Assembly (NCBI RefSeq): GCF_000025005.1
Contig: NC_013526.1
Span: 434,001 to 498,000, forward strand
Direction: 5' to 3'
Source of the DNA: Thermobaculum terrenum ATCC BAA-798
GTDB lineage: Bacteria > Chloroflexota > Chloroflexia > Thermobaculales > Thermobaculaceae
DNA length: 64,000 bases
In this document: positions 1-64,000 of the stretch, in pieces
Layout: every line of letters starts with the position of its first letter
Numbering within the stretch: position 1 is the first letter of the stretch
Translations under genes and position numbers: made by a program
Notes under the pieces: model-generated
What the model was told of the DNA's origin: nothing
What the model saw: only the letters and a program-made list of their open reading frames with translations
Databases searched by the model: none

Positions 1-494
1 GGTCTGCGGGGTGGAGCAGGGCGTTGACCAGCAGCGGCGTGGCGGTGGAGTCGCGGATCGTGCACTTCGGGCCCGTGGAGGACCGGCAGCTGGGAGCCAA
101 GCTCGGCACCGGCCCGCACTTCATCGCGCTCGACAGGCTGCGCATCGTGTCCGGCGGTGAGCCCATATCGCTGGAGCGCAGCCGCGTACCCCTGACCGAC
201 AGCACGGCCGCCCTGCTGGACGTGGACTTCCGCCAGGAGTCTCTGATGGACGTGCTGACGCTGCGGCTCGGCATGATCCCGACCAGCAGCGAGGAGTGGA
301 TAGAGGTGGCGAGGCTGCGGGAGGATGAGGCGGAGCTGCTCCGGAGAGCTGTGGGGGAGCCGTTCCTCCTCAGTCGTCGGGCGCTGCGGGACCAACACGG
401 CTCGCTGATGGAGTACGTGGCCAGCCTGCTCGACCCAGGCCACTTCCGCCTGCACATCACGTTTGAGAGGGAAGGTTGGGAGCGACGGGGATGA
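1..494 (+). CDS. GntR-family regulator, C-terminal UTRA domain (5' partial)
   Basis: The reading frame is open to the left window edge, so only the C-terminal ligand-binding part is present. The visible 160 or so residues fit a UTRA domain, the effector-binding fold of HutC-type GntR repressors: a segment with LDRLRIVSGGEPISLERSRVP and an ending with MEYVASLLDPGHFRLHI. The DNA-binding wHTH would lie upstream of the window. A TTG at 24 is in frame but is probably internal. The stop overlaps the ATG of the next gene (ATGA), so it heads an operon with an ADP-ribosylglycohydrolase, a nucleobase permease and a PfkB kinase, and it likely controls that operon. This resembles the place of yegW in E. 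coli. Confidence 0.8.
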   Translation, partial: SAGWSRALTSSGVAVESRIVHFGPVEDRQLGAKLGTGPHFIALDRLRIVSGGEPISLERSRVPLTDSTAALLDVDFRQESLMDVLTLRLGMIPTSSEEWIEVARLREDEAELLRRAVGEPFLLSRRALRDQHGSLMEYVASLLDPGHFRLHITFEREGWERRG

Positions 495-1492
495 GCCGGC
501 TGCGAGCCGCGGGAGCCCTGTACGGGCTGGCTATAGGGGATGCCCTGGGCATGCCCACCCAGATGCTGCCGCGAGAGCAGGTGCGGTCCCTGCTGGGGGA
601 TGTCCGCTGGTTCGAGGCAGGGCCCTCGGCAAATCCCATAAGCGCCGGGCAGCCCGCGGGCAAGGTGACGGACGATACGGAGCAGGCCCTTATCGTCGCG
701 CGCTTGCTGGTGCAGGGCGACGGCAGGCTGGACGTCTCGCTGTTCGTCCAGGAGCTCCTGGCTTGGACGCGCGAGGCGGAGGCGGACGGCAGCGAGCAGC
801 TCGGGCCTTCCTCCCGGCGCGCGCTGGAGGCCGTGGCTCGAGGGGTGGCTCCCAGCCAGGCGGGCAGCCGAGGCGACACCAACGGCGCGGCCATGCGCAT
901 AGCGCCGGTGGGCATATGCGTGCCTCCCGAGCCGTTGTCCCGGCTCGTCGACCGCGTGGAGCAAGTGTGCCTGCCCACGCACCACACCGGGCTGGCCATC
1001 GCCGGCGCTGCTGCCGTGGCGGCGGTGGTTAGCGTGGGGGTGGAGGGTGGTAGCTTTGAGGAGGGGCTCCAGCTGGCCCTGCGCGCCGCCCAGCTCGGTC
1101 AGCAGCGGGGCCATTACGTTGCCGGCCCCAGCGTGGCCGAGAGGATCTCGTGGGCCGTCTCCCTGGTGAAGCCTTTGGACGAGTCGAGCGCTCAGGAGAG
1201 GATCTACGACCTGGTCGGCACCGGCGTGCTGACGCAGGAGTCGGTGCCGGCGGCCTTTGCGCTCGCATCCCTGTACGCGGATGACCCTTGGGAGGGCTGC
1301 CTAGCCGCGGCGTCCCTGGGGGGCGACAGCGATACAATAGGGGCTATCACGGGGGCCATGTTGGGAGCCTGCTGTGGGGAGAGCGCCTTCCCATCGAAGG
1401 CTCTGGCGCTTGTGCGTGAGGTGAACTCTCTGTATGTGGACGAATTGGTCGCGGCCCTGTTGTCGCTGCGTCAGAGTATAGTGGGGAGGTAA
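491..1492 (+). CDS. ADP-ribosylglycohydrolase (DraG/YegU-like) family protein
   Basis: The 333-residue protein has the features of the ADP-ribosyl-glycohydrolase fold: GALYGLAIGDALG near the N-terminus, TDDTEQ around residue 60, GAAMRIAPVG in the middle and GGDSDTIGAITGAMLGA near the C-terminus. In the family the Asp residues of the DDT and DSDT motifs bind two Mg2+ ions and an ADP-ribosyl or related N-glycoside is hydrolysed. ATG 491 is chosen because it overlaps the upstream stop and starts exactly at the conserved region; a TTG at 476 is a weaker option. It sits between a GntR regulator and a permease-kinase pair, so a nucleoside-like glycoside is a more likely substrate than an ADP-ribosylated protein. 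This last point is inference. Confidence 0.85.
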   Translation: MSRLRAAGALYGLAIGDALGMPTQMLPREQVRSLLGDVRWFEAGPSANPISAGQPAGKVTDDTEQALIVARLLVQGDGRLDVSLFVQELLAWTREAEADGSEQLGPSSRRALEAVARGVAPSQAGSRGDTNGAAMRIAPVGICVPPEPLSRLVDRVEQVCLPTHHTGLAIAGAAAVAAVVSVGVEGGSFEEGLQLALRAAQLGQQRGHYVAGPSVAERISWAVSLVKPLDESSAQERIYDLVGTGVLTQESVPAAFALASLYADDPWEGCLAAASLGGDSDTIGAITGAMLGACCGESAFPSKALALVREVNSLYVDELVAALLSLRQSIVGR

Positions 1493-1496
1493 CATC

Positions 1497-2951
1497 GTGA
1501 GTGCTAAGACTCATCATCCTGAGGTGGACAGGCCATGGGCTATCGAGCTGCGCGGTATAGAGCCCATACCGGACAGCGAGAGGCACGGTAAACCATCGGA
1601 GCTGTTCTGGATATGGTTTCCCGCTAACATAGGCGTGCTCGGGATAGTGTACGGCGGGATACTGACGGCCGCGGGGCTCAACCTGTGGCAGAGTGCTGTC
1701 GTCGCCCTGGTGGGCTCGGCCCTATCCTTCCTGCTGGTGGGTATCCTCAGCGTGGCTGGCAAGTGGGGTGGCGCTCCTATGCTGACCCTATCGCGCGCGC
1801 CCTTTGGGGTGCGGGGTAACTTGGGGCCCGCGTTCATCAGCTGGCTGAGCCTGGTGGGCTGGGAGACGGTCAGCGTCATCACCGCGGCGTACGCCCTGCT
1901 GGGGTTGTTGGGGCTGCTGGGGCTGCCCGCCAACTCGCTGTGGACGGTGGTGAGCCTGCTGGTCATCGCCCTGCTGGTAGTAATGTTCGGCCTGCTGGGG
2001 CACGCGACGCTGGTCATCATCCAGCAGGCTGCTACTTGGATCCTCGGGACGCTCACCGTCCTGGTGATCATCTTCCTGATCCCGGGTACGCAGTGGAGCA
2101 AGCTGCTCGATGCCCCATGGGGAGCTTGGGACTCAGGGGTGCTGGCGACGCTGAGCATCATCATGGCCGGCACGGGCATAGGATGGGCCAACGCCGGCGC
2201 GGACTACACTCGCTACTTGCCCAGAGGCAGCAGCGATCGTTCCATAGTGGGGTGGACGGTGCTGGGGGCGACCATCCCCCTGTTCGTGCTGATCATGACG
2301 GGGGTGCTGCTCTCCAGCAGGGTGTCGGACCTGGCCTCCGCCTCCAACCCCGTGGAGGTGATAGGGGATGCCCTGCCTGCGTGGATGGCCGTGCCTTACC
2401 TGATCACTGCGATAGGCGGCCTGATAGCTGCCGCGGACCTCTCGATCTACTCCTCGGGGCTCAACCTGCTGGCTCTGGGGGTGAGGCTCCAGAGGCACAA
2501 GGCGGTGCTGATAGATGGGGTGATCATGGTGTTGGGGTCGGTCTACGTCATGATCATAGCCCAGGACTTCTTCGGGCCCTTCATCAGCTTCCTCCAGCTG
2601 CTGGCCGACGGCCTAGCTGCCTGGGTTGGCGTCTTCCTCGTGGACATGTTGCTGCGCCGTGGCTATGACCCGGAGGGGCTCAGGTGGACCGATCCGGGGA
2701 GCCCTTATTACTACTCAGGGGGGATCCACTGGCCCGCATGCATCGCCTGGCTCTGCGGCGTCCTGGTCGGGTTGGCCTTCACCGTGTCCCCATGGTTCAG
2801 CGGGCCCCTGGCCAAAGGGGTGTTTGCCTCGAGCAGCTTGGGCTACATTATGGGCTTGCTGGTGAGCATGCTGACCTACTGGCTGCTGGGCGCGGTGCTC
2901 GCCCGCGGGCAGGTGGCGGCTGGCCAGCGAGAGCGCCCGGGGGAGTCCTGA
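1497..2951 (+). CDS. NCS1-family nucleobase/cation symporter (cytosine/purine permease type)
   Basis: This 484-residue polytopic membrane protein has about 12 hydrophobic segments. The N-terminal signature, with residues ELFWIWFPANIGVLG and later APFGVRGN, is typical of NCS1 permeases that take up cytosine, purines, allantoin or related ring compounds with Na+ or H+. The GTG start at 1497 is 4 bp after the previous stop and behind a GGGGAGGT ribosome binding site. The kinase gene begins 1 bp after the stop. In E. coli the equivalent cluster uses the MFS-type nucleoside transporter YegT; here an unrelated permease family fills that role. The exact substrate cannot be read from the sequence. 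Confidence 0.9.
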   Translation: MSAKTHHPEVDRPWAIELRGIEPIPDSERHGKPSELFWIWFPANIGVLGIVYGGILTAAGLNLWQSAVVALVGSALSFLLVGILSVAGKWGGAPMLTLSRAPFGVRGNLGPAFISWLSLVGWETVSVITAAYALLGLLGLLGLPANSLWTVVSLLVIALLVVMFGLLGHATLVIIQQAATWILGTLTVLVIIFLIPGTQWSKLLDAPWGAWDSGVLATLSIIMAGTGIGWANAGADYTRYLPRGSSDRSIVGWTVLGATIPLFVLIMTGVLLSSRVSDLASASNPVEVIGDALPAWMAVPYLITAIGGLIAAADLSIYSSGLNLLALGVRLQRHKAVLIDGVIMVLGSVYVMIIAQDFFGPFISFLQLLADGLAAWVGVFLVDMLLRRGYDPEGLRWTDPGSPYYYSGGIHWPACIAWLCGVLVGLAFTVSPWFSGPLAKGVFASSSLGYIMGLLVSMLTYWLLGAVLARGQVAAGQRERPGES

Positions 2952-2952
2952 G

Positions 2953-3894
2953 ATGAGGTGCCCTCGCAGGCTGGTGCTGGTGGGCAGCGTGCTGGTGGAC
3001 GTCCTGCTCTACGTGCCCCACATGCCCGAGAGAGGGGGAGACGTCCTGGCGCAGGGGGCGGTGGTGACCTCCGGTGGGGGCTACAACGTGCTGGTGGGAG
3101 CATCCAGGCTAGGTATGCCGGTGGCCTATGCGGGGAAGGTGGGCAGCGGCCCGATGGGGGCTCAGGTGCTGCGCGACCTGGAGTCGGCCGACATCCCCAT
3201 CCTCCTGCCTCCGTCCGACGATGGTGATACCGGCTTCGACATCGGCTTGGTGGAGCCTGATGGTGAGCGCACGTTCGTGACGGCTCCAGGGGTGGAGTCC
3301 AAGCTCACCGCCTCGGACCTCGCTGTCATCCCTCTTGTGGGCGGGGACGTGGTGTACGTCTCGGGCTACGACCTGTGTTACCCGGTATCCGGTGCCGCGC
3401 TCGCTGACTGGTTGCCGGCCCTGCCGCAGGACGTCCTGCTGGCCTTCGATCCAGGCCCCCTCGTGGGGGAGATCCCGGTCAGGTACCTCTACGTCGTCCT
3501 GAGGCGAGTTGACATAATAAGCCTGAACCAGCGGGAGCTGGCGATACTGACTGGCGAGGATGCCTTGCCGACCGCTGTGGAGAGGCTTGCCGGCCTGCTC
3601 CACGAGGGTGCCTGGGTGGTGGTGCGGGCGGGGGCTCACGGCTGCTGGATAGCCGGTCCTGAGGGGCATCTGAGGCACGTGCCCGGAAGGCCCGTGGCGG
3701 CGGTGGATTCCACGGGGGCTGGCGATGCGCACGTGGCGGCGCTGCTGGCGGCGCTGCACGCGGGACATCCTCTTGAGGAGGCCGCGCATCGGGCCAACGT
3801 CGCGGCCTCGATAGCTGTCGGGCGTCGGGGTCCGGCCACGGGCCCCACCCTGGAGGAGCTGGAGACCCTCCTGTGTGAAGAGAGGTCGGGGTAG
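2953..3894 (+). CDS. PfkB-family carbohydrate/nucleoside kinase
   Basis: The 313-residue protein has both PfkB signatures: an N-terminal GG-containing substrate region (GGDVLAQGAVVTSGGGYNVLVGASRLG) and a C-terminal STGAGDAHVAAL, where the GAGD motif forms the anion hole and its Asp is the catalytic base. Family members phosphorylate sugars, nucleosides or pseudouridine with ATP. The gene follows the permease stop by 1 bp and ends the operon, just before a strong hairpin. By analogy with YegV and PsuK, it may phosphorylate the product released by the upstream glycohydrolase or the imported nucleoside. That substrate assignment is inference. Confidence 0.88.
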   Translation: MRCPRRLVLVGSVLVDVLLYVPHMPERGGDVLAQGAVVTSGGGYNVLVGASRLGMPVAYAGKVGSGPMGAQVLRDLESADIPILLPPSDDGDTGFDIGLVEPDGERTFVTAPGVESKLTASDLAVIPLVGGDVVYVSGYDLCYPVSGAALADWLPALPQDVLLAFDPGPLVGEIPVRYLYVVLRRVDIISLNQRELAILTGEDALPTAVERLAGLLHEGAWVVVRAGAHGCWIAGPEGHLRHVPGRPVAAVDSTGAGDAHVAALLAALHAGHPLEEAAHRANVAASIAVGRRGPATGPTLEELETLLCEERSG

Positions 3895-3921
3895 GCTTCC
3901 GAGGCCCTGAGCGGGGAGGCG

Positions 3922-3955
3922 GGGGAGAGCTACAGCTCTCCCCTTGCCTTTTTGT
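3922..3955 (+). terminator. Rho-independent terminator of the GntR-kinase operon
   Basis: A 10-bp perfect inverted repeat (GGGGAGAGCT at 3922-3931 and AGCTCTCCCC at 3934-3943) is followed by a T-rich stretch up to 3953. It lies 28 bp after the PfkB stop codon. Confidence 0.85.
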
Positions 3956-4235
3956 TCCCCCTGGGGCACAGGTCCCACCCGGTCGCTACGTCCCCCAGGA
4001 GATGGGAATTACCCGCCTCGGAGATGGGGCTTGGCGCGTTGTTGCCTCTCGTGCCGCTATGTTGTGACATATAAGCTGTCAAAAGGGTGCTTATACTTGG
4101 GGGTGTCTGGTGGATGGGAGGCAGCTCTGGCTGCCGGGGCCATCGGGGTGGGCTGTAGCCCATGACCTCAAACCTCCGGCCCGGGCTGCACCGCACCTGC
4201 GCTGGGTGAAGCCAAATTATCACTGGAGGGGTATC
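3956..4235. other. Non-coding stretch between operon terminator and membrane gene
   Basis: I see no convincing gene here. Around 4062-4097 the sequence is AT-rich with TATAAG and TATACT boxes and a short TGACA/TGTCA inverted repeat, so the promoter of the downstream gene may lie here. No good -35 box at the proper spacing was found. A GGAGGGG ribosome binding site at 4225-4231 serves the ATG at 4236. Confidence 0.5.
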
Positions 4236-4796
4236 ATGTTGCGTAGTCCTAGGCTATCTGCTCTGTTGTTCTTGCTCACGCTGCTCTGCTTCACCCTGCC
4301 GTTCATGACCGTTACCTGTGGTGGCCAGGAGGTGATGAGGGTCACGGCGATGGACCAGGCCCTCGGGCAGGACCCATGGGTGGCGCCCGAGCTCAACGAG
4401 GCGAGCGCCCCCAGCGAAAGAGGCTCCGGGGCCGGTTGGAAGTGGCACATGAGGGGCCTGGCGGCCTTTACCGTGGCGGGCATCGTCCTTGGGCTGGGGG
4501 CTTGGAGGGGCTGGAAGGGGCTCGTCAGCGCGATCCTGGGCATCCTGGGCGCGCTGGACATCATGCTGCTGCGCGTCTCGACCATCAACTCGATGCGGCA
4601 GGAGCTGGCAGCCAGCTCCGACCTGGGAGATCTCTCCGGGCTGATACAGGTACACTAGGGCTTGGGATTTTGGGGCATGCTGCTGGGCTTTGCGTTCGCC
4701 GCGCTGTACAACATCTACCTGGTGTGGAGCTCGAGGGCGGCGTGGGATGCCGACGTGGGGCGGACCGAGTCGCCTCCCGAGCCTTCCTGGAGGTAG
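4236..4796 (+). pseudogene. Small membrane protein interrupted by in-frame TAG
   Basis: A good ribosome binding site (GGAGGGG) precedes ATG 4236. The first 140 codons encode an N-terminal hydrophobic segment (LSALLFLLTLLCFTLPF), a polar loop and a hydrophobic pair around residues 70-110. A TAG at 4656-4658 stops the frame. The same frame then continues with GLGFWGMLLGFAFAALYNIYLVW, a clear transmembrane segment, to a second TAG at 4794-4796. The whole 186-codon protein therefore looks like one polytopic membrane protein broken by a nonsense codon. It could be a real mutation, a base-call error, or amber readthrough. I do not recognise the family. Confidence 0.6.
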
Positions 4797-4851
4797 GGGC
4801 TTGCGCCCTTCGGCCTGCTGCGGTATCGTTAGGTAACCTATAGGAGGCGGT

Positions 4852-5595
4852 ATGGAGCGTCGAAGGGTTCTTGCCTGGGAGGGTTGCCTCAACATCCGCG
4901 ACCTCGGGGGCTACCCCACGGCTTACGGGGTGCAGACGCGCTGGGGGGCCGTGGTGCGCGCCGACACGGTGTCCAAGCTCACCATGGCGGGCCACGCAGC
5001 CCTCCTGGCGTACGGCGTGCGCACGATAGTCGACCTCCGCCTGCCGCACGAGGTCGAGGCCAAGCCCAACCCATACGCGATGCCGGGGGAGCACGGCATC
5101 GCGTACCACCACATCTCGATGATCGATCCTGCGGAGTTCCCTCCCAAGGACTTCACCACCCTCGCCGATAACTACAAGATGATGCTGGACCGCTACACCG
5201 ATCGGGTGGCGAGCGTCATCCACGCGATCGCCCATGCCTCGCCCGAGGGGGCGGTGCTATTGCACTGCGTGGGTGGCAAGGACCGCACGGGCATCGCCGT
5301 GGCGCTGCTGCTGGGCGCGGTGCGCGTGCCCTACGACGTGATAGCCGCCGACTACGCCCTCACCGCTGAGTGCCTGCGCCCTGAGTGGGAGGAGACCCTG
5401 AGGCACAACCCCGAGCGTCGGCAGGAGATAGAGAGGGAGCTCGAAGTCATGATGCCCCGAGTAGAGGTCATGCTGGAGGTGCTCGATCACCTGGATCGTC
5501 GCTACGGTGGTGTGGATCCCTACCTCCGGCATATAGGGCTGACCGACCTCGAACTGGAGCTGATACGAGCGCGCCTGCTGGGCTACGTGCCCTGA
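4852..5595 (+). CDS. Tyrosine/serine phosphatase family protein (DSP-like, Y_phosphatase3 type)
   Basis: This 247-residue protein carries the cysteine-phosphatase P-loop HCVGGKDRTG, with nucleophile Cys139 and Arg145 in the CX5R spacing. NIRDLGGYPT near residue 14 and TIVDLRLPHEVE near residue 58 are typical of the bacterial family represented by LipA and IphP-like enzymes, which remove phosphate from phosphotyrosine or phosphoinositide-type substrates. No signal peptide is visible, so it is cytosolic. It lies between a membrane gene and a Ugp-like importer, but about 200 bp with a likely promoter separates it from the importer. A joint role in organophosphate use is possible but unproven. 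Confidence 0.85.
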   Translation: MERRRVLAWEGCLNIRDLGGYPTAYGVQTRWGAVVRADTVSKLTMAGHAALLAYGVRTIVDLRLPHEVEAKPNPYAMPGEHGIAYHHISMIDPAEFPPKDFTTLADNYKMMLDRYTDRVASVIHAIAHASPEGAVLLHCVGGKDRTGIAVALLLGAVRVPYDVIAADYALTAECLRPEWEETLRHNPERRQEIERELEVMMPRVEVMLEVLDHLDRRYGGVDPYLRHIGLTDLELELIRARLLGYVP

Positions 5596-5620
5596 TCCAG
5601 CCTGACCACATGCGAAGGAC

Positions 5621-5655
5621 TTGCATTTGCACATAATTTGAGTATCATATGTGCA
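5621..5655 (+). promoter_or_regulatory. Promoter with inverted-repeat operator before the Ugp-like importer
   Basis: TTGCAT (5621-5626) and TATCAT (5643-5648) are spaced by 16 bp. A perfect 8-bp inverted repeat, TGCACATA (5628-5635) and TATGTGCA (5648-5655), has half-site centres 20 bp apart, that is, two helical turns, and it overlaps the -10 box. A second TATAAT stands at 5754-5759 nearer the gene. Confidence 0.5.
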
Positions 5656-5812
5656 CAGCTCCGTGGACGGGCTGCCGAGCCTGATCTTAAAGAGAGCATT
5701 AAATCTTGCTTAGCTTTCTGTGATCGGCGGTGCCCCTGGCGGGGGCTGGCCAATATAATGGCGCGGACGCAGTTGATCCGTGCGAGCATAACGCGTGAAA
5801 GGAGCCGATAGG

Positions 5813-6733
5813 TTGGAGGTAGCCAGTAAGGGGCAGGTACCCGCCACCCGCGGGCGCAGGGTGTTCAACCGCGAGTACCTGATATTTCTAGCTTTCGTTG
5901 CTCCCAACTTCCTGCTGTTCATCATCTTCACCTACTGGCCGCTGGTGTATCAGGGGTACCTGAGCCTGGTGCACTGGGACATGATCTCGCCCGTGAAGCG
6001 GTTCGTTGGGCTGGAGAACTACGCCTACCTGTTCAGCGATCCCGATTTTCACCGGGTGATGTTCAACACGCTCTACTTCACGGTGGCCGTGCTGGTGGGC
6101 AGCCTGGCGCTGGGGCTGGCGCTGGCGCTCCTGCTCAACCAGCGGCTGCGCGGGCGCAACTTCGCGCGCACGGTGGTGTTCGCGCCGGTGATCCTCTCGG
6201 GCGCGGCGGTGGGCCTGGTGTGGGCCTATATCTTCGATCCCAACTACGGGCTGATGCGGACCATCCTGGGGTGGTTCGGGCTGCCACCGATCGACTGGCT
6301 GGGCAGCCCCGCCTGGGCCATGCCCGCGGTGATCATCGTGTACCTCTGGAAGAACCTGGGCTACAGCGCGATGATCTACCTGGCAGGACTCCAGAACATC
6401 CCTGCCGAGCTGTACGAGGCGGCACGGGTCGATGGCGCCGGCAGGTGGCAGCAGTTCCTGCACGTCACCTTGCCCCAGCTGTCGCCGGTGACCTTCTTCC
6501 TGATCGTCACCACGATCATATCCTCGGTGCAGGCCTTCGACATCATATCCGTGATGACGGACGGTGGCCCGGTGGGCGCGACGACGACGCTGATCTGGTA
6601 CATGTACGAGCAGGGCTTCAGGGCCTTTCGGGCGGGAATAGCCGCAGCCTCGGGCATGCTGATGTTCATCATCCTGCTGGTGGTCACCTTGGTGCAGGTG
6701 GGGTGGCTACAGCGCAAAGTGTACTACGAGTAG
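5813..6733 (+). CDS. ABC importer permease, MalF/UgpA type
   Basis: The protein has about six transmembrane segments and the EAA loop typical of importer permeases (EAARVDGAGRWQQFLHVTLPQLSP, around residue 200), which contacts the ATPase. A TTG at 5813 is preferred because AAAGGAG lies 8 bp upstream; a GTG at 5795 in the same frame lacks a ribosome binding site. It is followed by a second permease (10 bp gap) and a binding protein that looks like UgpB, so it most likely forms the membrane channel with the next gene for a glycerol-phosphate-type solute. No ATPase gene is nearby. Confidence 0.88.
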   Translation: MEVASKGQVPATRGRRVFNREYLIFLAFVAPNFLLFIIFTYWPLVYQGYLSLVHWDMISPVKRFVGLENYAYLFSDPDFHRVMFNTLYFTVAVLVGSLALGLALALLLNQRLRGRNFARTVVFAPVILSGAAVGLVWAYIFDPNYGLMRTILGWFGLPPIDWLGSPAWAMPAVIIVYLWKNLGYSAMIYLAGLQNIPAELYEAARVDGAGRWQQFLHVTLPQLSPVTFFLIVTTIISSVQAFDIISVMTDGGPVGATTTLIWYMYEQGFRAFRAGIAAASGMLMFIILLVVTLVQVGWLQRKVYYE

Positions 6734-6743
6734 GGGGTAGGGG

Positions 6744-7637
6744 ATGAGAGGCGAGGCCGTCAAGAGCACGGTACAGTCCGGCACCGCTGGGAGGTCGGTG
6801 CTGCTCGACCTGCTCACACACCGCATATTCAGGGTATGGCTCTACCTGGCGATGGCCTTGACGGTGCTGGTATTCATCGTGCCCATGTACTGGATGCTGA
6901 CGGCATCCGTGAAGACCCTGGGGGAGATCTACACCTTCCCGCCCCAGTGGGTGCCGACCAGCTTCCGCTGGGCCAACTACAGCGAGGCCTGGCGCAGCGC
7001 TCCTTTCGGGAGGTTCTACGTCAACACGGTGATCGTCACCTTCTTCGGGGTGGCGCTCGAGGTGGTCAACGCCTGCCTCACGGCGTACGCGTTGGCTTAC
7101 ATCCGCTTCCCGGGGAAGAACTTCGTGTTCATAGCGCTGCTGGCCACCCTGATGATCCCGCTGCAGGTGACGATCCTGCCCAACTACCTCACGATAGCCA
7201 GCCTCGGATGGCTCAACACCTATCAAGGGATAGTGCTGCCGGGGGCATCGGTGGCCTTCACGACGTTCCTGCTGCGCCAGCACTTCATGACCCTGCCGAA
7301 GGAGGTGATGGAAGCTGCGATCATAGAGGGCGCGGGGCACCTGAGAAGGCTGGTGTCCATTGTGTTACCGCTGTCCAAGCCGATGCTGGTGACGATCACA
7401 CTCATCTCAGTGGTGGCCAAGTGGAACGATTATCTCTGGCCGCTGATAGTCACCAACAAGGTGGAGATGAGGGTGCTGTCGATCGGCATCAAGTACCTCT
7501 TCGACACGGAGGGCGCCAACCAATGGGGGGTGATCATGGCCGGCACGGTGTTCGTGGTGATCCCCGTGCTGGCGCTCTTCATCTGGGCGCAGCGGTACAT
7601 AATATCCGGACTGACGGCCGGTGCCCTCAAAGGTTAG
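6744..7637 (+). CDS. ABC importer permease, MalG/UgpE type
   Basis: This 297-residue permease has six predicted membrane spans and an EAA loop (EAAIIEGAGHLRRLVSIVLPLSKP). The N-terminal PMYWMLTASVKTLGEIYTFPP region and the C-terminal YIISGLTAGALKG end are typical of MalG/UgpE subunits. The ATG at 6744 sits behind a G-rich site that overlaps the end of the previous gene region. It pairs with the upstream permease and the downstream binding protein in one operon. Confidence 0.88.
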   Translation: MRGEAVKSTVQSGTAGRSVLLDLLTHRIFRVWLYLAMALTVLVFIVPMYWMLTASVKTLGEIYTFPPQWVPTSFRWANYSEAWRSAPFGRFYVNTVIVTFFGVALEVVNACLTAYALAYIRFPGKNFVFIALLATLMIPLQVTILPNYLTIASLGWLNTYQGIVLPGASVAFTTFLLRQHFMTLPKEVMEAAIIEGAGHLRRLVSIVLPLSKPMLVTITLISVVAKWNDYLWPLIVTNKVEMRVLSIGIKYLFDTEGANQWGVIMAGTVFVVIPVLALFIWAQRYIISGLTAGALKG

Positions 7638-7681
7638 GGGATGCATGGGGTGGGCTCACTAATCGAAGGGAGGTTGGTCTA

Positions 7682-9028
7682 GTGACTTGGAAGATGAACC
7701 GCAGGCAGTTTCTGGCAACCTCGGGGGCCGCGCTGGGGTCGCTCGTAGTGGTGGCCTGTGGCGCGGGTGGCGGTGGTGGCGCCGCTCAGCCGAGCAGCAC
7801 CGGCACGGTACCCCCCGAGGCTCGCAACCGGACGCGCGTGGTCTTCTGGTCCGCCTGGGGCGGCAAGAACGGCGAGGCGCTGCAGACCCTGGTGAACAAG
7901 TTCAACAAATCCCAGAGCGATATCTTCGTGGAGAACCAGTACCAGGGCACCTACGAGGAGCTGGCTCAGAAGCTGGCCACCGCGATGGCCGCCAAGCAGG
8001 TGCCCGACCTGGTGGTGCTCAGCGAGGTCACCTGGAATAAGTTCTATCTCAACCAGACCCTGGAGCCGCTGGACGACTACTTCAAGCAGCAGCAACTGGA
8101 CAGAGACGACTACGTGGATCCCCTTATTAATGAAGGCACCAGGCAGGGGAAGACCTGGTGGGTGCCCTTCGCCCGCAGCACACCCCTCTTCTACTACAAC
8201 CGCGACCTCTTCAAGAAGGCGGGGCTGCCGGACAAGGCTCCCGAGACCTGGGACGAGGTGCTGGAGGCTGCCAAGGAGTTGAAGGCGAGCGCTGGAGTGA
8301 AGAAGCCTTACGCCTTCACCACGGCCAAGAACTACAACGCCTGGCACTTCCAGGGCAACGAGTGGCAGTGGGGCGGCAACTACTCCGACAAGGAGCTCAA
8401 CATCCTGATAGATAAGGAGCGTTCCCTGGAGGCGGGCGAGTGGGTCCGAAAGTTCATCCACGACGAGGGGCTAGGGTACATGGCGGAGGACCAGAGTGTC
8501 GACTTCGCCAACGGCATATGCGCTATGACTCAGCAGTCCACTGGTTCTTTGGGGGAGATCTTGGAGACAGCGAAGTTCGAGGTGGGCACGGCCTTCCTAC
8601 CCAAGCACGAGCACTTCGGGTGTCCGACTGGCGGCTCCGGGTTGAGCATCATCGCGGCCTCCTCCAGCGACCGCAAGCAAGCCGCTTTCGAGTTCATCAA
8701 GTTCCTGGCACAACCCGAGAACGTGGTGTTCTGGTCGCAGCAGAGCGGCTACATGCCGGTGACCGAGTCGGCGCGCGAGTCGAGCCAGATGCAGGAGTAC
8801 TTCAAGCAGAACCCCCAGTTCAAGGTAGCGGTGGACCAGCTGCCCAAGACTCAGCCTCAGGACACCGCTCGCCTGTTCATCCCCAACGGCGACCAGACGA
8901 TAGGGGAGGCTCTGGAGAAGATCTTCGTGCGCAACACCCCGGCGGAGCAGGCCTTCAAGGACGCTGCCCAGAGGCTCGCGCGCGACGCCGAGGACGTCAA
9001 GCAGCAGATCCAGGAGGTGGGGCTGTAG
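7682..9028 (+). CDS. ABC importer substrate-binding lipoprotein, UgpB-like
   Basis: The 448-residue protein starts at GTG 7682 behind GGGAGG at 7668-7673; the frame stays open far upstream, but that part is the shadow of the permease gene. The signal has a Tat-like NRRQFLAT followed by a lipobox ending VVAC. Several stretches match the UgpB pattern: PFARSTPLFYYNRDLFKKAGL, ICAMTQQSTGSLGEI and the GYMPVTESA region near the C-terminus. UgpB binds sn-glycerol-3-phosphate or glycerophosphodiesters. The substrate here is inferred from similarity only. It forms an operon with the two permeases and is followed by a hairpin. Confidence 0.87.
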   Translation: MTWKMNRRQFLATSGAALGSLVVVACGAGGGGGAAQPSSTGTVPPEARNRTRVVFWSAWGGKNGEALQTLVNKFNKSQSDIFVENQYQGTYEELAQKLATAMAAKQVPDLVVLSEVTWNKFYLNQTLEPLDDYFKQQQLDRDDYVDPLINEGTRQGKTWWVPFARSTPLFYYNRDLFKKAGLPDKAPETWDEVLEAAKELKASAGVKKPYAFTTAKNYNAWHFQGNEWQWGGNYSDKELNILIDKERSLEAGEWVRKFIHDEGLGYMAEDQSVDFANGICAMTQQSTGSLGEILETAKFEVGTAFLPKHEHFGCPTGGSGLSIIAASSSDRKQAAFEFIKFLAQPENVVFWSQQSGYMPVTESARESSQMQEYFKQNPQFKVAVDQLPKTQPQDTARLFIPNGDQTIGEALEKIFVRNTPAEQAFKDAAQRLARDAEDVKQQIQEVGL

Positions 9029-9047
9029 TCCCCACCTAATATACAGA

Positions 9048-9073
9048 GCCCCGACGGCTCGGCCCGTCGGGGC
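9048..9073. terminator. Hairpin between convergent operons
   Basis: A 10-bp perfect inverted repeat, GCCCCGACGG (9048-9057) and CCGTCGGGGC (9064-9073), lies 19 bp after the binding-protein stop and about 90 bp before the end of the convergent MerR gene. It may serve both directions. There is no clear T-tract. Confidence 0.6.
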
Positions 9074-9159
9074 CGGCTCTCTGGGCCCGAGGCGATGACG
9101 TGCGCCTCATATCGGGAGGGTGCCCTCCCTTGCCAGCCACGTGCTGGGGTACGCGGGAG

Positions 9160-9444
9160 CTAGCGGGTCTCGGCAAGCCTGGCGCGGAGGGACTCCAGCT
9201 CGTCCAGCAGGCGCATGACGACCTCTACCCCCGCGGTGTTGATCCCGAGGTCCTCTCGCAGCCGGCGGATGCGGCGCAGCCTCGCTATCTCCTGCTCATC
9301 CAGCAGCTCTTCCCTCCCCTCACGGCGGGTCCTGACCAGCCCGACCCGCGCGTAGTAGCGGATAGTCGCGGGGGGCATCCCCACGACCTGGGAAGCCGTC
9401 TCTATCCTGTAGTAGGTCAGCCTCTTGTCCTGGTCCAATCTCAA
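9160..9444 (-). CDS. MerR-family regulator, HspR/CbpM-like
   Basis: The 94-residue protein has a MerR-type winged HTH (YYRIETASQVVGMPPATIRYYARVGLV) followed by a helix rich in Arg and Glu (QEIARLRRIRRLREDLGINTAGVEVVMRLLDEL). This pattern, with INTAGVEVV, is that of HspR and CbpM, which act as heat-shock repressors or as DnaJ/CbpA modulators. It has no effector domain. It lies 12 bp downstream of the DnaJ gene on the same strand, which matches the usual dnaJ-hspR or cbpA-cbpM arrangement. Confidence 0.88.
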   Translation of the reverse strand: MRLDQDKRLTYYRIETASQVVGMPPATIRYYARVGLVRTRREGREELLDEQEIARLRRIRRLREDLGINTAGVEVVMRLLDELESLRARLAETR

Positions 9445-9456
9445 CCTCCAAACTCG

Positions 9457-10452
9457 TCAGCTCGCCGCCTGGGTGGCCTCCCCCTCCGAGAGGCGCGCCA
9501 GCTCCTCCAGCAGCTCCCGCTGCCTGGGCGTCAACCGCTCCGGCAGGCGGACGTGCGCCTCCACCAACAGGTCACCTCTCTGGTGCGGGTTGTTGGGCCG
9601 CGGCATCCCCTGCCCCCGCAGGCGGAACACCCGGCCGTCCTGGGTGCGCTCGGGTATGCGCAGGGCGAGCGTACGCCCATCGGGCGTGCGTACGCGCACC
9701 TCCCCACCGAGGAGCATGGTCGAGAGCGGCACGTGCATCTTAGTCTTCAGGTCATCGCCCTCGCGCTCGAAAGCCGGATCCGGGAGCACCCGGACCACCA
9801 GGTAGAGGTCGCCCGGGGGGCCGCCCCCTGCGCCGGGCATGCCCTGGCCAGCCATGCGCACTCGCGTGCCGGTGTTCACGCCCGGGGGGATCTTGGCCTC
9901 GATGCGCCGCGTCTGCCCGTTGGGCAGCTGGATCTCCAACAGGCGGGTGGTGCCCGTGTAGGCCTCGCGCAGCGTCACCTGGACCTCCTGCTCCAGGTCC
10001 TGCCCAGGGCGGGCCCTCTGCCGCGTGCCGGCGCGCGCCCGCCCCCCGCCGAACAGCGTCTCGAAGAAGTCGGAGAACGGGTGCTCCTCCCCGAAGAGGT
10101 CGCGCAGGTCCTCCTCGGAGAACGTGCGGTACTCGTAGCGCGGGCCGCCCTGCCCGCGCACGAAGTCGCTCCAGTCAAATCCCTGCCCGGTCGCCTGCCC
10201 GGCCTGCTGCGCCGCCTGGTACTCCCGCCACCGGGCGCCGAACTGGTCGTACATCTTGCGCTTCTCCGGATCGGAGAGGACCTCGTAGGCCTCACTGATC
10301 TCCTTGAAGCGCTCCTCGGCCTCTTTGTTGCCCGGGTTGACGTCGGGATGGTACTGGCGAGCCAGCCGCCTGAAGGCCTGGCGTATCTCCTTGTCCGAGG
10401 CGTTGCGGGGCACGCCTAGTATCTCGTAGTAGTCCTTGAACTCCATAGCCAT
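9457..10452 (-). CDS. DnaJ-family co-chaperone, CbpA type
   Basis: A J-domain occupies the first 70 residues ([33 protein letters not shown]), including the HPD tripeptide that stimulates DnaK. A Gly/Arg-rich linker follows, then two C-terminal substrate-binding beta domains (from about residue 125). The Cys-rich zinc finger of classical DnaJ is absent, so this is the CbpA/type II form. ATG 10452 and ATG 10446 are both possible starts; neither has a strong ribosome binding site. It lies in a minus-strand operon with a rhomboid protease and an SDH protease upstream and an HspR-like gene downstream. Confidence 0.92.
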
Positions 10453-10484
10453 CAATCAGGATAGCAATAATTGCGCCAACTGCG

Positions 10485-11345
10485 CTAGCCCTGGGACCCG
10501 TGTGAGCCGTCCCTGCCGGGCCTTCTCGCCGGGCTCTCGCGCGGGCCGTAGGGGATCGGCACGTACTCCACCGATGGCCGCCTGCGCCCCGCTTGGGGGT
10601 AGAGCTGCATAAGGTCGTACACCTCCTTCGGCATCTCCGTGCTGACGGGCAGGCCCATGCTCCGCGCCTCCTCGACGGTGATGGGGTAGTCGTGCGTCCA
10701 GTGGCCCGATGAGAGGAGGTCGGCCAGCGCCTGGGCCCTGTCCTGGGGCATCTTGTCGCCCAGCAGCTCGAGCACCGTCTGCCGGACCTGTCCCATCGCC
10801 TTGCGGGCGACGTCCGCCAGGATGATCGTCTGGTCGTCCACCTCGGCCAGGGGCTTCTGCTCCACCACCTTCAGGATGGAGGCCGCGGGGTACTCGCCCA
10901 GCTGGGGGTCCACGGGCCCCAGCACGGCGTGCGGCCCCATGACGATCTCGTCCGCGGCCAGGGCTATCAGGGTGCCGCCGCTCATGGCGTAGTGGGGGAC
11001 GAACACCGTGACCTTGGCTGGGTGGGCCTTGAGGGCTCGCGCTATCTGCTCGGCCGCTATCACCAGCCCGCCCGGGGTGTGCAGGATCATGTCGATGGGC
11101 ACGCTGGGGTCCGTCAGGTGCACGGCCCTCAGCACGGCCTCGGAGTCCTCTATGTCTATGTAGCGGGCCACGGGGAATCCCAGGAGGCTCATCGTCTCCT
11201 GCCGGTGTATCAGCCCTATCACCCGGCTGTGCCGGCGCTCCTCCAGCGATCTGAAGGAGCGTATGCGCTGCGCCTCCAGCCACTTCTGACGGATCACGGG
11301 CTGGAGCGAGCTGATGATCAGGAACAGCCAGAAGATCTCGAGCAT
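10485..11345 (-). CDS. SDH-family (ClpP-fold) membrane serine protease
   Basis: This 286-residue protein starts with a single hydrophobic segment (MLEIFWLFLIISSLQPVI) and then has a ClpP/crotonase fold of the 'serine dehydrogenase proteinase' family. LHTPGG near residue 89 forms the oxyanion region and Ser122 in HYAMSGGT is the likely nucleophile, followed by the conserved MGPHAVLGPVDPQLGEYPA segment. The family is thought to cleave membrane-associated or damaged proteins. The start is ATG 11345 with GGAGGT upstream. It lies 10 bp after the rhomboid gene and 32 bp before the DnaJ gene, so joint transcription is likely. Confidence 0.87.
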   Translation of the reverse strand: MLEIFWLFLIISSLQPVIRQKWLEAQRIRSFRSLEERRHSRVIGLIHRQETMSLLGFPVARYIDIEDSEAVLRAVHLTDPSVPIDMILHTPGGLVIAAEQIARALKAHPAKVTVFVPHYAMSGGTLIALAADEIVMGPHAVLGPVDPQLGEYPAASILKVVEQKPLAEVDDQTIILADVARKAMGQVRQTVLELLGDKMPQDRAQALADLLSSGHWTHDYPITVEEARSMGLPVSTEMPKEVYDLMQLYPQAGRRRPSVEYVPIPYGPRESPARRPGRDGSHGSQG

Positions 11346-11355
11346 ACGCAACCTC

Positions 11356-12048
11356 CTACCAGGGCCAGTATTCGTCGGGATGATACCTGTAGGCCGGCCT
11401 TGACAGCGGCCTGGCGAGCACAAGGCCTGTCAGGAAGCCGCCCACGTGCGCCCACCACGCGACGCCGCCCAGCATCACCTCACCGACGGCCAGCGAGAAC
11501 AGGCCGTTGAGGAGCTGGGAGAGGAACCAGATGGCGATCCACAGCACCGCGGGCACCTCTACAAAGAGCGGCAGGAAAAAGAAGAACGTGAGGGTCACCA
11601 CCCGCGCCAGCGGGAAGAGCACCAGGTAGGCGGCCATCACGCCGGATATCGCCCCGCTGGCGCCGATCGCGGGCACCGCGGAGCTCGAGTTGAGCAGGAT
11701 GTGCGTCACGCCGGCCCCCACGCCGCACAGCAGGTAGAACAGCAAGAACTTGATGTGGCCGAGCCGATCCTCTACGTTGTCCCCGAAGATGTAGAGCGCG
11801 ATCATGTTGCTGCCCAGGTGGAACCAGCTGCCGTGGAGGAACTGGGACGTCAGGAGGGTCACCCATTCAAACGGCAGCGGTGATCGCAGGAAGCGCTCAG
11901 GCACCACCCCCAGCCGCCACACGAGTTCCTCCAGGCCTCGTGTTCCCAGGCTGAGCTCGAGCGCCCAGACGAGTACGTTGGCGGCAATGAGCGCCGCGGT
12001 GATCACCGGGAACTCCCGCGCGCGCACGGTGTCCTTGATGGGTATCAT
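11356..12048 (-). CDS. Rhomboid-family intramembrane serine protease
   Basis: The 230-residue protein has six or seven hydrophobic segments and the rhomboid hallmarks: HGSWFHLGSNM (residues 72-82), the nucleophile Ser131 in GASGAISG and the catalytic His201 in WWAHVGGFLTG. These enzymes cut transmembrane segments within the bilayer. The region around residues 152-170 (LTFFFFLPLFVEVPA) is the variable loop seen in the WD-rich bacterial subgroup. ATG 12048 has GGAGG just upstream. It leads an operon with SDH protease, DnaJ and MerR genes, which suggests membrane-protein quality control. Confidence 0.92.
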   Translation of the reverse strand: MIPIKDTVRAREFPVITAALIAANVLVWALELSLGTRGLEELVWRLGVVPERFLRSPLPFEWVTLLTSQFLHGSWFHLGSNMIALYIFGDNVEDRLGHIKFLLFYLLCGVGAGVTHILLNSSSAVPAIGASGAISGVMAAYLVLFPLARVVTLTFFFFLPLFVEVPAVLWIAIWFLSQLLNGLFSLAVGEVMLGGVAWWAHVGGFLTGLVLARPLSRPAYRYHPDEYWPW

Positions 12049-12083
12049 GTTGCCTCCCAGGGGTGATCTGGTGATGTGGAGAG

Positions 12084-12113
12084 ATGATACACCATGCAAG
12101 GAGGGGGAGGCAA
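12084..12113 (-). promoter_or_regulatory. Candidate promoter of the rhomboid-SDH-DnaJ-MerR operon
   Basis: On the minus strand TTGCCT (12108-12113) and TATCAT (12084-12089) are spaced by 18 bp, with the ATG 36 bp further on. A small GCAAGC/GCTTGC hairpin at 12110-12124 overlaps the -35 box and could end transcription of the gene at 12126-13154. No HAIR-type (HspR) site was seen. Confidence 0.45.
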
Positions 12114-12125
12114 GCCCAGCTTGCG

Positions 12126-13154
12126 CTACTCCCGGGGGGCAGGCAGGCAGGGGGTGAGGGTGCCCTCCCGGAGCATGGTCCCGATGCACATGCCGGCGAG
12201 CCCACCTATGGTCGCGATCGCCGCCACGGTGGTGGTGGAGGCGAACACCTGCAGGAAGCTCCAAGGGTAAGTGTCGAACAGGCCGCGGTAGAGCCACTCT
12301 CCCCACAGCAGCGCCGGGCCAGCCAGCACCGCGCCCAGCACGTATCCCCAACGAGGGTTCAGGGCCTGAGCCAGGTCTATGGCCACCGCGGGCGCGAGCA
12401 CGAAGATGGGAGGAGTGAGCGCGTCGGTCAAGCCCATCCGCCACACGATGATCAGGACCAGTGAGCGAAACACCATGTAGATCAGCGCCACCAGCGTGGC
12501 GGCTCCGGGCCTGCGGAAGTAGTTGCCGGCCGCAAGGAGCACCAGCGTCGAGAGCGCGCCCGCCATCAGCGGGAACAGCAGGTAGTCCTGGTTGTCCAGC
12601 TCGAAGTCCAGGTCCCCCAGGGAGAAGAGCGCGAGCGACAGCCCACCTCCGAACAGGAGGAGAGCCACCCACTCCGCCCGCGATAAGCTCGCCAAGAGCA
12701 TGCTCCCCCGTTCGGCCCGGATGTACGGGGAGAGCGCCAGCAGCATCCCGAGCACACCTACCCCGCCGCCCACTATGCCCATCAGGTGTGGCGGGCTCCA
12801 CACCGTGGGGTCGAGCCCTATGGTGTTGTGCCAGGTGTTATCGATTGGGGCAGCTATCCCCTGGATGGTGGGCCCCAGGGCGCCTATGCAGAACCCCAGA
12901 GAGACCCTCCGGTCGCGCCCCCGCATCGTGAGGGCACCTATCACCCCCACCAGCCAGGTCAGCGCCACGCCGGCGTACACCACCCTGTGGGGAGGTATCC
13001 AGAAGGAGTCCCTGCCGTAGACCACGTGCCAGGTGACGTCCCAGTAGATGCCGCAGAGCGCCATGAAGAGCGCGGCGGCGGCTATGCCCGTCAGCCCCAC
13101 GGGCTGCAGTCGAGTGGTGTCCGATCTGGCGCGTGCCTGTGCGTGGGTAGCCAT
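12126..13154 (-). CDS. Polytopic membrane protein of unknown function
   Basis: The 342-residue protein has about nine hydrophobic segments. Polar and aromatic motifs recur between spans: GIYWDVTWHVVYGRDSFWIPPHRVVYAGV (residues 35-65) and DNTWHNTIGLDPTVWSPPHLMGIVGG (about 105-130). Two PPH motifs, each followed by a hydrophobic span, suggest metal or haem ligands in a membrane enzyme or electron carrier, but I do not recognise the family. ATG 13154 is only a few bases from the predicted transcription start. It is divergent from an SRPBCC gene. Confidence 0.7.
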   Translation of the reverse strand: MATHAQARARSDTTRLQPVGLTGIAAAALFMALCGIYWDVTWHVVYGRDSFWIPPHRVVYAGVALTWLVGVIGALTMRGRDRRVSLGFCIGALGPTIQGIAAPIDNTWHNTIGLDPTVWSPPHLMGIVGGGVGVLGMLLALSPYIRAERGSMLLASLSRAEWVALLLFGGGLSLALFSLGDLDFELDNQDYLLFPLMAGALSTLVLLAAGNYFRRPGAATLVALIYMVFRSLVLIIVWRMGLTDALTPPIFVLAPAVAIDLAQALNPRWGYVLGAVLAGPALLWGEWLYRGLFDTYPWSFLQVFASTTTVAAIATIGGLAGMCIGTMLREGTLTPCLPAPRE

Positions 13155-13163
13155 CCTGCCTGG

Positions 13164-13192
13164 ATTGTAATACTTTCCCCCTGGGCTGTAAA
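13164..13192 (-). promoter_or_regulatory. Sigma70-type promoter giving a near-leaderless mRNA
   Basis: On the minus strand TTTACA (13187-13192) and TACAAT (13164-13169) are separated by exactly 17 bp. The expected transcription start, about 7 bp after the -10 box, is near 13157, only about 3 bases before ATG 13154. Confidence 0.6.
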
Positions 13193-13213
13193 TAGTCGCA
13201 TCCGGGCTTGAGC

Positions 13214-13227
13214 TATAATCGTATAAT
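13214..13227 (+). promoter_or_regulatory. Twin TATAAT boxes before the SRPBCC gene
   Basis: Two TATAAT hexamers stand at 13214-13219 and 13222-13227, just upstream of the GGGAGG ribosome binding site. No convincing -35 box is visible at 16-18 bp. Confidence 0.35.
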
Positions 13228-13247
13228 CTGCAGGATCTGGGAGGTAC

Positions 13248-13712
13248 GTGTTGTGGCACGTGCTGCGTAGGCACACGCTCATCAGAGGTACTTTGGAGGA
13301 AGTCTTCCCGTTCTTCGCCGCAGCGGAGAACCTGGAGGCGATCACCCCTCCCTGGTTGAGCTTCGGCCTACTCACGCCCACGCCCATCGAGATGCGGCAG
13401 GGCACGCTCATCCAGTACAGGCTGAAGCTCATGGGGGTGCCGATGCGCTGGCTGACCCGCATCAGCGCCTGGGAGCCCCCTCACAGGTTCATCGACGAGC
13501 AGCTGGAGGGGCCGTATCGCGATTGGATCCACGAACACCGCTTCGAGCCCCTGGACGGCTACACCCTGATGGCGGACACCGTGCGCTACAGGCTCCCCCT
13601 GAGTCCCTTGGGAGATCTAGCCTTCCCAATCGTGAGACTCCAGCTCAACAAGATATTTGACTATCGCAGCGTCAAGATCCTGGAACTCGTAGAGGGCAAG
13701 CTATTGTTGTAA
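13248..13712 (+). CDS. SRPBCC (START-like) ligand-binding protein
   Basis: This 154-residue soluble protein has the SRPBCC pattern: an N-terminal strand with TLEEVFPFFAAAENLEAITPPWLSF, the basic/aromatic WITRISAWEPPHRFIDEQLEGPYRDWIHEHRFEPL core and a C-terminal long helix. It resembles the 'cyclase/dehydrase' and CDP-paratose epimerase-associated group that binds hydrophobic ligands. GTG 13248, TTG 13251 and GTG 13260 are all possible starts; the ribosome binding site (GGGAGG) is closest in spacing to the later ones. The AT-rich island begins right after its stop codon. Confidence 0.75.
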   Translation: MLWHVLRRHTLIRGTLEEVFPFFAAAENLEAITPPWLSFGLLTPTPIEMRQGTLIQYRLKLMGVPMRWLTRISAWEPPHRFIDEQLEGPYRDWIHEHRFEPLDGYTLMADTVRYRLPLSPLGDLAFPIVRLQLNKIFDYRSVKILELVEGKLLL

Positions 13713-13719
13713 GGATATC

Positions 13720-14577
13720 CTACGCTTTTAGTCCTCCTAGCATTATTCCTTCCACTAGGTACCTTTGTCCTAAAATGTATATTATTAGTACTGGTAAGAG
13801 AGATATAATTACACCAGCAAGTACTACCGATATGCTTCCCGTGCCCATGTAACCTTGGAGGTTAACTAAACCCAAGGGTAGGGTAAATTTATCTATGCTC
13901 TTTAGGAATACTAGAGGCCTAAGAAATTCATTCCAGTAACCATTGAAAGACAATATTGCTAATACTGTTAGTCCTGGTCTTACCATAGGTAGGTATATAG
14001 ACCAAAAGATCCTCCAGTGACTGGCGCCGTCTATTAGTGCGGCCTCTTCAAATTCATTAGGTATCCTCATAAAGTACTGCCTCATTAGAAATGTACCAAA
14101 GGCCGTAGCTACTGCTGGAAGAATAAGCGCACTTCGAGTGTCAGCCAAGCCTATTTTGCTGATTTCTACGAATACCGGAATTATAGTAGCTTGCTGAGGA
14201 ATCATCATGGTTGCTAGTATAAGCCAGAAGAGCAAGTTCTTTGCAGGGAAATTCAGCCTTGCAAAAGCATAACCGGCTAGTGCCGATGTTGCTACTTGTG
14301 CAACTACAATGCTTAAGGTTATGAACATACTGTTTACTACGTAGTGTCCCAATGGCACGGTAGAAAATACAGCTTCATAATTGCTGAAGTCTGGGGGGAT
14401 GGGTATCCACCTTGGAGGGAGAGTGAAAGATTCGGATGGTATTCTGAGGGAGGTTGCTAGTGCATATGCTATTGGACTAATCACAATTATAGATGCAATA
14501 AGTAGAATAAGTATTAGCATTGTATAGCTTAAGTTCCATCTCAACTTTTGTAATTTGTAAACAGTACGTACAAACAT
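13720..14577 (-). CDS. ABC sugar permease, MalG type
   Basis: This permease of 285 residues has six hydrophobic spans and an EAA loop (EEAALIDGASHWRIFWSIYLPMVRPGL). The C-terminal YLVEGIMLGGLKA end is typical of MalG-like subunits. ATG 14577 is chosen because AGGTGG lies just upstream; a GTG at 14586 is also in frame. The gene is last in a minus-strand operon after a MalF-type permease and a binding protein. Codons are strongly AT-biased compared with the genes outside the island. Confidence 0.87.
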   Translation of the reverse strand: MFVRTVYKLQKLRWNLSYTMLILILLIASIIVISPIAYALATSLRIPSESFTLPPRWIPIPPDFSNYEAVFSTVPLGHYVVNSMFITLSIVVAQVATSALAGYAFARLNFPAKNLLFWLILATMMIPQQATIIPVFVEISKIGLADTRSALILPAVATAFGTFLMRQYFMRIPNEFEEAALIDGASHWRIFWSIYLPMVRPGLTVLAILSFNGYWNEFLRPLVFLKSIDKFTLPLGLVNLQGYMGTGSISVVLAGVIISLLPVLIIYILGQRYLVEGIMLGGLKA

Positions 14578-14586
14578 CGTTACCAC

Positions 14587-15549
14587 CTACTGATAGAAAA
14601 CCCAATATCTACTTAGAATGAACTGAATGGCAGTCAGTGAGAGTATGACCACAAACAATATGAAAGCTATAGCTGATCCATAGCCTATTTGTAGATTCTG
14701 GAATGCTGACTCGTAGATAATCATCACTACAGTTCTGGTAGCATCCCCTGGTCCGCCATTGGTTAGAACAAACGGTATCTCAAATATCTGGAGAGCTCCT
14801 ATCACTCCGACTACTGCGGCAAACAGTAGTGTTGGGCTAAGCATTGGAATTTGAATATGAACTAGTTTTTTCCACCCGTGAGCTCCATCCACATCGGCAG
14901 CTTCAAGTACTTCTGTAGGAATACTAGAAATTCCACCTGTGAGGATAATGAACATGAAGCCTAGCTGCTGCCAAACATAGGTTATAATGACTGCTACCAT
15001 AGCCCAGTGCGGAGAGTTGAGCCAAGGTATTCTCGGAAGACCTATGTGGGTTAAGTAGTAATTAATAACACCGAAATCCTGATCAAACATATATGCTAGA
15101 ACTATCGATATTGAAGCTGCTGAGGTTAATATAGGAAGGAAAAATATAGTTCTAAAGAAGTATCTTAATACTCGTTGTTTAATGCTCTGTACTCCTAGTG
15201 CTAAAAGTAGCGCGACTACTATTTGCAACAGCACAGATAGTATTACTATTTGTGCTGTAGTTAGGAAGCTTCTTAGTACCCTTGTGTCATGAGTCAACTT
15301 TATATAGTTGTCCAAGCCAACAAATCTAGCCTTTTCTATAACGTTCCACTCAAAGAAGCTTAAGCCGAAAGATGCAATGATGGGTAAAATGGTAAATACT
15401 AGCAGACTAACTACAGTTGGGGCTATAAATAGGTAACCCATCAGGGCTCGGCGCATAGCCGAGCCCCTTACATTGTCTCGGAATAAATCTGCTATTGACT
15501 CTTGGAAAGCCCTCGTGTTTGATTTATGTAGAAACTCTGTTTTCTCCAT
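14587..15549 (-). CDS. ABC sugar permease, MalF type
   Basis: The 320-residue protein has a 35-residue cytoplasmic N-terminus, six hydrophobic spans and an EAA loop (LEAADVDGAHGWKKLVHIQIPMLSP). The region FVLTNGGPGDATRTVVMIIYESAFQN is typical of sugar permeases of the MalF/UgpA class. ATG 15549 follows GGAGC by 8 bp. Spacing to the downstream permease is a few bases. It forms the channel of a sucrose or fructan importer if the neighbouring GH32 enzyme reflects the substrate. Confidence 0.87.
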   Translation of the reverse strand: MEKTEFLHKSNTRAFQESIADLFRDNVRGSAMRRALMGYLFIAPTVVSLLVFTILPIIASFGLSFFEWNVIEKARFVGLDNYIKLTHDTRVLRSFLTTAQIVILSVLLQIVVALLLALGVQSIKQRVLRYFFRTIFFLPILTSAASISIVLAYMFDQDFGVINYYLTHIGLPRIPWLNSPHWAMVAVIITYVWQQLGFMFIILTGGISSIPTEVLEAADVDGAHGWKKLVHIQIPMLSPTLLFAAVVGVIGALQIFEIPFVLTNGGPGDATRTVVMIIYESAFQNLQIGYGSAIAFILFVVILSLTAIQFILSRYWVFYQ

Positions 15550-15563
15550 AACATGAGCTCCTT

Positions 15564-17006
15564 TTATTTTCCACCCTCTTGTTCATAAGCTTGCTCCATC
15601 TCTTTCTGCATGTTATCCAATGCCTGTTGCGGAGTTTGAGAGAAGGACATAGCTAAACTTGTGTATTTAGTGAAAATTGTGTTCATGCGTTCATACCAGG
15701 TTGGTGCTGGTATTGGAGCAGTATCTGGGAATTTAGTTAGAGTGTCGTAGAAGACGCTCCAGTGTTTGGGGCCAGTATTTGCATATTGCTTAGCTGTAGC
15801 CAATGATCTGCGTACCGGTGTAGTGTCATTGTTGCTGAGTATATACTGCATTACAGGCTTACTAACCCAGTACTTAATGTACTCCCATGCTAAGTCCTTA
15901 TTCTTGGATTTTTCCATCATAACTAGTCCTGCAGTACCAAATAGATGTCTCTGCGTCTGCCACTTAGGGAAAAACTGGACATCAAATTCGTCTGGCTTCA
16001 TACCAGCGTTATGCAAGCCACCGGCCCAGAAGCCCCCTGCTGGTGTCATTCCTAGCTTGTCACTAGTAAAGAAGCCTTGTAGAAGACCACCACCCCCTGC
16101 ACTTATACTAGGGGTGATGTGTTCCTTAGCCAGCTGCACCATGAAATCTAATGCTTCAACGTTTTCTGGTGTGTTGGCGATAGGTTCTCCCCAACGCCAT
16201 CCGCCACTGCGCCCCTTAGCTGCAGGATTATCAGGATAGAAAGTATCCCATAACCATTGCCCGCCTTGCCATTTATCTTCTTTTAAGAGATTGCTGCGAT
16301 TGTTATAGATCCAGGGAGTCCAACTTCCCCACAATCGAATTACCCAACCATAACCGTAGGGAGCCCCATCCCCACCCAGGGCGGCAATCTTCTTCGCTAT
16401 GTCGTAGAAATCATCCTTGGTCCAATTTCCCCGAGGATACTCAATTCCTGCTTGTGAGAAAAGATTCATATTCAGGAACATGTTAGCAGCGTTGAAGTCA
16501 AATGGAAGTGCATACAAGTGTCCCTGATACATCATTGCCTCGACTAGAGAGGGATGCACGTCTGCAAAGTACTCACGTATCGCTTCCTTGTCTTGCTTGA
16601 CGAATTCGTCTAATGGGTACGCTAATCCTTTGCCGGCAAATAACTGTATGCCTTCAGTAGCTACAGTCATGAGATCTGGAACGCTTCCTGATGCTATTTG
16701 GGTGAGAATCTTAGTAAAATAATCGTTCCAGTCTTTCCCTTGTATAGGAAGAAAGTTGATCTTAACTCCTGGATGGGCTTTCTCGAAGTCCTGTGCTATA
16801 ACCTTTTGGCTATTGGCCACTTGTGTACCGACAAAAGCTATTTGGAGGGTGCCCTGCATTCTAACATGGGTAGCTTGACTGCTCACGGTGGGACTAGAAG
16901 CAGGTTTGGATGTGGACGACATTCCACATCCTGCCATGTATATCCCAGCTGAAGTCAATATAGCATTCCTCATAAAATCTCTACGGCTTATTCTCCTAGT
17001 ATTCAT
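15564..17006 (-). CDS. ABC sugar-binding lipoprotein with Tat-like signal
   Basis: The 480-residue protein begins RRISRRDFMRNAILTSAGIYMAGC, a Tat-like RR motif with lipobox Cys. The mature part has the family-1 solute-binding pattern: GSVPDLMTVATEGIQLFAGKG, YALPFDFNAANMFLNMNLFSQAGI and a C-terminal TPQQALDNMQKEMEQ helix. It starts at ATG 17004-17006 with AGGAGG upstream. A strong promoter and a LacI-type palindrome lie directly ahead. Together with the two permeases it makes an importer without an ATPase; the substrate is probably sucrose or fructo-oligosaccharide, as judged from the GH32 gene next to the regulator. Confidence 0.88.
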   Translation of the reverse strand: MNTRRISRRDFMRNAILTSAGIYMAGCGMSSTSKPASSPTVSSQATHVRMQGTLQIAFVGTQVANSQKVIAQDFEKAHPGVKINFLPIQGKDWNDYFTKILTQIASGSVPDLMTVATEGIQLFAGKGLAYPLDEFVKQDKEAIREYFADVHPSLVEAMMYQGHLYALPFDFNAANMFLNMNLFSQAGIEYPRGNWTKDDFYDIAKKIAALGGDGAPYGYGWVIRLWGSWTPWIYNNRSNLLKEDKWQGGQWLWDTFYPDNPAAKGRSGGWRWGEPIANTPENVEALDFMVQLAKEHITPSISAGGGGLLQGFFTSDKLGMTPAGGFWAGGLHNAGMKPDEFDVQFFPKWQTQRHLFGTAGLVMMEKSKNKDLAWEYIKYWVSKPVMQYILSNNDTTPVRRSLATAKQYANTGPKHWSVFYDTLTKFPDTAPIPAPTWYERMNTIFTKYTSLAMSFSQTPQQALDNMQKEMEQAYEQEGGK

Positions 17007-17021
17007 TCAAAGCGCCTCCTG

Positions 17022-17067
17022 AGTAATCGATTACTGCAAGTATAAATCCTTCCGTAGTCTTCGTCAA
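17022..17067 (-). promoter_or_regulatory. Promoter and LacI-type operator of the importer operon
   Basis: On the minus strand TTGACG (17062-17067) and TATACT (17039-17044) are spaced by exactly 17 bp. The perfect 14-bp palindrome AGTAATCGATTACT (17022-17035), with the central CG typical of LacI operators, covers the expected transcription start. A bound repressor would block initiation. Confidence 0.8.
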
Positions 17068-17111
17068 TAGGTACTACAAAGCCAAGATAAATCAAACTTT
17101 ATGGCGCAATC

Positions 17112-17156
17112 TTGATAAACGAATGCTTTTTAGAGATAATTCAGAAAACGATTGCT
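17112..17156 (+). promoter_or_regulatory. Promoter and second LacI-type operator of the regulator gene
   Basis: TTGATA (17112-17117) and GATAAT (17135-17140) are spaced by 17 bp. At 17143-17156 the sequence AGAAAACGATTGCT matches the palindrome before the importer operon at 11 of 14 positions and overlaps the expected transcription start. Autoregulation of the LacI gene is likely. Confidence 0.65.
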
Positions 17157-17168
17157 ACAGGATGGCCT

Positions 17169-18212
17169 ATGGGAAATGTGAAAATCTCGGACGTCGCTAA
17201 AAAGGCTGGCGTGTCTACGGCTACTGTATCAAGGGTATTATCCGGGAAAACTACTGTTGACCCGATATTGCGGGATAGGGTTTTGAAGGCGGTGGAAGAG
17301 ACTGGATACAAACCTGATAGAGTTGCTCGTAGCTTACGTAAGAGACAATCTAGCATAATTGGGCTTATAATATCCGATATTCAAAATCCTTTCTTTATAT
17401 CTCTGGTCAGGGCAGTTGAAGATGTGGCTCAGAAGCATGGTTATATAGTGATGCTGGGGAATGCTGACGAAGATGAACGGAAAGAGAGAGAATACATACA
17501 AGTTATGATTTCGGAAAGGGTTGCTGGTGTTATAGTATCTCCTAGTAGGGAATACAACGATCCTTGTGAGGATCTTGTTAGGGCGAAGATTCCCTTGGTG
17601 CTGGTTGACAGAAGGGTTCCTGGCTTAGATGTAGATACTATAGTCGTCAATAACACTTGGGCAGCACAACAGCTAGTAATGCACCTTATAGAACATGGAC
17701 ATAGCAGAATAGGAGCTGTTTTAGGAACCTCTATAGTCGCTACCGGAAGGGAACGCCGTGAGGGCTATGTGCAGGCTCTCCTACAGTATGGCTTTCCTAT
17801 TATCCCGAACCTAATTAAAGTGGGCCCTCCACCGCCTAGTGGTGCTAATAGAGAGGATACAGGCTATAGACTTACTATGGAACTACTAAACGCCAAAGAG
17901 AGACCTACAGCTCTTTTTACAGGAACCAACTTACTGACTATAGGTGCACTCAGAGCTATTCAAGAAAAGGGACTGTCTATCCCTGAAGATATAGCATTAG
18001 TTGGCTTTGATGATATAGACTGGATGCCCGTCTATAATCCCAGCATTACAGTAGCAGCTCAGCCTACATATCATATAGGAAGAATAGCCGCTGAAATGCT
18101 AATAGCGCGTATTCAAGGTGATGAGTCACCAGCGCAAGAGATAGTACTTCAGCCAGAAATCAAAATACGGCGCTCATGTGGACAGCATGTAAGTATAAAC
18201 TGTGATAAATAG
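17169..18212 (+). CDS. LacI-family transcriptional regulator
   Basis: The protein has a LacI N-terminal HTH (VKISDVAKKAGVSTATVSRVLSGKTTV) and hinge (KPDRVARSLRKRQSSIIGLI), then a periplasmic-binding-like effector domain ending in a C-terminal region with ALVGFDDIDWMPVYNPSITVAAQP. ATG 17169 is chosen, since the promoter -35 box overlaps the upstream in-frame TTG at 17112 and AGGA precedes the ATG. The gene is divergent from the importer operon and 47 bp upstream of the GH32 gene. It likely represses both sides until a sugar ligand binds. Confidence 0.92.
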   Translation: MGNVKISDVAKKAGVSTATVSRVLSGKTTVDPILRDRVLKAVEETGYKPDRVARSLRKRQSSIIGLIISDIQNPFFISLVRAVEDVAQKHGYIVMLGNADEDERKEREYIQVMISERVAGVIVSPSREYNDPCEDLVRAKIPLVLVDRRVPGLDVDTIVVNNTWAAQQLVMHLIEHGHSRIGAVLGTSIVATGRERREGYVQALLQYGFPIIPNLIKVGPPPPSGANREDTGYRLTMELLNAKERPTALFTGTNLLTIGALRAIQEKGLSIPEDIALVGFDDIDWMPVYNPSITVAAQPTYHIGRIAAEMLIARIQGDESPAQEIVLQPEIKIRRSCGQHVSINCDK

Positions 18213-18259
18213 TGATAATGAAATAAGTTTCCTATTATCTTTCAAGAGGTTTTAGGACT

Positions 18260-19735
18260 TTGCATAATAAATACCCAGATAGTATCAGGAGGGCGGAGGA
18301 GGCTCGCAGGCAGCTGGAGGAGCAGGCCGTGAGATCTCCCTGGCGCCAGCGCTACCACTTCATGCCGCCGGCGGGGTGGATGAACGACCCCAACGGCCTC
18401 ATCCACTACGGGGGGTACTACCACCTGTTCTACCAGCACAACCCCTTCGGGCCGCAGTGGGGCCCTATGCACTGGGGACACGCACGCAGCAGGGACCTCG
18501 TACACTGGGAGCACCTGCCCATCGCCCTGGCGCCGAGCGAGCCCTACGACCTGCACGAGCAGGGAGGATGCTTCTCCGGCAGCGCGGTCGAGTCCGATGG
18601 GCTGCTGTACCTCTTCTACACGGGCTGCACCTTCGAAGATGGCCAGCTGCGGCAGTCCCAGTGTATGGCCTACAGCGACGATGGCGTGACTTTCCACAAG
18701 TACCCCGGCAACCCCGTCGTCCCGGGGCCACCTCCGGATGGTTCGCCGGACTTCCGTGATCCCAAGGTGTGGCGACACGGCGACAGCTGGTACATGGTGG
18801 TGGGCTCCTGCAGGGACGGGCGGGGGAAGGCCCTGCTCTACAGGTCCGGTGACCTAAGAAGGTGGCGCTACGTAGGGGTGATGGCAGAAAGCGATGGCAG
18901 CCTGGGGACGATGTGGGAGTGCCCTGATGTCTTCCCCCTGGAGGATAGATGGGTACTCATGTTCTCCCCGATGGGGATGGGGGAGACTCGAGGGCTCTAC
19001 CTCGTGGGCGACATCGACTACGAGCGCGGCAGGTTCCTCCCGGAGAGGATGGGGGAGATGGATTGTGGCTTCGACTTCTACGCTCCCCAGTCGTTGGCTA
19101 CCCCCGATGGCAGGCGCGTGCTGCTGGGCTGGGCCAACTCCTGGCCCTGGATGCCCTGGTTCTCCACGTTCGGCCCCACGGCCGAGAGCGGTTGGTGCGG
19201 GGCGCTGGCGCTGCCCAGGGAGGTGCACCTGAGGGCAGATGGCACCCTGCGCTTCCCACCCTTGTCCGAGCTGTCCAGCCTTCGCCACGAGCGCTTGTTC
19301 CACGGCAGGATGCTGCTGGATCATGGGCGGTCCCTCGATCTGCCCCCGAGCGACGACGGCTGCATGGAGCTGGAGCTCGAGGTGGATTGGCCGGACGGCT
19401 GGGGAGAGCTGGAGATCGCCCTGCGAGCCACACCGGATGGGGCCCGCCGCACGGTGCTGCTGTGCGCCGCGGACGGAGCCGTGACGCTGGACCGGGACCA
19501 CGCCGATGGCTACCTGCGAGGCAGCAGGTGCGGCTGGCGCCGCCGCAGGGGCACCCTGAAGCTCCGCATATTCGTAGATGCCTCCAGCGTGGAGGTGTTC
19601 GTTGATGAGGGCGACTTGGTGCTCTCCACCAACCTGTATCCTCCGGAAGATGCCCGCCTTACGACCATCACGGCTCGGGAATCCAGGGCTGAGATTCGCA
19701 GATTAAACGCTTGGAGAATGCAACAGGCATGGTGA
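18260..19735 (+). CDS. GH32 beta-fructosidase (invertase/levanase type)
   Basis: The 491-residue protein has all three GH32 catalytic motifs: WMNDPNG with nucleophile Asp43, FRDPKV with Asp167 and the acid/base Glu220 in WECPDVF. The N-terminal five-blade propeller is followed by a C-terminal beta-sandwich from about residue 345 (LRIFVDASSVEVFVDEG). It has no signal peptide, so it acts in the cytosol on imported sucrose or fructans. The start is a TTG at 18260 in AT-rich sequence; the GC-rich composition begins about 25 bp later, so the start region belongs to the island. It follows the LacI gene and is probably co-transcribed with it. Confidence 0.93.
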   Translation: MHNKYPDSIRRAEEARRQLEEQAVRSPWRQRYHFMPPAGWMNDPNGLIHYGGYYHLFYQHNPFGPQWGPMHWGHARSRDLVHWEHLPIALAPSEPYDLHEQGGCFSGSAVESDGLLYLFYTGCTFEDGQLRQSQCMAYSDDGVTFHKYPGNPVVPGPPPDGSPDFRDPKVWRHGDSWYMVVGSCRDGRGKALLYRSGDLRRWRYVGVMAESDGSLGTMWECPDVFPLEDRWVLMFSPMGMGETRGLYLVGDIDYERGRFLPERMGEMDCGFDFYAPQSLATPDGRRVLLGWANSWPWMPWFSTFGPTAESGWCGALALPREVHLRADGTLRFPPLSELSSLRHERLFHGRMLLDHGRSLDLPPSDDGCMELELEVDWPDGWGELEIALRATPDGARRTVLLCAADGAVTLDRDHADGYLRGSRCGWRRRRGTLKLRIFVDASSVEVFVDEGDLVLSTNLYPPEDARLTTITARESRAEIRRLNAWRMQQAW

Positions 19736-19764
19736 TGCCTTCCAGGGGCATCACCATGCCTGTT
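19722..19764 (+). terminator. Long perfect hairpin at the GH32 stop codon
   Basis: An 18-bp perfect inverted repeat (19722-19739 and 19747-19764) with a 7-base loop includes the last codons and the TGA stop of the GH32 gene. It stands between this gene and the convergent phosphatase gene and could act in both directions. There is no long T-tract. Confidence 0.75.
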
Positions 19765-19779
19765 ACCTTCCAGTTAGCT

Positions 19780-21132
19780 CTAGGGCAAGTGTGAGGTCAA
19801 GGTCCTCCAGAAAGCTGCAAGATGGCCCCACCAACCTCTACCAGTTTCAGGCATGCCGTTGGGGCCGAGGCCAAGAGCCTGCTGCAAGACCTCATGCAGG
19901 TGAGTATTCTCATAGTTCCCTACAAGCCTGTCTGCGTACGGACCGTAGGCGCTGACCGGCACGTCCACGGGGGTATGGCCCGTGGTAGTCCAATCGGTCT
20001 TGAAGCGGTAGCTCGACCGTGCCACTTTGAATGGACCATCCTCGCCCGAGATGTTGCCCTTTATCTCCCTGCCGTCCTCGTCTGGATACTTGGGGTCATC
20101 TGGTCCCTCCAGCGTAAGGCCGCAGCACTCGTGGTCGCCCGTAACGAGGACCAGCGTGTCACCGCTCTCCTTGGCGTAATCCAGGGCCACTCCTACCGAC
20201 TTGTCCAGCTCCTGCCCGGCCTTCATCAGCAGCTCGGAGTTGTTGTTGTGCCCCATCTCGTCGATGGCCTCCTGCTCGACGAAGAGGAAGAAGCCTCTGG
20301 GGTTACGGGAGAGGATATCTATGGCCTTCTGGGTCATCTCGGGCAGCGAGACGACGGGAGAGTACACCGCGCCTTCCCCCTCGGGCCTCTGCTGGAACAT
20401 CTCCTCGTTGGCGAACAGCCCCAACACTTTTGGCCCCCGGGCGGCCATGAGCTCCTGGCGGTCGGTGACGTAGGTGTAGCCCAGCCGCTTGGCCTCCCGC
20501 ACGAGGTTGCCTCGATTTCCCTTACTACCCTCCTCTGGGTCCTCCTTTGGATGATCCGGAAAAGCTCCGGGATCGCCCTTGGGGTACCAGTAGTCTTCAC
20601 CACCGCCGAGGATCACGTCCACCTTGGAGCTCTCCAGATACTGGCGGGCGATCTCGCTCTGCTCGTCGCGATCCTCGACGTGGGCCCCGAACGCCGCGGG
20701 AGAGGCGTCGGTCACCTGGCTGGTGGTGACCAGCCCCACCGACTTGCCGGCCTGCTTAGCCTCCTCTAAGAGCGTGGGCCAAGGTTTGCCCTGGGCGTCT
20801 ACGGCTATTGCACCGTTATAGGTCTTGCGTCCTATGGCCCAAGCTGTGGCGCCAGCTGCTGAGTCTGTCACGAAAGTTTTCGGATCCACGGAGTTGGTGC
20901 TCATCATGCCCGTGTATGGGAGCTGGTCCATTGTAAGCCTGCCGTATGGGCCGACTGTCACCAGCTGGATAGCATCGCGCTGGGTGGCTCCCATGCCGTC
21001 GCCCATGAGGAATATCACGCTGCGAGCTCTCACCGGCGAGCGATTCCCCGCGCCTCTGACGATAGCAAGCGGTACGCTCATCACCAACGCGATCGCGAGC
21101 AGGAGATATACAACCTTGGACTTCAACGTCAT
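19780..21132 (-). CDS. phoA: Secreted alkaline phosphatase (PhoA family)
   Basis: The 450-residue protein has an N-terminal signal (residues 1-28, hydrophobic YLLLAIALVMSV). Alkaline phosphatase motifs follow: MGDGMG with metal ligand Asp45, VTDSAAGATA with the nucleophile Ser91, VEQEAIDEMGHNN, a GDHECCG motif and TTGHTPVDVPV. The enzyme frees phosphate from organic esters outside the membrane with Zn2+ and Mg2+. Four TTAA-like elements 11-12 bp apart lie upstream and may be a phosphate-response box. AAAGGAG precedes ATG 21132. It is convergent with the GH32 gene. Confidence 0.92.
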   Translation of the reverse strand: MTLKSKVVYLLLAIALVMSVPLAIVRGAGNRSPVRARSVIFLMGDGMGATQRDAIQLVTVGPYGRLTMDQLPYTGMMSTNSVDPKTFVTDSAAGATAWAIGRKTYNGAIAVDAQGKPWPTLLEEAKQAGKSVGLVTTSQVTDASPAAFGAHVEDRDEQSEIARQYLESSKVDVILGGGEDYWYPKGDPGAFPDHPKEDPEEGSKGNRGNLVREAKRLGYTYVTDRQELMAARGPKVLGLFANEEMFQQRPEGEGAVYSPVVSLPEMTQKAIDILSRNPRGFFLFVEQEAIDEMGHNNNSELLMKAGQELDKSVGVALDYAKESGDTLVLVTGDHECCGLTLEGPDDPKYPDEDGREIKGNISGEDGPFKVARSSYRFKTDWTTTGHTPVDVPVSAYGPYADRLVGNYENTHLHEVLQQALGLGPNGMPETGRGWWGHLAAFWRTLTSHLP

Positions 21133-21199
21133 ATTACAACTCCTTTCTGCTTATACCCGGCTCTGAGTCTTACCTCCACCTAAATATGTTACCCTAGGG

Positions 21200-21239
21200 G
21201 ATTAACGGGGACTTTAGGGCTACATTAAGTCTAGGTTTA
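21200..21239 (-). promoter_or_regulatory. Pho-box-like repeat array before the phosphatase
   Basis: On the minus strand TAAACC (21234-21239), TTAATG (21223-21228), CTAAAG (21212-21217) and TTAATC (21200-21205) start 11, 11 and 12 bp apart. One-turn spacing of TTAA-like elements is how PhoP/PhoB-type response regulators bind. Its position about 70-110 bp upstream of the phosphatase start fits. Confidence 0.45.
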
Positions 21240-21454
21240 CATACTGCAGGCCAGCAGTAGGAACCAATGGAGGTTTGGACTGCGGCTAGATCTGCTCGGC
21301 TTGTTGTGATATTAAGTAAGGCTCGGCAGTAGAGGAGCAAGATATAATCTTTGGTGTAGGATTATCCCACGACTTAAGATCTTTGAGCACCTCTGGTATT
21401 CCTACAATAGGATCTACCATCTAGGGGTCTGCGAGTCATTTATCCAATGTCCGC
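21240..21454. other. Non-coding stretch downstream of nhaA
   Basis: I found no gene or strong signal here. It is moderately AT-rich. It contains a TATAAT at 21342-21347 in AGATATAATC without a paired -35 box that I trust. No terminator hairpin for nhaA was recognised. Confidence 0.4.
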
Positions 21455-22822
21455 CTAGCTAGTGGTAGTAACGGCGGTTGCAGTGGGTCGTGAGATAACC
21501 CTCCGGAGGTACAATAGCCCAAACACTCCTGAGATAAGCGAGCCCACCAGTATGCCCACCTTGGCGTCGTCCAGTAGCCTCTGGTCGTTTCCGAACGCTA
21601 GGGTGGCGATGAAGAGGCTCATCGTGAAGCCTATGCCACCCAGCCAGCCAGCACCGTAGACCATCCTCCAACTAGTGTCTTCTGGAAGGTCGGCCAGCCC
21701 AAGGCGCGCGCTTCCCCAGCTGGCGACGAAGATGCCGATCTGCTTGCCGAGCACGAGGCCGGCGATCACTCCGAGTGTCACAGGACTAAAGAGATCGATC
21801 TGGCCTCCGAGGTGCACCCCCGCGTTGGCCAACGCGAACACGGGCATGATCGCGAACGCCACCCACGGGTGCAGCATGTGGTCCAGCCGCTGCATTGGGG
21901 TCTGCGCACTCTCGGACAGCGCCTGGATCTCGCGGATCGCGGCCTGTTGACCGGCATTGGTCAGGATGCTCTCGCCCTCCTCGCCAGCGGCATCGAACTC
22001 CTCGAGCAGCTCCTTCGTGCGATCCAGGAATTCCTTAGTGTCCACTCGTGTCCTCGCGGGGATCGTCAGTGCCACAAGTACTCCCGAGATGGAGGCGTGC
22101 ACTCCCGACTCCAGGAAGGCCACCCACATGACCAGCCCTAACAGCGCATAGGGTATGGGGTGGCGCACATGCAGGACATTGCACGCCACGAGCAGCAGGA
22201 ACACTACACTAGCAAATAGCAGAGCGCGCAGGGAAGTGTCCTCTGTGTAGAAAAGAGCGATCACTAGCACTGCCCCAATATCGTCGACTATGGCCAGCGC
22301 CGTCAGGAACACCTTCAGCGCGTTGGGGATGCGGCTGCCCAACAGCGACAGCACGCCCAGCGCGAAGGCGATGTCCGTGGCCATAGGGATGCCCCAACCG
22401 TGCGAGCCATTACCGCCCCAGTTGAAGAGGGTGTAGATCGCGGCGGGCGCGAGCATACCGCCAACGGCAGCGGCAATGGGGAGCGAGGCCTGCCGTAAGC
22501 TGGAAAGCTCGCCCACCAGCAGCTCGCGCTTGATCTCTAGCCCCACGACGAAGAAGAAGAGCGCCATCAGCCCGTCGTTGATCCAGTGCAGCAGGTCGAG
22601 CGATAGCTGATAGCCTCCCACCCCCACCACCAGCTTGGTGTGCCAGAAGGCGTCGTAGGTGTGTCCCCAGGGGGAGTTGGCCCACAGCAGCGCGATCACG
22701 GTACAGGCGATCAACAGGATACCACTCGAGCTCTGGGCTCCCATGAAGGCCAGCAGAGGGTACAGAAGTTTCCGTATGGGTTGCTCTCGCTGCACGAAGT
22801 CTTCAGAGGCTGTCTGTCCCAT
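21455..22822 (-). CDS. nhaA: Na+/H+ antiporter NhaA
   Basis: The protein has about 12 hydrophobic spans and NhaA hallmarks: GLMALFFFVVGLEIKRELLVGELSS, IPMATDIAFALGVLSLLG and ALAIVDDIGAVLVIALFYT, whose two adjacent Asp residues correspond to the ion-binding pair. A longer hydrophilic insert (RTRVDTKEFLDRTKELLEEFDAAGEEGES) separates the two halves. It exports Na+ in exchange for H+. ATG 22822 is preferred: GGAGAAGG precedes it, and the promoter -10 box covers the upstream ATG at 22876, which would therefore not be transcribed. Confidence 0.92.
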   Translation of the reverse strand: MGQTASEDFVQREQPIRKLLYPLLAFMGAQSSSGILLIACTVIALLWANSPWGHTYDAFWHTKLVVGVGGYQLSLDLLHWINDGLMALFFFVVGLEIKRELLVGELSSLRQASLPIAAAVGGMLAPAAIYTLFNWGGNGSHGWGIPMATDIAFALGVLSLLGSRIPNALKVFLTALAIVDDIGAVLVIALFYTEDTSLRALLFASVVFLLLVACNVLHVRHPIPYALLGLVMWVAFLESGVHASISGVLVALTIPARTRVDTKEFLDRTKELLEEFDAAGEEGESILTNAGQQAAIREIQALSESAQTPMQRLDHMLHPWVAFAIMPVFALANAGVHLGGQIDLFSPVTLGVIAGLVLGKQIGIFVASWGSARLGLADLPEDTSWRMVYGAGWLGGIGFTMSLFIATLAFGNDQRLLDDAKVGILVGSLISGVFGLLYLRRVISRPTATAVTTTS

Positions 22823-22873
22823 CGCCTTCTCCCGGGGTCGTGATTGCTCAGTAAGTTCTCCCTGAAAGGGCAT

Positions 22874-22901
22874 CATATATGAGGATAATAATCGGTGTCA
22901 A
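22874..22901 (-). promoter_or_regulatory. Sigma70-type promoter of nhaA
   Basis: On the minus strand TTGACA (22896-22901, perfect -35) and TATATG (22874-22879) are spaced by 16 bp. The transcription start would fall near 22867. Confidence 0.6.
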
Positions 22902-22943
22902 ATTTGCCTTTGAGGGGCGTTTCGTAGTACAACAGAAGCCGGA

Positions 22944-22955
22944 TTAAGTACTTAA
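22944..22955 (+). promoter_or_regulatory. Palindrome upstream of the ASRT-family gene
   Basis: TTAAGTACTTAA is a perfect 12-bp palindrome directly before the AGGAGAAAG ribosome binding site of the gene at 22968. It is a candidate operator. Confidence 0.35.
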
Positions 22956-22967
22956 CAGGAGAAAGCT

Positions 22968-23345
22968 ATGCCAGGGATAGGTCATAAGGTGTGGGCCGTG
23001 CCAGATGGGTACATCCCTTCCTGGAGCCACGGTCCTGAGCCCGACATGGTGAGCCACGAGGCGGTGTGCATTCTCAATACTGGCGATGAGGACGCGCACC
23101 TCGAGCTCACAGTCTACTTCTCGGACCGTGAGCCGGTTGGTCCTTACCGGATCGTGGCGCCCGCAAGGCGTACGATTCACCTCCGCCTTAACGATCTGCA
23201 AGAGCCCGAGCCCATACCTGTGGGCAAGGAGTACGCGCTGGTGGTGCGCTCGGACGTACCGGTGGTCGTGCAGCACTCGCGCCTGGACACCCGGCAGGCG
23301 GAGAACACCCTCATGACCACCATGGCTTTCCCCGTATCCGAGTAA
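22968..23345 (+). CDS. ASRT-family protein (sensory rhodopsin transducer fold)
   Basis: The 125-residue protein resembles Anabaena sensory rhodopsin transducer over nearly its full length: GYIPSWSHGPEPDMVSHEAVCILNTGDEDAH, YFSDREPVGPYRIVAPARRTIH and VPVVVQHSRLDTRQAEN. That fold is a tetrameric beta-sandwich. In organisms without rhodopsin the family is thought to bind sugars, and members lie in carbohydrate operons. No rhodopsin gene is in this window. A dehydrogenase gene follows 30 bp later, so a role in sensing or handling a sugar is favoured. It has no signal peptide. Confidence 0.85.
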   Translation: MPGIGHKVWAVPDGYIPSWSHGPEPDMVSHEAVCILNTGDEDAHLELTVYFSDREPVGPYRIVAPARRTIHLRLNDLQEPEPIPVGKEYALVVRSDVPVVVQHSRLDTRQAENTLMTTMAFPVSE

Positions 23346-23374
23346 CCTGGTAGCAGCTGTGTGGGAGGGGTAGG

Positions 23375-24178
23375 ATGAGCTTGGAGCGGACCGAGTTCGG
23401 CAGGCCGGTAGCTATCGTGACGGGTGCTGCCAGGGGGATAGGCCGGAGCATCAGCGTCACCCTGGCCAGCGAGGGCTACGATTTGGTGCTGGTGGATCTG
23501 GACGAACCTTACGAGACCTCCGAGGAGGTGGAGGACGCAGGAGGCAAGGCGGTGTCCGTGGTGGGGGACGTGGCCTTGGTGGACACGGCCTTGCGGGCGC
23601 TGAGTGCCTGCTTGGAGGGCTTCGGCAGGGTGGATGGGCTAGTGAACAACGCGGGTATCAGTTGCATCCGGCGCGCCGAGGAGACTTCGTTGGAAGATTG
23701 GGAGCGCGTGCTCGCGGTGAACCTCACGGGGCCCTTCCTGATGTGCCGTGAGGTCGGCAGGGAGATGCTGCGGCGCGGCGACGGCAGCATAGTGAACATC
23801 GCCTCTGTCGCCGGCATCCTGGGCATATCGGAGCGGGTGGCTTACAACGCTAGCAAGCATGGGTTGGTGGGGCTGACCCGCACGCTCGCGGCCGAATGGG
23901 GAGGCCGCGGGGTGAGGGTGAACGCTGTCTGCCCCGGATGGGTGAAGACCGGCATGGACGAGCGCGACCAACTTACGGCAGGCTATACAGACGCAGATAT
24001 CGAGAGCCGCGTGCCCATGGGGAGGTTTGCCCGGCCGGAGGACGTGGCGCAGGCGGTGGCTTTCCTGCTGGATATCAAGCGCAGTGGCTTCATTAATGGA
24101 GTCTGCCTGCCGGTTGATGGAGGCTGGCACGGCGACGGCAGCTGGGACAGCCTTCGTCTAAGATCCCGCCGGCCTTAG
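23375..24178 (+). CDS. SDR-family dehydrogenase
   Basis: The 267-residue protein is a classical short-chain dehydrogenase. It has the glycine-rich cofactor motif TGAARGIGRS (residues 17-26), the NNAG motif, the catalytic Ser in the NIASVAGILG stretch and the YNASK pair (Tyr and Lys) before a C-terminal substrate loop. Family members oxidise sugars, alcohols or reduce keto groups with NAD(P). It follows the ASRT gene in one operon and is convergent with the large UxaA-type dehydratase, leaving 2 bp between stops. A sugar dehydrogenase role, such as oxidising an aldose to a lactone, fits the fucosidase and dehydratase nearby, but is inference. Confidence 0.85.
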   Translation: MSLERTEFGRPVAIVTGAARGIGRSISVTLASEGYDLVLVDLDEPYETSEEVEDAGGKAVSVVGDVALVDTALRALSACLEGFGRVDGLVNNAGISCIRRAEETSLEDWERVLAVNLTGPFLMCREVGREMLRRGDGSIVNIASVAGILGISERVAYNASKHGLVGLTRTLAAEWGGRGVRVNAVCPGWVKTGMDERDQLTAGYTDADIESRVPMGRFARPEDVAQAVAFLLDIKRSGFINGVCLPVDGGWHGDGSWDSLRLRSRRP

Positions 24179-24180
24179 GA

Positions 24181-26847
24181 CTACACCGACACGCCCAGCG
24201 GTCCCCTCGCTACCTGGAAGCTGAGCACTCCTAACCGGTTGACCAGGGCCGTGTACTCTCCCGAGGCCGCTCGGCAGAGCAGCCTCGCCAGCTCCTCCGG
24301 CCACTTGGCAGAGTCCCCCTCGAGCCACGCGTCCACGTCCCGCCGCAGCCGGGGAACGTTGCTGGCCTGCAGGACCGGCACCAGCGGGTGCCCGGCGACG
24401 CTCCTCCTGGTAGGGCACGCCAGGATTAGGCTGGCGCCGCATGCCGCCATGCCTGCGAGCGTCTCGGACCAGTCGCGCGAGAGCGCTTCCATGACGTAGA
24501 TGCCGGGGAGGGCCGCCCTCACGCCGAACCCCAACGAAGGTTCTCGCGAGAACTCCCCAGCAAGGGGTGCGGTGTGGGGGATGACCACCCTGGCGCCCGC
24601 TGCTGCGAGGGTGCAGGCCAGCGAGGCAAGCGCGGAGGGCAGGGGGCCGTCCGCGGCATCCGACCACAGGCCCATGCACAGCTCCGCGAGGCTGCCCTCC
24701 TCCCTCTCGACCGGCTGGCAGCCCTCGAGCTGTCGGCGAAACCAGAGCTCTATCTTGTCGAGCACCCGCCGCATACCGCCGTCCAGCTGCACGCTAGCCC
24801 AGCCGTAGGCGTCGGGGTCTATGCCCAGGCGCTCGAGCTGCAGCCTCATGTAGCCGTTGTGCGTCTTCTCACAGCCGTGCTCCAGGAGCAGGGCCATCGA
24901 CACCGCCGGATGCAGCAGGTGGTTGATCATCAGCTGGGTGTAGAGCTCCTGCGAGTGGCCGGAGGATACCCCGCAACCCTCGGTGTGGGGGAGCGACACG
25001 AAGCGCGATATGGCCTCCCGCCCCGAGGGCTGCGCTTGCAGCCGCTCGGCTGCGAGCCTGGCCACCTGGCTGGCGCAGAGGCTGGTGGGCAGTACCAGGC
25101 CCACCCTCTCGATGGTGGCCCCCCTCGGCCCCCTGTACAGCCGCGCGGTCAGCTCCGGCCGGAAGCTGGGCGCTGGCCCGGGGACCACCGGCCTGTGCGG
25201 GAGCCGCTTGATGACTCGCTCAGGCTCGACTGCCTGCGTCTGGCGCCAGTTCCGCCAGATGGAGACCTGAGAATGCCCGGCGCGCTCGCCCTTGGTGCGC
25301 TCCCCCGACGCCGCTCGCAGGAGCAGCGCAAACGCCTCGAGCGCGAGCTCGCGCATCCCCTCCCCGTCGAGGTATCTGCCGGCGTTGAAGTCCATCTCCT
25401 CCGAGAGCAGGTTGTAGCGCCTGGTGGTGGTCACGACCTTGATCGTGGGCACGAACGGGAAGTTGGTCACCGAGCCGTTGCCCGTGGTGAAGGCGATCAT
25501 GTTGCACCCGGCGGCCACCTGTCCGGCCACGCTCTCCAGGTCGTTGCCCGGGCTGTCCATGAAGTAGTAGCCCGGCAGAGCCATGCGCTCGGCGTAGCCT
25601 ATGACGTAGTCCAGCTGCTGCTCGGCCGGCTTCTTCATCGCCGCCCCCAGCGACTTCAGCGTGATGTTGTACAGCCCCCTCAGGACGTTCCCACCGGAAG
25701 GGTTGCTCTCGGGGGTGTGCCCGTGCCAGGCGAGGAGCTGCTTGAACCTATCGATCGCCTCCAGGAAGCGCTCGGCGGTCTCCCTGCTGCGCACGCGCTG
25801 GAGGACGTGCGCCTCGGCGCCCATCAGCTCGTCGGTCTCCGCCAGGTTGGCGCTGCCGCCCCAAGCCACCAGCTCGCGGGCGACCAGCCCCACCAGCGGG
25901 TTGGCCGAGATGCCCGAGAAGGCGTCGGAGCCTCCGCACTGCAGCCCCAGGCGGAGGTGCTCCAGGGATGACCTCACCCTCTCGCTCCGCCAGGCGCCGC
26001 CCTCCAGGATCCTCCTCACCTCCCCTTCCGCGAGCCGCATCTTCTCCTCGCGGTCGGCGTCCACCGTCAGCCATACGTGTGGGACGTGAGCCAGGGGGTA
26101 GCCGTGGGCCTCCATGTAGCGGCGCAGCAGGGTGTTATCCACGGGGCCCAGGCCATCGTCCACGCACAGCACGGCCCCGACGTTGGGGTGCACGATGAAG
26201 CCGGCGAGCGTGCGCAGCAGCAGCTCGAGGTTATTGGGGGGCACGTCCTCGCCCCCCTCGGTATGGGCCACCGCCACCACCCCGTCCAGACCTGCTACGC
26301 CCTCACCCAGGTGGCGGGTCCTCCTCTCCAGCGCCTGCACTACGCCGGCGACGCGCGAGTTGGTCGCCAGCAGCACCACGTAGTTCCGCGTGCCCACGCC
26401 CCGCCCACCCTCACGGGGGTAGCCCATGAAGGTCGGCGGGACGTCCGCACGGTACAGCCTGGCCGGCGCGCCCTGCCCATCGGTGATCATCTCGATCGCA
26501 TCGAGCTGGCAGGGGACGATCGGCTGGTTTTCGAAGTTCGCCTGCCGCGCCACGTCCCGCACGCCGTGCTCCTCCATCACCTCCAACACCCTGGGCGAGC
26601 ACAAGTGCTCGCCCGGCAGGATGTCCCTCGTGGCCACCCCGAAGGGCCACCCCCAGGAGCAGATGCTCTGGCCGGTGCGTATCGTGCGGACGGCGAACCT
26701 GTGCCCTTCAGGGACGAGGCTGCGGATGGTGAAGGCTCCGTCCCTATGCCGCACCTGCGTGCCGGGCGGCAGGTCCCGTACGGCTACGGCGGCCTCGTCG
26801 TTGGGTGCGGGCAAGCGGGCTATGTCATCTAGATCTACGTAGCGCAT
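24181..26847 (-). CDS. Altronate/galactarate dehydratase-like protein with duplicated UxaA module
   Basis: This is an 888-residue protein, far longer than the usual 380-520. An N-terminal SAF domain (about residues 1-110) is followed by a complete UxaA/GarD module (about 145-545) with LQCGGSDAFSGISANPLVG and TTGNGSVTNFPFVPTIKVV. A second, shorter module (about 560-888) has a canonical LPHTEGCGVSSG and LLEHGCEKTHNGYM, while the first module has VAHTEGGEDVPPN, where the Cys of the motif is lost. The family dehydrates sugar acids such as altronate or galactarate. ATG 26847 is preceded by AAAAGGAAAG and a start at 27447 is a shadow. Convergent SDR and divergent nucleoside hydrolase genes flank it. 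Confidence 0.85.
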   Translation of the reverse strand: MRYVDLDDIARLPAPNDEAAVAVRDLPPGTQVRHRDGAFTIRSLVPEGHRFAVRTIRTGQSICSWGWPFGVATRDILPGEHLCSPRVLEVMEEHGVRDVARQANFENQPIVPCQLDAIEMITDGQGAPARLYRADVPPTFMGYPREGGRGVGTRNYVVLLATNSRVAGVVQALERRTRHLGEGVAGLDGVVAVAHTEGGEDVPPNNLELLLRTLAGFIVHPNVGAVLCVDDGLGPVDNTLLRRYMEAHGYPLAHVPHVWLTVDADREEKMRLAEGEVRRILEGGAWRSERVRSSLEHLRLGLQCGGSDAFSGISANPLVGLVARELVAWGGSANLAETDELMGAEAHVLQRVRSRETAERFLEAIDRFKQLLAWHGHTPESNPSGGNVLRGLYNITLKSLGAAMKKPAEQQLDYVIGYAERMALPGYYFMDSPGNDLESVAGQVAAGCNMIAFTTGNGSVTNFPFVPTIKVVTTTRRYNLLSEEMDFNAGRYLDGEGMRELALEAFALLLRAASGERTKGERAGHSQVSIWRNWRQTQAVEPERVIKRLPHRPVVPGPAPSFRPELTARLYRGPRGATIERVGLVLPTSLCASQVARLAAERLQAQPSGREAISRFVSLPHTEGCGVSSGHSQELYTQLMINHLLHPAVSMALLLEHGCEKTHNGYMRLQLERLGIDPDAYGWASVQLDGGMRRVLDKIELWFRRQLEGCQPVEREEGSLAELCMGLWSDAADGPLPSALASLACTLAAAGARVVIPHTAPLAGEFSREPSLGFGVRAALPGIYVMEALSRDWSETLAGMAACGASLILACPTRRSVAGHPLVPVLQASNVPRLRRDVDAWLEGDSAKWPEELARLLCRAASGEYTALVNRLGVLSFQVARGPLGVSV

Positions 26848-26944
26848 CGACTTTCCTTTTAATCGCTGTTGTGTGTTCGATACCAAATAGGATAGCATCT
26901 CATTGTATACCCTCGCGGGTACAAGAAAGCACTTGTGGAGGTGG

Positions 26945-27859
26945 ATGTTGGCCCCGACTAGATTGCTGCTTGATACGGATATAGGGACCGATGTGGACGA
27001 CTGTCTCGCGCTGGCGCTCATCCTCAGGTCGCCGGAGATCCAGCTCGAGGGCGTCACCTGCGTGTACGGCGACGTGCCCCTGCGGGCGCGCATGGTGCTC
27101 AAGATGCTGCGGCTCGCCGGCAGGGAGGATATCCCGGTGTGCATGGGCTGCCGCAAACCCCTGCTCGGCATCCGGCCCGTGTACTGGGCGGGGCATGAGG
27201 GGCGAGGGATGCTCGAGCCCGGGGATGAGTCCCTCGCGCCCTCGCAGGAGCACGCGGCGGACTTCATAATCCGGACCGTGATGGCCAACCCCGGGGAGAT
27301 ACACCTGTTGGCGATCGGCCCGCTCACCAACGTGGCGCTCGCGTGCCTGCGGGAGCCCCGTTTGGTGGAGAACCTTGCGGGCCTTACCGTCATGGCCGGC
27401 GCGATCCGCGGCAGGGGCGCCTTCGACCTGCCGTACGCCGAGCACAATGTGCGCTCCGACCCGGAGGCGGCTCACATCGTGTTCACCTCTGGCGCCCGGG
27501 TGCGCATGGTGCCGCTCGACGTGACCATGCGCGTGGCGGTCCGTCGCGACGGGGTGGAGCGCATCAGGCAGGGAGGCACGCCTCTCCACGAGCTCGTCGC
27601 CCGCCAGGTGGAGCTTTACCCGCATTTCGCCGAGCATGGCTTCACCTACCTGCACGACCCCCTCGCGGCGGCATCGATCGTACGTCCGGAGCTGCTGGCG
27701 TTCGAGGCCCTGCACATCGATGTCGAGCTCGCCGGCAGCCACGCGGTGGGCGCAACGCTGGCCAGGCAGGGAGCGGATGACCTCATCAACGCCGACGTGG
27801 CGCTGGCGGTGGATGCCCCCGCCTTCGAGTCCTTCCTCGTGGAGCGCTTGAGCAGCTAG
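26945..27859 (+). CDS. Inosine-uridine-preferring nucleoside hydrolase family protein
   Basis: The protein begins with DTDIGTDVDDCLALALILRS, the Asp-rich Ca2+-binding signature of nucleoside hydrolases (Asp10, Asp14 and Asp18/19), and has a conserved IGPLTNVAL segment in the middle. These enzymes split the N-glycosidic bond of ribonucleosides to base and ribose. ATG 26945 starts 4-5 bp after GGAGG. It is divergent from the UxaA-type gene and convergent with the fucosidase gene. A role in using a nucleoside or a related N-ribosyl sugar is suggested. The spacer upstream (26910-26932) holds an imperfect inverted repeat TTGTATACCC/GGGTACAA. Confidence 0.87.
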   Translation: MLAPTRLLLDTDIGTDVDDCLALALILRSPEIQLEGVTCVYGDVPLRARMVLKMLRLAGREDIPVCMGCRKPLLGIRPVYWAGHEGRGMLEPGDESLAPSQEHAADFIIRTVMANPGEIHLLAIGPLTNVALACLREPRLVENLAGLTVMAGAIRGRGAFDLPYAEHNVRSDPEAAHIVFTSGARVRMVPLDVTMRVAVRRDGVERIRQGGTPLHELVARQVELYPHFAEHGFTYLHDPLAAASIVRPELLAFEALHIDVELAGSHAVGATLARQGADDLINADVALAVDAPAFESFLVERLSS

Positions 27860-27871
27860 GGAGCGCACATC

Positions 27872-29428
27872 CTACCCTTCGCGGAGGGTGATCCGCAGGG
27901 CGTACGCGTGGTCGCAGGGCCGGTGGGAGGGCATCCGCACCCGCAGCCCCGCGTCGTCCTGCGCCCACTCCAGCTCTCCGGGGTGCCCCAACAGCTCCAC
28001 CCTGACTATCCGCTCCGCCGGCAGCTCTCCGGGGCCCAGGGAGCTTATCACAGTCTCGCCCGCCGGCCAGCCGAGCAGGATGGCGTACAGCCTGCCGGGG
28101 CGCGTGGTGAAGCGGACATCCTCCGCTGTGAACGGCCTGCGCTTGGTGTCGCTGAACTGCCCCTCCACCACCTGCGTCGGGCCCTCGCCGTAGCGTCGCC
28201 AGGGCCGGGTCTCGTAGATCGCCTCGCCGTTGACCTGCAGCCACCTGCCTATCTCGCGCAGGATCTCCTGCTCCCTCTCCGGGATGGTGCCGTCTGGCCT
28301 GGGGCCCACGTTGAGGAGGAGCGCCCCGTTCTTGCTGACGATATCCACCAGGTCCCCGATGATGTGCGTCGGGGTCTTGTACTCCTGGTGCTGCACGTAG
28401 CCCCAGGAGTTGTTGGAGATGGAGGTATCGGTCTGCCAGAAGAAGGGCTTGAGGTCTCCCAGCTGCCCGCGCTCGATATCCAGCACGGCGGTGCCCTCTG
28501 GGAAGGCGTCGTGCTTGTAGTTGATGGCTACCCCGAGCCCCCACTCCTCCCCGCGGTTGTAGTAGTGGGCGGCGAACCGCTGCAGGTACGGCTTGAACGC
28601 CGGCTGCTCGATCCACCAGTCGAACCAGAAGAGCTGGGGGCGATAGCGGTCGACCAGCTCGATGCAGCGTGCCAGCCAGTCCTCGAGGAACTCCTCGTTG
28701 GGCTGGGTGTCCTCGGGTTGAGCTGGGCCGTAGAGGTCGGCGTACTCCGCGTCGCGCACGTCGGAGTCGAACTCGGTGCCCGGGTGGAAGAACCACCAGT
28801 GCTCCGCCCTGTGGCTGGAGAGCCCGAACACGAGGCCGTGCTCGCGAGCGGCCTGGGCGATCTCCCCCACGACGTCCCTGCGGGGTCCCAGCCTGGCGGC
28901 GTGCCATCGACTACGCTCGGTGGCGTACATGGCGAAGCCGTCGTGGTGCTCAGCCACGGGCACCACGTAGCGGGCACCGGCTTCCGAGAAGAGGGCGATC
29001 CACTCGTGGGGATCGAAGCGCTCTCCCCCGAACATCGGGATGAAGTCCTTGTACCCAAACTGGGACTGCGGGCCGTAGGTGGCCACGTGATGTTCGAACT
29101 CGGGCGTGCCCTGCCTGTACATGTTGCGGGGGTACCACTCGTTGCCGAAGGCCGGCACGCTGTAGACCCCCCAGTGGATGAAGATGCCGAACTTGGCATC
29201 CAGGTACCACTTGGGCACTTCCCACCGCGCCAACGATTCCCAGCTCGCCTCGTACCTGTTGACCTTTGTCACCTGTCTCCTCCTAACGATGTTCGCTTTT
29301 TCAGACTCACTTGCATCCTCTCCCTCGTGGCCCCTCCTGGGAGCTTTGCTGCAGGCTATGACGGCTGCGGCTAGTAGCTGTGCCCCAGCCGTCAAGAATC
29401 GCCGGCGGGATACCCTCAGGTGTTGCAC
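27872..29428 (-). CDS. GH29 alpha-L-fucosidase lipoprotein
   Basis: The 518-residue protein starts at GTG 29428. Its N-terminus has the Tat-like SRRRFLTAGAQ and a lipobox ending VIAC (Cys26), so it is likely attached to the outside of the membrane. The GH29 TIM barrel follows: WYLDAKFGIFIHWGVYSVPAFGNEWYPRNMY, EHHDGFAMYAT and the nucleophile Asp270 in QLFWFDWWIEQ. The C-terminal beta-sandwich starts near residue 370. It cleaves terminal alpha-linked fucose. The start overlaps the stop of the upstream fusion gene by 13 bases, so the two are translationally coupled. It is convergent with the nucleoside hydrolase gene. Confidence 0.92.
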   Translation of the reverse strand: MQHLRVSRRRFLTAGAQLLAAAVIACSKAPRRGHEGEDASESEKANIVRRRQVTKVNRYEASWESLARWEVPKWYLDAKFGIFIHWGVYSVPAFGNEWYPRNMYRQGTPEFEHHVATYGPQSQFGYKDFIPMFGGERFDPHEWIALFSEAGARYVVPVAEHHDGFAMYATERSRWHAARLGPRRDVVGEIAQAAREHGLVFGLSSHRAEHWWFFHPGTEFDSDVRDAEYADLYGPAQPEDTQPNEEFLEDWLARCIELVDRYRPQLFWFDWWIEQPAFKPYLQRFAAHYYNRGEEWGLGVAINYKHDAFPEGTAVLDIERGQLGDLKPFFWQTDTSISNNSWGYVQHQEYKTPTHIIGDLVDIVSKNGALLLNVGPRPDGTIPEREQEILREIGRWLQVNGEAIYETRPWRRYGEGPTQVVEGQFSDTKRRPFTAEDVRFTTRPGRLYAILLGWPAGETVISSLGPGELPAERIVRVELLGHPGELEWAQDDAGLRVRMPSHRPCDHAYALRITLREG

Positions 29429-31266
29429 GGGCGCTGACTCTCCAGGTAGCGGAGTGATCGGGCGATCGACTGCTGGATGCGAGCGTCGTCCCAATCCTCG
29501 GTACCGTGGTACACCAGCACCCAGGCAGCTTCCGGACAATACCTGCAGGCCATATCCATGAGCTGCCTGAAGTCCACGGCTCCGCCCCCTCCCGGTATCT
29601 GGCTCTCCGCTCTGTGCCACCAAATTTCCTCGACGGTCTCTCTAGTGGCGCCGACCTCCATGTCCCACATGTACACCACCCCTATCGCCTCACCCAGCCG
29701 GATGAGCGCCTGCTCGCAGAGCTCTCCCGCCACGTACAGATGGGTGGGCGCCAGGCATATACGTGCGGCGGGGTGCTGTAGTGCGTCCAGCAGGGCTGCC
29801 ATCTCATCCACCGTCTCCAGCGTGTCGAGGTGGTTCTCGAATGCCAACTTCAACCCTAGATCGTGAGCTAGATCCAACCAAGCCTGCAGCTTCTCCTGCT
29901 GCCAGGTGCTGGGCCTCTTGGGCGTTCTTCCCCCCATTACTACGTAGCGGGCCCCTATCTCTGCTGCGAACCTGAGCTTGGCTTCCACCGGTTCACTGTC
30001 GAACACGGATACTACCGTTGCCTTGAGCCCGTGGGCCTCAAGCTCGCCCTTGACCTCTTGCGCGGTCTCCTTCTCGGGATCGAAGTGGTGGGCAAAGCGT
30101 GGGACCGACCACAAGTCCACCTCCTCGATTCCAAGCTCTGCAATCAGAGGCAAAACCTCTCTTCTCCGCCTCTTGCCGTACATAAGTGTGGCTACCGCAA
30201 CTGGCTGCCTTGAGAGGAGATGACTCTTGAGACGTGTGTTGGTGCTTCTACCTAACTGGGGCGGAAGCCGCCTGGGGTTCACGCTCCGGCCGGTTAGCAT
30301 CGATCTCATCGCCGCGTCTATCACCCTATGGGCATCGATGGCGCTTGCGATGTCAGCTGCATGCCGCTGTTGCTCACCGCGAATCACCTTGGCTAACTCC
30401 TCGTACAGGGCTTGCGTCATATAGGCATCCTGATCGAACGCCCTTGCTTGTACCTCCTCGATACTACCATCCAGGAACTGCGCACGAGCGCTGTGGCCGT
30501 GGACAAACCTCGCCCAACCGCGTGACCCTAGGACGTCGAGCTTGTACTCCAGCCAGAAGGTGCCTGCTTGCTCGGGTACATCCGGTGCATGTGCTCCTAG
30601 ATGGAGCATAGCTCTGATGTTCCCAGGATAGGTCAGCTCCATGATGGTATCCTCAGGCTCCGAATGGGCTGGGCACCACTGGTTCCTCTCCGGATCTAGG
30701 CTTATGGGGCCCTCGCAGAATGCCCTGATCTCGAGAGGTATCGCACCTAGCATCCAGTTGAGCATGTGTATGAAGTGCGTGCCTTGGGCGGATATACCCC
30801 CCTTGGTAGTGCCCACAAGTGTGTGCAGGGTGCCCAAGCTTCCTTCCCGTATCCATCTGGCCACGGCAGCTATCTCATCTGCCCAAAGGGTCTCGTGACA
30901 CACGGTCATGAAGGTACCTGTTTGCCTTGCGGCCTGCTGGATCTCCAGAGCCTCCTGCAGGGTATTAGCCAGGGGCTTCTCTACCAGCAAGGATTGCGGA
31001 GCATGCTGCAATATCTCCCTTATGATGCCTAGGCGCAGCGTCGGTGGCGTGATGCAGGAGATGTGCTCGGGTCCTTCGCGCTCGATAGCTTGGTGCAGTG
31101 ACGTGTAGTACCTGGGTATGCCGTATGTTTGGGCTGTACTCCGTGCCTTTTGGATGTCTACATCGCATACCGCCACAAGATCGAAGTTATCGCTTTGCAC
31201 CAAGGCTCTAGCATGAGCTTGCCCGCGTGCGCCACAACCAATGAGTAGAGATCTGACGGGCTGCAA
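29416..31266 (-). CDS. Gfo/Idh/MocA oxidoreductase fused to a sugar-isomerase TIM barrel
   Basis: The 616-residue protein has two domains. Residues 1-345 are a Gfo/Idh/MocA oxidoreductase with a Rossmann start LLIGCGARGQAHARAL and the EKPLANTLQEA motif (Lys for catalysis). Residues 350-616 form a xylose-isomerase-like TIM barrel: TLMYGKRRRREVLPLIAELGIEEVDLWSVPRF, LKLAFENHLDT and PGGGGAVDFRQLM. Such barrels isomerise or epimerise sugars with a divalent metal. Fusion suggests that one enzyme oxidises and the other isomerises the same sugar. TTG 31266 follows AGGAGGTGG. It lies in the same operon as the fucosidase, downstream of it in translation order, and is divergent from the GntR regulator. 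Confidence 0.87.
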   Translation of the reverse strand: MQPVRSLLIGCGARGQAHARALVQSDNFDLVAVCDVDIQKARSTAQTYGIPRYYTSLHQAIEREGPEHISCITPPTLRLGIIREILQHAPQSLLVEKPLANTLQEALEIQQAARQTGTFMTVCHETLWADEIAAVARWIREGSLGTLHTLVGTTKGGISAQGTHFIHMLNWMLGAIPLEIRAFCEGPISLDPERNQWCPAHSEPEDTIMELTYPGNIRAMLHLGAHAPDVPEQAGTFWLEYKLDVLGSRGWARFVHGHSARAQFLDGSIEEVQARAFDQDAYMTQALYEELAKVIRGEQQRHAADIASAIDAHRVIDAAMRSMLTGRSVNPRRLPPQLGRSTNTRLKSHLLSRQPVAVATLMYGKRRRREVLPLIAELGIEEVDLWSVPRFAHHFDPEKETAQEVKGELEAHGLKATVVSVFDSEPVEAKLRFAAEIGARYVVMGGRTPKRPSTWQQEKLQAWLDLAHDLGLKLAFENHLDTLETVDEMAALLDALQHPAARICLAPTHLYVAGELCEQALIRLGEAIGVVYMWDMEVGATRETVEEIWWHRAESQIPGGGGAVDFRQLMDMACRYCPEAAWVLVYHGTEDWDDARIQQSIARSLRYLESQRPCNT

Positions 31267-31301
31267 GGCACCACCTCCTAGAACAGATTTATACCTTACT
31301 A

Positions 31302-31370
31302 TTGACAGCGAACTTGAATCTGATTATACTCTGACTCAACCATAAATTGAATACAAAATACAAAATTCAA
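31302..31370 (+). promoter_or_regulatory. Consensus promoter and candidate operator of the FCD regulator
   Basis: TTGACA (31302-31307) and TATACT (31325-31330) are spaced by exactly 17 bp. Downstream an inverted repeat, TTGAAT (31347-31352) and ATTCAA (31365-31370), has centres 18 bp apart and could bind the regulator itself. The upstream divergent gene starts at 31266. Confidence 0.7.
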
Positions 31371-31388
31371 ATATTGGATCTGCTGCGA

Positions 31389-32147
31389 ATGGCTTCGATC
31401 AGAGAGGACTACACTTCGAGTGAGGGCGATGCCGAGCGGCGTAGGGCCGTTGAGGAGATGTTTGACTTGCTGTGGGGGCAGAACGGGAAGGTGTACCTCC
31501 CCACGGCCGTGGACCACGCCTACCAAATGATATGGATCAAGCTCATAGGTGGCGAGAAGCGGCACGGCGAGAGGCTCTCGGACGTGGACCTTGCAGCCGA
31601 GCTGGGCCTCAGCAGGACCCCGGTCCGCCAGGCGTTGCACCGCCTTGCTCAGGACGGGTTGGTTAGGTTCGACCCCCGTAGAGGGTTCTCGGTCAGGGAG
31701 TTCACCGCTCGGGATATAAGGGAGATCTTTGAGGTCCGTGCCGCACTGGAAGTGCTAGCCCTGCGGCTCGGGGCGCATAGGTTGGAGAGGCCGCAGCTCC
31801 AGTTCGAGCTGGCTCAGCTGGAGCACGTGCGCGCCCACATGGACCAAAACCCAATATACCTGTTCCTGCAGAACGATCTGCGGATGCATAACATGATCAT
31901 CCGGGCATCGGGCAACTCACGGCTGATCCAGATATTGGCCACCATACGCAGCCAGCACGGGCTGTTCCAGTTCCGAGATAGCTTCTATCCCGGGAGGATC
32001 CTCAGAGCGCTGGAGGATCACGAGCGGATACTCCTCTGCCTGCTTGATGGGGATTTCGGGCGGGCGGAGGAGCAGCTGGCCCAACACATCAGGAACTCTA
32101 TGGAAGGCATCCTGGTGGACCTCTTTGGGGAAGGGGGTGAGGTATGA
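31389..32147 (+). CDS. GntR-family regulator (FadR/FCD subfamily)
   Basis: The protein has a GntR winged HTH (ERLSDVDLAAELGLSRTPVRQALHRLAQDGLVRFDPRRGFSV, about residues 61-103) and an all-helical FCD effector domain with FLQNDLRMHNMIIRASGNSRL and EDHERILLCLLDGDFGRAEEQLAQHI. His and Asp/Glu residues in this domain normally bind a metal. It starts near ATG 31389 and has a near-perfect promoter. An extra N-terminal segment of about 35 residues before the wHTH is unusual. It precedes an ABC importer and a glycosidase and probably controls them. Confidence 0.88.
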   Translation: MASIREDYTSSEGDAERRRAVEEMFDLLWGQNGKVYLPTAVDHAYQMIWIKLIGGEKRHGERLSDVDLAAELGLSRTPVRQALHRLAQDGLVRFDPRRGFSVREFTARDIREIFEVRAALEVLALRLGAHRLERPQLQFELAQLEHVRAHMDQNPIYLFLQNDLRMHNMIIRASGNSRLIQILATIRSQHGLFQFRDSFYPGRILRALEDHERILLCLLDGDFGRAEEQLAQHIRNSMEGILVDLFGEGGEV

Positions 32148-32216
32148 GCTCATCGGCTTGTCCATGGTGGTAGCTTCTCCTTTCACAACTAGGTGCAGCA
32201 AAGCAGGAGGACAGTG

Positions 32217-33728
32217 ATGGCTGAAGAAGCAGGTAAGGAGTTCCTAAGAGAGCTCGAGAAAGAGATGATGGCAAGAGGATATTCCAGGAGGGATTTCCTC
32301 AAGGTGGTGAGTGCCATGGGCGCGTCGGCCTTCCTTGCAGCCTGTGGTGCCCAACGCAGGCCACAGACTGAGGAGGGCATGGCGGCAGCTGGCACGCCCG
32401 TTGCTGGCAGCACACCGACCAGGGCCCCCTCAGCAGCACAGCCTACACCTCAGGTGAAGGTGGAATGGCCGTCGGCAGAGGCGCTGGGGTTGAAGTGGCC
32501 CAAGACCGCTGTGCCCGAACCTAAATCCAAGGTCGAGATCAGCGTGGCTCACGCTTGGGATGCAGTGTTCTGGACGAGGCAGGTGGAGTTTGATAAGCTC
32601 TTCATGCAGCGCCATCCGAACATAGTAGTCAAGGCCGAGAACACTCCTTGGGGAGACTTCCTCCAGAAGTACGTGGCTCAGGCCGCGGGTGGCACGATGC
32701 CGGATGTGATGTACGTCCACTTCTCCTGGGCACAGCAGCTCATCCAGCAGGGAGCTATCATCCCACTGGATGACTTCATAGCTCAGCAGGACGATTTCAA
32801 CATAGATGATTTCACCAAGCCTTCGCTCGTCTCCTACAGGAAGGACGGGAAACTCTACTGCGTGCCCTATGATGAGGGCCCGGGCATCCTCTACTACAAT
32901 AAAGAGATATTTGATAAGGCCAAGATAGATTACCCCTCGGACGATTGGACGCTGCAGGATCTGAAAGAGGTAGCGATCAAGCTTACCCAAGGTGAGGGGC
33001 CGAAGAAGCAGTTCGGATTCGCCAACACTCCATCGCCTGGTGACGCTACGATGGCTCCCGCTTACCTATTCCCGTTTGGTGCCCAGTACGTGAGCGAGCC
33101 CAATGAGGACAAGTGCCTCATAACCCAACCGGTGGCGATCGACACAATGGAGTGGTGGATGGAGCTCAGGCTCAAGTACGGGGCTACACCCAGCCCGGCG
33201 GATCTGGAAACTCTTACCTGGCCAGCGATCCAATTTGGTCGTATCGCTATGCAGCTTGATGGTTCCTGGGCCACGCCGGTGATCAACGCCAACGCCAAGT
33301 TCAAGTGGGATGTTGCCAAGTGGCCGAAGGGGCCGAAGAAGCACTCTACTTTCAGTGCAGGCAGCGGCTACGCCATAACCAAGGACAGCAAGAATACCGA
33401 TGCTGCCTGGATATATCTCAACGAGTATCTATCCACGGCTGGGCAGATCTTCATGTGGGCCAGCACGGGCAGGGGCAGCCCGGCGCGCAACTCCGCCTGG
33501 CCGGCGTATCTCAGCTCCAAGTACGCCCCTCCCAGCGCCAAGATCATCCAGGAGTCGTTGAACGAGTTCGCCAGCCATGCGATCCTCGATAAGCCCACCG
33601 CCGCGCAGGTCACGCAGAGGGCTGGGGCGGTCTGGGATAGGGTCATCAACGGCAAGCTGAGCGTGAGGGAGGGTCTGTTCCAGGTATGTAGGGAGATATC
33701 GCCTATCCTTGCCCGGAACCGAGAGTAG
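32217..33728 (+). CDS. ABC sugar-binding lipoprotein (Tat-like signal)
   Basis: The 503-residue protein has a 20-residue polar extension before the signal GYSRRDFLKVVSAMGASAFLAAC, with SRRDFLK as Tat motif and Cys in the lipobox. A low-complexity Thr/Pro/Ala linker follows. The mature part resembles family-1 solute-binding proteins, with LDKRD-like MPDVMYVHFSWAQQLIQQGAIIPLDDFI, ILYYNKEIFDKAKIDYPSDDWT and a C-terminal helix. It is preceded by CAGGAGGA and followed by two permeases. The ligand is probably an oligosaccharide related to the adjacent GHL6-type glycosidase or fucosidase. No ATPase gene is nearby. Confidence 0.87.
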   Translation: MAEEAGKEFLRELEKEMMARGYSRRDFLKVVSAMGASAFLAACGAQRRPQTEEGMAAAGTPVAGSTPTRAPSAAQPTPQVKVEWPSAEALGLKWPKTAVPEPKSKVEISVAHAWDAVFWTRQVEFDKLFMQRHPNIVVKAENTPWGDFLQKYVAQAAGGTMPDVMYVHFSWAQQLIQQGAIIPLDDFIAQQDDFNIDDFTKPSLVSYRKDGKLYCVPYDEGPGILYYNKEIFDKAKIDYPSDDWTLQDLKEVAIKLTQGEGPKKQFGFANTPSPGDATMAPAYLFPFGAQYVSEPNEDKCLITQPVAIDTMEWWMELRLKYGATPSPADLETLTWPAIQFGRIAMQLDGSWATPVINANAKFKWDVAKWPKGPKKHSTFSAGSGYAITKDSKNTDAAWIYLNEYLSTAGQIFMWASTGRGSPARNSAWPAYLSSKYAPPSAKIIQESLNEFASHAILDKPTAAQVTQRAGAVWDRVINGKLSVREGLFQVCREISPILARNRE

Positions 33729-33751
33729 CGCAGATAGACAGGAGATTGACG

Positions 33752-34693
33752 ATGCAGATAGCCTTGGGACGCGGACTGGCCTTTCGTAGGCATAACGGCA
33801 CGATGAGTAGGTCTGCCAGACGTGAGGAGCTGGAGTTCTACCTGTTCATATCTCCTTGGCTGATAGGTTTTCTCCTGTTTGGAGCTGGTCCCATCGTGGC
33901 CTCGGCACTCATCAGCTTCACCGACTGGTCGCTGCTCTCATCCCCGCATTGGATAGGGATCGAGAACTACCGGCGCCTCGTGCAGGACCCGCTCTTCTAC
34001 AAGGCACTGGTCAACACGATCTACTTCGGCGCGGGGAGCGTGATCCTCGGGGTGATAGTCAGCTTTCTGCTGGCGCTGCTGCTCAACCAGAAGGTGTGGG
34101 GGATGCCTTTGTTCCGCACCATCTTCTACCTGCCATCCGTTGTGGCAGGTATCGCCACAGCGCTACTGTGGGTCAATATATTCCACCCTGACTTCGGAAT
34201 GATCAACTACGTGCTTGGGCTGTTCGGTATCCAGGGACCGGGCTGGCTACAATCCGAGGAATGGGTGATTCCCGCCCTGATCATCATGAGCGTGTGGGGT
34301 GCCGGTAACACGATGGTGATCTACCTGGCGGGATTGCAGAACATACCCGAGCATCTCTATGAGGCTGCGGCCATCGACGGGGCCGGTGCGTGGTCCAAGT
34401 TCTGGCACGTGACCGTCCCGATGATATCGCCGGTGATCTTCTTCAACCTAGTTACTGGGTTCATCGCGTCTCTGCAGGCATTCGTGCTCATCCTGGTGAT
34501 GACCAACGGAGGGCCGGCGGACGCCTCGCTAGTCTACGGGCTGTACATCTACCGACAGGCGTTCGAGTACTTCGATATGGGCTACGCCTCAGCGCTGGCC
34601 TGGGTGCTCTTTGTCCTAATAATTCTCATCACTGCCCTGCAGTTCAAGTTCGCCCAGCGATGGGTGTACTACGAGGGCGATATCAGGGGGTAA
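33752..34693 (+). CDS. ABC sugar permease, MalF type
   Basis: This 313-residue permease has six hydrophobic spans, the segment GPIVASALISFTDWSLLSSPHWIGIENYRRL and an EAA loop (EAAAIDGAGAWSKFWHVTVPMISP). It forms the channel with the next gene, which starts 6 bp after its stop. The ATG at 33752 is used; a TTG two codons upstream is possible. It is part of the importer operon that begins with the binding protein at 32217. Confidence 0.88.
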   Translation: MQIALGRGLAFRRHNGTMSRSARREELEFYLFISPWLIGFLLFGAGPIVASALISFTDWSLLSSPHWIGIENYRRLVQDPLFYKALVNTIYFGAGSVILGVIVSFLLALLLNQKVWGMPLFRTIFYLPSVVAGIATALLWVNIFHPDFGMINYVLGLFGIQGPGWLQSEEWVIPALIIMSVWGAGNTMVIYLAGLQNIPEHLYEAAAIDGAGAWSKFWHVTVPMISPVIFFNLVTGFIASLQAFVLILVMTNGGPADASLVYGLYIYRQAFEYFDMGYASALAWVLFVLIILITALQFKFAQRWVYYEGDIRG

Positions 34694-34699
34694 GCTAAT

Positions 34700-35599
34700 A
34701 TGAGGACCGAAGCTCAGGTAACTCCTTCTGGGAGGGTCATGGCCAGGAGAACGGCGCTCAGCAGCGTGCGGTTGACGAGGCGTCTGCATCGCATACTCAT
34801 ATATGCGCTGCTGATCCTCGGGTCGATCTTCTACGTCCTCCCGTTCATGTGGATGATCAGCACATCCCTCAAGCCATCGCAGGAAGTATTCACCTTTCCT
34901 CCTCAGTTCTTGCCCACCCATTTCCAGTGGCGCAACTACATCGAGGGCTGGACGGCGCTGCCTTTCAGCACTTTCCTCAAGAACTCCCTGATCGTGACTT
35001 GCTCCAACGTGGTCGGCAACCTGATCTCGTGCTGCCTCGTGGCGTACGGCTTTGCGCGCCTGAGGGCGCGTGGCAAGGGATTGCTCTTCCTTATGGTGCT
35101 GGCGACCCTCATGATACCGCGCGAGGTGACGATAGTGCCGACCTTTATTCTCTTCAGCAAACTGCACCTCGTGAACACCCTGTGGCCGCTGATCCTGCCA
35201 GCCTGGTTCGGCTACCCCTTCTTTATCTTCCTGCTGCGCCAGTTTTTCATGGGTATACCGTTGGATCTGGATGACGCGGCTCGTATAGACGGCGCCTCAA
35301 ACCTGCGAATACTCACGCATATCATCCTGCCGTTATCCAAGCCAGCGCTGGCCACGGTTGCCATATTTGCTTTCGTCGGTAACTGGAACAACCTGCTCGA
35401 TCCGTTGATCTACCTGCGTTCCACCGAGAAGTTCACGCTGGCGATCGGGCTAAACCTCTTCCGAGGCCAGTACTTCACGCAGTACAACCAGCTCATGGCT
35501 GTATCCATACTGACGTTGCTGCCTATACTGGTCATCTTCTTCGTGGCCCAGAAGTACTTCATTCAGGGCATCACGCTCACCGGCATGGGAGGGCGCTAA
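34700..35599 (+). CDS. ABC sugar permease, MalG type
   Basis: The 299-residue protein has six hydrophobic spans and an EAA-type loop (DDAARIDGASNLRILTHIILPLSKP). The YVLPFMWMISTSLKPSQEVFTFPPQFLP start and the YFIQGITLTGMGGR end are typical of MalG/LacG-like subunits. It ends 29 bp before the GHL6-type glycosidase gene, so all four genes from 32217 are probably co-transcribed. No nucleotide-binding gene follows. Confidence 0.88.
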   Translation: MRTEAQVTPSGRVMARRTALSSVRLTRRLHRILIYALLILGSIFYVLPFMWMISTSLKPSQEVFTFPPQFLPTHFQWRNYIEGWTALPFSTFLKNSLIVTCSNVVGNLISCCLVAYGFARLRARGKGLLFLMVLATLMIPREVTIVPTFILFSKLHLVNTLWPLILPAWFGYPFFIFLLRQFFMGIPLDLDDAARIDGASNLRILTHIILPLSKPALATVAIFAFVGNWNNLLDPLIYLRSTEKFTLAIGLNLFRGQYFTQYNQLMAVSILTLLPILVIFFVAQKYFIQGITLTGMGGR

Positions 35600-35628
35600 C
35601 CAATTCTTAGTCTGTGGAGGATGCACCC

Positions 35629-37620
35629 ATGGGGAACCTGGACTTGCCTTACAGGCAGATACACCTGGACTTTCACACATCCGCCGCGTGCGAGGATGTG
35701 GGCAGGGACTTCGACCCTGAAGAGTTCGTGCGCACCCTCAAGATGGGCCAGGTGGAGTCCATCACGATATTTGGCAAGTGTCACCACGGCTTCTCTTACT
35801 ACCCGACGCAGCTGGGGACCCAGCACCCCAACTTAAGCTTCGACCTGATGGGCGAGCAGCTCAGGGCGCTGCACGGCGCCGGCATCAGGGCTCCCATCTA
35901 CGTGAGCATCATGTGGGATGACTTGGCCGGCGAGCAGCACCCTGAGTGGGTCGTGGTGGATAGGGAGGGCAGGATGGTGATGCGCCCGCCGCTGACCAAC
36001 TATTCGCCGCTGGAAGGCAAGACGGGGTGGACCACCCTGGACGTCTCCTCGGGCTACGGGGACTACGTGGTATCCCAAATAGCGGAGATCTGCGACAGGT
36101 ATCCGGTCGACGGTTTCTTCTTCGACATATGCTTTCCTCTCCCCAATTATTCACCTTGGGGGCAAGCCAGGATGCGCGCTGCAGGGGTGGACTTGGCCGA
36201 TGAGAGGGCGGTCTCGAGGTACGCCTGGGACAGGTTGTGCGAGTTCTTCGAGCGCGTATCCTCGCTGGTGCGGGCCAAGGCGCCAGATTCCACCATCTTC
36301 TACAACGGCACCGTGTCCCCGCACCTAGCTAAGGTGCTTGGATACCAGACGCATGTGGAGATAGAGAGCTTGCCCACGTCAGGGCTCTGGGGTTACCTGC
36401 ACTACCCAATAGCGGCAAGGCATGCCAGGGCGCTGGGGGCCCAGTTCGTGGGGATGACGGGCAGGTTCCACAAAGCCTGGGCAGACTTCGGGGGGCTCAA
36501 GACGCGCAACCAGCTGGACTACGAGTGCGGTGTTATAGTGTCTGCAGGCGGCAGGATATCCGTGGGAGACCAGCTGCACCCCAACGGTAGGCTTGACCCA
36601 GCGGTGTATAGGCTGCTTGGGCATGCCTTTGGTAGGATAGCTGCCCTCGAGTCTTGGCTCCGCGGTGCTCGTCCCACGGCGGAGGTGGGCGTTCTGGCCG
36701 GTCCCGACTCACAGGCGCCGATGCGTTACAGCCCGGGGACGGAGGGAGCCGCCCAGATGTTGCTTGAGGCCGGCATTCAGTTTGATCTGGTCGATCACGA
36801 GGCTGTGGACATAACATCGTACAGGGTGATCCTGCTTCCCGAGGATGTCTCCGTTGGGCGGGAGTTGGAGGCTAAGCTGCAGCTGTATCTGGAGAAGGGC
36901 GGGCACTGCATAACGGCAGCCCCTCAGCGGTTGTCCTTCTTGCCTGTGGAGTCGTTGGAGCCTAGTCCCACCACCCCCTCCTACTTCAGGGTGCCGACCG
37001 CTCTCGTAGGTGGCAGTGAGCTTGCCACGGATTACGATTACGTGTTCTACGATACGGCCTATGTGGTTCGCCCTAGACAAGGGGCATATTATGATGGTGA
37101 CCTGCGCAGGGCACTATTCAATCGTACGTGGGAACATTTTACTAGCCACGCGCACGCTCCCGTGGGCGAGTCCCTGAGCGCCCCCCTCATAGTGATGGCT
37201 GACCAGCTGTCGTACATCGCGCTGCCGATATTCGGCGCCTACCACAGGCACGACTACTGGGCCTACCGGGCTGTGGCTGTCAACGCCTTGCTGAGGCATT
37301 TGCCAGATCCTGTTGTGAGGTACGCAGGCCCTGGCTGGGTAGAGGTGTCGGTGCATGAGCAGGAGCTTGCTGGGTTGGAGCGTAAGATTGTGCACCTCGT
37401 GACGTACACCCCGCGCAGGACCTCCCACCCCATACCGCATGTGGATAGCGGTGGGCAGGTGGTGGGTATCAGCCTAGGTGTACGCAACGACGGTAGGACC
37501 CCGAGCAGGGTCTACCTGGCCCCAGATGGAGCCGAGCTGGGGTTTACCGTGGAAGGTGGCTACACCCAGGTGCAGCTACCTGGGGTAGGCCCCCACACGG
37601 TGATCGTGTTGGAGTACTAG
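35629..37620 (+). CDS. Putative glycoside hydrolase, GHL6 type with beta-galactosidase trimerisation-like domain
   Basis: The 663-residue protein has an N-terminal TIM-barrel-like region (about 1-330: LDFHTSAACEDVGRDFDPEEFVRTLKMGQVESITIFGKCHHGFSYYPT, VDGFFFDICFP). Next is a Rossmann-like domain (about 345-540: VGVLAGPDSQAPMRYSPGTEGAAQMLLEAGIQFDLVD) and then a beta-rich C-terminus. This order is that of the hypothetical glycosyl hydrolase 6 family (GHL6) with a beta-galactosidase trimerisation domain. Acidic residues in FDICFP and HVEIESLPT are candidate catalytic residues. No signal peptide is seen. It follows the importer permeases and probably hydrolyses the imported sugar. Substrate is unknown. 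Confidence 0.72.
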   Translation: MGNLDLPYRQIHLDFHTSAACEDVGRDFDPEEFVRTLKMGQVESITIFGKCHHGFSYYPTQLGTQHPNLSFDLMGEQLRALHGAGIRAPIYVSIMWDDLAGEQHPEWVVVDREGRMVMRPPLTNYSPLEGKTGWTTLDVSSGYGDYVVSQIAEICDRYPVDGFFFDICFPLPNYSPWGQARMRAAGVDLADERAVSRYAWDRLCEFFERVSSLVRAKAPDSTIFYNGTVSPHLAKVLGYQTHVEIESLPTSGLWGYLHYPIAARHARALGAQFVGMTGRFHKAWADFGGLKTRNQLDYECGVIVSAGGRISVGDQLHPNGRLDPAVYRLLGHAFGRIAALESWLRGARPTAEVGVLAGPDSQAPMRYSPGTEGAAQMLLEAGIQFDLVDHEAVDITSYRVILLPEDVSVGRELEAKLQLYLEKGGHCITAAPQRLSFLPVESLEPSPTTPSYFRVPTALVGGSELATDYDYVFYDTAYVVRPRQGAYYDGDLRRALFNRTWEHFTSHAHAPVGESLSAPLIVMADQLSYIALPIFGAYHRHDYWAYRAVAVNALLRHLPDPVVRYAGPGWVEVSVHEQELAGLERKIVHLVTYTPRRTSHPIPHVDSGGQVVGISLGVRNDGRTPSRVYLAPDGAELGFTVEGGYTQVQLPGVGPHTVIVLEY

Positions 37621-37647
37621 TCGCCACCTCTGCCGGCGCGACCGGAT

Positions 37648-37683
37648 GGGTGCATGCTCCCGACGAACTCGCAGCATGCACCC
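37648..37683. terminator. Hairpin between convergent genes
   Basis: An 11-bp perfect inverted repeat (GGGTGCATGCT at 37648-37658 and AGCATGCACCC at 37673-37683) lies between the GHL6-type gene and the convergent glyoxalase-fold gene. It can act in both directions. Confidence 0.65.
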
Positions 37684-37689
37684 CATATA

Positions 37690-38664
37690 TCATTGGTTGA
37701 AGTAGGGAGAGGGGTCGATGGGACGGAGCCCGGCCTCGATCTGTTCCCTGTAGGGCTCCAGGAAGGGGGGCAGGGATAGCTTTTCGCCCAGGTGGTCGAG
37801 CTCCTCGTCCGCTGCAAAGCCGGGGCCATCGGTAGCGATCTCAAACAGCACCCCCTCCGGCTCCCGGAAGTAGATGGACTTGAAGTAGAAGCGGTCGATG
37901 ATCGGGGTCACCCCTAGACCCTCGCTGGCTACTCTGTTGCGCCATCGGCGATGCTCCTCGTCGTTGGGCGTGCGGAACGCCACGTGGTGCACCCCACCGA
38001 TGCCGAGCCTCCCGCTGGGCATCTCCGGTCGCTCCTCCACATGCACCTCGGCACCGGGGCCTCCTGGCCCGGTCTCGTACACGTACACCTTGCGGGACGG
38101 CGCCTCCTGCAGGGTGTACTCGCCCTTCTTCCGGAACCCCATGATATCCACCAGGGTTCTCTCGGTGGGCAGCAGGCTGTCGACCGTGAGGGCCACGGAG
38201 TGCAGCCCCTTGATCGCCCGCTCCGGAGGCACCCGGCTCTCGCGCCAGGGGATCCCTCCAGGCAGCCCCCCGTCTTCGACCAGCTCCAGGTGTTGCCCCT
38301 CCGGGTCCTGGAAGGGGAGCACGCACACGCCATCCCTCTCCTCCAGCTTGCCCGGCTGGACGCCGAAGCCCCTCAGCCAACCCGACCACCACTCCAGCGT
38401 CTCGCGATCGTGCACCCTCAAGCGGATCGCCGTGATCATGCCTGTCCCGGGCACGTTGGGGCCGATGTGTGGCCAGTCGAAGAAGGTGATCTCCGTGCCG
38501 GGGCGCCCCTCCGCGTCGGCATAGAACAGGTGGTACGCCGAGACGTCGTCCTGGTTGACGGTCCTCTTGACCAGCCGCATACCTAGCACCTTGGTGTAGA
38601 ACGCGACGTTCATCGAGGCGTTGCCGGTCACGGCGGTCACGTGGTGCAATCCTTCGAGCTCCAT
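37690..38664 (-). CDS. Two-module glyoxalase-fold protein (ring-cleaving dioxygenase/MhqO-like)
   Basis: The 324-residue protein has two vicinal-oxygen-chelate modules. The first begins LEGLHHVTAVTGNASMNVAFYTKVLG and includes the VEDGG metal-ligand region. The second begins KGLHSVALTVDSLLPTERTL with a later GGVHHVAFRTPNDEEH, and ends with YFREPEGVLFEIATDGPGF, where Glu is a metal ligand. This pattern is that of the MhqO/MhqA ring-cleaving dioxygenases induced by quinones. It probably opens hydroquinone- or catechol-type rings. It stands alone, with GGGGAGG before ATG 38664. Confidence 0.85.
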   Translation of the reverse strand: MELEGLHHVTAVTGNASMNVAFYTKVLGMRLVKRTVNQDDVSAYHLFYADAEGRPGTEITFFDWPHIGPNVPGTGMITAIRLRVHDRETLEWWSGWLRGFGVQPGKLEERDGVCVLPFQDPEGQHLELVEDGGLPGGIPWRESRVPPERAIKGLHSVALTVDSLLPTERTLVDIMGFRKKGEYTLQEAPSRKVYVYETGPGGPGAEVHVEERPEMPSGRLGIGGVHHVAFRTPNDEEHRRWRNRVASEGLGVTPIIDRFYFKSIYFREPEGVLFEIATDGPGFAADEELDHLGEKLSLPPFLEPYREQIEAGLRPIDPSPYFNQ

Positions 38665-38829
38665 AGCTACCTCCCCTTACGACTTTGGTCACATCCTCAT
38701 CAGCAAGACTCCTTCCACCGCTGCAAGCCTCCGCACGGGCTGCCTTGGGCATCCGGGGTTGCAGACGGCTCGTCTCGCGCGTAACTTTGTTGATGCCCGG
38801 GACGTTTATCACTCGTAGGAGGTGTCTGG
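38665..38829. other. Intergenic region between divergent glyoxalase and deacetylase genes
   Basis: The 165 bp are GC-rich with no gene that I recognise. The deacetylase ribosome binding site (AGGAGG) is at 38817-38822. No clear promoter boxes were found. Confidence 0.4.
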
Positions 38830-39771
38830 ATGGTGGTTCGTCGTCTGTACGTGTTGGTGCTGGTGGCTTTGCTGGTGATGGGTATCGGAGATCGGGTTGC
38901 CGGATCGTCCGCGGCGGCATCGGGATCCGCGGCGGCTCGGCGGCCACGACCGCTCATGCGCAGCCTCGGCACCTCCCTCCAGGAGGCCGAGGTTGCTGCG
39001 AGGTATCCGGCAGGCGTCTTCCCGCGATCGGTGGCCCGGGAACCAGCGTCCTCGCAGCCGCCGTTGGTGAGGCCCAGGGCTATCACCTTGCCGGTGCTGA
39101 TGTACCATGGTTTTACCTCTCTGGCGGGCGAGTACGAGGTACCCATCCCGGTGTTCCGCGAGCAGCTGGACTGGCTGAAGTCCCACGGCTACCGGACGGT
39201 GACGCTGCCCCAAGTGTACGCCTATATGTTCGGCAGGGGACGCCTGCCGCGCAAGCCCGTGCTCATCACCATGGACGATGGCCGGCTGAGCCAGCTGGCG
39301 GCGATCAGGGAGCTGCGGAAGCGCGGCATGCGAGCCGTGCTGTTCGTGATGGGCGGCGGCAACCAGCTGGATTGGGCGCAGCTGCGCAAGATCAAGTACT
39401 GGGGATTCGAGATCGAGTCGCATACGATGACGCACCCTCTGCACCCGCCGCTGACCAAGCTGTCCAGTGCCCGGCTATGGTACGAGCTGTACAACTCCCG
39501 CAGGGTGCTCAGGCAAAGGCTGGGGGTGAGCGCTCGCTACCTGGCGTATCCAGGGGGCGCGTACGACGCGCGAGTGGTGCGGATGGCGCGCAAGGCGGGC
39601 TATGTGGGCGCCCTGGGGTCGTGGGGAGGCGGGCGCTGGACGCCCGCGCAGCGCTTCTCGGAACCCAGGATGCTGGTCAGGGGCGACCTGTCCGTGCGGG
39701 CTTTCGGCCAGCTCGTAAGGAGCATGACGAGCAAGCCGGCCGAAAGCCCGGGAGGGGGGATAAACCCCTAG
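38830..39771 (+). CDS. Polysaccharide deacetylase (NodB-homology) family protein
   Basis: The 313-residue protein has a signal peptide (RRLYVLVLVALLVMGIGDRVAG) and a polar linker of about 60 residues. The NodB domain follows: LPVLMYHGF, ITMDDGRLSQLAA (motif with the catalytic base and metal Asp), IESHTMTHPLHPP (His metal ligands) and RYLAYPGGAYD. These enzymes remove N- or O-acetyl groups from peptidoglycan, chitin or other polysaccharides outside the cell. The DDG motif has Met before it instead of the usual Phe. The stop shares CTAG with the stop of the convergent MFS gene. Confidence 0.88.
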   Translation: MVVRRLYVLVLVALLVMGIGDRVAGSSAAASGSAAARRPRPLMRSLGTSLQEAEVAARYPAGVFPRSVAREPASSQPPLVRPRAITLPVLMYHGFTSLAGEYEVPIPVFREQLDWLKSHGYRTVTLPQVYAYMFGRGRLPRKPVLITMDDGRLSQLAAIRELRKRGMRAVLFVMGGGNQLDWAQLRKIKYWGFEIESHTMTHPLHPPLTKLSSARLWYELYNSRRVLRQRLGVSARYLAYPGGAYDARVVRMARKAGYVGALGSWGGGRWTPAQRFSEPRMLVRGDLSVRAFGQLVRSMTSKPAESPGGGINP

Positions 39772-41516
39772 TCGGGGATCGTGTCGGTTGCCAGGAGACT
39801 CGCCGCCTCGTAGCGGTCGGGCTCCTGTACCTCGTAGATGTACTTGCCCCCTCGGAAGAGGGAGAACACGGCAGCCCCCAGGGATATCAGGGCGCAGATA
39901 GTGAAGGCCACTACCACGCCGTGCATGAAGGCGCCCGAGATCATGTCGGGGAAGAACTCCTTGCCGAGCACCTTGGAGCGGTTGGCGGCCGACAGCCCGT
40001 CCAGCACCTCCCTCGGCAGGAGCGTCGCCATGGGGTTGTAGCCTAGAAAGGCAGCAAAGAGTGCGCCGGTGGGCGGCAGGTGGGAGATGCCCTCGGCCAC
40101 CTTGGCGGGGACGCCCACGGAGGTCAGCCCGCCGTACAGCGCGGCCGGCAGCTTGGACGCCAGGCCCGCGGTGACTAGGGAGAAGATCAGCGTGATCGAC
40201 AGCGTGTTGCCCGCGTTCTGGAACGTGGCCCTCATGCCGCTGGCGACGCCCCGGTACTCTGGGGGCACGGAGTTCATGATCGAGGCCGTGTTGGGCGCGG
40301 AGAACATCCCCATGCCCAGCCCCAGCAGCAGGATGAGGCCGGCGAACACCGGGTAGCTGAAGTTGGCCGGCAGGAGCGTGAGCCCCACGAAACCCGCGGC
40401 GGTGATCACCATGCCGAGCGTGGTGAAGAGCCGTGAGCCGTAGCGGTCCGAGAGGTAGCCGCTCAGAGGCCCCATCAGGAGGAACCCCATCGACAGGGGG
40501 AGCATGTATATGCCGGCCCACAGCGGGGTCCGCTCGAAGCTGTAGCCGTGCAGCGGTAGCCATATCCCCTGCAACCAGATGATCAGCATGAACTGGAGGC
40601 CGCCCCTGGCGACCGACGCGAGGAAGCCGGCGATGTTGCCCATCGCGAACATCCTGATCCCGAACAGGTGGACCTGGAACATCGGGTCCGGCACCCGCAG
40701 CTCGACCAGGGCGAAGCCCACGAGCATCAGGAGCCCCACCGCCAGGCCCCCCAGCACCCAGGGATTGGTCCAGCCCATGTTGGAGCTGCCGTAGGGCATG
40801 ATCGCGTAGCTGAGCGCGATGAGTATGACCGTCAGGCCGATGGCGAACAGGATGTTGCCGGGGATGTCCAGCCGCTGGTTGGCCCTGCGGCGGGAGGTCT
40901 CGTGGAGCATCATGTACGCCCACACGGTCCCCAGGAGCCCTATGGGCACGCTCACCAGGAAGACGGCCCGCCAGTTGATGGCCGCCAGGACGCCGCCGAG
41001 TATGAGCCCTACGAAGCCTCCGCCTATGCTGGCGATCTGATTCACGCCCATCGCCATGCCCCTCTCGTGAGGGGGGAAGGCGTCGGTGAGGATCGCGGTG
41101 GAGTTGGAGAACAGGAAGGCGCCCCCCACACCCTGGACGAGCCTGTAGACGATCAGCTGGGTGGCGGCGAAGTTCCCGCGGCCCTGGATAAAGGTCAGCA
41201 GGATGGATCCGAGGGTGAAGATAGCGAAGCCCAGGTTGTACAGGCGCACCCGCCCGAACATGTCGGATATGCGCCCACAGGTCACCAGCAGCACCGCCGT
41301 GACCACCATGTAACCCATGAGGGCCCACAGCAGGAAGGTGGTCTCCCCGGGCGCCAGAGGGTTGATCCCCATGCCCCTGAAGATGTCCGGCAGCGCTATG
41401 AGCACGATGCTGCCGTTGAGGGCCGCCATCAGTATGCCCAACGTGGTGTTGGAGAGGGCGATCCACTTGTAGTCTATGTGCGCCAACCTCCTATGCTGTG
41501 TGGTAGCCTGTGCCAT
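39768..41516 (-). CDS. MFS multidrug exporter, DHA2 (14-TMS) type
   Basis: The 582-residue membrane protein has about 14 hydrophobic segments. Its N-terminal LGILMAALNGSIVLIALPDIFRGMGI and the loop GRISDMFGRVRLYNLGFAIF are typical of the EmrB/QacA drug:H+ antiporters. A SDRYGSRLFTTLGM loop marks the second half. ATG 41516 has GGGAGAAG upstream and lies 26 bp inside the end of the MarR gene, so translation is coupled. It probably exports a toxic compound sensed by the MarR protein. Confidence 0.9.
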   Translation of the reverse strand: MAQATTQHRRLAHIDYKWIALSNTTLGILMAALNGSIVLIALPDIFRGMGINPLAPGETTFLLWALMGYMVVTAVLLVTCGRISDMFGRVRLYNLGFAIFTLGSILLTFIQGRGNFAATQLIVYRLVQGVGGAFLFSNSTAILTDAFPPHERGMAMGVNQIASIGGGFVGLILGGVLAAINWRAVFLVSVPIGLLGTVWAYMMLHETSRRRANQRLDIPGNILFAIGLTVILIALSYAIMPYGSSNMGWTNPWVLGGLAVGLLMLVGFALVELRVPDPMFQVHLFGIRMFAMGNIAGFLASVARGGLQFMLIIWLQGIWLPLHGYSFERTPLWAGIYMLPLSMGFLLMGPLSGYLSDRYGSRLFTTLGMVITAAGFVGLTLLPANFSYPVFAGLILLLGLGMGMFSAPNTASIMNSVPPEYRGVASGMRATFQNAGNTLSITLIFSLVTAGLASKLPAALYGGLTSVGVPAKVAEGISHLPPTGALFAAFLGYNPMATLLPREVLDGLSAANRSKVLGKEFFPDMISGAFMHGVVVAFTICALISLGAAVFSLFRGGKYIYEVQEPDRYEAASLLATDTIPD

Positions 41517-42030
41517 CTTCTCCCTCCGTAGCCTCTTGCAACTCATGGTGACCTTCATCGGGGAGCACGCTCAGCAGCTTCTCCAGGACCTCGGCCAGCT
41601 GCTCCTGCTCCTGGGGGGCCAGGGCGAGGATCGCCTTGCCTGGGAGGCTTTCCCGGAGCAGGGCCCTGTCCTCCAGCGCCTGCCTGCCGAGCTCGGTAAG
41701 CTGTACAGTGGTAGATCTTCTATCTCTTTCGTGGCTCTGTCGGCGTACTAGTCCTCTCTCCTCCAGCCTGTCCACCAGGCCCGTTGCAGTGGAGCGCGCT
41801 ATACCTAGCTCCTCCGCCAAGCGACTGATAGCCACTGGCTCGAGGTCTCGTATCAGGCGGAGGGCTCTCAGCTCGAACAGCTTGATGCCGTACTTGCTCA
41901 GCAGGGCCAGCTGCACGGGCTCGGCAAATATCACCGCTCGCAGGTAGGCACGCAGGGCCCGATCGGCCCGATCATCCCAGGTGCTCAGTGCTCCCTCCTC
42001 CAATATATTTGGCAACGCCGAAATATTCAC
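41491..42030 (-). CDS. MarR-family transcriptional regulator
   Basis: The 179-residue protein has the MarR winged HTH (LFELRALRLIRDLEPVAISRLAEELGIARSTATGLVDRLEERGLVRRQSHERDRRSTTVQLTELGRQAL, about residues 51-118) flanked by dimerisation helices. The GTG start at 42030 lies about 2 bases from the predicted transcription start, so the mRNA is probably leaderless. A later start behind GGAGGAGGG is possible but would need a CTG codon. It precedes an MFS exporter gene in the same operon. A palindrome ACGACGTCGT lies between the promoter boxes and is its likely operator. Confidence 0.9.
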   Translation of the reverse strand: MNISALPNILEEGALSTWDDRADRALRAYLRAVIFAEPVQLALLSKYGIKLFELRALRLIRDLEPVAISRLAEELGIARSTATGLVDRLEERGLVRRQSHERDRRSTTVQLTELGRQALEDRALLRESLPGKAILALAPQEQEQLAEVLEKLLSVLPDEGHHELQEATEGEDGTGYHTA

Positions 42031-42038
42031 GACTACGT

Positions 42039-42067
42039 ATTATACGCCACGACGTCGTATATGGCAA
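42039..42067 (-). promoter_or_regulatory. Promoter with palindrome for the marR-MFS operon
   Basis: On the minus strand TTGCCA (42062-42067) and TATAAT (42039-42044) are spaced by 17 bp. The spacer contains the 10-bp perfect palindrome ACGACGTCGT (42049-42058). The expected transcription start is near 42032, next to the GTG start codon at 42028-42030. Confidence 0.75.
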
Positions 42068-42171
42068 GCCGTTTGCGCGGGATTGTGCGTGTTTCTGCGG
42101 GATATTGCGGTATTCGGGCGGCGGCTGGCCGTGGTAAGATGCGCACGAGCACTATGAGAGGAGGGTGTGAG

Positions 42172-42915
42172 ATGGAGGCAGAGCCGTTTGAGCTGCGGCA
42201 GCTGTACAGGTACCTGCGTGTGGTGGACGTATCGGATGCGATGGATGGCATAGGGTACTTTGACCGGGGGTTGGTCTCGCCCCAGATCCGCCCGTTGTGG
42301 CCGGGGATGCGTTTCTGGGGGGTGGCCTTCACCGTGCGATGCGTGCCCGCCAGGCGCCCGATGTGGGCTCTGGGGAGCACGCAGGAGATCATCAAAGCCC
42401 ACGGCATCTGGTTTAGGGAGGTGGAGCATCCCAGCATGGAGGGGCTGATCCGTCCGGGGCACGTGGTGGTGATGGACACCGGAGGGGCTGGGGAGGTGGG
42501 CTTCTGGGGGAGCGCCAACAGCCTGGAGGTGATCTCGCAGGGGGCTGTGGGGATAGTGACCGATGGGTACTGTCGGGACACGCGCGAGCTGGAGCTGGAG
42601 AGGGTGCCGATATGCGCGCGCGGCAGGGGCAGGACGATCATCCCGGGCAGGATCGAGGTGGTGGAGTACGGGAGCCGGATAGGGTGTGGCGGGGTGCAGG
42701 TGAGGCCCGGGGACATAGTGGGCGCGGACGACGATGGGGTGATAGTGGTGCCGCTGGAGGTGGCGGTGGAGGTGGCGCGGCACGCGGTGGGGGTGCTGCT
42801 GGCGGACATGAGGGCCAGGCGCAGGCTGTACGAGAGGGCTGGCCTTGCCCCCGACGAGACGGTGGACCACCAGGCGGTCGAGGCTTACTATCGAGGGCTG
42901 GGAGTGCTATCCTGA
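42172..42915 (+). CDS. RraA-like family protein (aldolase/demethylmenaquinone methyltransferase-like)
   Basis: The 247-residue protein has the RraA fold: VVDVSDAMDG near the N-terminus, then GAVGIVTDGYCRDTRELE (the GxxxDGxxRD signature that binds metal in the aldolase members), then GCGGVQVRPGDIVGADDDGVIVVP. Family members include HMG/CHA aldolases and the RNase E inhibitor RraA. ATG 42172 follows GAGAGGAGGG. It precedes an alpha-galactosidase gene by 34 bp, so a carbohydrate or aldol role is more likely than RNase regulation. A start at 42061 is a weaker option. Confidence 0.82.
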   Translation: MEAEPFELRQLYRYLRVVDVSDAMDGIGYFDRGLVSPQIRPLWPGMRFWGVAFTVRCVPARRPMWALGSTQEIIKAHGIWFREVEHPSMEGLIRPGHVVVMDTGGAGEVGFWGSANSLEVISQGAVGIVTDGYCRDTRELELERVPICARGRGRTIIPGRIEVVEYGSRIGCGGVQVRPGDIVGADDDGVIVVPLEVAVEVARHAVGVLLADMRARRRLYERAGLAPDETVDHQAVEAYYRGLGVLS

Positions 42916-42949
42916 ACTTACCTTAGGTTCTGTAGTGGGAGGTGGTGCC

Positions 42950-44923
42950 ATGGATGTGGAGCTTGCTCGAGTATGGGCCCGGGATGAGGGTGTGCGCAGC
43001 CTGACGGGTCGGGTGTTGCTGGCCGACGGGCAGGTGGTGGAGGCGTCGTCTGCCGACCTCCACAGCTACGCGCTGGCCGAGGAGCCTGGTGGTCCTAGAG
43101 AGGTGGTGCTCGTGGTGGACCGCCCGTCGCTCGGCCTGAGGTGCGAGCACCACGCGGTGCGCTATCCGGGCAGCTTGGCGGAGTACTGGCAGGTGGTGCG
43201 TAATACCGGTGACCGTCCGGTGATCCTGCGGAGGGTGGAGTCCGGCAGGGTGCTCCTGCGCCGCAGCGTGCGGGACGTGATGTATTTTCGAGGCGGCTGG
43301 GGCTTGGAGTTCGAGCCGGCGCGCGAGAGGTTGGGGGAGAGCTTCGAGCTGGTACAGACGCGCGGGCGATCCTCCAACGGGCTGCATCCCTGGGTCGCGC
43401 TCCTGGGGCCTACCAGGAGCTTCTCGGCGGCCGTGGCATGGTCGGGCAACTGGGCGCTCAGGATACATAGGCGGGAGGATGCGGTCGAGCTCACCGGTGG
43501 GCTGGTGGACTTCGACCCTGCCTGCGAGCTCCTGCCGGGGGCGGAGCTGGTGGCGCCCAGCCTAGTGGTCGTGGAGGGCGACGGGCGGGACCTCAACAGC
43601 ATCTCCATCCAGTACGGGCGCGTCGGCCGCCTGCATTGGTATCCCCACAACGACCTCTCCAACCTCCTGCCGGTGGAGTGGAACCACTGGTGGCCGTACG
43701 AGGATCGACACATCAACGAGGAAGTGTTCCGGCGCAACGTGGACGTCGCGGCGGAGATGGGCTTCGAGGTGTGCACCCTAGATGCCGGCTGGTTCGGCCC
43801 GGACGACCCGTCGGCACATTGGTACGACTACAGGGGGGACTGGCACATGGTGAACCGCACGCGCTTCCCCCACGGCATCAGGGCGCTGGCGGACTACGTG
43901 CACTCTCGGGGCATGCGGTTCGGCATCTGGTGCGAGATCGAGGCGGTGGGGCAGCGAGCCTCCCTGGCGCAGGCCCATCCGGAGTACCTGGCCACCAGAG
44001 GGGGACAGCCGCTGGGCTACGCCTGCTTTGGGTGCCCCGAGGTGCGGAGGTGGGCGCTGGCCACCCTCGATGGGCTGGTGCGCGAGCACGGCGCTGACTG
44101 GATCAAGCTGGACTTCAACCTCGACCCCGGCCTGGGGTGTGACCGCACCGACCACGGGCACGGGGCGGGTGATGGCCTGTACGCCCATTACAGAGGCTAC
44201 TACGGAGTGCTGGACGAGCTGAGACGGCGGCACCCGCACGTGCTCCTGGAGGGCTGTTCTTCCGGAGGGCTCAGGATCGACCTGGAGCTGCTGCGCCACC
44301 TGCACACGGTGTTCCTGAGCGATCCCGACTGGCCCGAGCACGACCTGCAGCTCTTCTGGGGCGCGACGACCATGCTCCACCCCAGCGCCTGCCTGCACTG
44401 GGGTTGGTCCGAGTGGATCACCGAGCACCGTCGGCAGACCTTCGACCCCCGCGACCCCATGCTGTCGCCCCATAAGCTGGATTACGCGGTGGGGGTGGGC
44501 ATGCTCGGGGGGTTTGGCCTGTCCCATCGATTGCCGGACCTGCCGAGATGGGTGCGTGAGCGCATCACTGCCCTCATAGCGCTGTACAAGACCCACGTGC
44601 GCCGCTTCGTGCGTGAGGGCGAGCTGCGCAGGCTCACCAGGCAACCTAGACGCTTCGGCAAGGGGGCACGCTGGGCGGCGTTCCAGTACTCCCTGCCTGA
44701 GGATGAGCACCTGCTCATGGTCTTCCGGCTCGACCGCTCGGAGCCCACGGTGAGGCTCCGCTTGCGGGGTCTAATGGAGGAAGGCGATTACCTTGTTCGC
44801 AGGCTCTGGCCGCCGACCGACAGGGAAAGCGTGACTGCGGGGAGTGAGCTATCCCGTGATGGCATCTTCTTCTACGACCTGCAGCCGGAAGATATGCGTG
44901 TGCTACACTTGCAGAGGCTCTGA
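42950..44923 (+). CDS. GH36 alpha-galactosidase
   Basis: The 657-residue protein has the GH36 layout: an N-terminal beta-supersandwich (about 1-250) and a TIM barrel with VCTLDAGWFG, then WIKLDFN with the nucleophile Asp388, LLEGCSSGGLRIDLELL and SDPDWPEHDLQLFWG, whose Asp458 is the candidate acid/base. A small C-terminal beta domain follows. It cleaves alpha-1,6-linked galactose from raffinose-type sugars or galactomannan. It lacks a signal peptide, so it acts in the cytosol on imported sugar. It lies between the RraA-like and DUF402 genes. Confidence 0.93.
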   Translation: MDVELARVWARDEGVRSLTGRVLLADGQVVEASSADLHSYALAEEPGGPREVVLVVDRPSLGLRCEHHAVRYPGSLAEYWQVVRNTGDRPVILRRVESGRVLLRRSVRDVMYFRGGWGLEFEPARERLGESFELVQTRGRSSNGLHPWVALLGPTRSFSAAVAWSGNWALRIHRREDAVELTGGLVDFDPACELLPGAELVAPSLVVVEGDGRDLNSISIQYGRVGRLHWYPHNDLSNLLPVEWNHWWPYEDRHINEEVFRRNVDVAAEMGFEVCTLDAGWFGPDDPSAHWYDYRGDWHMVNRTRFPHGIRALADYVHSRGMRFGIWCEIEAVGQRASLAQAHPEYLATRGGQPLGYACFGCPEVRRWALATLDGLVREHGADWIKLDFNLDPGLGCDRTDHGHGAGDGLYAHYRGYYGVLDELRRRHPHVLLEGCSSGGLRIDLELLRHLHTVFLSDPDWPEHDLQLFWGATTMLHPSACLHWGWSEWITEHRRQTFDPRDPMLSPHKLDYAVGVGMLGGFGLSHRLPDLPRWVRERITALIALYKTHVRRFVREGELRRLTRQPRRFGKGARWAAFQYSLPEDEHLLMVFRLDRSEPTVRLRLRGLMEEGDYLVRRLWPPTDRESVTAGSELSRDGIFFYDLQPEDMRVLHLQRL

Positions 44924-44945
44924 CCTGTGCCCTCATGGGAGGTGT

Positions 44946-45608
44946 ATGTTGAAGGGTGATTATAGACCTGTTGGAACGCCCGTTATCCTACGCAGCGTGC
45001 GTAGTGTTGGTGATCACCTGCGAGTTGGTTTCGTCAGGTCCTTTACCGTTGTAGAGCATGAGAGTGAGCTACTGGTACTCTACATCGCACCCGGCTACCC
45101 TTGTAAACGGCCGGTGGGTGTGCGAGGAGGTCCAAAGGGAAGGATACTCCTGAAGCACCTTGGACGATACGAGGATTGGGAGTGGCGTGACACTAGGATG
45201 CTTCTACTGTATAGGCAGGGTGATGCACACTCTATACAACTCTTCTGGCGGAATGAGGAATTTCTTGAATGGTACATCGACCTGCACGCGCCCCTCAGAA
45301 TTACTTCACTGGGATGGGATACATCAGACTTCGTGTTGGACCTGCAGGTGGCTCCTGATTTCTCCAGCTGGAGCTGGAAGGACGAGGATGAGCTGGAGTT
45401 CTGCGTACAGTTGGGGCGCTACAATCATGCTCAGGTGGAGGCCATAAGGCGTGAAGGAGAGCTAGCCCTCACGCGCTTGCGCCAGGATAGGCTCTACTAT
45501 CAGCGTTGGATTGGATGGAGGCCGGACAGCTCCTGGCTCTTGCCCTCCATCCCCGAGGGCTGGGAGCTTGTAAATCCGGAACTATGCCAAGCCGATGAGT
45601 GTGGATAG
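44946..45608 (+). CDS. DUF402/FomD-like protein
   Basis: The 220-residue protein matches the DUF402 pattern: FLEWYIDLHAPLRITSLGWDTSDFVLDLQVAPDFSSWSWKDEDELE, with Asp and Glu residues that bind metal in family members. FomD-type proteins hydrolyse nucleotide diphosphates or cytidylyl-linked intermediates, and others are uncharacterised. It starts at ATG 44946 close to GGGAGG; TTG 44949 is a second option. It follows the GH36 gene by 22 bp and could be in its operon. It is more AT-rich than the gene before it. Confidence 0.75.
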   Translation: MLKGDYRPVGTPVILRSVRSVGDHLRVGFVRSFTVVEHESELLVLYIAPGYPCKRPVGVRGGPKGRILLKHLGRYEDWEWRDTRMLLLYRQGDAHSIQLFWRNEEFLEWYIDLHAPLRITSLGWDTSDFVLDLQVAPDFSSWSWKDEDELEFCVQLGRYNHAQVEAIRREGELALTRLRQDRLYYQRWIGWRPDSSWLLPSIPEGWELVNPELCQADECG

Positions 45609-46065
45609 CTGTCACAGGTTTGAGTCCGTGCACCAAGGCATTCTGGCAACCCCTGCGCTACCCAGCTAGCCTCTCCTGCGAATCCAGTCCCACCCCTAGT
45701 AGCACCTACTCCGAACGCGATTCCGTGCCGTCTACGGCTAAGGCGTGTAGGCGCAAGCTTGTGATCTTTGTGGATTCAAGCTGATAGGTAAGGACTACTC
45801 TTCCTTCTTAGGATCCCCTGATGTATACCCTTCAATGGCTTGCGAATACACTGTTCAGCTAGAGTAGCTTCAAGTCTCCGTACCTGGTCTTACTTCTAAG
45901 ATTAGCTCAGGTTCGCCTCATAATCATAAAAAATACTTATAAAACTTGGGTTGAATAGTAATAAAAGCAGGTCTTTCAGGGTTGATTTCATGTCCTCCCG
46001 CCCATAGACTCTACTATGTCTATTAACTTAGTAGAAAACATGAAGAAAAGGGGGGTACGTTAGAC
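45609..46065. other. AT-rich non-coding region before the sulfate importer
   Basis: I find no intact gene. On the minus strand about 45610-45790 translates to AVDGTESRSE, a stop and VLLGVGLDSQER, which has the feel of a transposase remnant, but this is weak. The right end is strongly AT-rich and holds the importer promoter. Confidence 0.35.
45982..46034 (+). promoter_or_regulatory. Promoter and inverted repeat before the sulfate operon
   Basis: TTGATT (45982-45987) and TAGACT (46005-46010) are spaced by 17 bp. Just downstream an inverted repeat CTACTA (46011-46016) and TAGTAG (46029-46034) covers the expected transcription start and may be an operator. No SAM or other riboswitch was recognised in the short leader. 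Confidence 0.5.
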
Positions 46066-47070
46066 ATGCGGAAGATCCTGAGCTACCTGTTGTTGGGGGC
46101 ATTGCTGGTGGTTGGCCTGGTGGGTTGCGGCCAGCAGACGGCAGCAGGGGGGGGAGACGTCAAGCTGACGCTGGTGGCCTACTCCACTCCCAAGGAGGCC
46201 TACGACGAGATCATCCCGGCTTTCCAGAAGACCGAGGCCGGTAAGGGGGTCACCTTCTCGACCTCCTACGGCGCCTCAGGCGCTCAGAGCCGGGCGGTGG
46301 CTTCGGGGCTGCAGGCCGACGTGGTGGCCTTCTCGCTGGCGCCGGATATCGATCGGCTGGTCAAGGCCGGCATCGTCAGCCAGGACTGGCACAAGGACCA
46401 GTACAAGGGCATGGTAACTGATTCCGTGGTGGTGCTCGCTGTCAGGCCAGGTAATCCCAAGCACATCAAGGGCTGGGATGATCTGATCAAGCCTGGGATT
46501 GAGGTAGTGACTCCTAACCCGTTCACATCTGGCGGTGCTCGATGGAACATCATGGCCGCGTACGGCTCCCAGATCAAGGCTGGGAAGTCTGAGCAGGAGG
46601 CGGAGCAGTACCTTAAGCAGCTGTTCGACCACGTGCAGGTGCAGGACAACAGCGGCCGCGAATCCCTGCAGACCTTCTTGAACGGGAAGGATGACGTGGC
46701 GATCACCTACGAGAACGAGGCGATCAACGCCAAGCAGAAGGGTGAGAAGCTGGACTACGTGGTACCCGACCAGACCATCCTGATAGAGAACCCGGTGGCT
46801 GTGACGAAGACCACCAAGCACCCCGACAAGGCCAAGGCCTTCGTGGACTTCCTCAGGTCCGAGGAGGCTCAGAAGATATTCGGTCAGAAGGGTTACAGAC
46901 CCGTGGTCAAGAGCGTGCTGTCGCAGTTCGACTATCCCACGCCCTCAGGGTTGTTCACGATCGACGACCTAGGTGGGTGGGATACCGTTACCCAGAAGTT
47001 CTTCGATCCCGAGAAGGGCGTGGTGGCCGAGATCGAGAAAGCCAAGGGGGTGTCGGTTGAATCTAAGTAG
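46066..47070 (+). CDS. Sulfate-binding lipoprotein of an ABC importer
   Basis: The 334-residue protein has a signal with lipobox (LLVVGLVGCGQQ). The mature region has the Sbp/CysP signature: LVAYSTPKEAYDEIIPAFQK, VTFSTSYGASGAQSRAVASGLQADVVAFSLAPDIDRL, IEVVTPNPFTSGGARWNIMAAYGS and a C-terminal FFDPEKGVVAEI. These stretches form the pocket that binds sulfate or thiosulfate by hydrogen bonds. Two permeases and an ATPase follow with overlaps, so this is a complete sulfate importer. The permease gene starts inside its 3' end. Confidence 0.93.
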   Translation: MRKILSYLLLGALLVVGLVGCGQQTAAGGGDVKLTLVAYSTPKEAYDEIIPAFQKTEAGKGVTFSTSYGASGAQSRAVASGLQADVVAFSLAPDIDRLVKAGIVSQDWHKDQYKGMVTDSVVVLAVRPGNPKHIKGWDDLIKPGIEVVTPNPFTSGGARWNIMAAYGSQIKAGKSEQEAEQYLKQLFDHVQVQDNSGRESLQTFLNGKDDVAITYENEAINAKQKGEKLDYVVPDQTILIENPVAVTKTTKHPDKAKAFVDFLRSEEAQKIFGQKGYRPVVKSVLSQFDYPTPSGLFTIDDLGGWDTVTQKFFDPEKGVVAEIEKAKGVSVESK

Positions 47071-47899
47071 CTCGACTGCCACTATGTCGGCTCCGGGGAG
47101 GCTCTCCGTGGCCTCCCTGCGGAGCTGGAGGGCCCTGGGGACTGGCACGATCGTGGTGTACCTCAGCCTGGTGGTGCTCATCCCCCTGGCCTCGGTGGCC
47201 TGGGAGTCGGCGTCCGGCGGTTGGGGGGGCTTCTGGTCGGCGGTGACCAACCCCCAGGCGTTGGCCGCGCTGCGCCTGACGCTGGGGCTCTCGGGCGCCG
47301 TGGCGCTGCTCAACGCCGTCACGGGCACCCTGATCGCCTGGGTGCTGGTGCGCGACGACTTCCCGGGGAAGAGCCTCATGGACGCGGTGATAGACCTGCC
47401 GTTCTCACTGCCCACCATCGTGGCTGGGCTGACGCTCCTGACCCTGTACGGCCCCAAGAGCCCGCTGGGCATCAACGTGGCCTACACCCGTGTGGGAGTG
47501 CTGCTGTCGCTGCTGTTCGTCACGCTGCCCTTCGTGGTGCGCTCGGTGCAGCCGGTGCTCCAGGAGCTGGATAGGTCCATGGAGGAGGCTGCTGCCTCCC
47601 TGGGGGCGGGCCAGGTCACGATCTTCAGGCGCATCGTGCTGCCGAACATCCTGCCCGCGGTGTTCTCCGGGGCGGGTTTGGGGTTCTCGCGCTCCCTCGG
47701 GGAGTTCGGCGCGGTGGTGCTGATATCCGGCAACGTGCCGTTCCGCACGCAGATGATCTCCGTCAACATCTACGGCCTGATCGAGAGCGATAACGTGCGT
47801 TCGGCGGCCGCGCTGTCCCTCCTGCTGCTGGTGATCTCGGCGCTGGTGATGCTCGCGATGGACTGGGTGCGGAGGTGGAGGTGGGGACATGAGCGGTAG
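47057..47899 (+). CDS. cysT: Sulfate ABC permease, CysT type
   Basis: The protein has six hydrophobic spans. Features include GVLLSLLFVTLPFVVRSVQPVLQELDRSMEEAAASLGAGQVTIFRRIVLPNILP, the coupling loop of sulfate permeases, and FSRSLGEFGAVVLISGNVPFRTQMISV. TTG 47057, overlapping the end of the binding-protein gene and behind AGGGGG, is chosen; an ATG at 47084 in the same frame lacks a ribosome binding site. The stop overlaps the cysW start by 11 bp. Confidence 0.9.
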   Translation: MNLSSSTATMSAPGRLSVASLRSWRALGTGTIVVYLSLVVLIPLASVAWESASGGWGGFWSAVTNPQALAALRLTLGLSGAVALLNAVTGTLIAWVLVRDDFPGKSLMDAVIDLPFSLPTIVAGLTLLTLYGPKSPLGINVAYTRVGVLLSLLFVTLPFVVRSVQPVLQELDRSMEEAAASLGAGQVTIFRRIVLPNILPAVFSGAGLGFSRSLGEFGAVVLISGNVPFRTQMISVNIYGLIESDNVRSAAALSLLLLVISALVMLAMDWVRRWRWGHER

Positions 47900-48683
47900 G
47901 ATCCTGTTGCGGCTCGTGGCCGTGGTCTACCTGGCGGGTTTGCTCGTGCTGCCGCTGGGCATGATCCTGTGGAGGACGTTTGAGCACGGCCCCTGGCCGG
48001 TGTGGGTGGCGCTGACCTCGCCTTACGCGTTGCACGCGCTGTGGCTCACGCTGCTGATGGTGGTGATCTCCGTACCGCTGAACGCCCTCTTTGGGGTCGG
48101 CGTGGCGCTGCTGCTGGCCCGCGGCCGCTTCCCCGGCAAGAGCCTGCTGTCGGCGATCATAGACCTGCCTCTGGCGCTCTCCCCGGTGGTGGTGGGGCTG
48201 GCCCTCGTGCTGGCCTACGGCACCTCCGGCTGGTTCGGCCCCGCCCTGCAGGCTCTGGGCATCAGGGTGATCTTCGCGCTGCCTGGTATGGTGTTGGCCA
48301 ACGTGTTCATATCTCTACCGTTCGTGGCCAAGGAGGTGCTGCCCGTGCTGCGGGAGATCGGCCAAGAGCAGGAGCAGGCAGCCTACACCCTCGGGGCATC
48401 GCCCCTGCAGACCTTCGTCAGGGTGACCCTGCCGGCCATCCGGAGCGCGGTCGCGTACGGCGTCGTGCTGACCACGGCGCGCGTGCTGGGTGAGTACGGA
48501 GCGGTGAACGTCGTCTCGGGCAACCTCGAGGGCAGGACGCAGACGCTGACCATGTACGTAGCTGATCGCTTCCAGCAGTACGACGAGACGGGCACGTACG
48601 CCGCCTCGGTGCTGCTGGCGTGTCTGGGAGTGGCGATGCTGCTCGTGATCAACAGATTTACTCACAAGGGGGAAGCTAGATGA
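47889..48683 (+). CDS. cysW: Sulfate ABC permease, CysW type
   Basis: The 264-residue protein has six hydrophobic spans and the CysW pattern [15 protein letters not shown], then [33 protein letters not shown] (coupling loop), then [44 protein letters not shown]. It pairs with CysT to form the channel. The stop overlaps the ATPase start (ATGA). Confidence 0.92.
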
Positions 48684-49660
48684 GTATAGTAGTGGAAGGT
48701 GTGAGCAAGAGCTTTGGGAGCTTTAGGGCGCTGCAGGACGTGTCGCTGACCGTGCCGGAGGGCTCCCTGACGGCCATCCTGGGTCCCAGCGGGTGTGGCA
48801 AGTCCACGCTCCTCCGGTTGATAGCGGGCCTGGAGCGTCCTGATGCCGGGGCTATCAGCATCGGTGGGCGGGACGTGACGGCGCTGCCTCCACAGCGGAG
48901 GCACGTTGGCCTGGTGTTCCAGCACTACGCGGCGTTCAAGCACATGACGGTCTGGGAGAACGTCGCTTTCGGGCTTAGGATCCGCAAGCGTCCCAAGGAG
49001 GAGATCGCGCGCAAGGTGGGGGAGCTGCTGGATCTGGTGCAGCTGTCCGGCTGGGCCCATAGGTACCCCTCGCAGCTCTCGGGGGGACAGCTCCAGCGCA
49101 TGGCGCTCGCCAGGGCCCTCGCCGTGGAGCCCAAGGTGCTGCTCCTCGACGAACCCTTCGGGGCGCTCGATGCCAAGGTCAGGGGAGAGCTGCGAGCGTG
49201 GCTGCGCCGCCTGCACGATGAGATAGAGGTCACCACGTTGCTGGTCACCCACGACCAGGAAGAGGCAATGGAGATCGCCGACGCTATCGCGGTGATGCAC
49301 CAGGGGAGGATCGAGCAGGTGGACACCCCCGACGGGCTCTACGACTACCCCGCGAGCGAGTTCGTGATGGGGTTCGTGGGGCAGACCTGCCGGGTGGGCG
49401 ACCTGCTGATACGCCCTCACGACGTGCGCATCCTGCTGGCTCCCTCGCGCGCGGCTCGCAGGGCCACTGTGCGCAGGGTGGCCCGACTGGGCTATGACGT
49501 GCGCGTGGACCTGCTGCTGGAGGACGGCCACGAGCTGTGGGCGCAGCTGTCGCGCGACGAGCTGCTCGAGCTCGAGCTCGCTGCCGGCCAGGAGGTGTTC
49601 ATCGACCTCTCCCGCGCCCGCACCTTTGACAGACCCGAAGCGCTTCCTCTCAGTGCCTGA
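48680..49660 (+). CDS. cysA: Sulfate ABC importer ATPase, CysA type
   Basis: The 326-residue protein has Walker [10 protein letters not shown], the signature [15 protein letters not shown], Walker [13 protein letters not shown] and the switch [14 protein letters not shown] short TOBE-like C-terminal region ([16 protein letters not shown]) follows; the protein is about 40 residues shorter than E. coli CysA. Q-loop [18 protein letters not shown] fits the sulfate group. It hydrolyses ATP to drive uptake through CysT and CysW. A strong hairpin begins at its stop codon. It is the only importer ATPase in this window. Confidence 0.93.
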
Positions 49661-49685
49661 TGGCGGGGGGTAACCCCCGCCATCA
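49658..49685 (+). terminator. Hairpin at the cysA stop codon
   Basis: A perfect 12-bp inverted repeat (TGATGGCGGGGG at 49658-49669 and CCCCCGCCATCA at 49674-49685) with a 4-base loop starts with the TGA stop codon. There is no T-tract. Confidence 0.75.
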
Positions 49686-49768
49686 ACCCTATCGCGATCT
49701 GCCTGCTCTCGCTTCAGCTGCGTCCCCTGGGGCCGGGGGCCGAGGAGCATGCTCTCCGCATCGCAGAT

Positions 49769-49816
49769 TTTAGGTTTGCCTAAATCTTGACCTTAGGGTG
49801 ATTTACGTGTTACAGT
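49769..49816 (+). promoter_or_regulatory. DtxR/IdeR-like box and promoter before the iron permease
   Basis: TTTAGGTTTGCCTAAA (49769-49784) is an inverted repeat (TTTAGG/CCTAAA, 4-bp centre) close to the TTAGG...CCTAA iron-box pattern of DtxR-family repressors. It abuts TTGACC (49787-49792), which is 18 bp from TACAGT (49811-49816). A bound repressor would touch the -35 box. Confidence 0.6.
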
Positions 49817-49869
49817 TAGCCAAAAGGTCTGTAGGATTTAAACCATACTGCATCTGGAGGTAAACGGGC

Positions 49870-50847
49870 ATGAGCCGGTCGCTGTTGAGGTCGGTGCTGG
49901 TGTGTGCAGGCGGCGCCCTGCTGTTGGGGGTGCTGATCTGGCAGGCGGTGCGCGTGGGCGGAGCCCCGGATCCCACGGCCAGGGGGATCTCTCCCATGAC
50001 TGCGATGATGGACACCGCCGTGCTGGTCTACAGGGAGGGGCTGGAGTGCATCCTGGTACTATCGGCGATAGTGGCGGGCCTGGTGCGCACCAAGCGCACC
50101 TACTGGCGACCCATAGCTAGCGGTGCCGGGTTGGCGATCGGCGCCACCCTGATCACCTGGTTCGTGCTGGTAGGCATCTTGAACCTCATCAGCGGGACCA
50201 CCTCCGAGCTCAACATCCAGGCGGCCACGGGGCTGCTGGCCATCGTGGTGCTGTTGATCATCATGAACTGGTTCTTCCACAAGATCTACTGGACTGGCTG
50301 GATATCCCTGCACAACCGCAGGAAGAAGGAGCTCATCAACACCATGGAGAGCTCCCGGGCTGATTCCGCCCGGTCCCTTGCGTACCGGGGGCTGATCCTG
50401 CTGGGCTTCACCTCGGTGTACCGTGAGGGGTTCGAGGTGGACCTCTTCCTGCAGAACATCCGGCTGCAGGTGGGCAGCACCAGGGTGGTCCTGGCCGCGG
50501 CCATCGCGCTGGTGCTGGTGGCGGTCACGGGCTATTTCACCTTCGTGGCCCACCAGCGGCTGCCCTACAAGAAGATGCTAGTGTTCACGGGCATCATGCT
50601 CGGCGCGGTGCTCGAGATCATGGTGGGTGAGCAGGTCAACGAGATGCAGCTGGCTGGCTGGCTGCCGGTGCACACCTTCCCCCTGCACATCCCCGACTGG
50701 ATGGGGATATGGTTCTCCCTGTTCAACAACTGGGAGACGGTGATCGCCCAGGTGCTAGCCGCCGTCCTGGTCATAGGCTCCTTCTACGCGGCGCGCCGGG
50801 ACACCCGCAAACCGCGCGCTGCCTCTCCTGCCGTCTCCGCCTACTAG
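49870..50847 (+). CDS. FTR1-family high-affinity iron permease
   Basis: The 325-residue protein has about seven hydrophobic spans and two REGXE motifs, REGLE (residues 55-59) and REGFE (185-189), each in a membrane segment. In FTR1/EfeU proteins these acidic motifs move iron. It has a ribosome binding site CTGGAGG upstream of ATG 49870 and a DtxR-like box near the promoter. No EfeO, EfeB or multicopper oxidase partner lies next to it, so the iron donor is not known. Confidence 0.9.
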   Translation: MSRSLLRSVLVCAGGALLLGVLIWQAVRVGGAPDPTARGISPMTAMMDTAVLVYREGLECILVLSAIVAGLVRTKRTYWRPIASGAGLAIGATLITWFVLVGILNLISGTTSELNIQAATGLLAIVVLLIIMNWFFHKIYWTGWISLHNRRKKELINTMESSRADSARSLAYRGLILLGFTSVYREGFEVDLFLQNIRLQVGSTRVVLAAAIALVLVAVTGYFTFVAHQRLPYKKMLVFTGIMLGAVLEIMVGEQVNEMQLAGWLPVHTFPLHIPDWMGIWFSLFNNWETVIAQVLAAVLVIGSFYAARRDTRKPRAASPAVSAY

Positions 50848-50862
50848 ATCCATCACCACCCA

Positions 50863-50886
50863 GCCCTCTCGGATCACCGGGAGGGC
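50863..50886 (+). terminator. Terminator after the iron permease
   Basis: A 10-bp inverted repeat with one G-T wobble (50863-50872 and 50877-50886) is followed by CGCTTTTA. It is 16 bp after the stop. Confidence 0.7.
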
Positions 50887-50934
50887 ACACCGCTTTTAGG
50901 ACCAAAATTGAGGCCATGAGTATCACTACATGTG

Positions 50935-50963
50935 TTGATAAAAAACCTGCTGCCCTTTAGAAT
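50935..50963 (+). promoter_or_regulatory. Promoter of the Excalibur-domain gene
   Basis: TTGATA (50935-50940) and TAGAAT (50958-50963) are spaced by exactly 17 bp. The start codon is about 57 bp downstream. Confidence 0.65.
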
Positions 50964-51019
50964 GGGTGGGTAAGGGAGTGGACGGGCACCCTGCGATCGT
51001 AGGCTAGGTATAGAAGGAG

Positions 51020-51406
51020 GTGCTTCGCAGGTTCCTATCCCTGATAGCTGTGCTGGCGCTCCTGCTCTTGCCCCTATCGCTTGCTGGGGCGCAGGAGGAC
51101 CACAACTGCAGCGACTTCCGCTCGCAGCAGGAGGCCCAGCAGTACTTCGACAGCCACGGGTACAGCGCGACCAACGATCCCGAGCGTCTGGATGCCGATA
51201 ACGACGGCATAGCGTGCGAGCAGCTGGGCAGCGGTACGTACGAGGACCACATGCCGGTGACGGCCCCCGCCGTGCCCAGCGGGATGGGCAACACCGGCGG
51301 TGGTGGCATGGTCTCGGGCGAGGCCCAACCGCCCATAGCCCCTATCGCAGGGCTGTTGCTGGCAGCGTCCCTCCTTGCCTTAGGGGTGCGCGTGGCCAGG
51401 CGATAG
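51020..51406 (+). CDS. Secreted Excalibur-domain protein with C-terminal membrane segment
   Basis: The 128-residue protein has a signal peptide (RFLSLIAVLALLLLPLSLAGAQ), an Excalibur calcium-binding motif (YSATNDPERLDADNDGIACEQL, with DADNDGIACE) and a final hydrophobic span (PIAPIAGLLLAASLLALGVRVARR) with basic tail. Excalibur domains are extracellular and Ca2+-binding. The frame starts at GTG 51020, but AAGGAGG directly abuts it, so the true start may be a rarer codon a few residues later. The C-terminal span suggests membrane or cell-surface attachment. Confidence 0.8.
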   Translation: MLRRFLSLIAVLALLLLPLSLAGAQEDHNCSDFRSQQEAQQYFDSHGYSATNDPERLDADNDGIACEQLGSGTYEDHMPVTAPAVPSGMGNTGGGGMVSGEAQPPIAPIAGLLLAASLLALGVRVARR

Positions 51407-51459
51407 GTAGATGCGGGGTGCCCGTCCCCCCTTGCCCCTGACGTACCCCCCGACGATAG

Positions 51460-51477
51460 TACCATCCGGCTATGGTA
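51460..51477 (+). promoter_or_regulatory. Small inverted repeat before the LPDTG-protein gene
   Basis: TACCAT (51460-51465) and ATGGTA (51472-51477) form a 6-bp inverted repeat with a CCGGCT centre. A TATATA at 51497-51502 is nearby. Support for a promoter is weak. Confidence 0.25.
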
Positions 51478-51532
51478 ACCGTTCCACCCATTGCTGTATA
51501 TAAGGGGTAGGAAATGATTGGAGGGTACGGAC

Positions 51533-52051
51533 ATGTCACCTTTGAGGCTCATCTTATCCCTGTGGCTCGTGATCGCCTTGCTCCCTGCCTCGGCGCGCGC
51601 CGTCGAGGGTCCCCAGTCGCAGGCGGGCACCGTCACCAAGACCTTCAGGCTGACGCTCTACGGCCGGGTGCCCCGTGGACAGAGCTTCTACGTGCGCTGG
51701 CGGGCTGTGGGCTCCTCGCGCGTGCACCTGCGCTACCTGTGCGGCATGCCCCCCGAGGCCGCGGGCAGCGTCTCCGATCCCTGCGCTGCCGGGCGCACCT
51801 ACTCAGCGCACTTCGTGCTGCCCAGGGGCACGAGGATACGCTACGCTTACGTGCGGGTGGATCCGTCCCACGGGGTGCAGGACTGGTTCCACACGGGCAC
51901 CGAGACCCTGACGGCGAGCATGGTCAACACCGCCTGGTACAGGTACGGTGAGGGCTCCCAGGGCCGGCACGAGCAGCCCGCCTCGTCGGGTGAGTCCCAG
52001 GTAACCATCCCCTCGGCCCTGCCCGACACCGGCGCCGGCGGAGCCAGGTGA
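51533..52051 (+). CDS. Secreted protein of unknown function ending in LPDTG
   Basis: The 172-residue protein has a signal peptide (PLRLILSLWLVIALLPASARA). The mature region is beta-rich (TFRLTLYGRVPRGQSFYVRWRAV, TYSAHFVLPRGTRIRYAYVRV) with two Cys residues (residues about 65 and 80), so a secreted Ig-like or beta-sandwich domain is likely. The last residues SALPDTGAGGAR contain an LPXTG-like motif but no hydrophobic span or long basic tail follows, so it is not a standard sortase substrate. ATG 51533 is 8 bp after GGAGGGT. I do not recognise the family. Confidence 0.65.
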   Translation: MSPLRLILSLWLVIALLPASARAVEGPQSQAGTVTKTFRLTLYGRVPRGQSFYVRWRAVGSSRVHLRYLCGMPPEAAGSVSDPCAAGRTYSAHFVLPRGTRIRYAYVRVDPSHGVQDWFHTGTETLTASMVNTAWYRYGEGSQGRHEQPASSGESQVTIPSALPDTGAGGAR

Positions 52052-52101
52052 TGGCCCTGCCAGGAGAAATGCCCTCAACCGGACGGAACTATAGGGCCGC
52101 C

Positions 52102-52129
52102 TTGTGCGTATTACTACCAGGAGTATAAT
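52102..52129 (+). promoter_or_regulatory. Promoter of the tandem tatA genes
   Basis: TTGTGC (52102-52107) and a perfect TATAAT (52124-52129) are spaced by 16 bp. The first start codon is 33 bp downstream. Confidence 0.55.
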
Positions 52130-52161
52130 AACGCAGAGGCTTTCTTGGGAGGAAGAGATCG

Positions 52162-52425
52162 ATGTTTGACCTGGGAGTTCCTGAGCTGATCATCATCCTG
52201 CTGGTCGTAGTGATGATCTTCGGGGTGGGCAAGCTGCCCGAGGTGGGTGCTGGATTGGGCAAGGGCATCCGCGAGTTCAAGGACGCTCTCACCGGTCGCT
52301 CCGACGATAGAGCGGAGATAGCCGCAAGGAGCCGTGCCTCGTCGGAGCCGGCGGCAACTCAGGCGGACGCTCCCTCCGAGGGGCGGGCGGAGACCGCCTC
52401 CAAAGAGGAAGCCAGAGTGGAATAG
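52162..52425 (+). CDS. tatA: TatA/TatE-type twin-arginine translocase subunit
   Basis: The 87-residue protein has the TatA layout: a short N-terminal membrane span ([17 protein letters not shown]), [21 protein letters not shown] (the amphipathic helix with FG motif) and a charged tail. TatA multimers form the pore that passes folded proteins with twin-arginine signals. ATG 52162 follows GGGAGGAAG. A second tatA paralogue starts 15 bp after its stop. No tatC gene is present in this window. Confidence 0.93.
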
Positions 52426-52440
52426 CTAGGAGGAATCGTC

Positions 52441-52725
52441 GTGTTTGATCTTGGGGTACCGGAACTACTCATCATCCTCGTGGTGGCCATGCTCATCTTC
52501 GGGGTGGGCAAGCTGCCCGAGATAGGCGCTAGCCTCGGCAGGAGCATCCGTGAGTTCAAGGACACCGTATCGGGCATCACGGAGATGCCCGAGGAGGAAG
52601 ACAGGTCACGGCCCGCCCTCGCGGACAGCGTCAAGCAGAAGGTAGAGGAGAAGGTCACCGAGGTAAAGGACGCCGTCAAGGAGGGCGTGGAGGCGGCCAA
52701 GGAGGAGGCCAGCAAGACCTCCTAA
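52441..52725 (+). CDS. tatA: Second TatA/TatE-type subunit (paralogue)
   Basis: The 94-residue protein has the same pattern as the gene before it: [42 protein letters not shown], then a Lys/Glu-rich tail (VKQKVEEKVTEVKDAVKEGVEAAKEEASK) that is coiled-coil-like. The start is GTG 52441 with AGGAG upstream. N-terminal halves of the two are nearly the same and the tails differ, which suggests tandem duplication and divergence. Several Tat-like lipoprotein signals in this window would use it. Confidence 0.92.
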   Translation: MFDLGVPELLIILVVAMLIFGVGKLPEIGASLGRSIREFKDTVSGITEMPEEEDRSRPALADSVKQKVEEKVTEVKDAVKEGVEAAKEEASKTS

Positions 52726-52836
52726 TCCCCCTGCGTATCCACCCGCCGCATGGCGGCCTCTGTTTCCTGTCCCATCCTGCCCCGCTAGCTCGACCCGCGA
52801 GCCGGTGCGATGGGCAGCGGGGCTACACCCAAATCC

Positions 52837-52865
52837 GGCCGTGCCAGGACATCGAGGGCACGGCC
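52837..52865 (+). terminator. Hairpin downstream of the tatA pair
   Basis: A 9-bp perfect inverted repeat (GGCCGTGCC at 52837-52845 and GGCACGGCC at 52857-52865) lies between the tatA genes and the next gene. A small CCGCC/GGCGG hairpin at 52743-52756 is nearer to the stop. Confidence 0.55.
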
Positions 52866-52942
52866 AGACCCTCCTTCAGGCTCTGTACCCTTGGGGCGAG
52901 CGTTGGCGTAAAATAGAGGCATCACGTGTGGAGGTGGCCTCT

Positions 52943-53503
52943 ATGAGCTCGGGCTGGGTGCATAAGGACTGGCGCCCCGGGGCGGGCACGCAGGTGCTCT
53001 GGACGCTGTGCTCGCTCCTGCTGCTGGCCCTGGGGGTGCTGGGCTTCGGTGTGCTCTACCTGGTATCTCGCCAGCAGCTGGAGCTCTCCCTGGGGATCGA
53101 GGATGCCTGGAAGCTGCTCGTGATGCTGGCCATCACGGCGGGGCTGCTGGTCGCGCACGAGCTCGTCCACGGCCTCGTGATGCGCCTGCTGGGAGCGCGC
53201 CCTAAGTACGGGGCCGGCGTGCTCTCGGGCGGCATACCTTACCTCTACGCCACCGCCCACGGGCACAAGTTCACCAAGGGACAGTACCTCTCCGTGGCGC
53301 TCGCCCCGATGGTCCTCATCTCCCTGGTGGGCGCGCCGCTGGTGGCCTGGGCGAGCTTTGGGAGCTGGCTGATCCTGCCGCTGGCGATCCATCTCTCGGG
53401 CTGCGTGGGAGATCTGTGGATCGCTGGCCTGGTGCTCCTCCAGCCCCCGGGAGCGTTGATCGAGGACAGGGTGACGGGCATACGCGTCTGGCCCCCCACC
53501 TAG
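52943..53503 (+). CDS. DUF3267 membrane metalloprotease-like protein
   Basis: The 186-residue protein has about four hydrophobic spans and an HEXXH zinc motif in HELVHG (His72, Glu73, His76), as in the DUF3267 and site-2-like families. The Asp/Asn third ligand region is not obvious; LSGCVGDLWIAG near residue 155 has Asp161 and may supply it, as in family members. ATG 52943 follows GGAGGTGG by 6 bp. The function is unknown but a role in membrane-protein or peptide cleavage is plausible. The stop codon overlaps the stop of the convergent rhamnosidase gene. Confidence 0.82.
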   Translation: MSSGWVHKDWRPGAGTQVLWTLCSLLLLALGVLGFGVLYLVSRQQLELSLGIEDAWKLLVMLAITAGLLVAHELVHGLVMRLLGARPKYGAGVLSGGIPYLYATAHGHKFTKGQYLSVALAPMVLISLVGAPLVAWASFGSWLILPLAIHLSGCVGDLWIAGLVLLQPPGALIEDRVTGIRVWPPT

Positions 53504-55890
53504 CCTTGGGCGCGGGGCAGCACCACGTCGGTCTCCTCCCCCGGCCTCAGAGGCACCCGCCTGCTGCCCCAGCAGAACACCCCAGGCACCGCCTCCGGCA
53601 GGCGCACCCTCGCCCTTATCTGCTCCTCGTCGACCTCCATCGCTACCCAGACATCGCCCCTGGGATGGACCAGCCTGCCCTCCAGGCGTCGCAGCGCCGC
53701 GGGCTGAGGCGCGATCTCGACTGCTGAGAACCCCAGCCCCGCCGGCCTGATGCCCAGGAAGGTGGCGAAGAGGTGGTACAGTGGGTGCGCGCCCCAGGCG
53801 TGGCAGTCCGAGCGCGTGGGCTCGGGCGCCTCGATGGTGGTGCGCAGCCCCTTGTCGACCAGCTCGCGCCACAGCCCTAGCCTGGCCAACAGGACGTCCA
53901 CCCTGCCCAGCTTGCGGCAGGCCTCGAACAGGTAGTGGGAGAAGTAGATGGTCGTGCGCGCGATATCCCGGGCCTCTAGGAGGCTCCTGCCCACCTGCTC
54001 CTCGATGGCCGGAGGCAGGAGGCCGCTGAGGATCGCCAGGCACTGGGTGTGCTCCGAGAACCTCTGGCAAGCGGTGTCGTCCGCCATGAGCCCCCGGGAG
54101 GGCACCCAGAAAGCCCGCAGCGCTGCGTCGGCGATCTCTCGGGCGCGGGCACCGAAGTGCTCGGCCATCTGCGGGTTGCCCAGCGCGCGCTCCAGGTCCG
54201 CTACCATGCGGGTGACCAGCGCCAGGTGCCAGTTGAGGAGCCCGCTCCTGCCCCACTCGCCCTCCGGGGGGATGCCCGCGGGCCACTCGGGCACCCAGTC
54301 GGTCACGTTCCAGCCCTCCGGGGACTCCAGGAGGCCGTCGCTGCCCCGCCAGCGCTCGAAGGCCTCCATGGTGGCGCGGACCCCCGGCATCAGCTCCCGC
54401 ACGTACTCCGTGCCCGGTCGCCAGTAGGCGTAGTCGCACACCATGGCGACCCACCACAGCGCGAACGGCGCGATGATCTGGCGCACGCGGCTGGGGTAGC
54501 GCGCCTGGGTGAGCCCGGACGCCAGCCTGGAGGCGTCGAACATCCGCAGGGCCTTGCGGGGCAGGCGATCGTCCCTGGTCATCACGTAGGTCACTAGCGC
54601 CTCCAGGCGCGTATCGCCCGCGTACATCAGCTGCTCGTAGTAGGGGCAGTCCATGTAGGTCTCGTGGGAGCACATCTGCATCGCCCGCACCATCAGGGGG
54701 ATGGTGGCGTCCAGGTCGGGATCGCCCGTCGCGATGGCGCTCTCCATCTCCAGGGGGTAGCGCGTCTCCCGCAGCCGCAGGCTTGCCACCGTGAGCGGCG
54801 AGTCGGCCGTGCGCACGAGCAGCTCCAGGTACCTGCCGGCCTGCCACCAGAGCGTGTCGAACCTGCGGGAGTCGCCGCCATCGGGCAGGAAGACGTCTCC
54901 CACACCCCGGAAGTACTTGCCCTCGATGGCGTCGCGGTCCCCCTTATGGCGCCCACGGCCGTCCTCGTAGAGCGACTCCGCCCAGTGCAGGCGCACGGCG
55001 CCACCCTCCCCGCCGCTCGTGACTAGCTCGGGATAGGCGCAGTAGTAGTCCTCCAGGTCTATGATGACCCTTCTGGTGGTGTGCGGGGGCACGGTGACGC
55101 TGCTCCTCCCCTCGAGCATCGCCTGCCACTCGGGCTCGTCCAGCGCCTGCTCGGCCCGTATGGGCAGGCTGGACACCTCCTCGGACGAGGGAGCCGATAC
55201 GTGCCGCACCCGGCCGACCCTGATGGGGACCTCCAGCATCGCGGGCAGCGTGGCCGGGCGCAGCAGGTGCTGGGGAGGCGCCTCCAGCGCCATCAACCTG
55301 CCCACGGCGCGCTCGACGACCTCCACGGGCTCCCACCCATCGCCCTCGCCACGCTCGACCCCCCAGGGAAACTGGGCCGCGCTCAGCGCTATGTTGCCGC
55401 CGGTGCCCCAGGCGGGTGACGGATTGACCCAGGAGTAGCCCTCGAGCCTTTTGGCCTCCCAGGGGGCGATCCCGGTGCTCAGGGCCTCGGTCAGCGGGGG
55501 CTCGGCCGCCAGGAGGAAGCCGTGCCTCACGGACAGCTGGGCGTAGGGCGCCAGGGGGCCAAGCGACCACACCCTGGCTACCAGGGTGTGAGGGCCAGCG
55601 GGCAACTCCAGCTCGTAGGTCTCGTAGAACCAGTGGTCGGCGTCGCCCCGCTCGCTGCCCCGGCCGACGCGCTCGCTATCCAGGAAGAGCTCGTAGCGCT
55701 CGTCGGCGGTCACGTGCAGGGTCGCCGTGGCCGCCTGGGGGAGGACGAAGGCCAGTCGGTAGGCCACCACGTACGGCGGCGACGGCAGCCGTCGGGCCGC
55801 GACCCAGCTGGCGGGCCACTGCCCGCGCTGGTCCCAGGGGATGCCTGGGTCGTTGCGGGTGAACGGGTCCTGGGCAATGATCTTGCGCAT
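53500..55890 (-). CDS. GH78 alpha-L-rhamnosidase-like protein
   Basis: The 796-residue protein has the GH78 modular layout. Beta-sandwich domains fill the first half (VTADERYELFLDSERVGRG carbohydrate-binding pattern near residues 60-80; WWQAGRYLELLVRT near 385). An (alpha/alpha)6 barrel follows, with HETYMDCPYYEQLMYAGDTRLEALVTYVMTRDDRL, the position of the catalytic DCPxxE-GD motif, and a C-terminal beta-sandwich. The Arg-rich RdE of classic GH78 is replaced by YYEQ, as in one common subgroup. It lacks a signal peptide. AAGGAG precedes ATG 55890. It removes rhamnose or a similar deoxysugar. Confidence 0.83.
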   Translation of the reverse strand: MRKIIAQDPFTRNDPGIPWDQRGQWPASWVAARRLPSPPYVVAYRLAFVLPQAATATLHVTADERYELFLDSERVGRGSERGDADHWFYETYELELPAGPHTLVARVWSLGPLAPYAQLSVRHGFLLAAEPPLTEALSTGIAPWEAKRLEGYSWVNPSPAWGTGGNIALSAAQFPWGVERGEGDGWEPVEVVERAVGRLMALEAPPQHLLRPATLPAMLEVPIRVGRVRHVSAPSSEEVSSLPIRAEQALDEPEWQAMLEGRSSVTVPPHTTRRVIIDLEDYYCAYPELVTSGGEGGAVRLHWAESLYEDGRGRHKGDRDAIEGKYFRGVGDVFLPDGGDSRRFDTLWWQAGRYLELLVRTADSPLTVASLRLRETRYPLEMESAIATGDPDLDATIPLMVRAMQMCSHETYMDCPYYEQLMYAGDTRLEALVTYVMTRDDRLPRKALRMFDASRLASGLTQARYPSRVRQIIAPFALWWVAMVCDYAYWRPGTEYVRELMPGVRATMEAFERWRGSDGLLESPEGWNVTDWVPEWPAGIPPEGEWGRSGLLNWHLALVTRMVADLERALGNPQMAEHFGARAREIADAALRAFWVPSRGLMADDTACQRFSEHTQCLAILSGLLPPAIEEQVGRSLLEARDIARTTIYFSHYLFEACRKLGRVDVLLARLGLWRELVDKGLRTTIEAPEPTRSDCHAWGAHPLYHLFATFLGIRPAGLGFSAVEIAPQPAALRRLEGRLVHPRGDVWVAMEVDEEQIRARVRLPEAVPGVFCWGSRRVPLRPGEETDVVLPRAQG

Positions 55891-55962
55891 GCCAAACTCC
55901 TTGTGGTGTACTATCTGCTTGCAACGTCTGCATGATAAACCATTCAAGGAGGGCGAGGCTAC

Positions 55963-56265
55963 ATGGCAGCTTACGTGATCGGCATCGTGCGCATCCGAGA
56001 TCCCGAGAGGTACATGCAGGAGTACGTGCCCCTCTCGGGGCCGTCGGTGGAGCAGTACGGTGGCAGGTTCCTGGCGAGGGGCGGGGCCCACGAGGTGCTG
56101 GAGGGGGATCTGGGGGCCGACCGCGTGGTGATCATAGAGTTCGACGACGTGGAGGCTGCCCAGAGGTGGTGGAGCTCCCCCGAGTACGAGGCCGCCAAGG
56201 CGAAGCGGCGAGGGGCCTCGGAGGCCAACTTCTTCCTGGTAGAGGGTGTGAGCAAACTGGGATAA
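55963..56265 (+). CDS. DUF1330 dimeric alpha-beta barrel protein
   Basis: The 100-residue protein has the DUF1330 pattern: AYVIGIVRIRDPERYMQEYVPLSGPSVEQYGGRFLARGGA, then RVVIIEFDDVEAAQRWWSSPEYEAAKAKRRGASEANFFLVEG. It forms a ferredoxin-like dimeric barrel in related proteins. The biological role is not known. It is divergent from the rhamnosidase gene with 72 bp between starts and is preceded by AAGGAGG. Confidence 0.85.
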   Translation: MAAYVIGIVRIRDPERYMQEYVPLSGPSVEQYGGRFLARGGAHEVLEGDLGADRVVIIEFDDVEAAQRWWSSPEYEAAKAKRRGASEANFFLVEGVSKLG

Positions 56266-56310
56266 TATAGGCTACAATTAACCTCTACCACCTTAGTCGG
56301 AGGCTAGGCG

Positions 56311-57576
56311 ATGGCTGCGGCGGGCCACAAGGTCTACACGGGCATATACCTCTCGCAGCTGCTGGGCAAGCCCATACGCGACGCCCAGGGAGCGCGCATC
56401 GCGCGCGTGCAGGACCTGGTGGTCAAGTTCGGCACCCACCCCCACCCGCCGGTGAGCGGCGTGGTGGCGCGCGCGGGCTCGCGAGAGTTCTTCATCGAGC
56501 GCTCGCAGATAGCCGAGATCTCCGATCAGGGGGTGAGGCTGAACACCTTCAAGGTCAACCTGCGGCCCTTCGAGCGCCGGGACGGCGAGGTGCTGCTTGG
56601 GAGGGACATCCTGGACAAGCAGCTGATAGACATCGACGGCCGCAAGGTGATCCGGGCCAACGACCTAGAGCTAGGTTACTTCGACGGCGACTACAGGCTG
56701 GTGGGGGTGGACGTCAGCCCGCAGGCGCTTCTGCGCCGCCTGGGCCCTGCCGCGCTCACCAGGAACCTCCGCGGCACTCGCGTGATCGACTGGGAGGACG
56801 TGGAGTCGTTCGCGACCGATGTGCCGATGGTGAGGTTGAGGGTCTCCCACGACAAGCTCTCGAAGCTGCACCCCGTGGACATAGCACACATCCTCGAGCA
56901 CCTCTCGCGGGAGCAGGCCAACGAGGTGCTCGAGGCCCTGAACGACGAGATCGCGGCCGATGCGGTGCAGGAGATGGACCCGGCGGACGCGGCCGACGTC
57001 ATGCAGGCGCTCGACAGCGACCGCGCCGCGGACATCCTGGAAGAGATGGATCCGGAGGACGCGGCCGACCTGCTGGCCGACCTGCCGAAGGAGCGGGCCG
57101 ACGAGCTCCTCGGGCTTATGGAGCCCAAGGAGTCCGAGGAGGTCCGCGAGCTGATGGCCTACAAGGAGGGCACCGCGGCGGGGCTGATGACCAACGACTT
57201 CGTGGCCCTGCCGGCTACCGTGAGCGTCGGGGAGGCTTTGGAGGCGCTGCGGCGGATGGAGCACGTCCCCAACCCCCTGTACCACATCTACCTGGTGGAC
57301 GACGAGGAGCGCTTGGCGGGAGTGGTGGCCCTGCGCGACCTGGTGATCTCCCCTCCCTCCACGCCGCTGGCGGAGATAGCCCAGAAGGAGGTGGCCCCGG
57401 CGCACCCGGACGACCCCGCGCCCGCGGTCGCCAAGAAGATGGCGGAGTACAACCTGCCCACCCTGCCCGTCGTGGACGATGCTGGCAAGCTGCTGGGCGT
57501 GGTGCTGTTCGATGACGCCATGGACCTGCTGATCCCCGAGGGCTGGCATCACAGGTTATCGCAGGTCTTCGGATGA
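56311..57576 (+). CDS. Soluble PRC-barrel/MgtE_N/CBS protein, partner of the NRAMP-like gene
   Basis: The 421-residue protein has no membrane spans. A PRC-barrel-like beta region occupies the first 150 residues. An MgtE N-terminal domain (about 180-285) has helical repeats with LHPVDIAHILEHLSREQANEVLEALNDEIAADAVQEMDPADAADVMQALDSDRAADILEEMDPEDAADLLADLPKERADELL. Two CBS domains follow (about 290-415; LPATVSVGEALEAL and LPTLPVVDDAGKLLGV). In MgtE this cytosolic part senses Mg2+ and gates the pore. The transporter domain of MgtE is absent; the next gene, overlapping by ATGA, encodes an NRAMP-like transporter, which it probably gates. Confidence 0.87.
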   Translation: MAAAGHKVYTGIYLSQLLGKPIRDAQGARIARVQDLVVKFGTHPHPPVSGVVARAGSREFFIERSQIAEISDQGVRLNTFKVNLRPFERRDGEVLLGRDILDKQLIDIDGRKVIRANDLELGYFDGDYRLVGVDVSPQALLRRLGPAALTRNLRGTRVIDWEDVESFATDVPMVRLRVSHDKLSKLHPVDIAHILEHLSREQANEVLEALNDEIAADAVQEMDPADAADVMQALDSDRAADILEEMDPEDAADLLADLPKERADELLGLMEPKESEEVRELMAYKEGTAAGLMTNDFVALPATVSVGEALEALRRMEHVPNPLYHIYLVDDEERLAGVVALRDLVISPPSTPLAEIAQKEVAPAHPDDPAPAVAKKMAEYNLPTLPVVDDAGKLLGVVLFDDAMDLLIPEGWHHRLSQVFG

Positions 57577-58871
57577 GCTCGAGGCGCACTCTGTCCCCCA
57601 CGCAGACGGCTACGAGGACTCGCCGGTACCTGGCGCGCCGGGTCGCCGGCCCCGCGGCGGTCATCGGCGTGCTGGGCCCGGGGCTCATAGCGGCCAGCGC
57701 GGGCAACGACGCAGGCGGGATAGCCACCTACGCCTCGGTGGGGGCGTCCTACGGCTACTCCCTGCTGTGGGTGCTGGCGGTGATCACCGTGTCGCTGGCG
57801 ATCATCCAGGAGATGGCCGCCAGGATGGGGGTGGTCACGGGCAAGGGATTCGCGGACCTCGTGAGGGAGAACTTGGGGCTGCGCACCACCGCCTTCGTCA
57901 TGCTCGTGCTGGTGGCCGCCAACGGTGGCCTCGTGGTGTCGGAGTTCGCCGGCATAGGGGCGGCGGCCGAGCTGCTGGGAATCTCTCGCTATTACGCCGT
58001 GCCCGTGATGGCCCTGCTGGTGTGGTGGCTGATCACCAGGGGGTCCTACCGCAGGGTGGAGCGCGTCTTCCTGCTCATGACCCTGATATTCTTCGCCTAC
58101 CCCGTGGCGGCTTTCCTGGCGGGACCCGACTGGGGGGAGGTGGGCAGGAGCCTGGTCACGCCCACCTTCAGCCTGGAAGGCCGCTACCTGCTGCTGATGA
58201 TCGCGCTCATAGGCACGACCATCACGCCCTACATGCAGATCTACGCGCAGTCGACCATGGCCGAGCGCGGGGCCACCTTCGGCCTGTCGCTGGTCAAGCT
58301 GGACGCCTACTCGGGGGCGCTGTTCTCCAACGTCGTCGCCGGCTTCATCATCGTCGCCACCGGCGCGACCCTGCACAGGATGGGCGTGGAGGTGCAGACC
58401 GCCCAGGACGCCGCCCGAGCGCTGGAGCCCGTGGCGGGGCGGTTGGCGAGCGCCGTGTTCGCCGTCGGCCTGCTGGGGGCCTCGGTGCTGGCCGCGGCCG
58501 TGCTGCCCCTGAGCACCGCGTACACGGTGTGCGAGGCTTTCGGCTTCGAGAGGGGCGTGAACCAGTCCTTTCGCGATGCCCCGGTGTTCCACGGCCTGTT
58601 CACGGCGCTGCTGGCGGTCGGAGTGCTCGTGGCGCTGGTGCCGGGGCTCAACGTCATCCAGCTGTTGGTGTGGACGCAGGTGATCAACGGCCTGCTCCTG
58701 CCGGTGGTGCTGATCTCCATCCTGCGCCTGGTGAACAACCCCGAGGTCATGGGCGAGCACACAAACGGCCTGGTGTACAACGTGCTCGCGTGGGCGACCA
58801 CCGGGCTGGTGGTGCTGCTGTCCTGCGCGTACCTCGTGATCACGCTGCTGGGTATCTTCGGCGTGTCCTAG
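57573..58871 (+). CDS. NRAMP-family transporter, divergent (NRMT-like)
   Basis: The 432-residue protein has 11 or so spans of the NRAMP/LeuT-like fold. In place of the TM1 metal motif DPGN it has NDAGG (residues 45-49), and in TM6 the usual MPH is TPY (218-220). The loss of the Met that favours Mn2+ and Fe2+ is a feature of NRAMP-related Mg2+ transporters. Its translational coupling to an MgtE_N-CBS protein supports magnesium transport. This is inference, and Mn2+ transport is not excluded. The next 90 bp hold no gene. Confidence 0.83.
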   Translation: MSSRRTLSPTQTATRTRRYLARRVAGPAAVIGVLGPGLIAASAGNDAGGIATYASVGASYGYSLLWVLAVITVSLAIIQEMAARMGVVTGKGFADLVRENLGLRTTAFVMLVLVAANGGLVVSEFAGIGAAAELLGISRYYAVPVMALLVWWLITRGSYRRVERVFLLMTLIFFAYPVAAFLAGPDWGEVGRSLVTPTFSLEGRYLLLMIALIGTTITPYMQIYAQSTMAERGATFGLSLVKLDAYSGALFSNVVAGFIIVATGATLHRMGVEVQTAQDAARALEPVAGRLASAVFAVGLLGASVLAAAVLPLSTAYTVCEAFGFERGVNQSFRDAPVFHGLFTALLAVGVLVALVPGLNVIQLLVWTQVINGLLLPVVLISILRLVNNPEVMGEHTNGLVYNVLAWATTGLVVLLSCAYLVITLLGIFGVS

Positions 58872-58961
58872 GCGGCTCCAGGGGGCATCGCTAGGCCGCT
58901 ACGGCCCCTGGGCCGCCGGGAAGCGCCTTGAGATGGCCGGATATCTCAAGGCTAAGCTCGG

Positions 58962-59434
58962 CTACGGACAGCGCATTATCTTTTGGAAGGCACGCTCGGT
59001 GTTGGGATTGGCGTTGTCATGGAAGGTCGCGTGTACCTGCAGATCAGTCCCATCCGAGCCCATACCGTGGATGGTTATGGTAAATGTGAAGGCTCCTGTG
59101 TCGTCTGGCCAGGACAAGCCACCCTCTAGAACGTGCACTTGCCGCTGTAAGACGGCCCGGTACCATCGGCCGGCACGGCGGTGAAGGTGCCTGTCTCGGT
59201 CTCGGTCACGGTAATGCCTCCGTTCGGGAGTATCGTCATATGCTCGACACCGTTGTAGGTCACGGTGATGTCCTAAAGCTTCTCCGAGCAGCACAGGGTA
59301 TCTGTGAGCGACTCGGTCTGGTCCTGGTAGGTCTGCGTGGTGTTGATTGCGCCGTTATCCGCGGCCAGCGCAGATGAGGCCATCGCCAGTACTAAGGCAA
59401 GTATCCATATCAGGCTAAGCGTGCCTCTTAACAT
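58962..59434 (-). pseudogene. Secreted protein gene with in-frame stop and frameshift
   Basis: ATG 59434 opens a frame with a clean signal peptide (GTLSLIWILALVLAMASSALAADN) and stops at a TAG (59273-59275). The same frame continues with DITVTYNGVEHMTILPNGGITVTETETGTFTAVPADG to another TAG at 59126-59128. There the reading shifts to a second frame, which continues with SWPDDTGAFTFTITIHGMGSDGTDLQVHATFHDN to a stop at 58962. Put together they make one secreted beta-rich protein of about 155 residues. One nonsense change plus one frameshift argue for a decayed gene. Confidence 0.75.
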
Positions 59435-59518
59435 GCTGCCACTCCTAGCTAGCACGGCTTCCGACCTTGCACAAGCCCGTGGCATCGACCTCCCTACCAT
59501 AGACCTGAGCTGTGACAA

Positions 59519-59839
59519 AGAGTGTTGCGAAGTGTTGACTTTAGGTAGAGATCATCAGGAGCCGACTATATCCGTGCATAGGCCCCGCCACAGACCAATC
59601 GAGGGATGCTCGTACCTTGCGGGGGAGGCCTTGCCTCCAAAGCTGCAAGCCTGGCGACGGTCAAGTGCGGCGCTGCAGACGGCATAGCCCTCACCCCCAT
59701 AGCCAGGATCGACATAAAATATGTGCGCCTGGGGGCTACGAGAGGAGCCCCTCAGGCATCGTGAGTCGAGCGAGATATGGAGCCATAGGGCACTTGTGTG
59801 CCCGGGGATGTCGCGGGGCCCGCCGTCCTGCGCTGGGTG
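59519..59839. other. Non-coding stretch between pseudogene and DUF421 gene
   Basis: No gene or RNA was recognised. A hairpin with GGGGCT/AGCCCC in a longer imperfect stem lies at about 59729-59757 and could end transcription of the DUF421 gene. Confidence 0.4.
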
Positions 59840-60352
59840 CTAGCGGTGCCTGCGGTGGCTGCGGTAGACGCGGCTATCGGCCGGCACTACGCTGATCACG
59901 CCGTTGGGCTCGAGCACCATCAGCTTGACCTGGCTGACGTCCAGCAGGCCATGCTCCCGCAGCGCCACCTGGGCCTCCTCGATGTCCATGCCCTCCCTGC
60001 GCAGGGCGTCCGTCAGCCAGCGGCCATCCTGGGCTATGACCGTGGGCGAGGGACTAAACAGCCTTCGCAGCCTCTGGCTACGGGGCACGGTCTTGACCAC
60101 CACCCAATTGGTCGCCAGCAGCACGGCTATGATCAGCAGTCCGCCCAGGAGGGACGTGTCCGGCCCCGTCATGGCGGGCTGGACGGCGTTGGCCACCAGC
60201 AGCACGAGCACCAGGTCGGGGAGCGTGAACTGCCCAACCTCTCTCTTGCCAGCCGCCCGCAGCCCCAACAACATCGCCAGGTATATGGTGAGCGTGCGCA
60301 GGGCGATCTCCCAGGCGGGCACCCCCAGGTGTACGAGGTCTTGTGCGTGCAT
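59840..60352 (-). CDS. DUF421/YetF-like membrane protein
   Basis: The 170-residue protein has three hydrophobic spans in the first half (TIYLAMLLGLRAAGKREVG, LVLVLLVANAVQ, GGLLIIAVLLATNWVVV), then a soluble domain with VIAQDGRWLTDALRREGMDIEEAQVALREHGLLDVSQVKLMVLEPNGVISVVP. This is the DUF421/YetF/YcaP pattern. Related YetF proteins help cells or spores resist stress, but the molecular role is not firm. ATG 60352 follows GGAGG. A 19-bp palindrome lies 34 bp upstream. Confidence 0.88.
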   Translation of the reverse strand: MHAQDLVHLGVPAWEIALRTLTIYLAMLLGLRAAGKREVGQFTLPDLVLVLLVANAVQPAMTGPDTSLLGGLLIIAVLLATNWVVVKTVPRSQRLRRLFSPSPTVIAQDGRWLTDALRREGMDIEEAQVALREHGLLDVSQVKLMVLEPNGVISVVPADSRVYRSHRRHR

Positions 60353-60385
60353 CTCGAGTCCTCCAGGCACGGGCTTGGCCGCGTA

Positions 60386-60404
60386 GTGTCTAATTATTAG
60401 ACAC
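60386..60404 (-). promoter_or_regulatory. 19-bp palindrome upstream of the DUF421 gene
   Basis: GTGTCTAAT and ATTAGACAC form a perfect inverted repeat around a single T. It lies 34 bp upstream of ATG 60352 and is a candidate operator for a dimeric repressor. Confidence 0.5.
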
Positions 60405-60480
60405 CTGCGGGGAGGCTACGGTTCTCCGGCAGGGCACGATCCCCATCGACGAGGCTCGGCCGCACGCGGGAGCGCCCAGC

Positions 60481-62307
60481 TCACAAGGTCAGGCCGTGCC
60501 CTATGGGGAACAGCGGGTCCTCGGAGTCGCAGGGGACGTCCGGCAGCTGCTTCCTGACCGCATCCATAGAGGAGGGCATCTCGAAGGGGAGCCTGCCCCC
60601 GGGTTTGTGCCGGCCGAAGGCCACGTCCAGCACAGCCTCGTCGCTGGCCCCGAAGTCCGCCAGCAGCGCGGCGCTTTCCCTGGCTATCTCCGGGATGACC
60701 GCGGGCCTGTCGAGGTAGATCTGCACGACCGTTGGGACCCTGCGGAGCAGGTCGAGGATGCGCCTCTGCTCGGGCTCCGGGAAGGAGAGATTGCCCGCGT
60801 GGAAGAAAGCCTCCAGCGGGAGGTTGTCCCGATGCTCGTAGGGAGCCTGCAGCCGAATGAAAGCGGCATCTGCTCCCTCCGGCGTGTCCACTACCTGGGC
60901 ATAGCGCGAGGCTACCTGCGGATCCACGCCCTCCACATATAGGCGTATCCCCTCCCGCATGGGCAGGGTCCTGCCGCTCGATGTCTCCCCGTTGACCAGC
61001 AGCACGATCGACCGCCGCTGGGCCGCCTCCCCGGCCCGCACGAAGGCCTCCTGCCCTACCACCCTCTCGGCCTCCTCCGGGTCCACGAACGGGTTGTCGA
61101 ACAGCCCCAGGCGGAACTTATCTCGCAGGAGGCGGCGCACCGAGACGTCCAGCCTCTCCTCGGGCAGCCTGCCGGAGCGGACCAGCTGCACCACCACCTC
61201 GGGGCAGGACTCGCCGCCGAACTGATCTACGCCGGCATCCAGGGCTTTGAGCACCCTATCCTCTAAACTGAGGTGCTCCACGCCCCAGGCCCTTGCAGAG
61301 AGCACTCGGTCGCCCATCCTGTGGTCCGTGAGCAGTCCCCAATCGGTGCACACCACTCCCTGGAAGCCGTAGCGCTGGCGTAGCAGCCCGGCGATGACGT
61401 CGCGGTTGAAGCCAAAGCCGACCTCCTCGAAGGGCAGCCCTACCGGCATACCGTAGTAGGGCATTATCTGCGCTGTCCCAGCCTCGAAAGCTGCTTCGAA
61501 GGGTATGAGATGGTACTCGAAGTTATTGCCTGGGTATACCTGCTCACGCCCGTACGGGAAGTGCGGATCCTCTCCATCCTTCTGCGGTCCTCCTCCTGGA
61601 AAGTGCTTCGTCATGCATGCCACGCTGTGGGGACCCAGGTTCTCGCCCTGGAAACCCTTGATGTAGGCGGCCACGAGGTGCGCTGCCAGGTGGGCATCCT
61701 CGCCGAACGTGCCGGCGATCCTGGCCCATCTGGGTTCCGTCGCCAGATCCGCCATGGGGTGCAGGGCCACGCGTATGCCCACCGCCAAGTACTCCTGACG
61801 GGCGATATCCCCGAACGCACGCACCAGCTCCTCGTCGCCTATGGCTGCCAGCCCGATCGGCTCGGGCCACTTCGAGAACCTACCGGCAAAGAGGCTGGCC
61901 GCCGGGTTGTTGGAGTAGGAGTGCCTGGGATCGGAGGAGATCGTGATCGGGATGCCTAGCCTTGTGCCCTCGGCCAGGGCTTGTAGGCGGTTGTACCACT
62001 CGGCCATGGGTCTGGGGTCAGCTACCGCCCAGACGTTGAAGTGGTTCAGCAGCTTCCGGGTGACCAGCTCCGTGGTGGAAGCTCTGCCGAAGGTCCCATC
62101 ACCCTCCTGCAGGGTGCCGTCGGGATTCATCCCCAATCCGGTGTGGAACAGCATGCCGGCCTTCTCCTCCAGGGTCATGCGTCCCAGGAGGTCCTCGATG
62201 CGAGCCTCCACCGGCAGCCTGGGATCCTCATAAGGGTCCAGCTTGCCGTTCTTGTTGAGGTCTCGGTACGTGACGCCGTCTTCTCGTCGCCATAGTGCTG
62301 ATGCCAT
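60481..62307 (-). CDS. GH3 beta-glucosidase-type glycoside hydrolase
   Basis: The 608-residue protein has the GH3 layout: an N-terminal barrel with KHFPGGG and CTDWGLLTDH, where Asp322 is the nucleophile, and a C-terminal alpha/beta sandwich with the SIVLLVNGE region and DVAFGRHKPGGRLPFEMP. An unusual Ca2+-loop-like DLNKNGKLDPYEDPRLP lies near the N-terminus (residues 16-32). No signal peptide is seen, so a cytosolic beta-glucosidase or xylosidase is likely. It follows an esterase and an MFS gene in an operon. Confidence 0.9.
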   Translation of the reverse strand: MASALWRREDGVTYRDLNKNGKLDPYEDPRLPVEARIEDLLGRMTLEEKAGMLFHTGLGMNPDGTLQEGDGTFGRASTTELVTRKLLNHFNVWAVADPRPMAEWYNRLQALAEGTRLGIPITISSDPRHSYSNNPAASLFAGRFSKWPEPIGLAAIGDEELVRAFGDIARQEYLAVGIRVALHPMADLATEPRWARIAGTFGEDAHLAAHLVAAYIKGFQGENLGPHSVACMTKHFPGGGPQKDGEDPHFPYGREQVYPGNNFEYHLIPFEAAFEAGTAQIMPYYGMPVGLPFEEVGFGFNRDVIAGLLRQRYGFQGVVCTDWGLLTDHRMGDRVLSARAWGVEHLSLEDRVLKALDAGVDQFGGESCPEVVVQLVRSGRLPEERLDVSVRRLLRDKFRLGLFDNPFVDPEEAERVVGQEAFVRAGEAAQRRSIVLLVNGETSSGRTLPMREGIRLYVEGVDPQVASRYAQVVDTPEGADAAFIRLQAPYEHRDNLPLEAFFHAGNLSFPEPEQRRILDLLRRVPTVVQIYLDRPAVIPEIARESAALLADFGASDEAVLDVAFGRHKPGGRLPFEMPSSMDAVRKQLPDVPCDSEDPLFPIGHGLTL

Positions 62308-62320
62308 GTGCGTTGCTCCT

Positions 62321-63145
62321 TCAGGATGTGATCTGCTCGGCTCGCAGCCATTGGTAGAAAAGCTCTATCCAGTAGTCGCATGGCAGACCTTGCCGCCTCA
62401 TGCTGAAGCCGTGCCCGCCTCGCGAGAACACGTGTAGCTCGGCGCTCTTCCCAGCTTCCCGCCAGGCACCGAACAGCCGGAGGCAAGAATCGATGGCTAT
62501 CTCGTCGTCCTGCGCGACCAGCGCAAAGAGCGGAGGGGCATCCTCGGGCACCGCTATATCCTCCCAGTGGACGCCGTAGATGAAGCCGGCAAACGCCGGC
62601 CTGGTGGCCTCGTCGTGGCGTAGGGCCACGCCCGAGGTGACTCTCCCGCCAGCCGAGAAGCCGAGGAGCCCCACCATGGAGGGATCCAACCCCCAGCCGG
62701 GTGCGCGTTCCCTCACGATTGCTATCGCCCTGCGAGCGTCCTCCTCTCCCAGCTCCGTCACCCATGACATGATCTCGGCCATCTTGGTGCGATCGGAGGT
62801 ATGGGCCTCAAGCTGTGCCATGAACCCTTGCCTGTCGGCGGGAGTGGGGGCCACTCGGTACTCGAGGACGAACGCCGCGATCCCCCGCCCGCATAGCCAG
62901 CGCGCGACCTCGGTGCCCTCATAGTTAATGTTGAGGAAGTGGAAGGCCCCTCCCGGGCACACCACCGCCGCGGCGCCCGTTGGCTTCTCCGGCAGGTAAG
63001 GGTGCATCACGGGGCGCACCACGTTGCGCACCATCAGGAAGTCGAACGGAGGCTCCGGAGGCTCCTCGACGCGCTCGTGGCTCCATCCCTCCGATCCTGG
63101 GGGAGTCCCATCCCATACATCTATCTGCTCTGCTATGTCTGCCAT
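62321..63145 (-). CDS. Alpha/beta hydrolase, acetyl-esterase type
   Basis: The 274-residue protein has an alpha/beta-hydrolase core: CPGGAFHFLNINYEG (oxyanion HGGG-like region), LLGFSAGGRVTSGVALRH (nucleophile Ser in GFSAGG), an APPLFALVAQDDEIAI Asp and the FSRGGHGFSM His. It resembles acetylxylan or sugar esterases of the BD-FAE type. The gene is between the MFS and GH3 genes with gaps of 11 and 13 bp, so it probably deacetylates the oligosaccharide before hydrolysis. No signal peptide is visible. Confidence 0.85.
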   Translation of the reverse strand: MADIAEQIDVWDGTPPGSEGWSHERVEEPPEPPFDFLMVRNVVRPVMHPYLPEKPTGAAAVVCPGGAFHFLNINYEGTEVARWLCGRGIAAFVLEYRVAPTPADRQGFMAQLEAHTSDRTKMAEIMSWVTELGEEDARRAIAIVRERAPGWGLDPSMVGLLGFSAGGRVTSGVALRHDEATRPAFAGFIYGVHWEDIAVPEDAPPLFALVAQDDEIAIDSCLRLFGAWREAGKSAELHVFSRGGHGFSMRRQGLPCDYWIELFYQWLRAEQITS

Positions 63146-63156
63146 ACTCTCCTCTC

Positions 63157-64000
63157 CTACATGTGTTGTTCTGAAGCCAGCGCTCGCTGCCCCGAGGTCA
63201 TCGCGACGGCGATGGAGGCCAGCAGGACGCAGGCGGTTATCACGAGGGCGAAGGGCACTGCTGTGTCGGGGCCGGCCACGCCCACGAGCGGGGAGGTCAG
63301 GCTACCGAGGAGGAAGCGGGCCAGCCCCAGCAGTGCCGAAGCGCTGCCGGCCGCCTCGGGATGACCCGACAGCGCCAGCGCAGCCGTGTTGGGGTTGATC
63401 ACGCCAAGGGAAGATATGAAGACGAGCACCGGCAACACCACCCCCAGCAGCCCGAGGTCGAGCCACACGGAGATCGCCAGCGCCGCTGCCGCCAGCAGGC
63501 TCACCCCCATGGCGGTTTGCAGCAGGCGCTGAGGGGAGTATCTCTCCACCAGGCGGCCATTTAGCTGGCTGAGAGCGATCAGCCCCACCGCGTTCAGGCC
63601 GAACATCAGGCTGAAAGCCTGAGGCGACAGCCCGTAGATGCCCTGGATCACGAAGGGATAGCCCGAGATGTAGGCGAACATGCCGGCCGTGCACAGCCCG
63701 TTGGCGAGCGCGTAGCCCGCAAAGACTGGGTCTCGCACGAGCCGGGCAAAGGTCGCCAGCGTCCGGCCGATGCCCAGCGGCTTCCTGCGGCCCAGCGGCA
63801 GCGTCTCCTGCAGGCCGAAGCTCACGGCCAGCGCCAGCAGGGCTCCCACGATCGCCAGCACCACGAACACCACCCTCCACGAGCCCAGCTGCAGTATCTG
63901 GGCGCCCAGGATCGGTGCCAGGATCGGCGCCAGCCCGGTCACGAGCATGAGGGTGGAGAAGAAGCGAGCCGCAGCGGCGCCCGAGTGCAGGTCACGCACG
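63157..64000 (-). CDS. MFS transporter, Bcr/CflA type (5' partial)
   Basis: The gene runs off the right window edge; about 280 C-terminal residues are visible, with roughly ten hydrophobic spans. The RDLHSGAAAARFFSTLMLVTGLAPILAPILGAQIL region is typical of Bcr/CflA drug-efflux pumps, as are PFVIQGIYGLSPQAFSLMFGLNAVG and a C-terminal helix. The start codon must lie to the right of 64000, and the ATG at 63999 is internal. It precedes an esterase and a GH3 gene and may export or import a sugar or drug. Confidence 0.83.
   Translation of the reverse strand, partial: VRDLHSGAAAARFFSTLMLVTGLAPILAPILGAQILQLGSWRVVFVVLAIVGALLALAVSFGLQETLPLGRRKPLGIGRTLATFARLVRDPVFAGYALANGLCTAGMFAYISGYPFVIQGIYGLSPQAFSLMFGLNAVGLIALSQLNGRLVERYSPQRLLQTAMGVSLLAAAALAISVWLDLGLLGVVLPVLVFISSLGVINPNTAALALSGHPEAAGSASALLGLARFLLGSLTSPLVGVAGPDTAVPFALVITACVLLASIAVAMTSGQRALASEQHM

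Follow-up and report, generated by a model that had tools for sequence, protein, structure and literature searches.

We found that a pair of adjacent genes in Thermobaculum terrenum ATCC BAA-798 is most readily understood as a split Mg2+ system, in which a free protein resembling the cytosolic part of the MgtE channel is encoded directly ahead of an NRAMP-related carrier. The window, that is, the whole stretch of 64,000 nucleotides that was analysed, comes from a genome of 3,101,581 bases in two contigs. Judged from its sequence, the locus fits the NrmT module of Shin et al. (PLoS Genet, 2014; PMC4072509), who reported that most NrmT loci include an adjacent homologue of the MgtE N-terminal cytoplasmic domain, and that some are controlled by the M-box Mg2+ riboswitch. 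Cytoplasmic feedback or a chaperone role was proposed there for the MgtE-like partner, and hence both the gene pairing and the feedback hypothesis have been known since 2014. What we add is the scale of the survey, the pattern of sensor residues, a second PRC-like barrel, and the observation that about one-third of NRMTs have no such neighbour. In our literature search, we found no functional work on the MgtE-like partner after 2014, and no publication that brings a PRC-barrel together with MgtE.

Two plus-strand open reading frames (ORFs), at 56311-57576 and 57573-58871, lie where the earlier note had placed them, and the ATGA overlap that it described is present at 57573-57576. The same gene pair in the same order characterizes the published NrmT operons (PMC4072509). 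The overlap is atypical, however, as the gene pairs of relatives are mostly separated by 10-270 bases. Near the sensor ORF, searches for a sigma-70-like promoter, a terminator, and Rfam riboswitches gave none. A DUF1330 gene on the same strand (window 55963-56265) ends 45 bases 5' of the sensor ORF, so that a shared transcript is possible. Further upstream, two tandem small genes (window 52162-52425 and 52441-52725) appear TatA-like by eye only. The features of the locus are as follows.

56299..56303, plus strand: Shine-Dalgarno-like GGAGG ahead of the sensor ORF, read from the sequence
56311..57576, plus strand: free MgtE-cytosolic-domain-like protein (sensor) of 421 aa with PRC, MgtE_N, and two CBS domains, from domain matches, the AlphaFold2 model, and the PDB fold match
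56341..56571, plus strand: first PRC barrel, aa 11-87 (Pfam PRC match at aa 11-42, modelled strands at aa 11-77)
56572..56808, plus strand: second PRC-like barrel, aa 88-166, from modelled strands at aa 93-166 and conservation; Pfam does not recognize a barrel here
56866..57168, plus strand: MgtE_N superhelical domain, aa 186-286, with sensor-site equivalents D217 (Mg7), E249 (Mg4), and D253 (Mg6)
57175..57534, plus strand: CBS pair, aa 289-408; D402 (Mg4) and D405 (Mg5) kept, D226 changed to N381 and the ATP-site F227 to L382
57573..57576, plus strand: ATGA stop/start overlap of the sensor and carrier ORFs, read from the sequence
57573..58871, plus strand: NRMT-clade NRAMP-related transporter (carrier) of 432 aa, from Pfam, sequence match, and model TM-score against 7qia
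57708..57719, plus strand: TM1 metal-site motif DxxG, D46-A-G-G49 (signature from PMC8806188)
58215..58226, plus strand: TM6 metal-site motif TxxA/T, T215-T-I-T218 (signature from PMC8806188)

The carrier ORF matched Pfam Nramp (PF01566) with an E value of 5.3e-91. Its closest solved structure by sequence was EleNRMT (7qia; 378 bits, vs 90 for DraNramp), which was also the top match by fold (TM-score 0.88/0.95, about 47% identity by Foldseek). In the defining signature of NRMTs, TM1 carries DxxG where canonical NRAMPs have DxxN, and TM6 carries TxxA/T where they have A/CxxM (Ramanadane et al. 2022, PMC8806188). The canonical pair of motifs is absent from the window carrier, where the DPGN position reads N45-D46-A-G-G49 and the MPH region reads T215-T-I-T218-P-Y. 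The earlier note had taken this protein for an NRAMP-fold transporter that lost both motifs; their absence is confirmed, but what stands in their place is the known NRMT signature rather than random loss or unexplained divergence. The site differs from that of EleNRMT in being TxxT instead of TxxA. With canonical NRAMP/MntH proteins such as DraNramp, the carrier shares the LeuT-type fold and the Pfam family, but it lacks DPGN and the Met and His of MPH and falls in a separate clade. A quick maximum-likelihood tree built from 132 proteins set it apart from DraNramp and from the genome's own MntH; support is low at several deep forks of this tree, and its long branches come together close to the outgroup. 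In the tree the carrier grouped with a paired relative from its own family (G295, 67% identical), and its wider group held EleNRMT and some M-box-controlled pairs. On these sequence and model comparisons, the window carrier belongs to the characterized NRMT/NrmT family, in which relatives have been demonstrated to transport Mg2+. It probably imports Mg2+, which we infer as its substrate, and probably Mn2+ as well.

The sensor ORF matched the PRC (E 3.5e-7), MgtE_N (E 4.4e-28), and CBS pair (E 1.2e-18) models of Pfam. It ends about 10 aa past the second CBS domain, where the plug helix that couples the cytosolic sensor of MgtE to its pore would start, and neither this helix nor the five-helix membrane domain of MgtE (PF01769) was matched in it. 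The claim that the cytosolic part of MgtE exists here as a free protein with a PRC-barrel was thus borne out. An AlphaFold2 model built with 35 homologues (mean pLDDT 85, pTM 0.54) displayed two small beta-barrels, one at aa 11-77 and the other at aa 93-166, as well as the MgtE_N helices and the CBS pair; because of the pTM value, the relative placement of the domains is unsure. The top PDB fold match of this model was the MgtE cytosolic domain 2yvy (E 5e-21 by Foldseek). With T. thermophilus MgtE (2yvx/2yvy) the window sensor has in common the MgtE_N-CBS module (36% identity by Foldseek) and apparently most cytosolic sensor residues, but it differs in having PRC barrels, which the main text of PMC4072509 does not mention, and no plug helix or channel domain. 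Two PRC stretches were also found in the sensor homologues of loci L136 and L145. Coriobacterial relatives of the sensor, from the EleNRMT lineage (L136:2081-3988, L145:2072-3952, and L170:38-1918), are extended at the C-terminus by about 200 hydrophobic residues. A decayed MgtE channel was considered for these residues; a single Pfam match fell below the cut-off (17.9 of 27.6 bits) and hhalign gave no support. The EleNRMT paper (PMC8806188) mentions neither CBS domains nor operons.

We examined which residues of the Mg2+ sensor are retained. In T. thermophilus MgtE, mutations that block closure or alter the Mg2+ response map to residues including D91/D247 (Mg4), D226/D250 (Mg5), D95 (Mg6), E59 (Mg7), and the plug-helix residues E258/D259 (Mg2/Mg3) (PMC5882242), and F227 is required for ATP binding (PMC5529423). 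The window sensor keeps D95, D247, and D250, and has Asp for E59, Glu (E249) for D91, Asn for D226, and Leu for F227. Among 74 free MgtE-like proteins adjoining an NRMT, the D95 equivalent was Asp in all 74, D247 was kept in 69 and D91 in 66, and the E59 position was acidic in 70. At the D226 position, in contrast, Asn (47 proteins) far outnumbered Asp (12), and Leu replaced F227 in 65. These counts therefore indicate that the sites internal to the N and CBS domains (Mg4, Mg6, and Mg7) are kept, whereas Mg5, the plug-helix sites, and the ATP-site Phe have mostly disappeared. The same residue pattern was found in MgtE-like proteins that stand alone. Many structural columns were conserved as well as the sensor residues, which do not rise clearly above them. 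In the second PRC-like barrel, D102, D107, R115, N117, D118, R142, and R143 were invariant or nearly so among the 35 homologues. Since this barrel is conserved on a par with the sensor domains and above the first barrel (2.57 vs 1.82 bits per column), it is the best candidate for docking to the carrier.

The M-box bears on which metal the pair handles. It was found upstream of 21 of 80 NRMT loci in a wider survey, and a comparison of coordinates placed about 10 of the 31 M-boxes in a phylum sample beside NRMT modules. No M-box (RF00380) was found at the window locus, a difference from the published M-box-controlled loci, or elsewhere in its genome; as the riboswitch is present in a subset only, it is not required for membership of the NrmT module. 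An alternative is that the pair serves uptake of Mn2+ or of divalent metals broadly, with the MgtE-like protein sensing Mn2+ or a nucleotide rather than Mg2+. Besides the missing M-box, this is favoured by the transport of Mn2+ by EleNRMT and by the paired NrmT of A. capsulatum, which behaved like a Mn2+ importer in that it rescued Mn2+ uptake fully and Mg2+ uptake weakly (PMC4072509). We nevertheless consider it unlikely. A canonical MntH is encoded elsewhere in the genome, so Mn2+ import need not rely on the NRMT locus; relatives under M-box control, with 53-57% identity to the window carrier, share its DxxG/TxxT site and a sensor neighbour; and the Leu at the ATP site, in the window sensor as in most paired proteins, speaks against nucleotide sensing.

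The MgtE-like protein may instead be a chaperone or a factor for stability or assembly, its PRC barrel linking the carrier with a further partner or with degradation, and Mg2+ sensing being incidental. The strong conservation of the second barrel and the missing plug helix would suit such a role, which Shin et al. also offered. However, acidic sensor residues are retained across phyla, and in the loci examined PRC and MgtE_N-CBS are nearly always found together beside the carrier, so that we assign this explanation a low probability.

The linkage of the two genes was assessed in two surveys. In the phylum sample, 301 genomes of the Chloroflexota to which T. terrenum belongs, a sensor gene lay within 3 kb of 86 of the 150 carrier matches (E <= 1e-60), and in 75 of these 86 it was upstream on the same strand. 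Both genes occurred in 102 genomes, one alone in 17 and 22, and neither in 160 (Fisher p = 2e-39, a value that counts related genomes, which are not independent). The linkage and co-occurrence exclude chance pairing. A pattern scan of GTDB species, from which 80 NRMT loci were kept, showed 54 of them to be preceded on the same strand by an MgtE_N-CBS gene, which almost always included PRC. These span Acidobacteriota, Bacillota, Nitrospirota, Thermodesulfobacteriota, Actinomycetota, and others; about one-third of NRMT loci had no sensor neighbour, and a few of the remaining loci begin at a contig edge. The earlier note had proposed a survey for neighbours and fusions of MgtE_N-CBS and NRAMP genes: neighbours are widespread, but no fusion was found among the examined loci having both genes. 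Apparent NRMT frames of 800-1350 aa were considered as fusions, but they look like extended open frames of GC-rich DNA that overlap the adjacent gene in a different frame. That the two genes are an ordinary co-transcribed pair in one Mg2+ regulon, with no physical coupling, is very improbable: carriers without a neighbour, families with reversed order, and orphan sensors would fit it, but the linkage is held across many phyla, usually with the sensor first, and most orphan sensors come from genomes that encode an NRMT at another place.

We return to the split Mg2+ system, and regard it as reasonably probable that the free MgtE-like protein exerts Mg2+-responsive negative feedback on the NRMT carrier in trans. 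Support comes from the two protein families, the metal-site signature, the linkage, the retained sensor residues, and the riboswitch control of relatives. The first gene would encode a soluble regulator that joins the MgtE cytosolic sensor to tandem PRC-like barrels, and the second an NRMT-type secondary carrier that imports Mg2+. We infer that the regulator binds the carrier, with the following sign and mechanism of regulation. The regulator would be held at the carrier's cytoplasmic face, perhaps by the conserved second PRC-like barrel. At high cytosolic Mg2+, the ion would bind at the interface of MgtE_N and CBS (the Mg4, Mg6, and Mg7 equivalents), and closure of the Mg2+-bound regulator domain would restrain the carrier.

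Some observations speak against this reading. In earlier work, NrmTs of C. acetobutylicum complemented Mg2+ transport although no MgtE-like gene was supplied, and when both A. capsulatum genes were expressed together there was no added Mg2+ rescue (PMC4072509). The latter result is compatible with feedback, because a negative regulator is not expected to improve rescue. The carriers with no neighbour, the orphan sensors, the missing plug helix, the changed Mg5 and ATP sites, the Glu in place of D91, the lack of an M-box in this genome, and the ordinary level of conservation of the sensor residues also count against it. That the gating logic is borrowed from MgtE, as the earlier note had it, is plausible; set against it are the lack of a plug helix, carrier relatives that function on their own, and the one published co-expression test, in which Mg2+ rescue did not change. 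More generally, the MgtE N-CBS module may be a Mg2+ sensor that can be moved between transporters, here gating in trans a carrier that has an unrelated fold and works by alternating access, with Mg4, Mg6, Mg7, and the PRC-like barrel in place of a plug helix; this idea we put forward tentatively. If the sensor does gate the carrier, a single sensory module would be at work in two unrelated transport mechanisms, that of a channel and that of a carrier. The question bears on how cells with NRMT carriers are kept from taking up too much Mg2+. The residue pattern, with the Mg4, Mg6, and Mg7 sites kept, the plug and ATP sites lost, and the second barrel conserved, makes the function of the partner addressable by point mutants.

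Several variants were observed among the relatives. An NRMT-like branch of about 550 aa (L073:4215-5846 and L079:4415-6073) has an N-terminal extension, GDI.GA.GTI, and is also often paired with a sensor. At L094:2724-7034 and L095:2021-5155, the order is reversed to M-box, NRMT, and sensor, and the CBS region of the sensor seems to be interrupted by an insertion. Orphan PRC-MgtE_N-CBS genes, which have no NRAMP gene close by, include L060:3141-4415, L061:3002-4246, and L076:2830-4062, and G295 has both a pair and an orphan. A P-type ATPase was considered as another partner for the orphan at L060, and was rejected when its neighbour turned out to be a histidine kinase/response regulator. In the T. 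terrenum genome itself, a C-terminal remnant of a second NRMT resembling the window carrier is located at C2:974118-974309 (L003:1477-1812); most of its length is missing and it is apparently frameshifted, so that it looks like a decayed duplicate.

Follow-up and report, generated by a model that had tools for sequence, protein, structure and literature searches.

Thermobaculum terrenum carries, on the minus strand of its chromosome 2, a gene for a small exported protein that is broken into three reading-frame pieces (58962–59434; all coordinates refer to the window, i.e. the whole analysed stretch of 64,000 nt). Such a locus raises the question of whether a gene has been lost, whether it is still read in an unusual way, or whether the breaks are errors in the sequence. 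A first-pass annotation made from the DNA letters had described a decaying secreted-protein gene and considered its inactivation likely to be recent. Here we compared the locus with intact relatives, examined the breaks and weighed the alternatives. The locus is very probably an ordinary unitary, that is single-copy, pseudogene of an uncharacterised family of small exported, beta-rich proteins.

The locus and its parts

The broken gene occupies part of a 968-base spacer flanked by two long frames. The plus-strand frame upstream in coordinates, which ends at 58871, we take to be an Nramp-type transporter; the minus-strand frame on the other flank (60370–59840) is presumably of the DUF421 type. 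A stretch of 69 residues (L030, G000:C2:974094-974300) is 75% identical to residues 326–394 of the Nramp-like protein of the window and sits in an open frame of 130 aa, perhaps as a fragment of a second copy. The window also contains a region of deviating composition, 14001–18000, with a G+C content of 41–45% vs 57–70% in the remaining 2-kb steps.

Read on the minus strand, frame 1 starts with the ATG at 59434 and runs through 53 codons to a TAG at 59275–59273, then through another 48 codons to a second TAG at 59128–59126. From this junction the frame one base off continues the same protein until the TAG at 58964–58962. The gene has retained its start codon, a Shine-Dalgarno-like AGGAG read in the sequence 7 bases before the ATG (59442–59446, minus strand), its leader and its natural stop. 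Piece A (59276–59434) comprises the first 53 codons including the leader, which is hydrophobic and, judged by eye, resembles a signal peptide. It is followed by the in-frame TAG (59273–59275), located in a column that is Tyr in the closest intact relative. Piece B (59129–59272) carries the family motif TYNGVxH. At the frameshift junction (59126–59128) the shift creates a TAG in the frame of A and B, and piece C (58965–59125), in the displaced frame, contains the GSDG motif and a C-terminal Cys before the TAG at the natural protein end (58962–58964). A search for a promoter-like site found none, which says little.

Similarity to intact exported proteins

All three pieces are collinear along one intact exported protein of 164 aa, encoded on the minus strand in a genome from a different genus within the same taxonomic family (G449, L018:1486-1980). 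Pieces A and B together share 57 of 112 residues with it and piece C 22 of 43; at ~50% identity it is the closest relative found. The order of the motifs TYNGVEH, PSYSG, GAFTFT and GSDG and of the C-terminal Cys is identical, whereas the relative has a single open frame, extra residues in one loop and other neighbours. With the leader left out, the segments scored 158 (A), 131 (B) and 84 (C) against this protein; 300 dinucleotide-preserving shuffles of 58962–59434 reached a best score of 50, with a middle score of 30. The first-pass annotation was thus correct in assigning the three frame segments to one protein. In a search with a profile of ten relatives, A plus B matched with an E-value of 2.3e-21, and piece C alone gave a weak match (0.078). 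At the level of single loci, A plus B matched 12 of 12 homologues and piece C 10 of 12 at E ≤ 1, mostly weakly.

The codons bear witness to the past of the gene. Over 112 codons aligned with the intact relative, changes at codon positions 1, 2 and 3 numbered 33, 24 and 58, and pN was 0.24 vs a pS of 0.66. The values were 0.19 and 0.54 for A plus B, and 0.32 and 0.875 for piece C, the latter pS being saturated. This pattern marks a gene that was under selection during most of its history.

Relatives have homologues whose frame is open and whose start resembles a signal peptide. A search with the single sequence hit 13 of the 400 Chloroflexota genomes, its own among them; the 12 others had no stop inside the match. 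With the profile of ten relatives the number rose to 22 of 400, again including T. terrenum. The first-pass annotation had proposed looking for an intact homologue in the genome or in relatives. Of the 21 other genomes, 20 had no stop inside the match, and the genome of T. terrenum itself (3,101,581 bases in two contigs, of which contig 2 has 1,074,634 bases) yielded no second copy. Within the class, the profile matched 7 of 158 genomes, its own included; among seven genomes of the same taxonomic family, T. terrenum and G449 matched at E ≤ 0.001.

Nature of the breaks and alternative explanations

Codon 54 is an in-frame TAG, and a frameshift follows directly after codon 102; these are the positions given by the first-pass annotation (59273 and near 59128). 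Two shared motifs on either side of the junction lie 32 nt apart here, compared with spacings of 33 nt and 36 nt in a pair of intact relatives; a single net shift therefore breaks the frame. By eye, the second TAG aligns with a Trp column that is invariant in 10 of 10 rows of profile A1. This TAG does not have to count as a third lesion: it arises at the point of the frameshift itself, and two disabling events therefore suffice.

It could be argued that the organism has an intact gene and that the breaks stem from sequencing or assembly, as no more than two point events disrupt the frame and the remainder is well kept. The first break is, however, a substitution-type change, and neither break has a homopolymer run of at least 4 nearby. 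The genome of strain YNP1 is described as finished: it was built from Sanger and 454 reads, Illumina data served to polish it, and the error rate is given as <1 in 100,000 (PMC3035366); at that stated rate two independent errors within one gene of 473 bases are improbable. We consider an error origin unlikely.

Less likely still is that the locus works on in an altered way, either through a short exported peptide made from the first piece or through low levels of readthrough and frameshifting that yield some full-length protein.

Expression through readthrough of the TAG combined with programmed frameshifting would explain why all pieces have kept a coding signature. A distant homologue from the draft genome G035 (L065) also has an in-frame TAG in an otherwise open frame. 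That TAG, however, is at a different position, and the other 20 matched genomes have no stop inside their matches. In the window, TAG terminates 23 of 40 long GC-patterned frames, in a crude count in which some frames may not be genes. Two matches to pyrrolysyl-tRNA synthetase reached 26.9 and 22.9 bits vs a cut-off of 178.15, the coding strand of 58962–59434 contains no slippery heptamer of the X-XXY-YYZ type, and recoding would require two separate events. Taken together, we regard recoding as highly improbable. The TAG in L065 (G035:C110:1520-1990) would itself mark either a separate loss event or a fault in the assembly. Another candidate for in-frame TAG use, in L036, a match to a neighbouring gene, was rejected since the TAG, by eye, precedes the likely start of that gene.

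Chance frames would fit a 968-base region between two long frames, but are refuted by the ordered homology of the pieces to intact proteins and by the shuffles, none of the 300 exceeding 50 against the real scores given above, so that this explanation has next to no probability.

The locus is thus best explained as a unitary pseudogene: it combines near-full-length homology to an intact protein with lesions that end and shift the frame. The description as a decaying secreted-protein gene agrees with the open-frame homologues with signal-peptide-like starts, the excess of pS over pN and the sufficiency of two lesions. The intact ancestor would have been a small exported protein of ~160 residues with a signal peptide, antiparallel beta strands and two conserved cysteines. 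Translation would now stop at codon 54 and yield only the leader and ~29 residues, a product without a foldable domain, and the function would therefore be lost.

How long ago this occurred can be bracketed broadly. If 2.9% of single substitutions yield a stop and the ratio of indels to substitutions is assumed to lie between 0.05 and 0.2, the two lesions in 435 bases translate into roughly 2–6% neutral change, with 95% limits of 0.2–21%. A relative-rate count found 6 conserved columns lost here only vs 2 lost in the relative only (p 0.29), which is without a clear excess of losses and does not show relaxed selection. The third-position GC of the pieces is 0.72 (A), 0.81 (B) and 0.64 (C); the intact relative has 0.84, and seven neighbouring frames range from 0.78 to 0.94. 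The mostly lower values of the pieces may fit some decay and equally a gene of atypical native composition. The number of lesions gives rough support to the claim of recent inactivation. The pseudogene is probably fairly recent, and no date can be assigned.

The protein family and its ancestral role

Scanned against Pfam and NCBIfam, both the pieces and ten relatives gave weak matches only (best E 0.013), and therefore no family name is given. Two sets of PDB sequence matches, to designed beta-trefoils (best E 0.0064) and to others (best E 0.092), were judged to reflect composition. A search with PF18678 carries no information, as its control matched nowhere.

The relatives (L039-L043, L046-L069) are small exported Chloroflexota proteins. 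They carry TYNGVxH-like motifs along with GSDG, and two of their cysteines are invariant in A1. Uncharacterised exported proteins such as L039-L043, from metagenome-assembled genomes titled Chloroflexi or Ktedonobacterales, are collinear with the broken gene over the whole length, and both invariant cysteines are present in the latter too. These proteins differ from it in their open frames and in the sequence P-C-T/S-G around the first Cys, which is common in A1 and lost in the broken gene. No shared neighbour genes were seen by eye beside three homologue loci (L004, L018/L022, L041), nor was a partner gene for the exported protein seen. When the L018 protein was used to search viral contigs, 9 stretches fitted a pattern and 0 were confirmed; plasmids gave no match.

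Of five sequences modelled, one gave a confident structure and the other four scored 40–43. The confident model, that of an intact relative, is a predicted seven-strand meander (mean pLDDT 74.4, pTM 0.63). Foldseek with this model returned a best E of 0.38. A second structural aligner listed mixed barrels and porins, the best Z of 9.0 belonging to the porin 4pr7; because the list is mixed, no function was read from the fold. The meander also aligns with 2ooj (titled DUF3224), 2q03 (titled uncharacterised), DUF3237 and AbyU, with Z values of 7.3 (2ooj), 8.0 and ~6, whereas the DUF3224/AOC-like small beta-barrels have no significant sequence match to the exported family. As far as the predicted model goes, the likeness to small antiparallel beta-barrels is one of a common shape and does not show kinship. 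Judged only from the leader and the predicted strand meander, the ancestral protein would most likely have been secreted and free-standing, a beta-barrel or beta-sheet protein binding or acting outside the cell.

For the YNP1 genome of T. terrenum 41 pseudogenes have been reported (PMC3035366). The present analysis documents a probably young pseudogene of this species. It also brings to notice a family of small exported Chloroflexota proteins in which none of the ten scanned members matched a Pfam or NCBIfam model. The patchy spread of this family, in 22 of the 400 genomes with T. terrenum counted, together with the loss described here, suggests a dispensable, niche-dependent protein.
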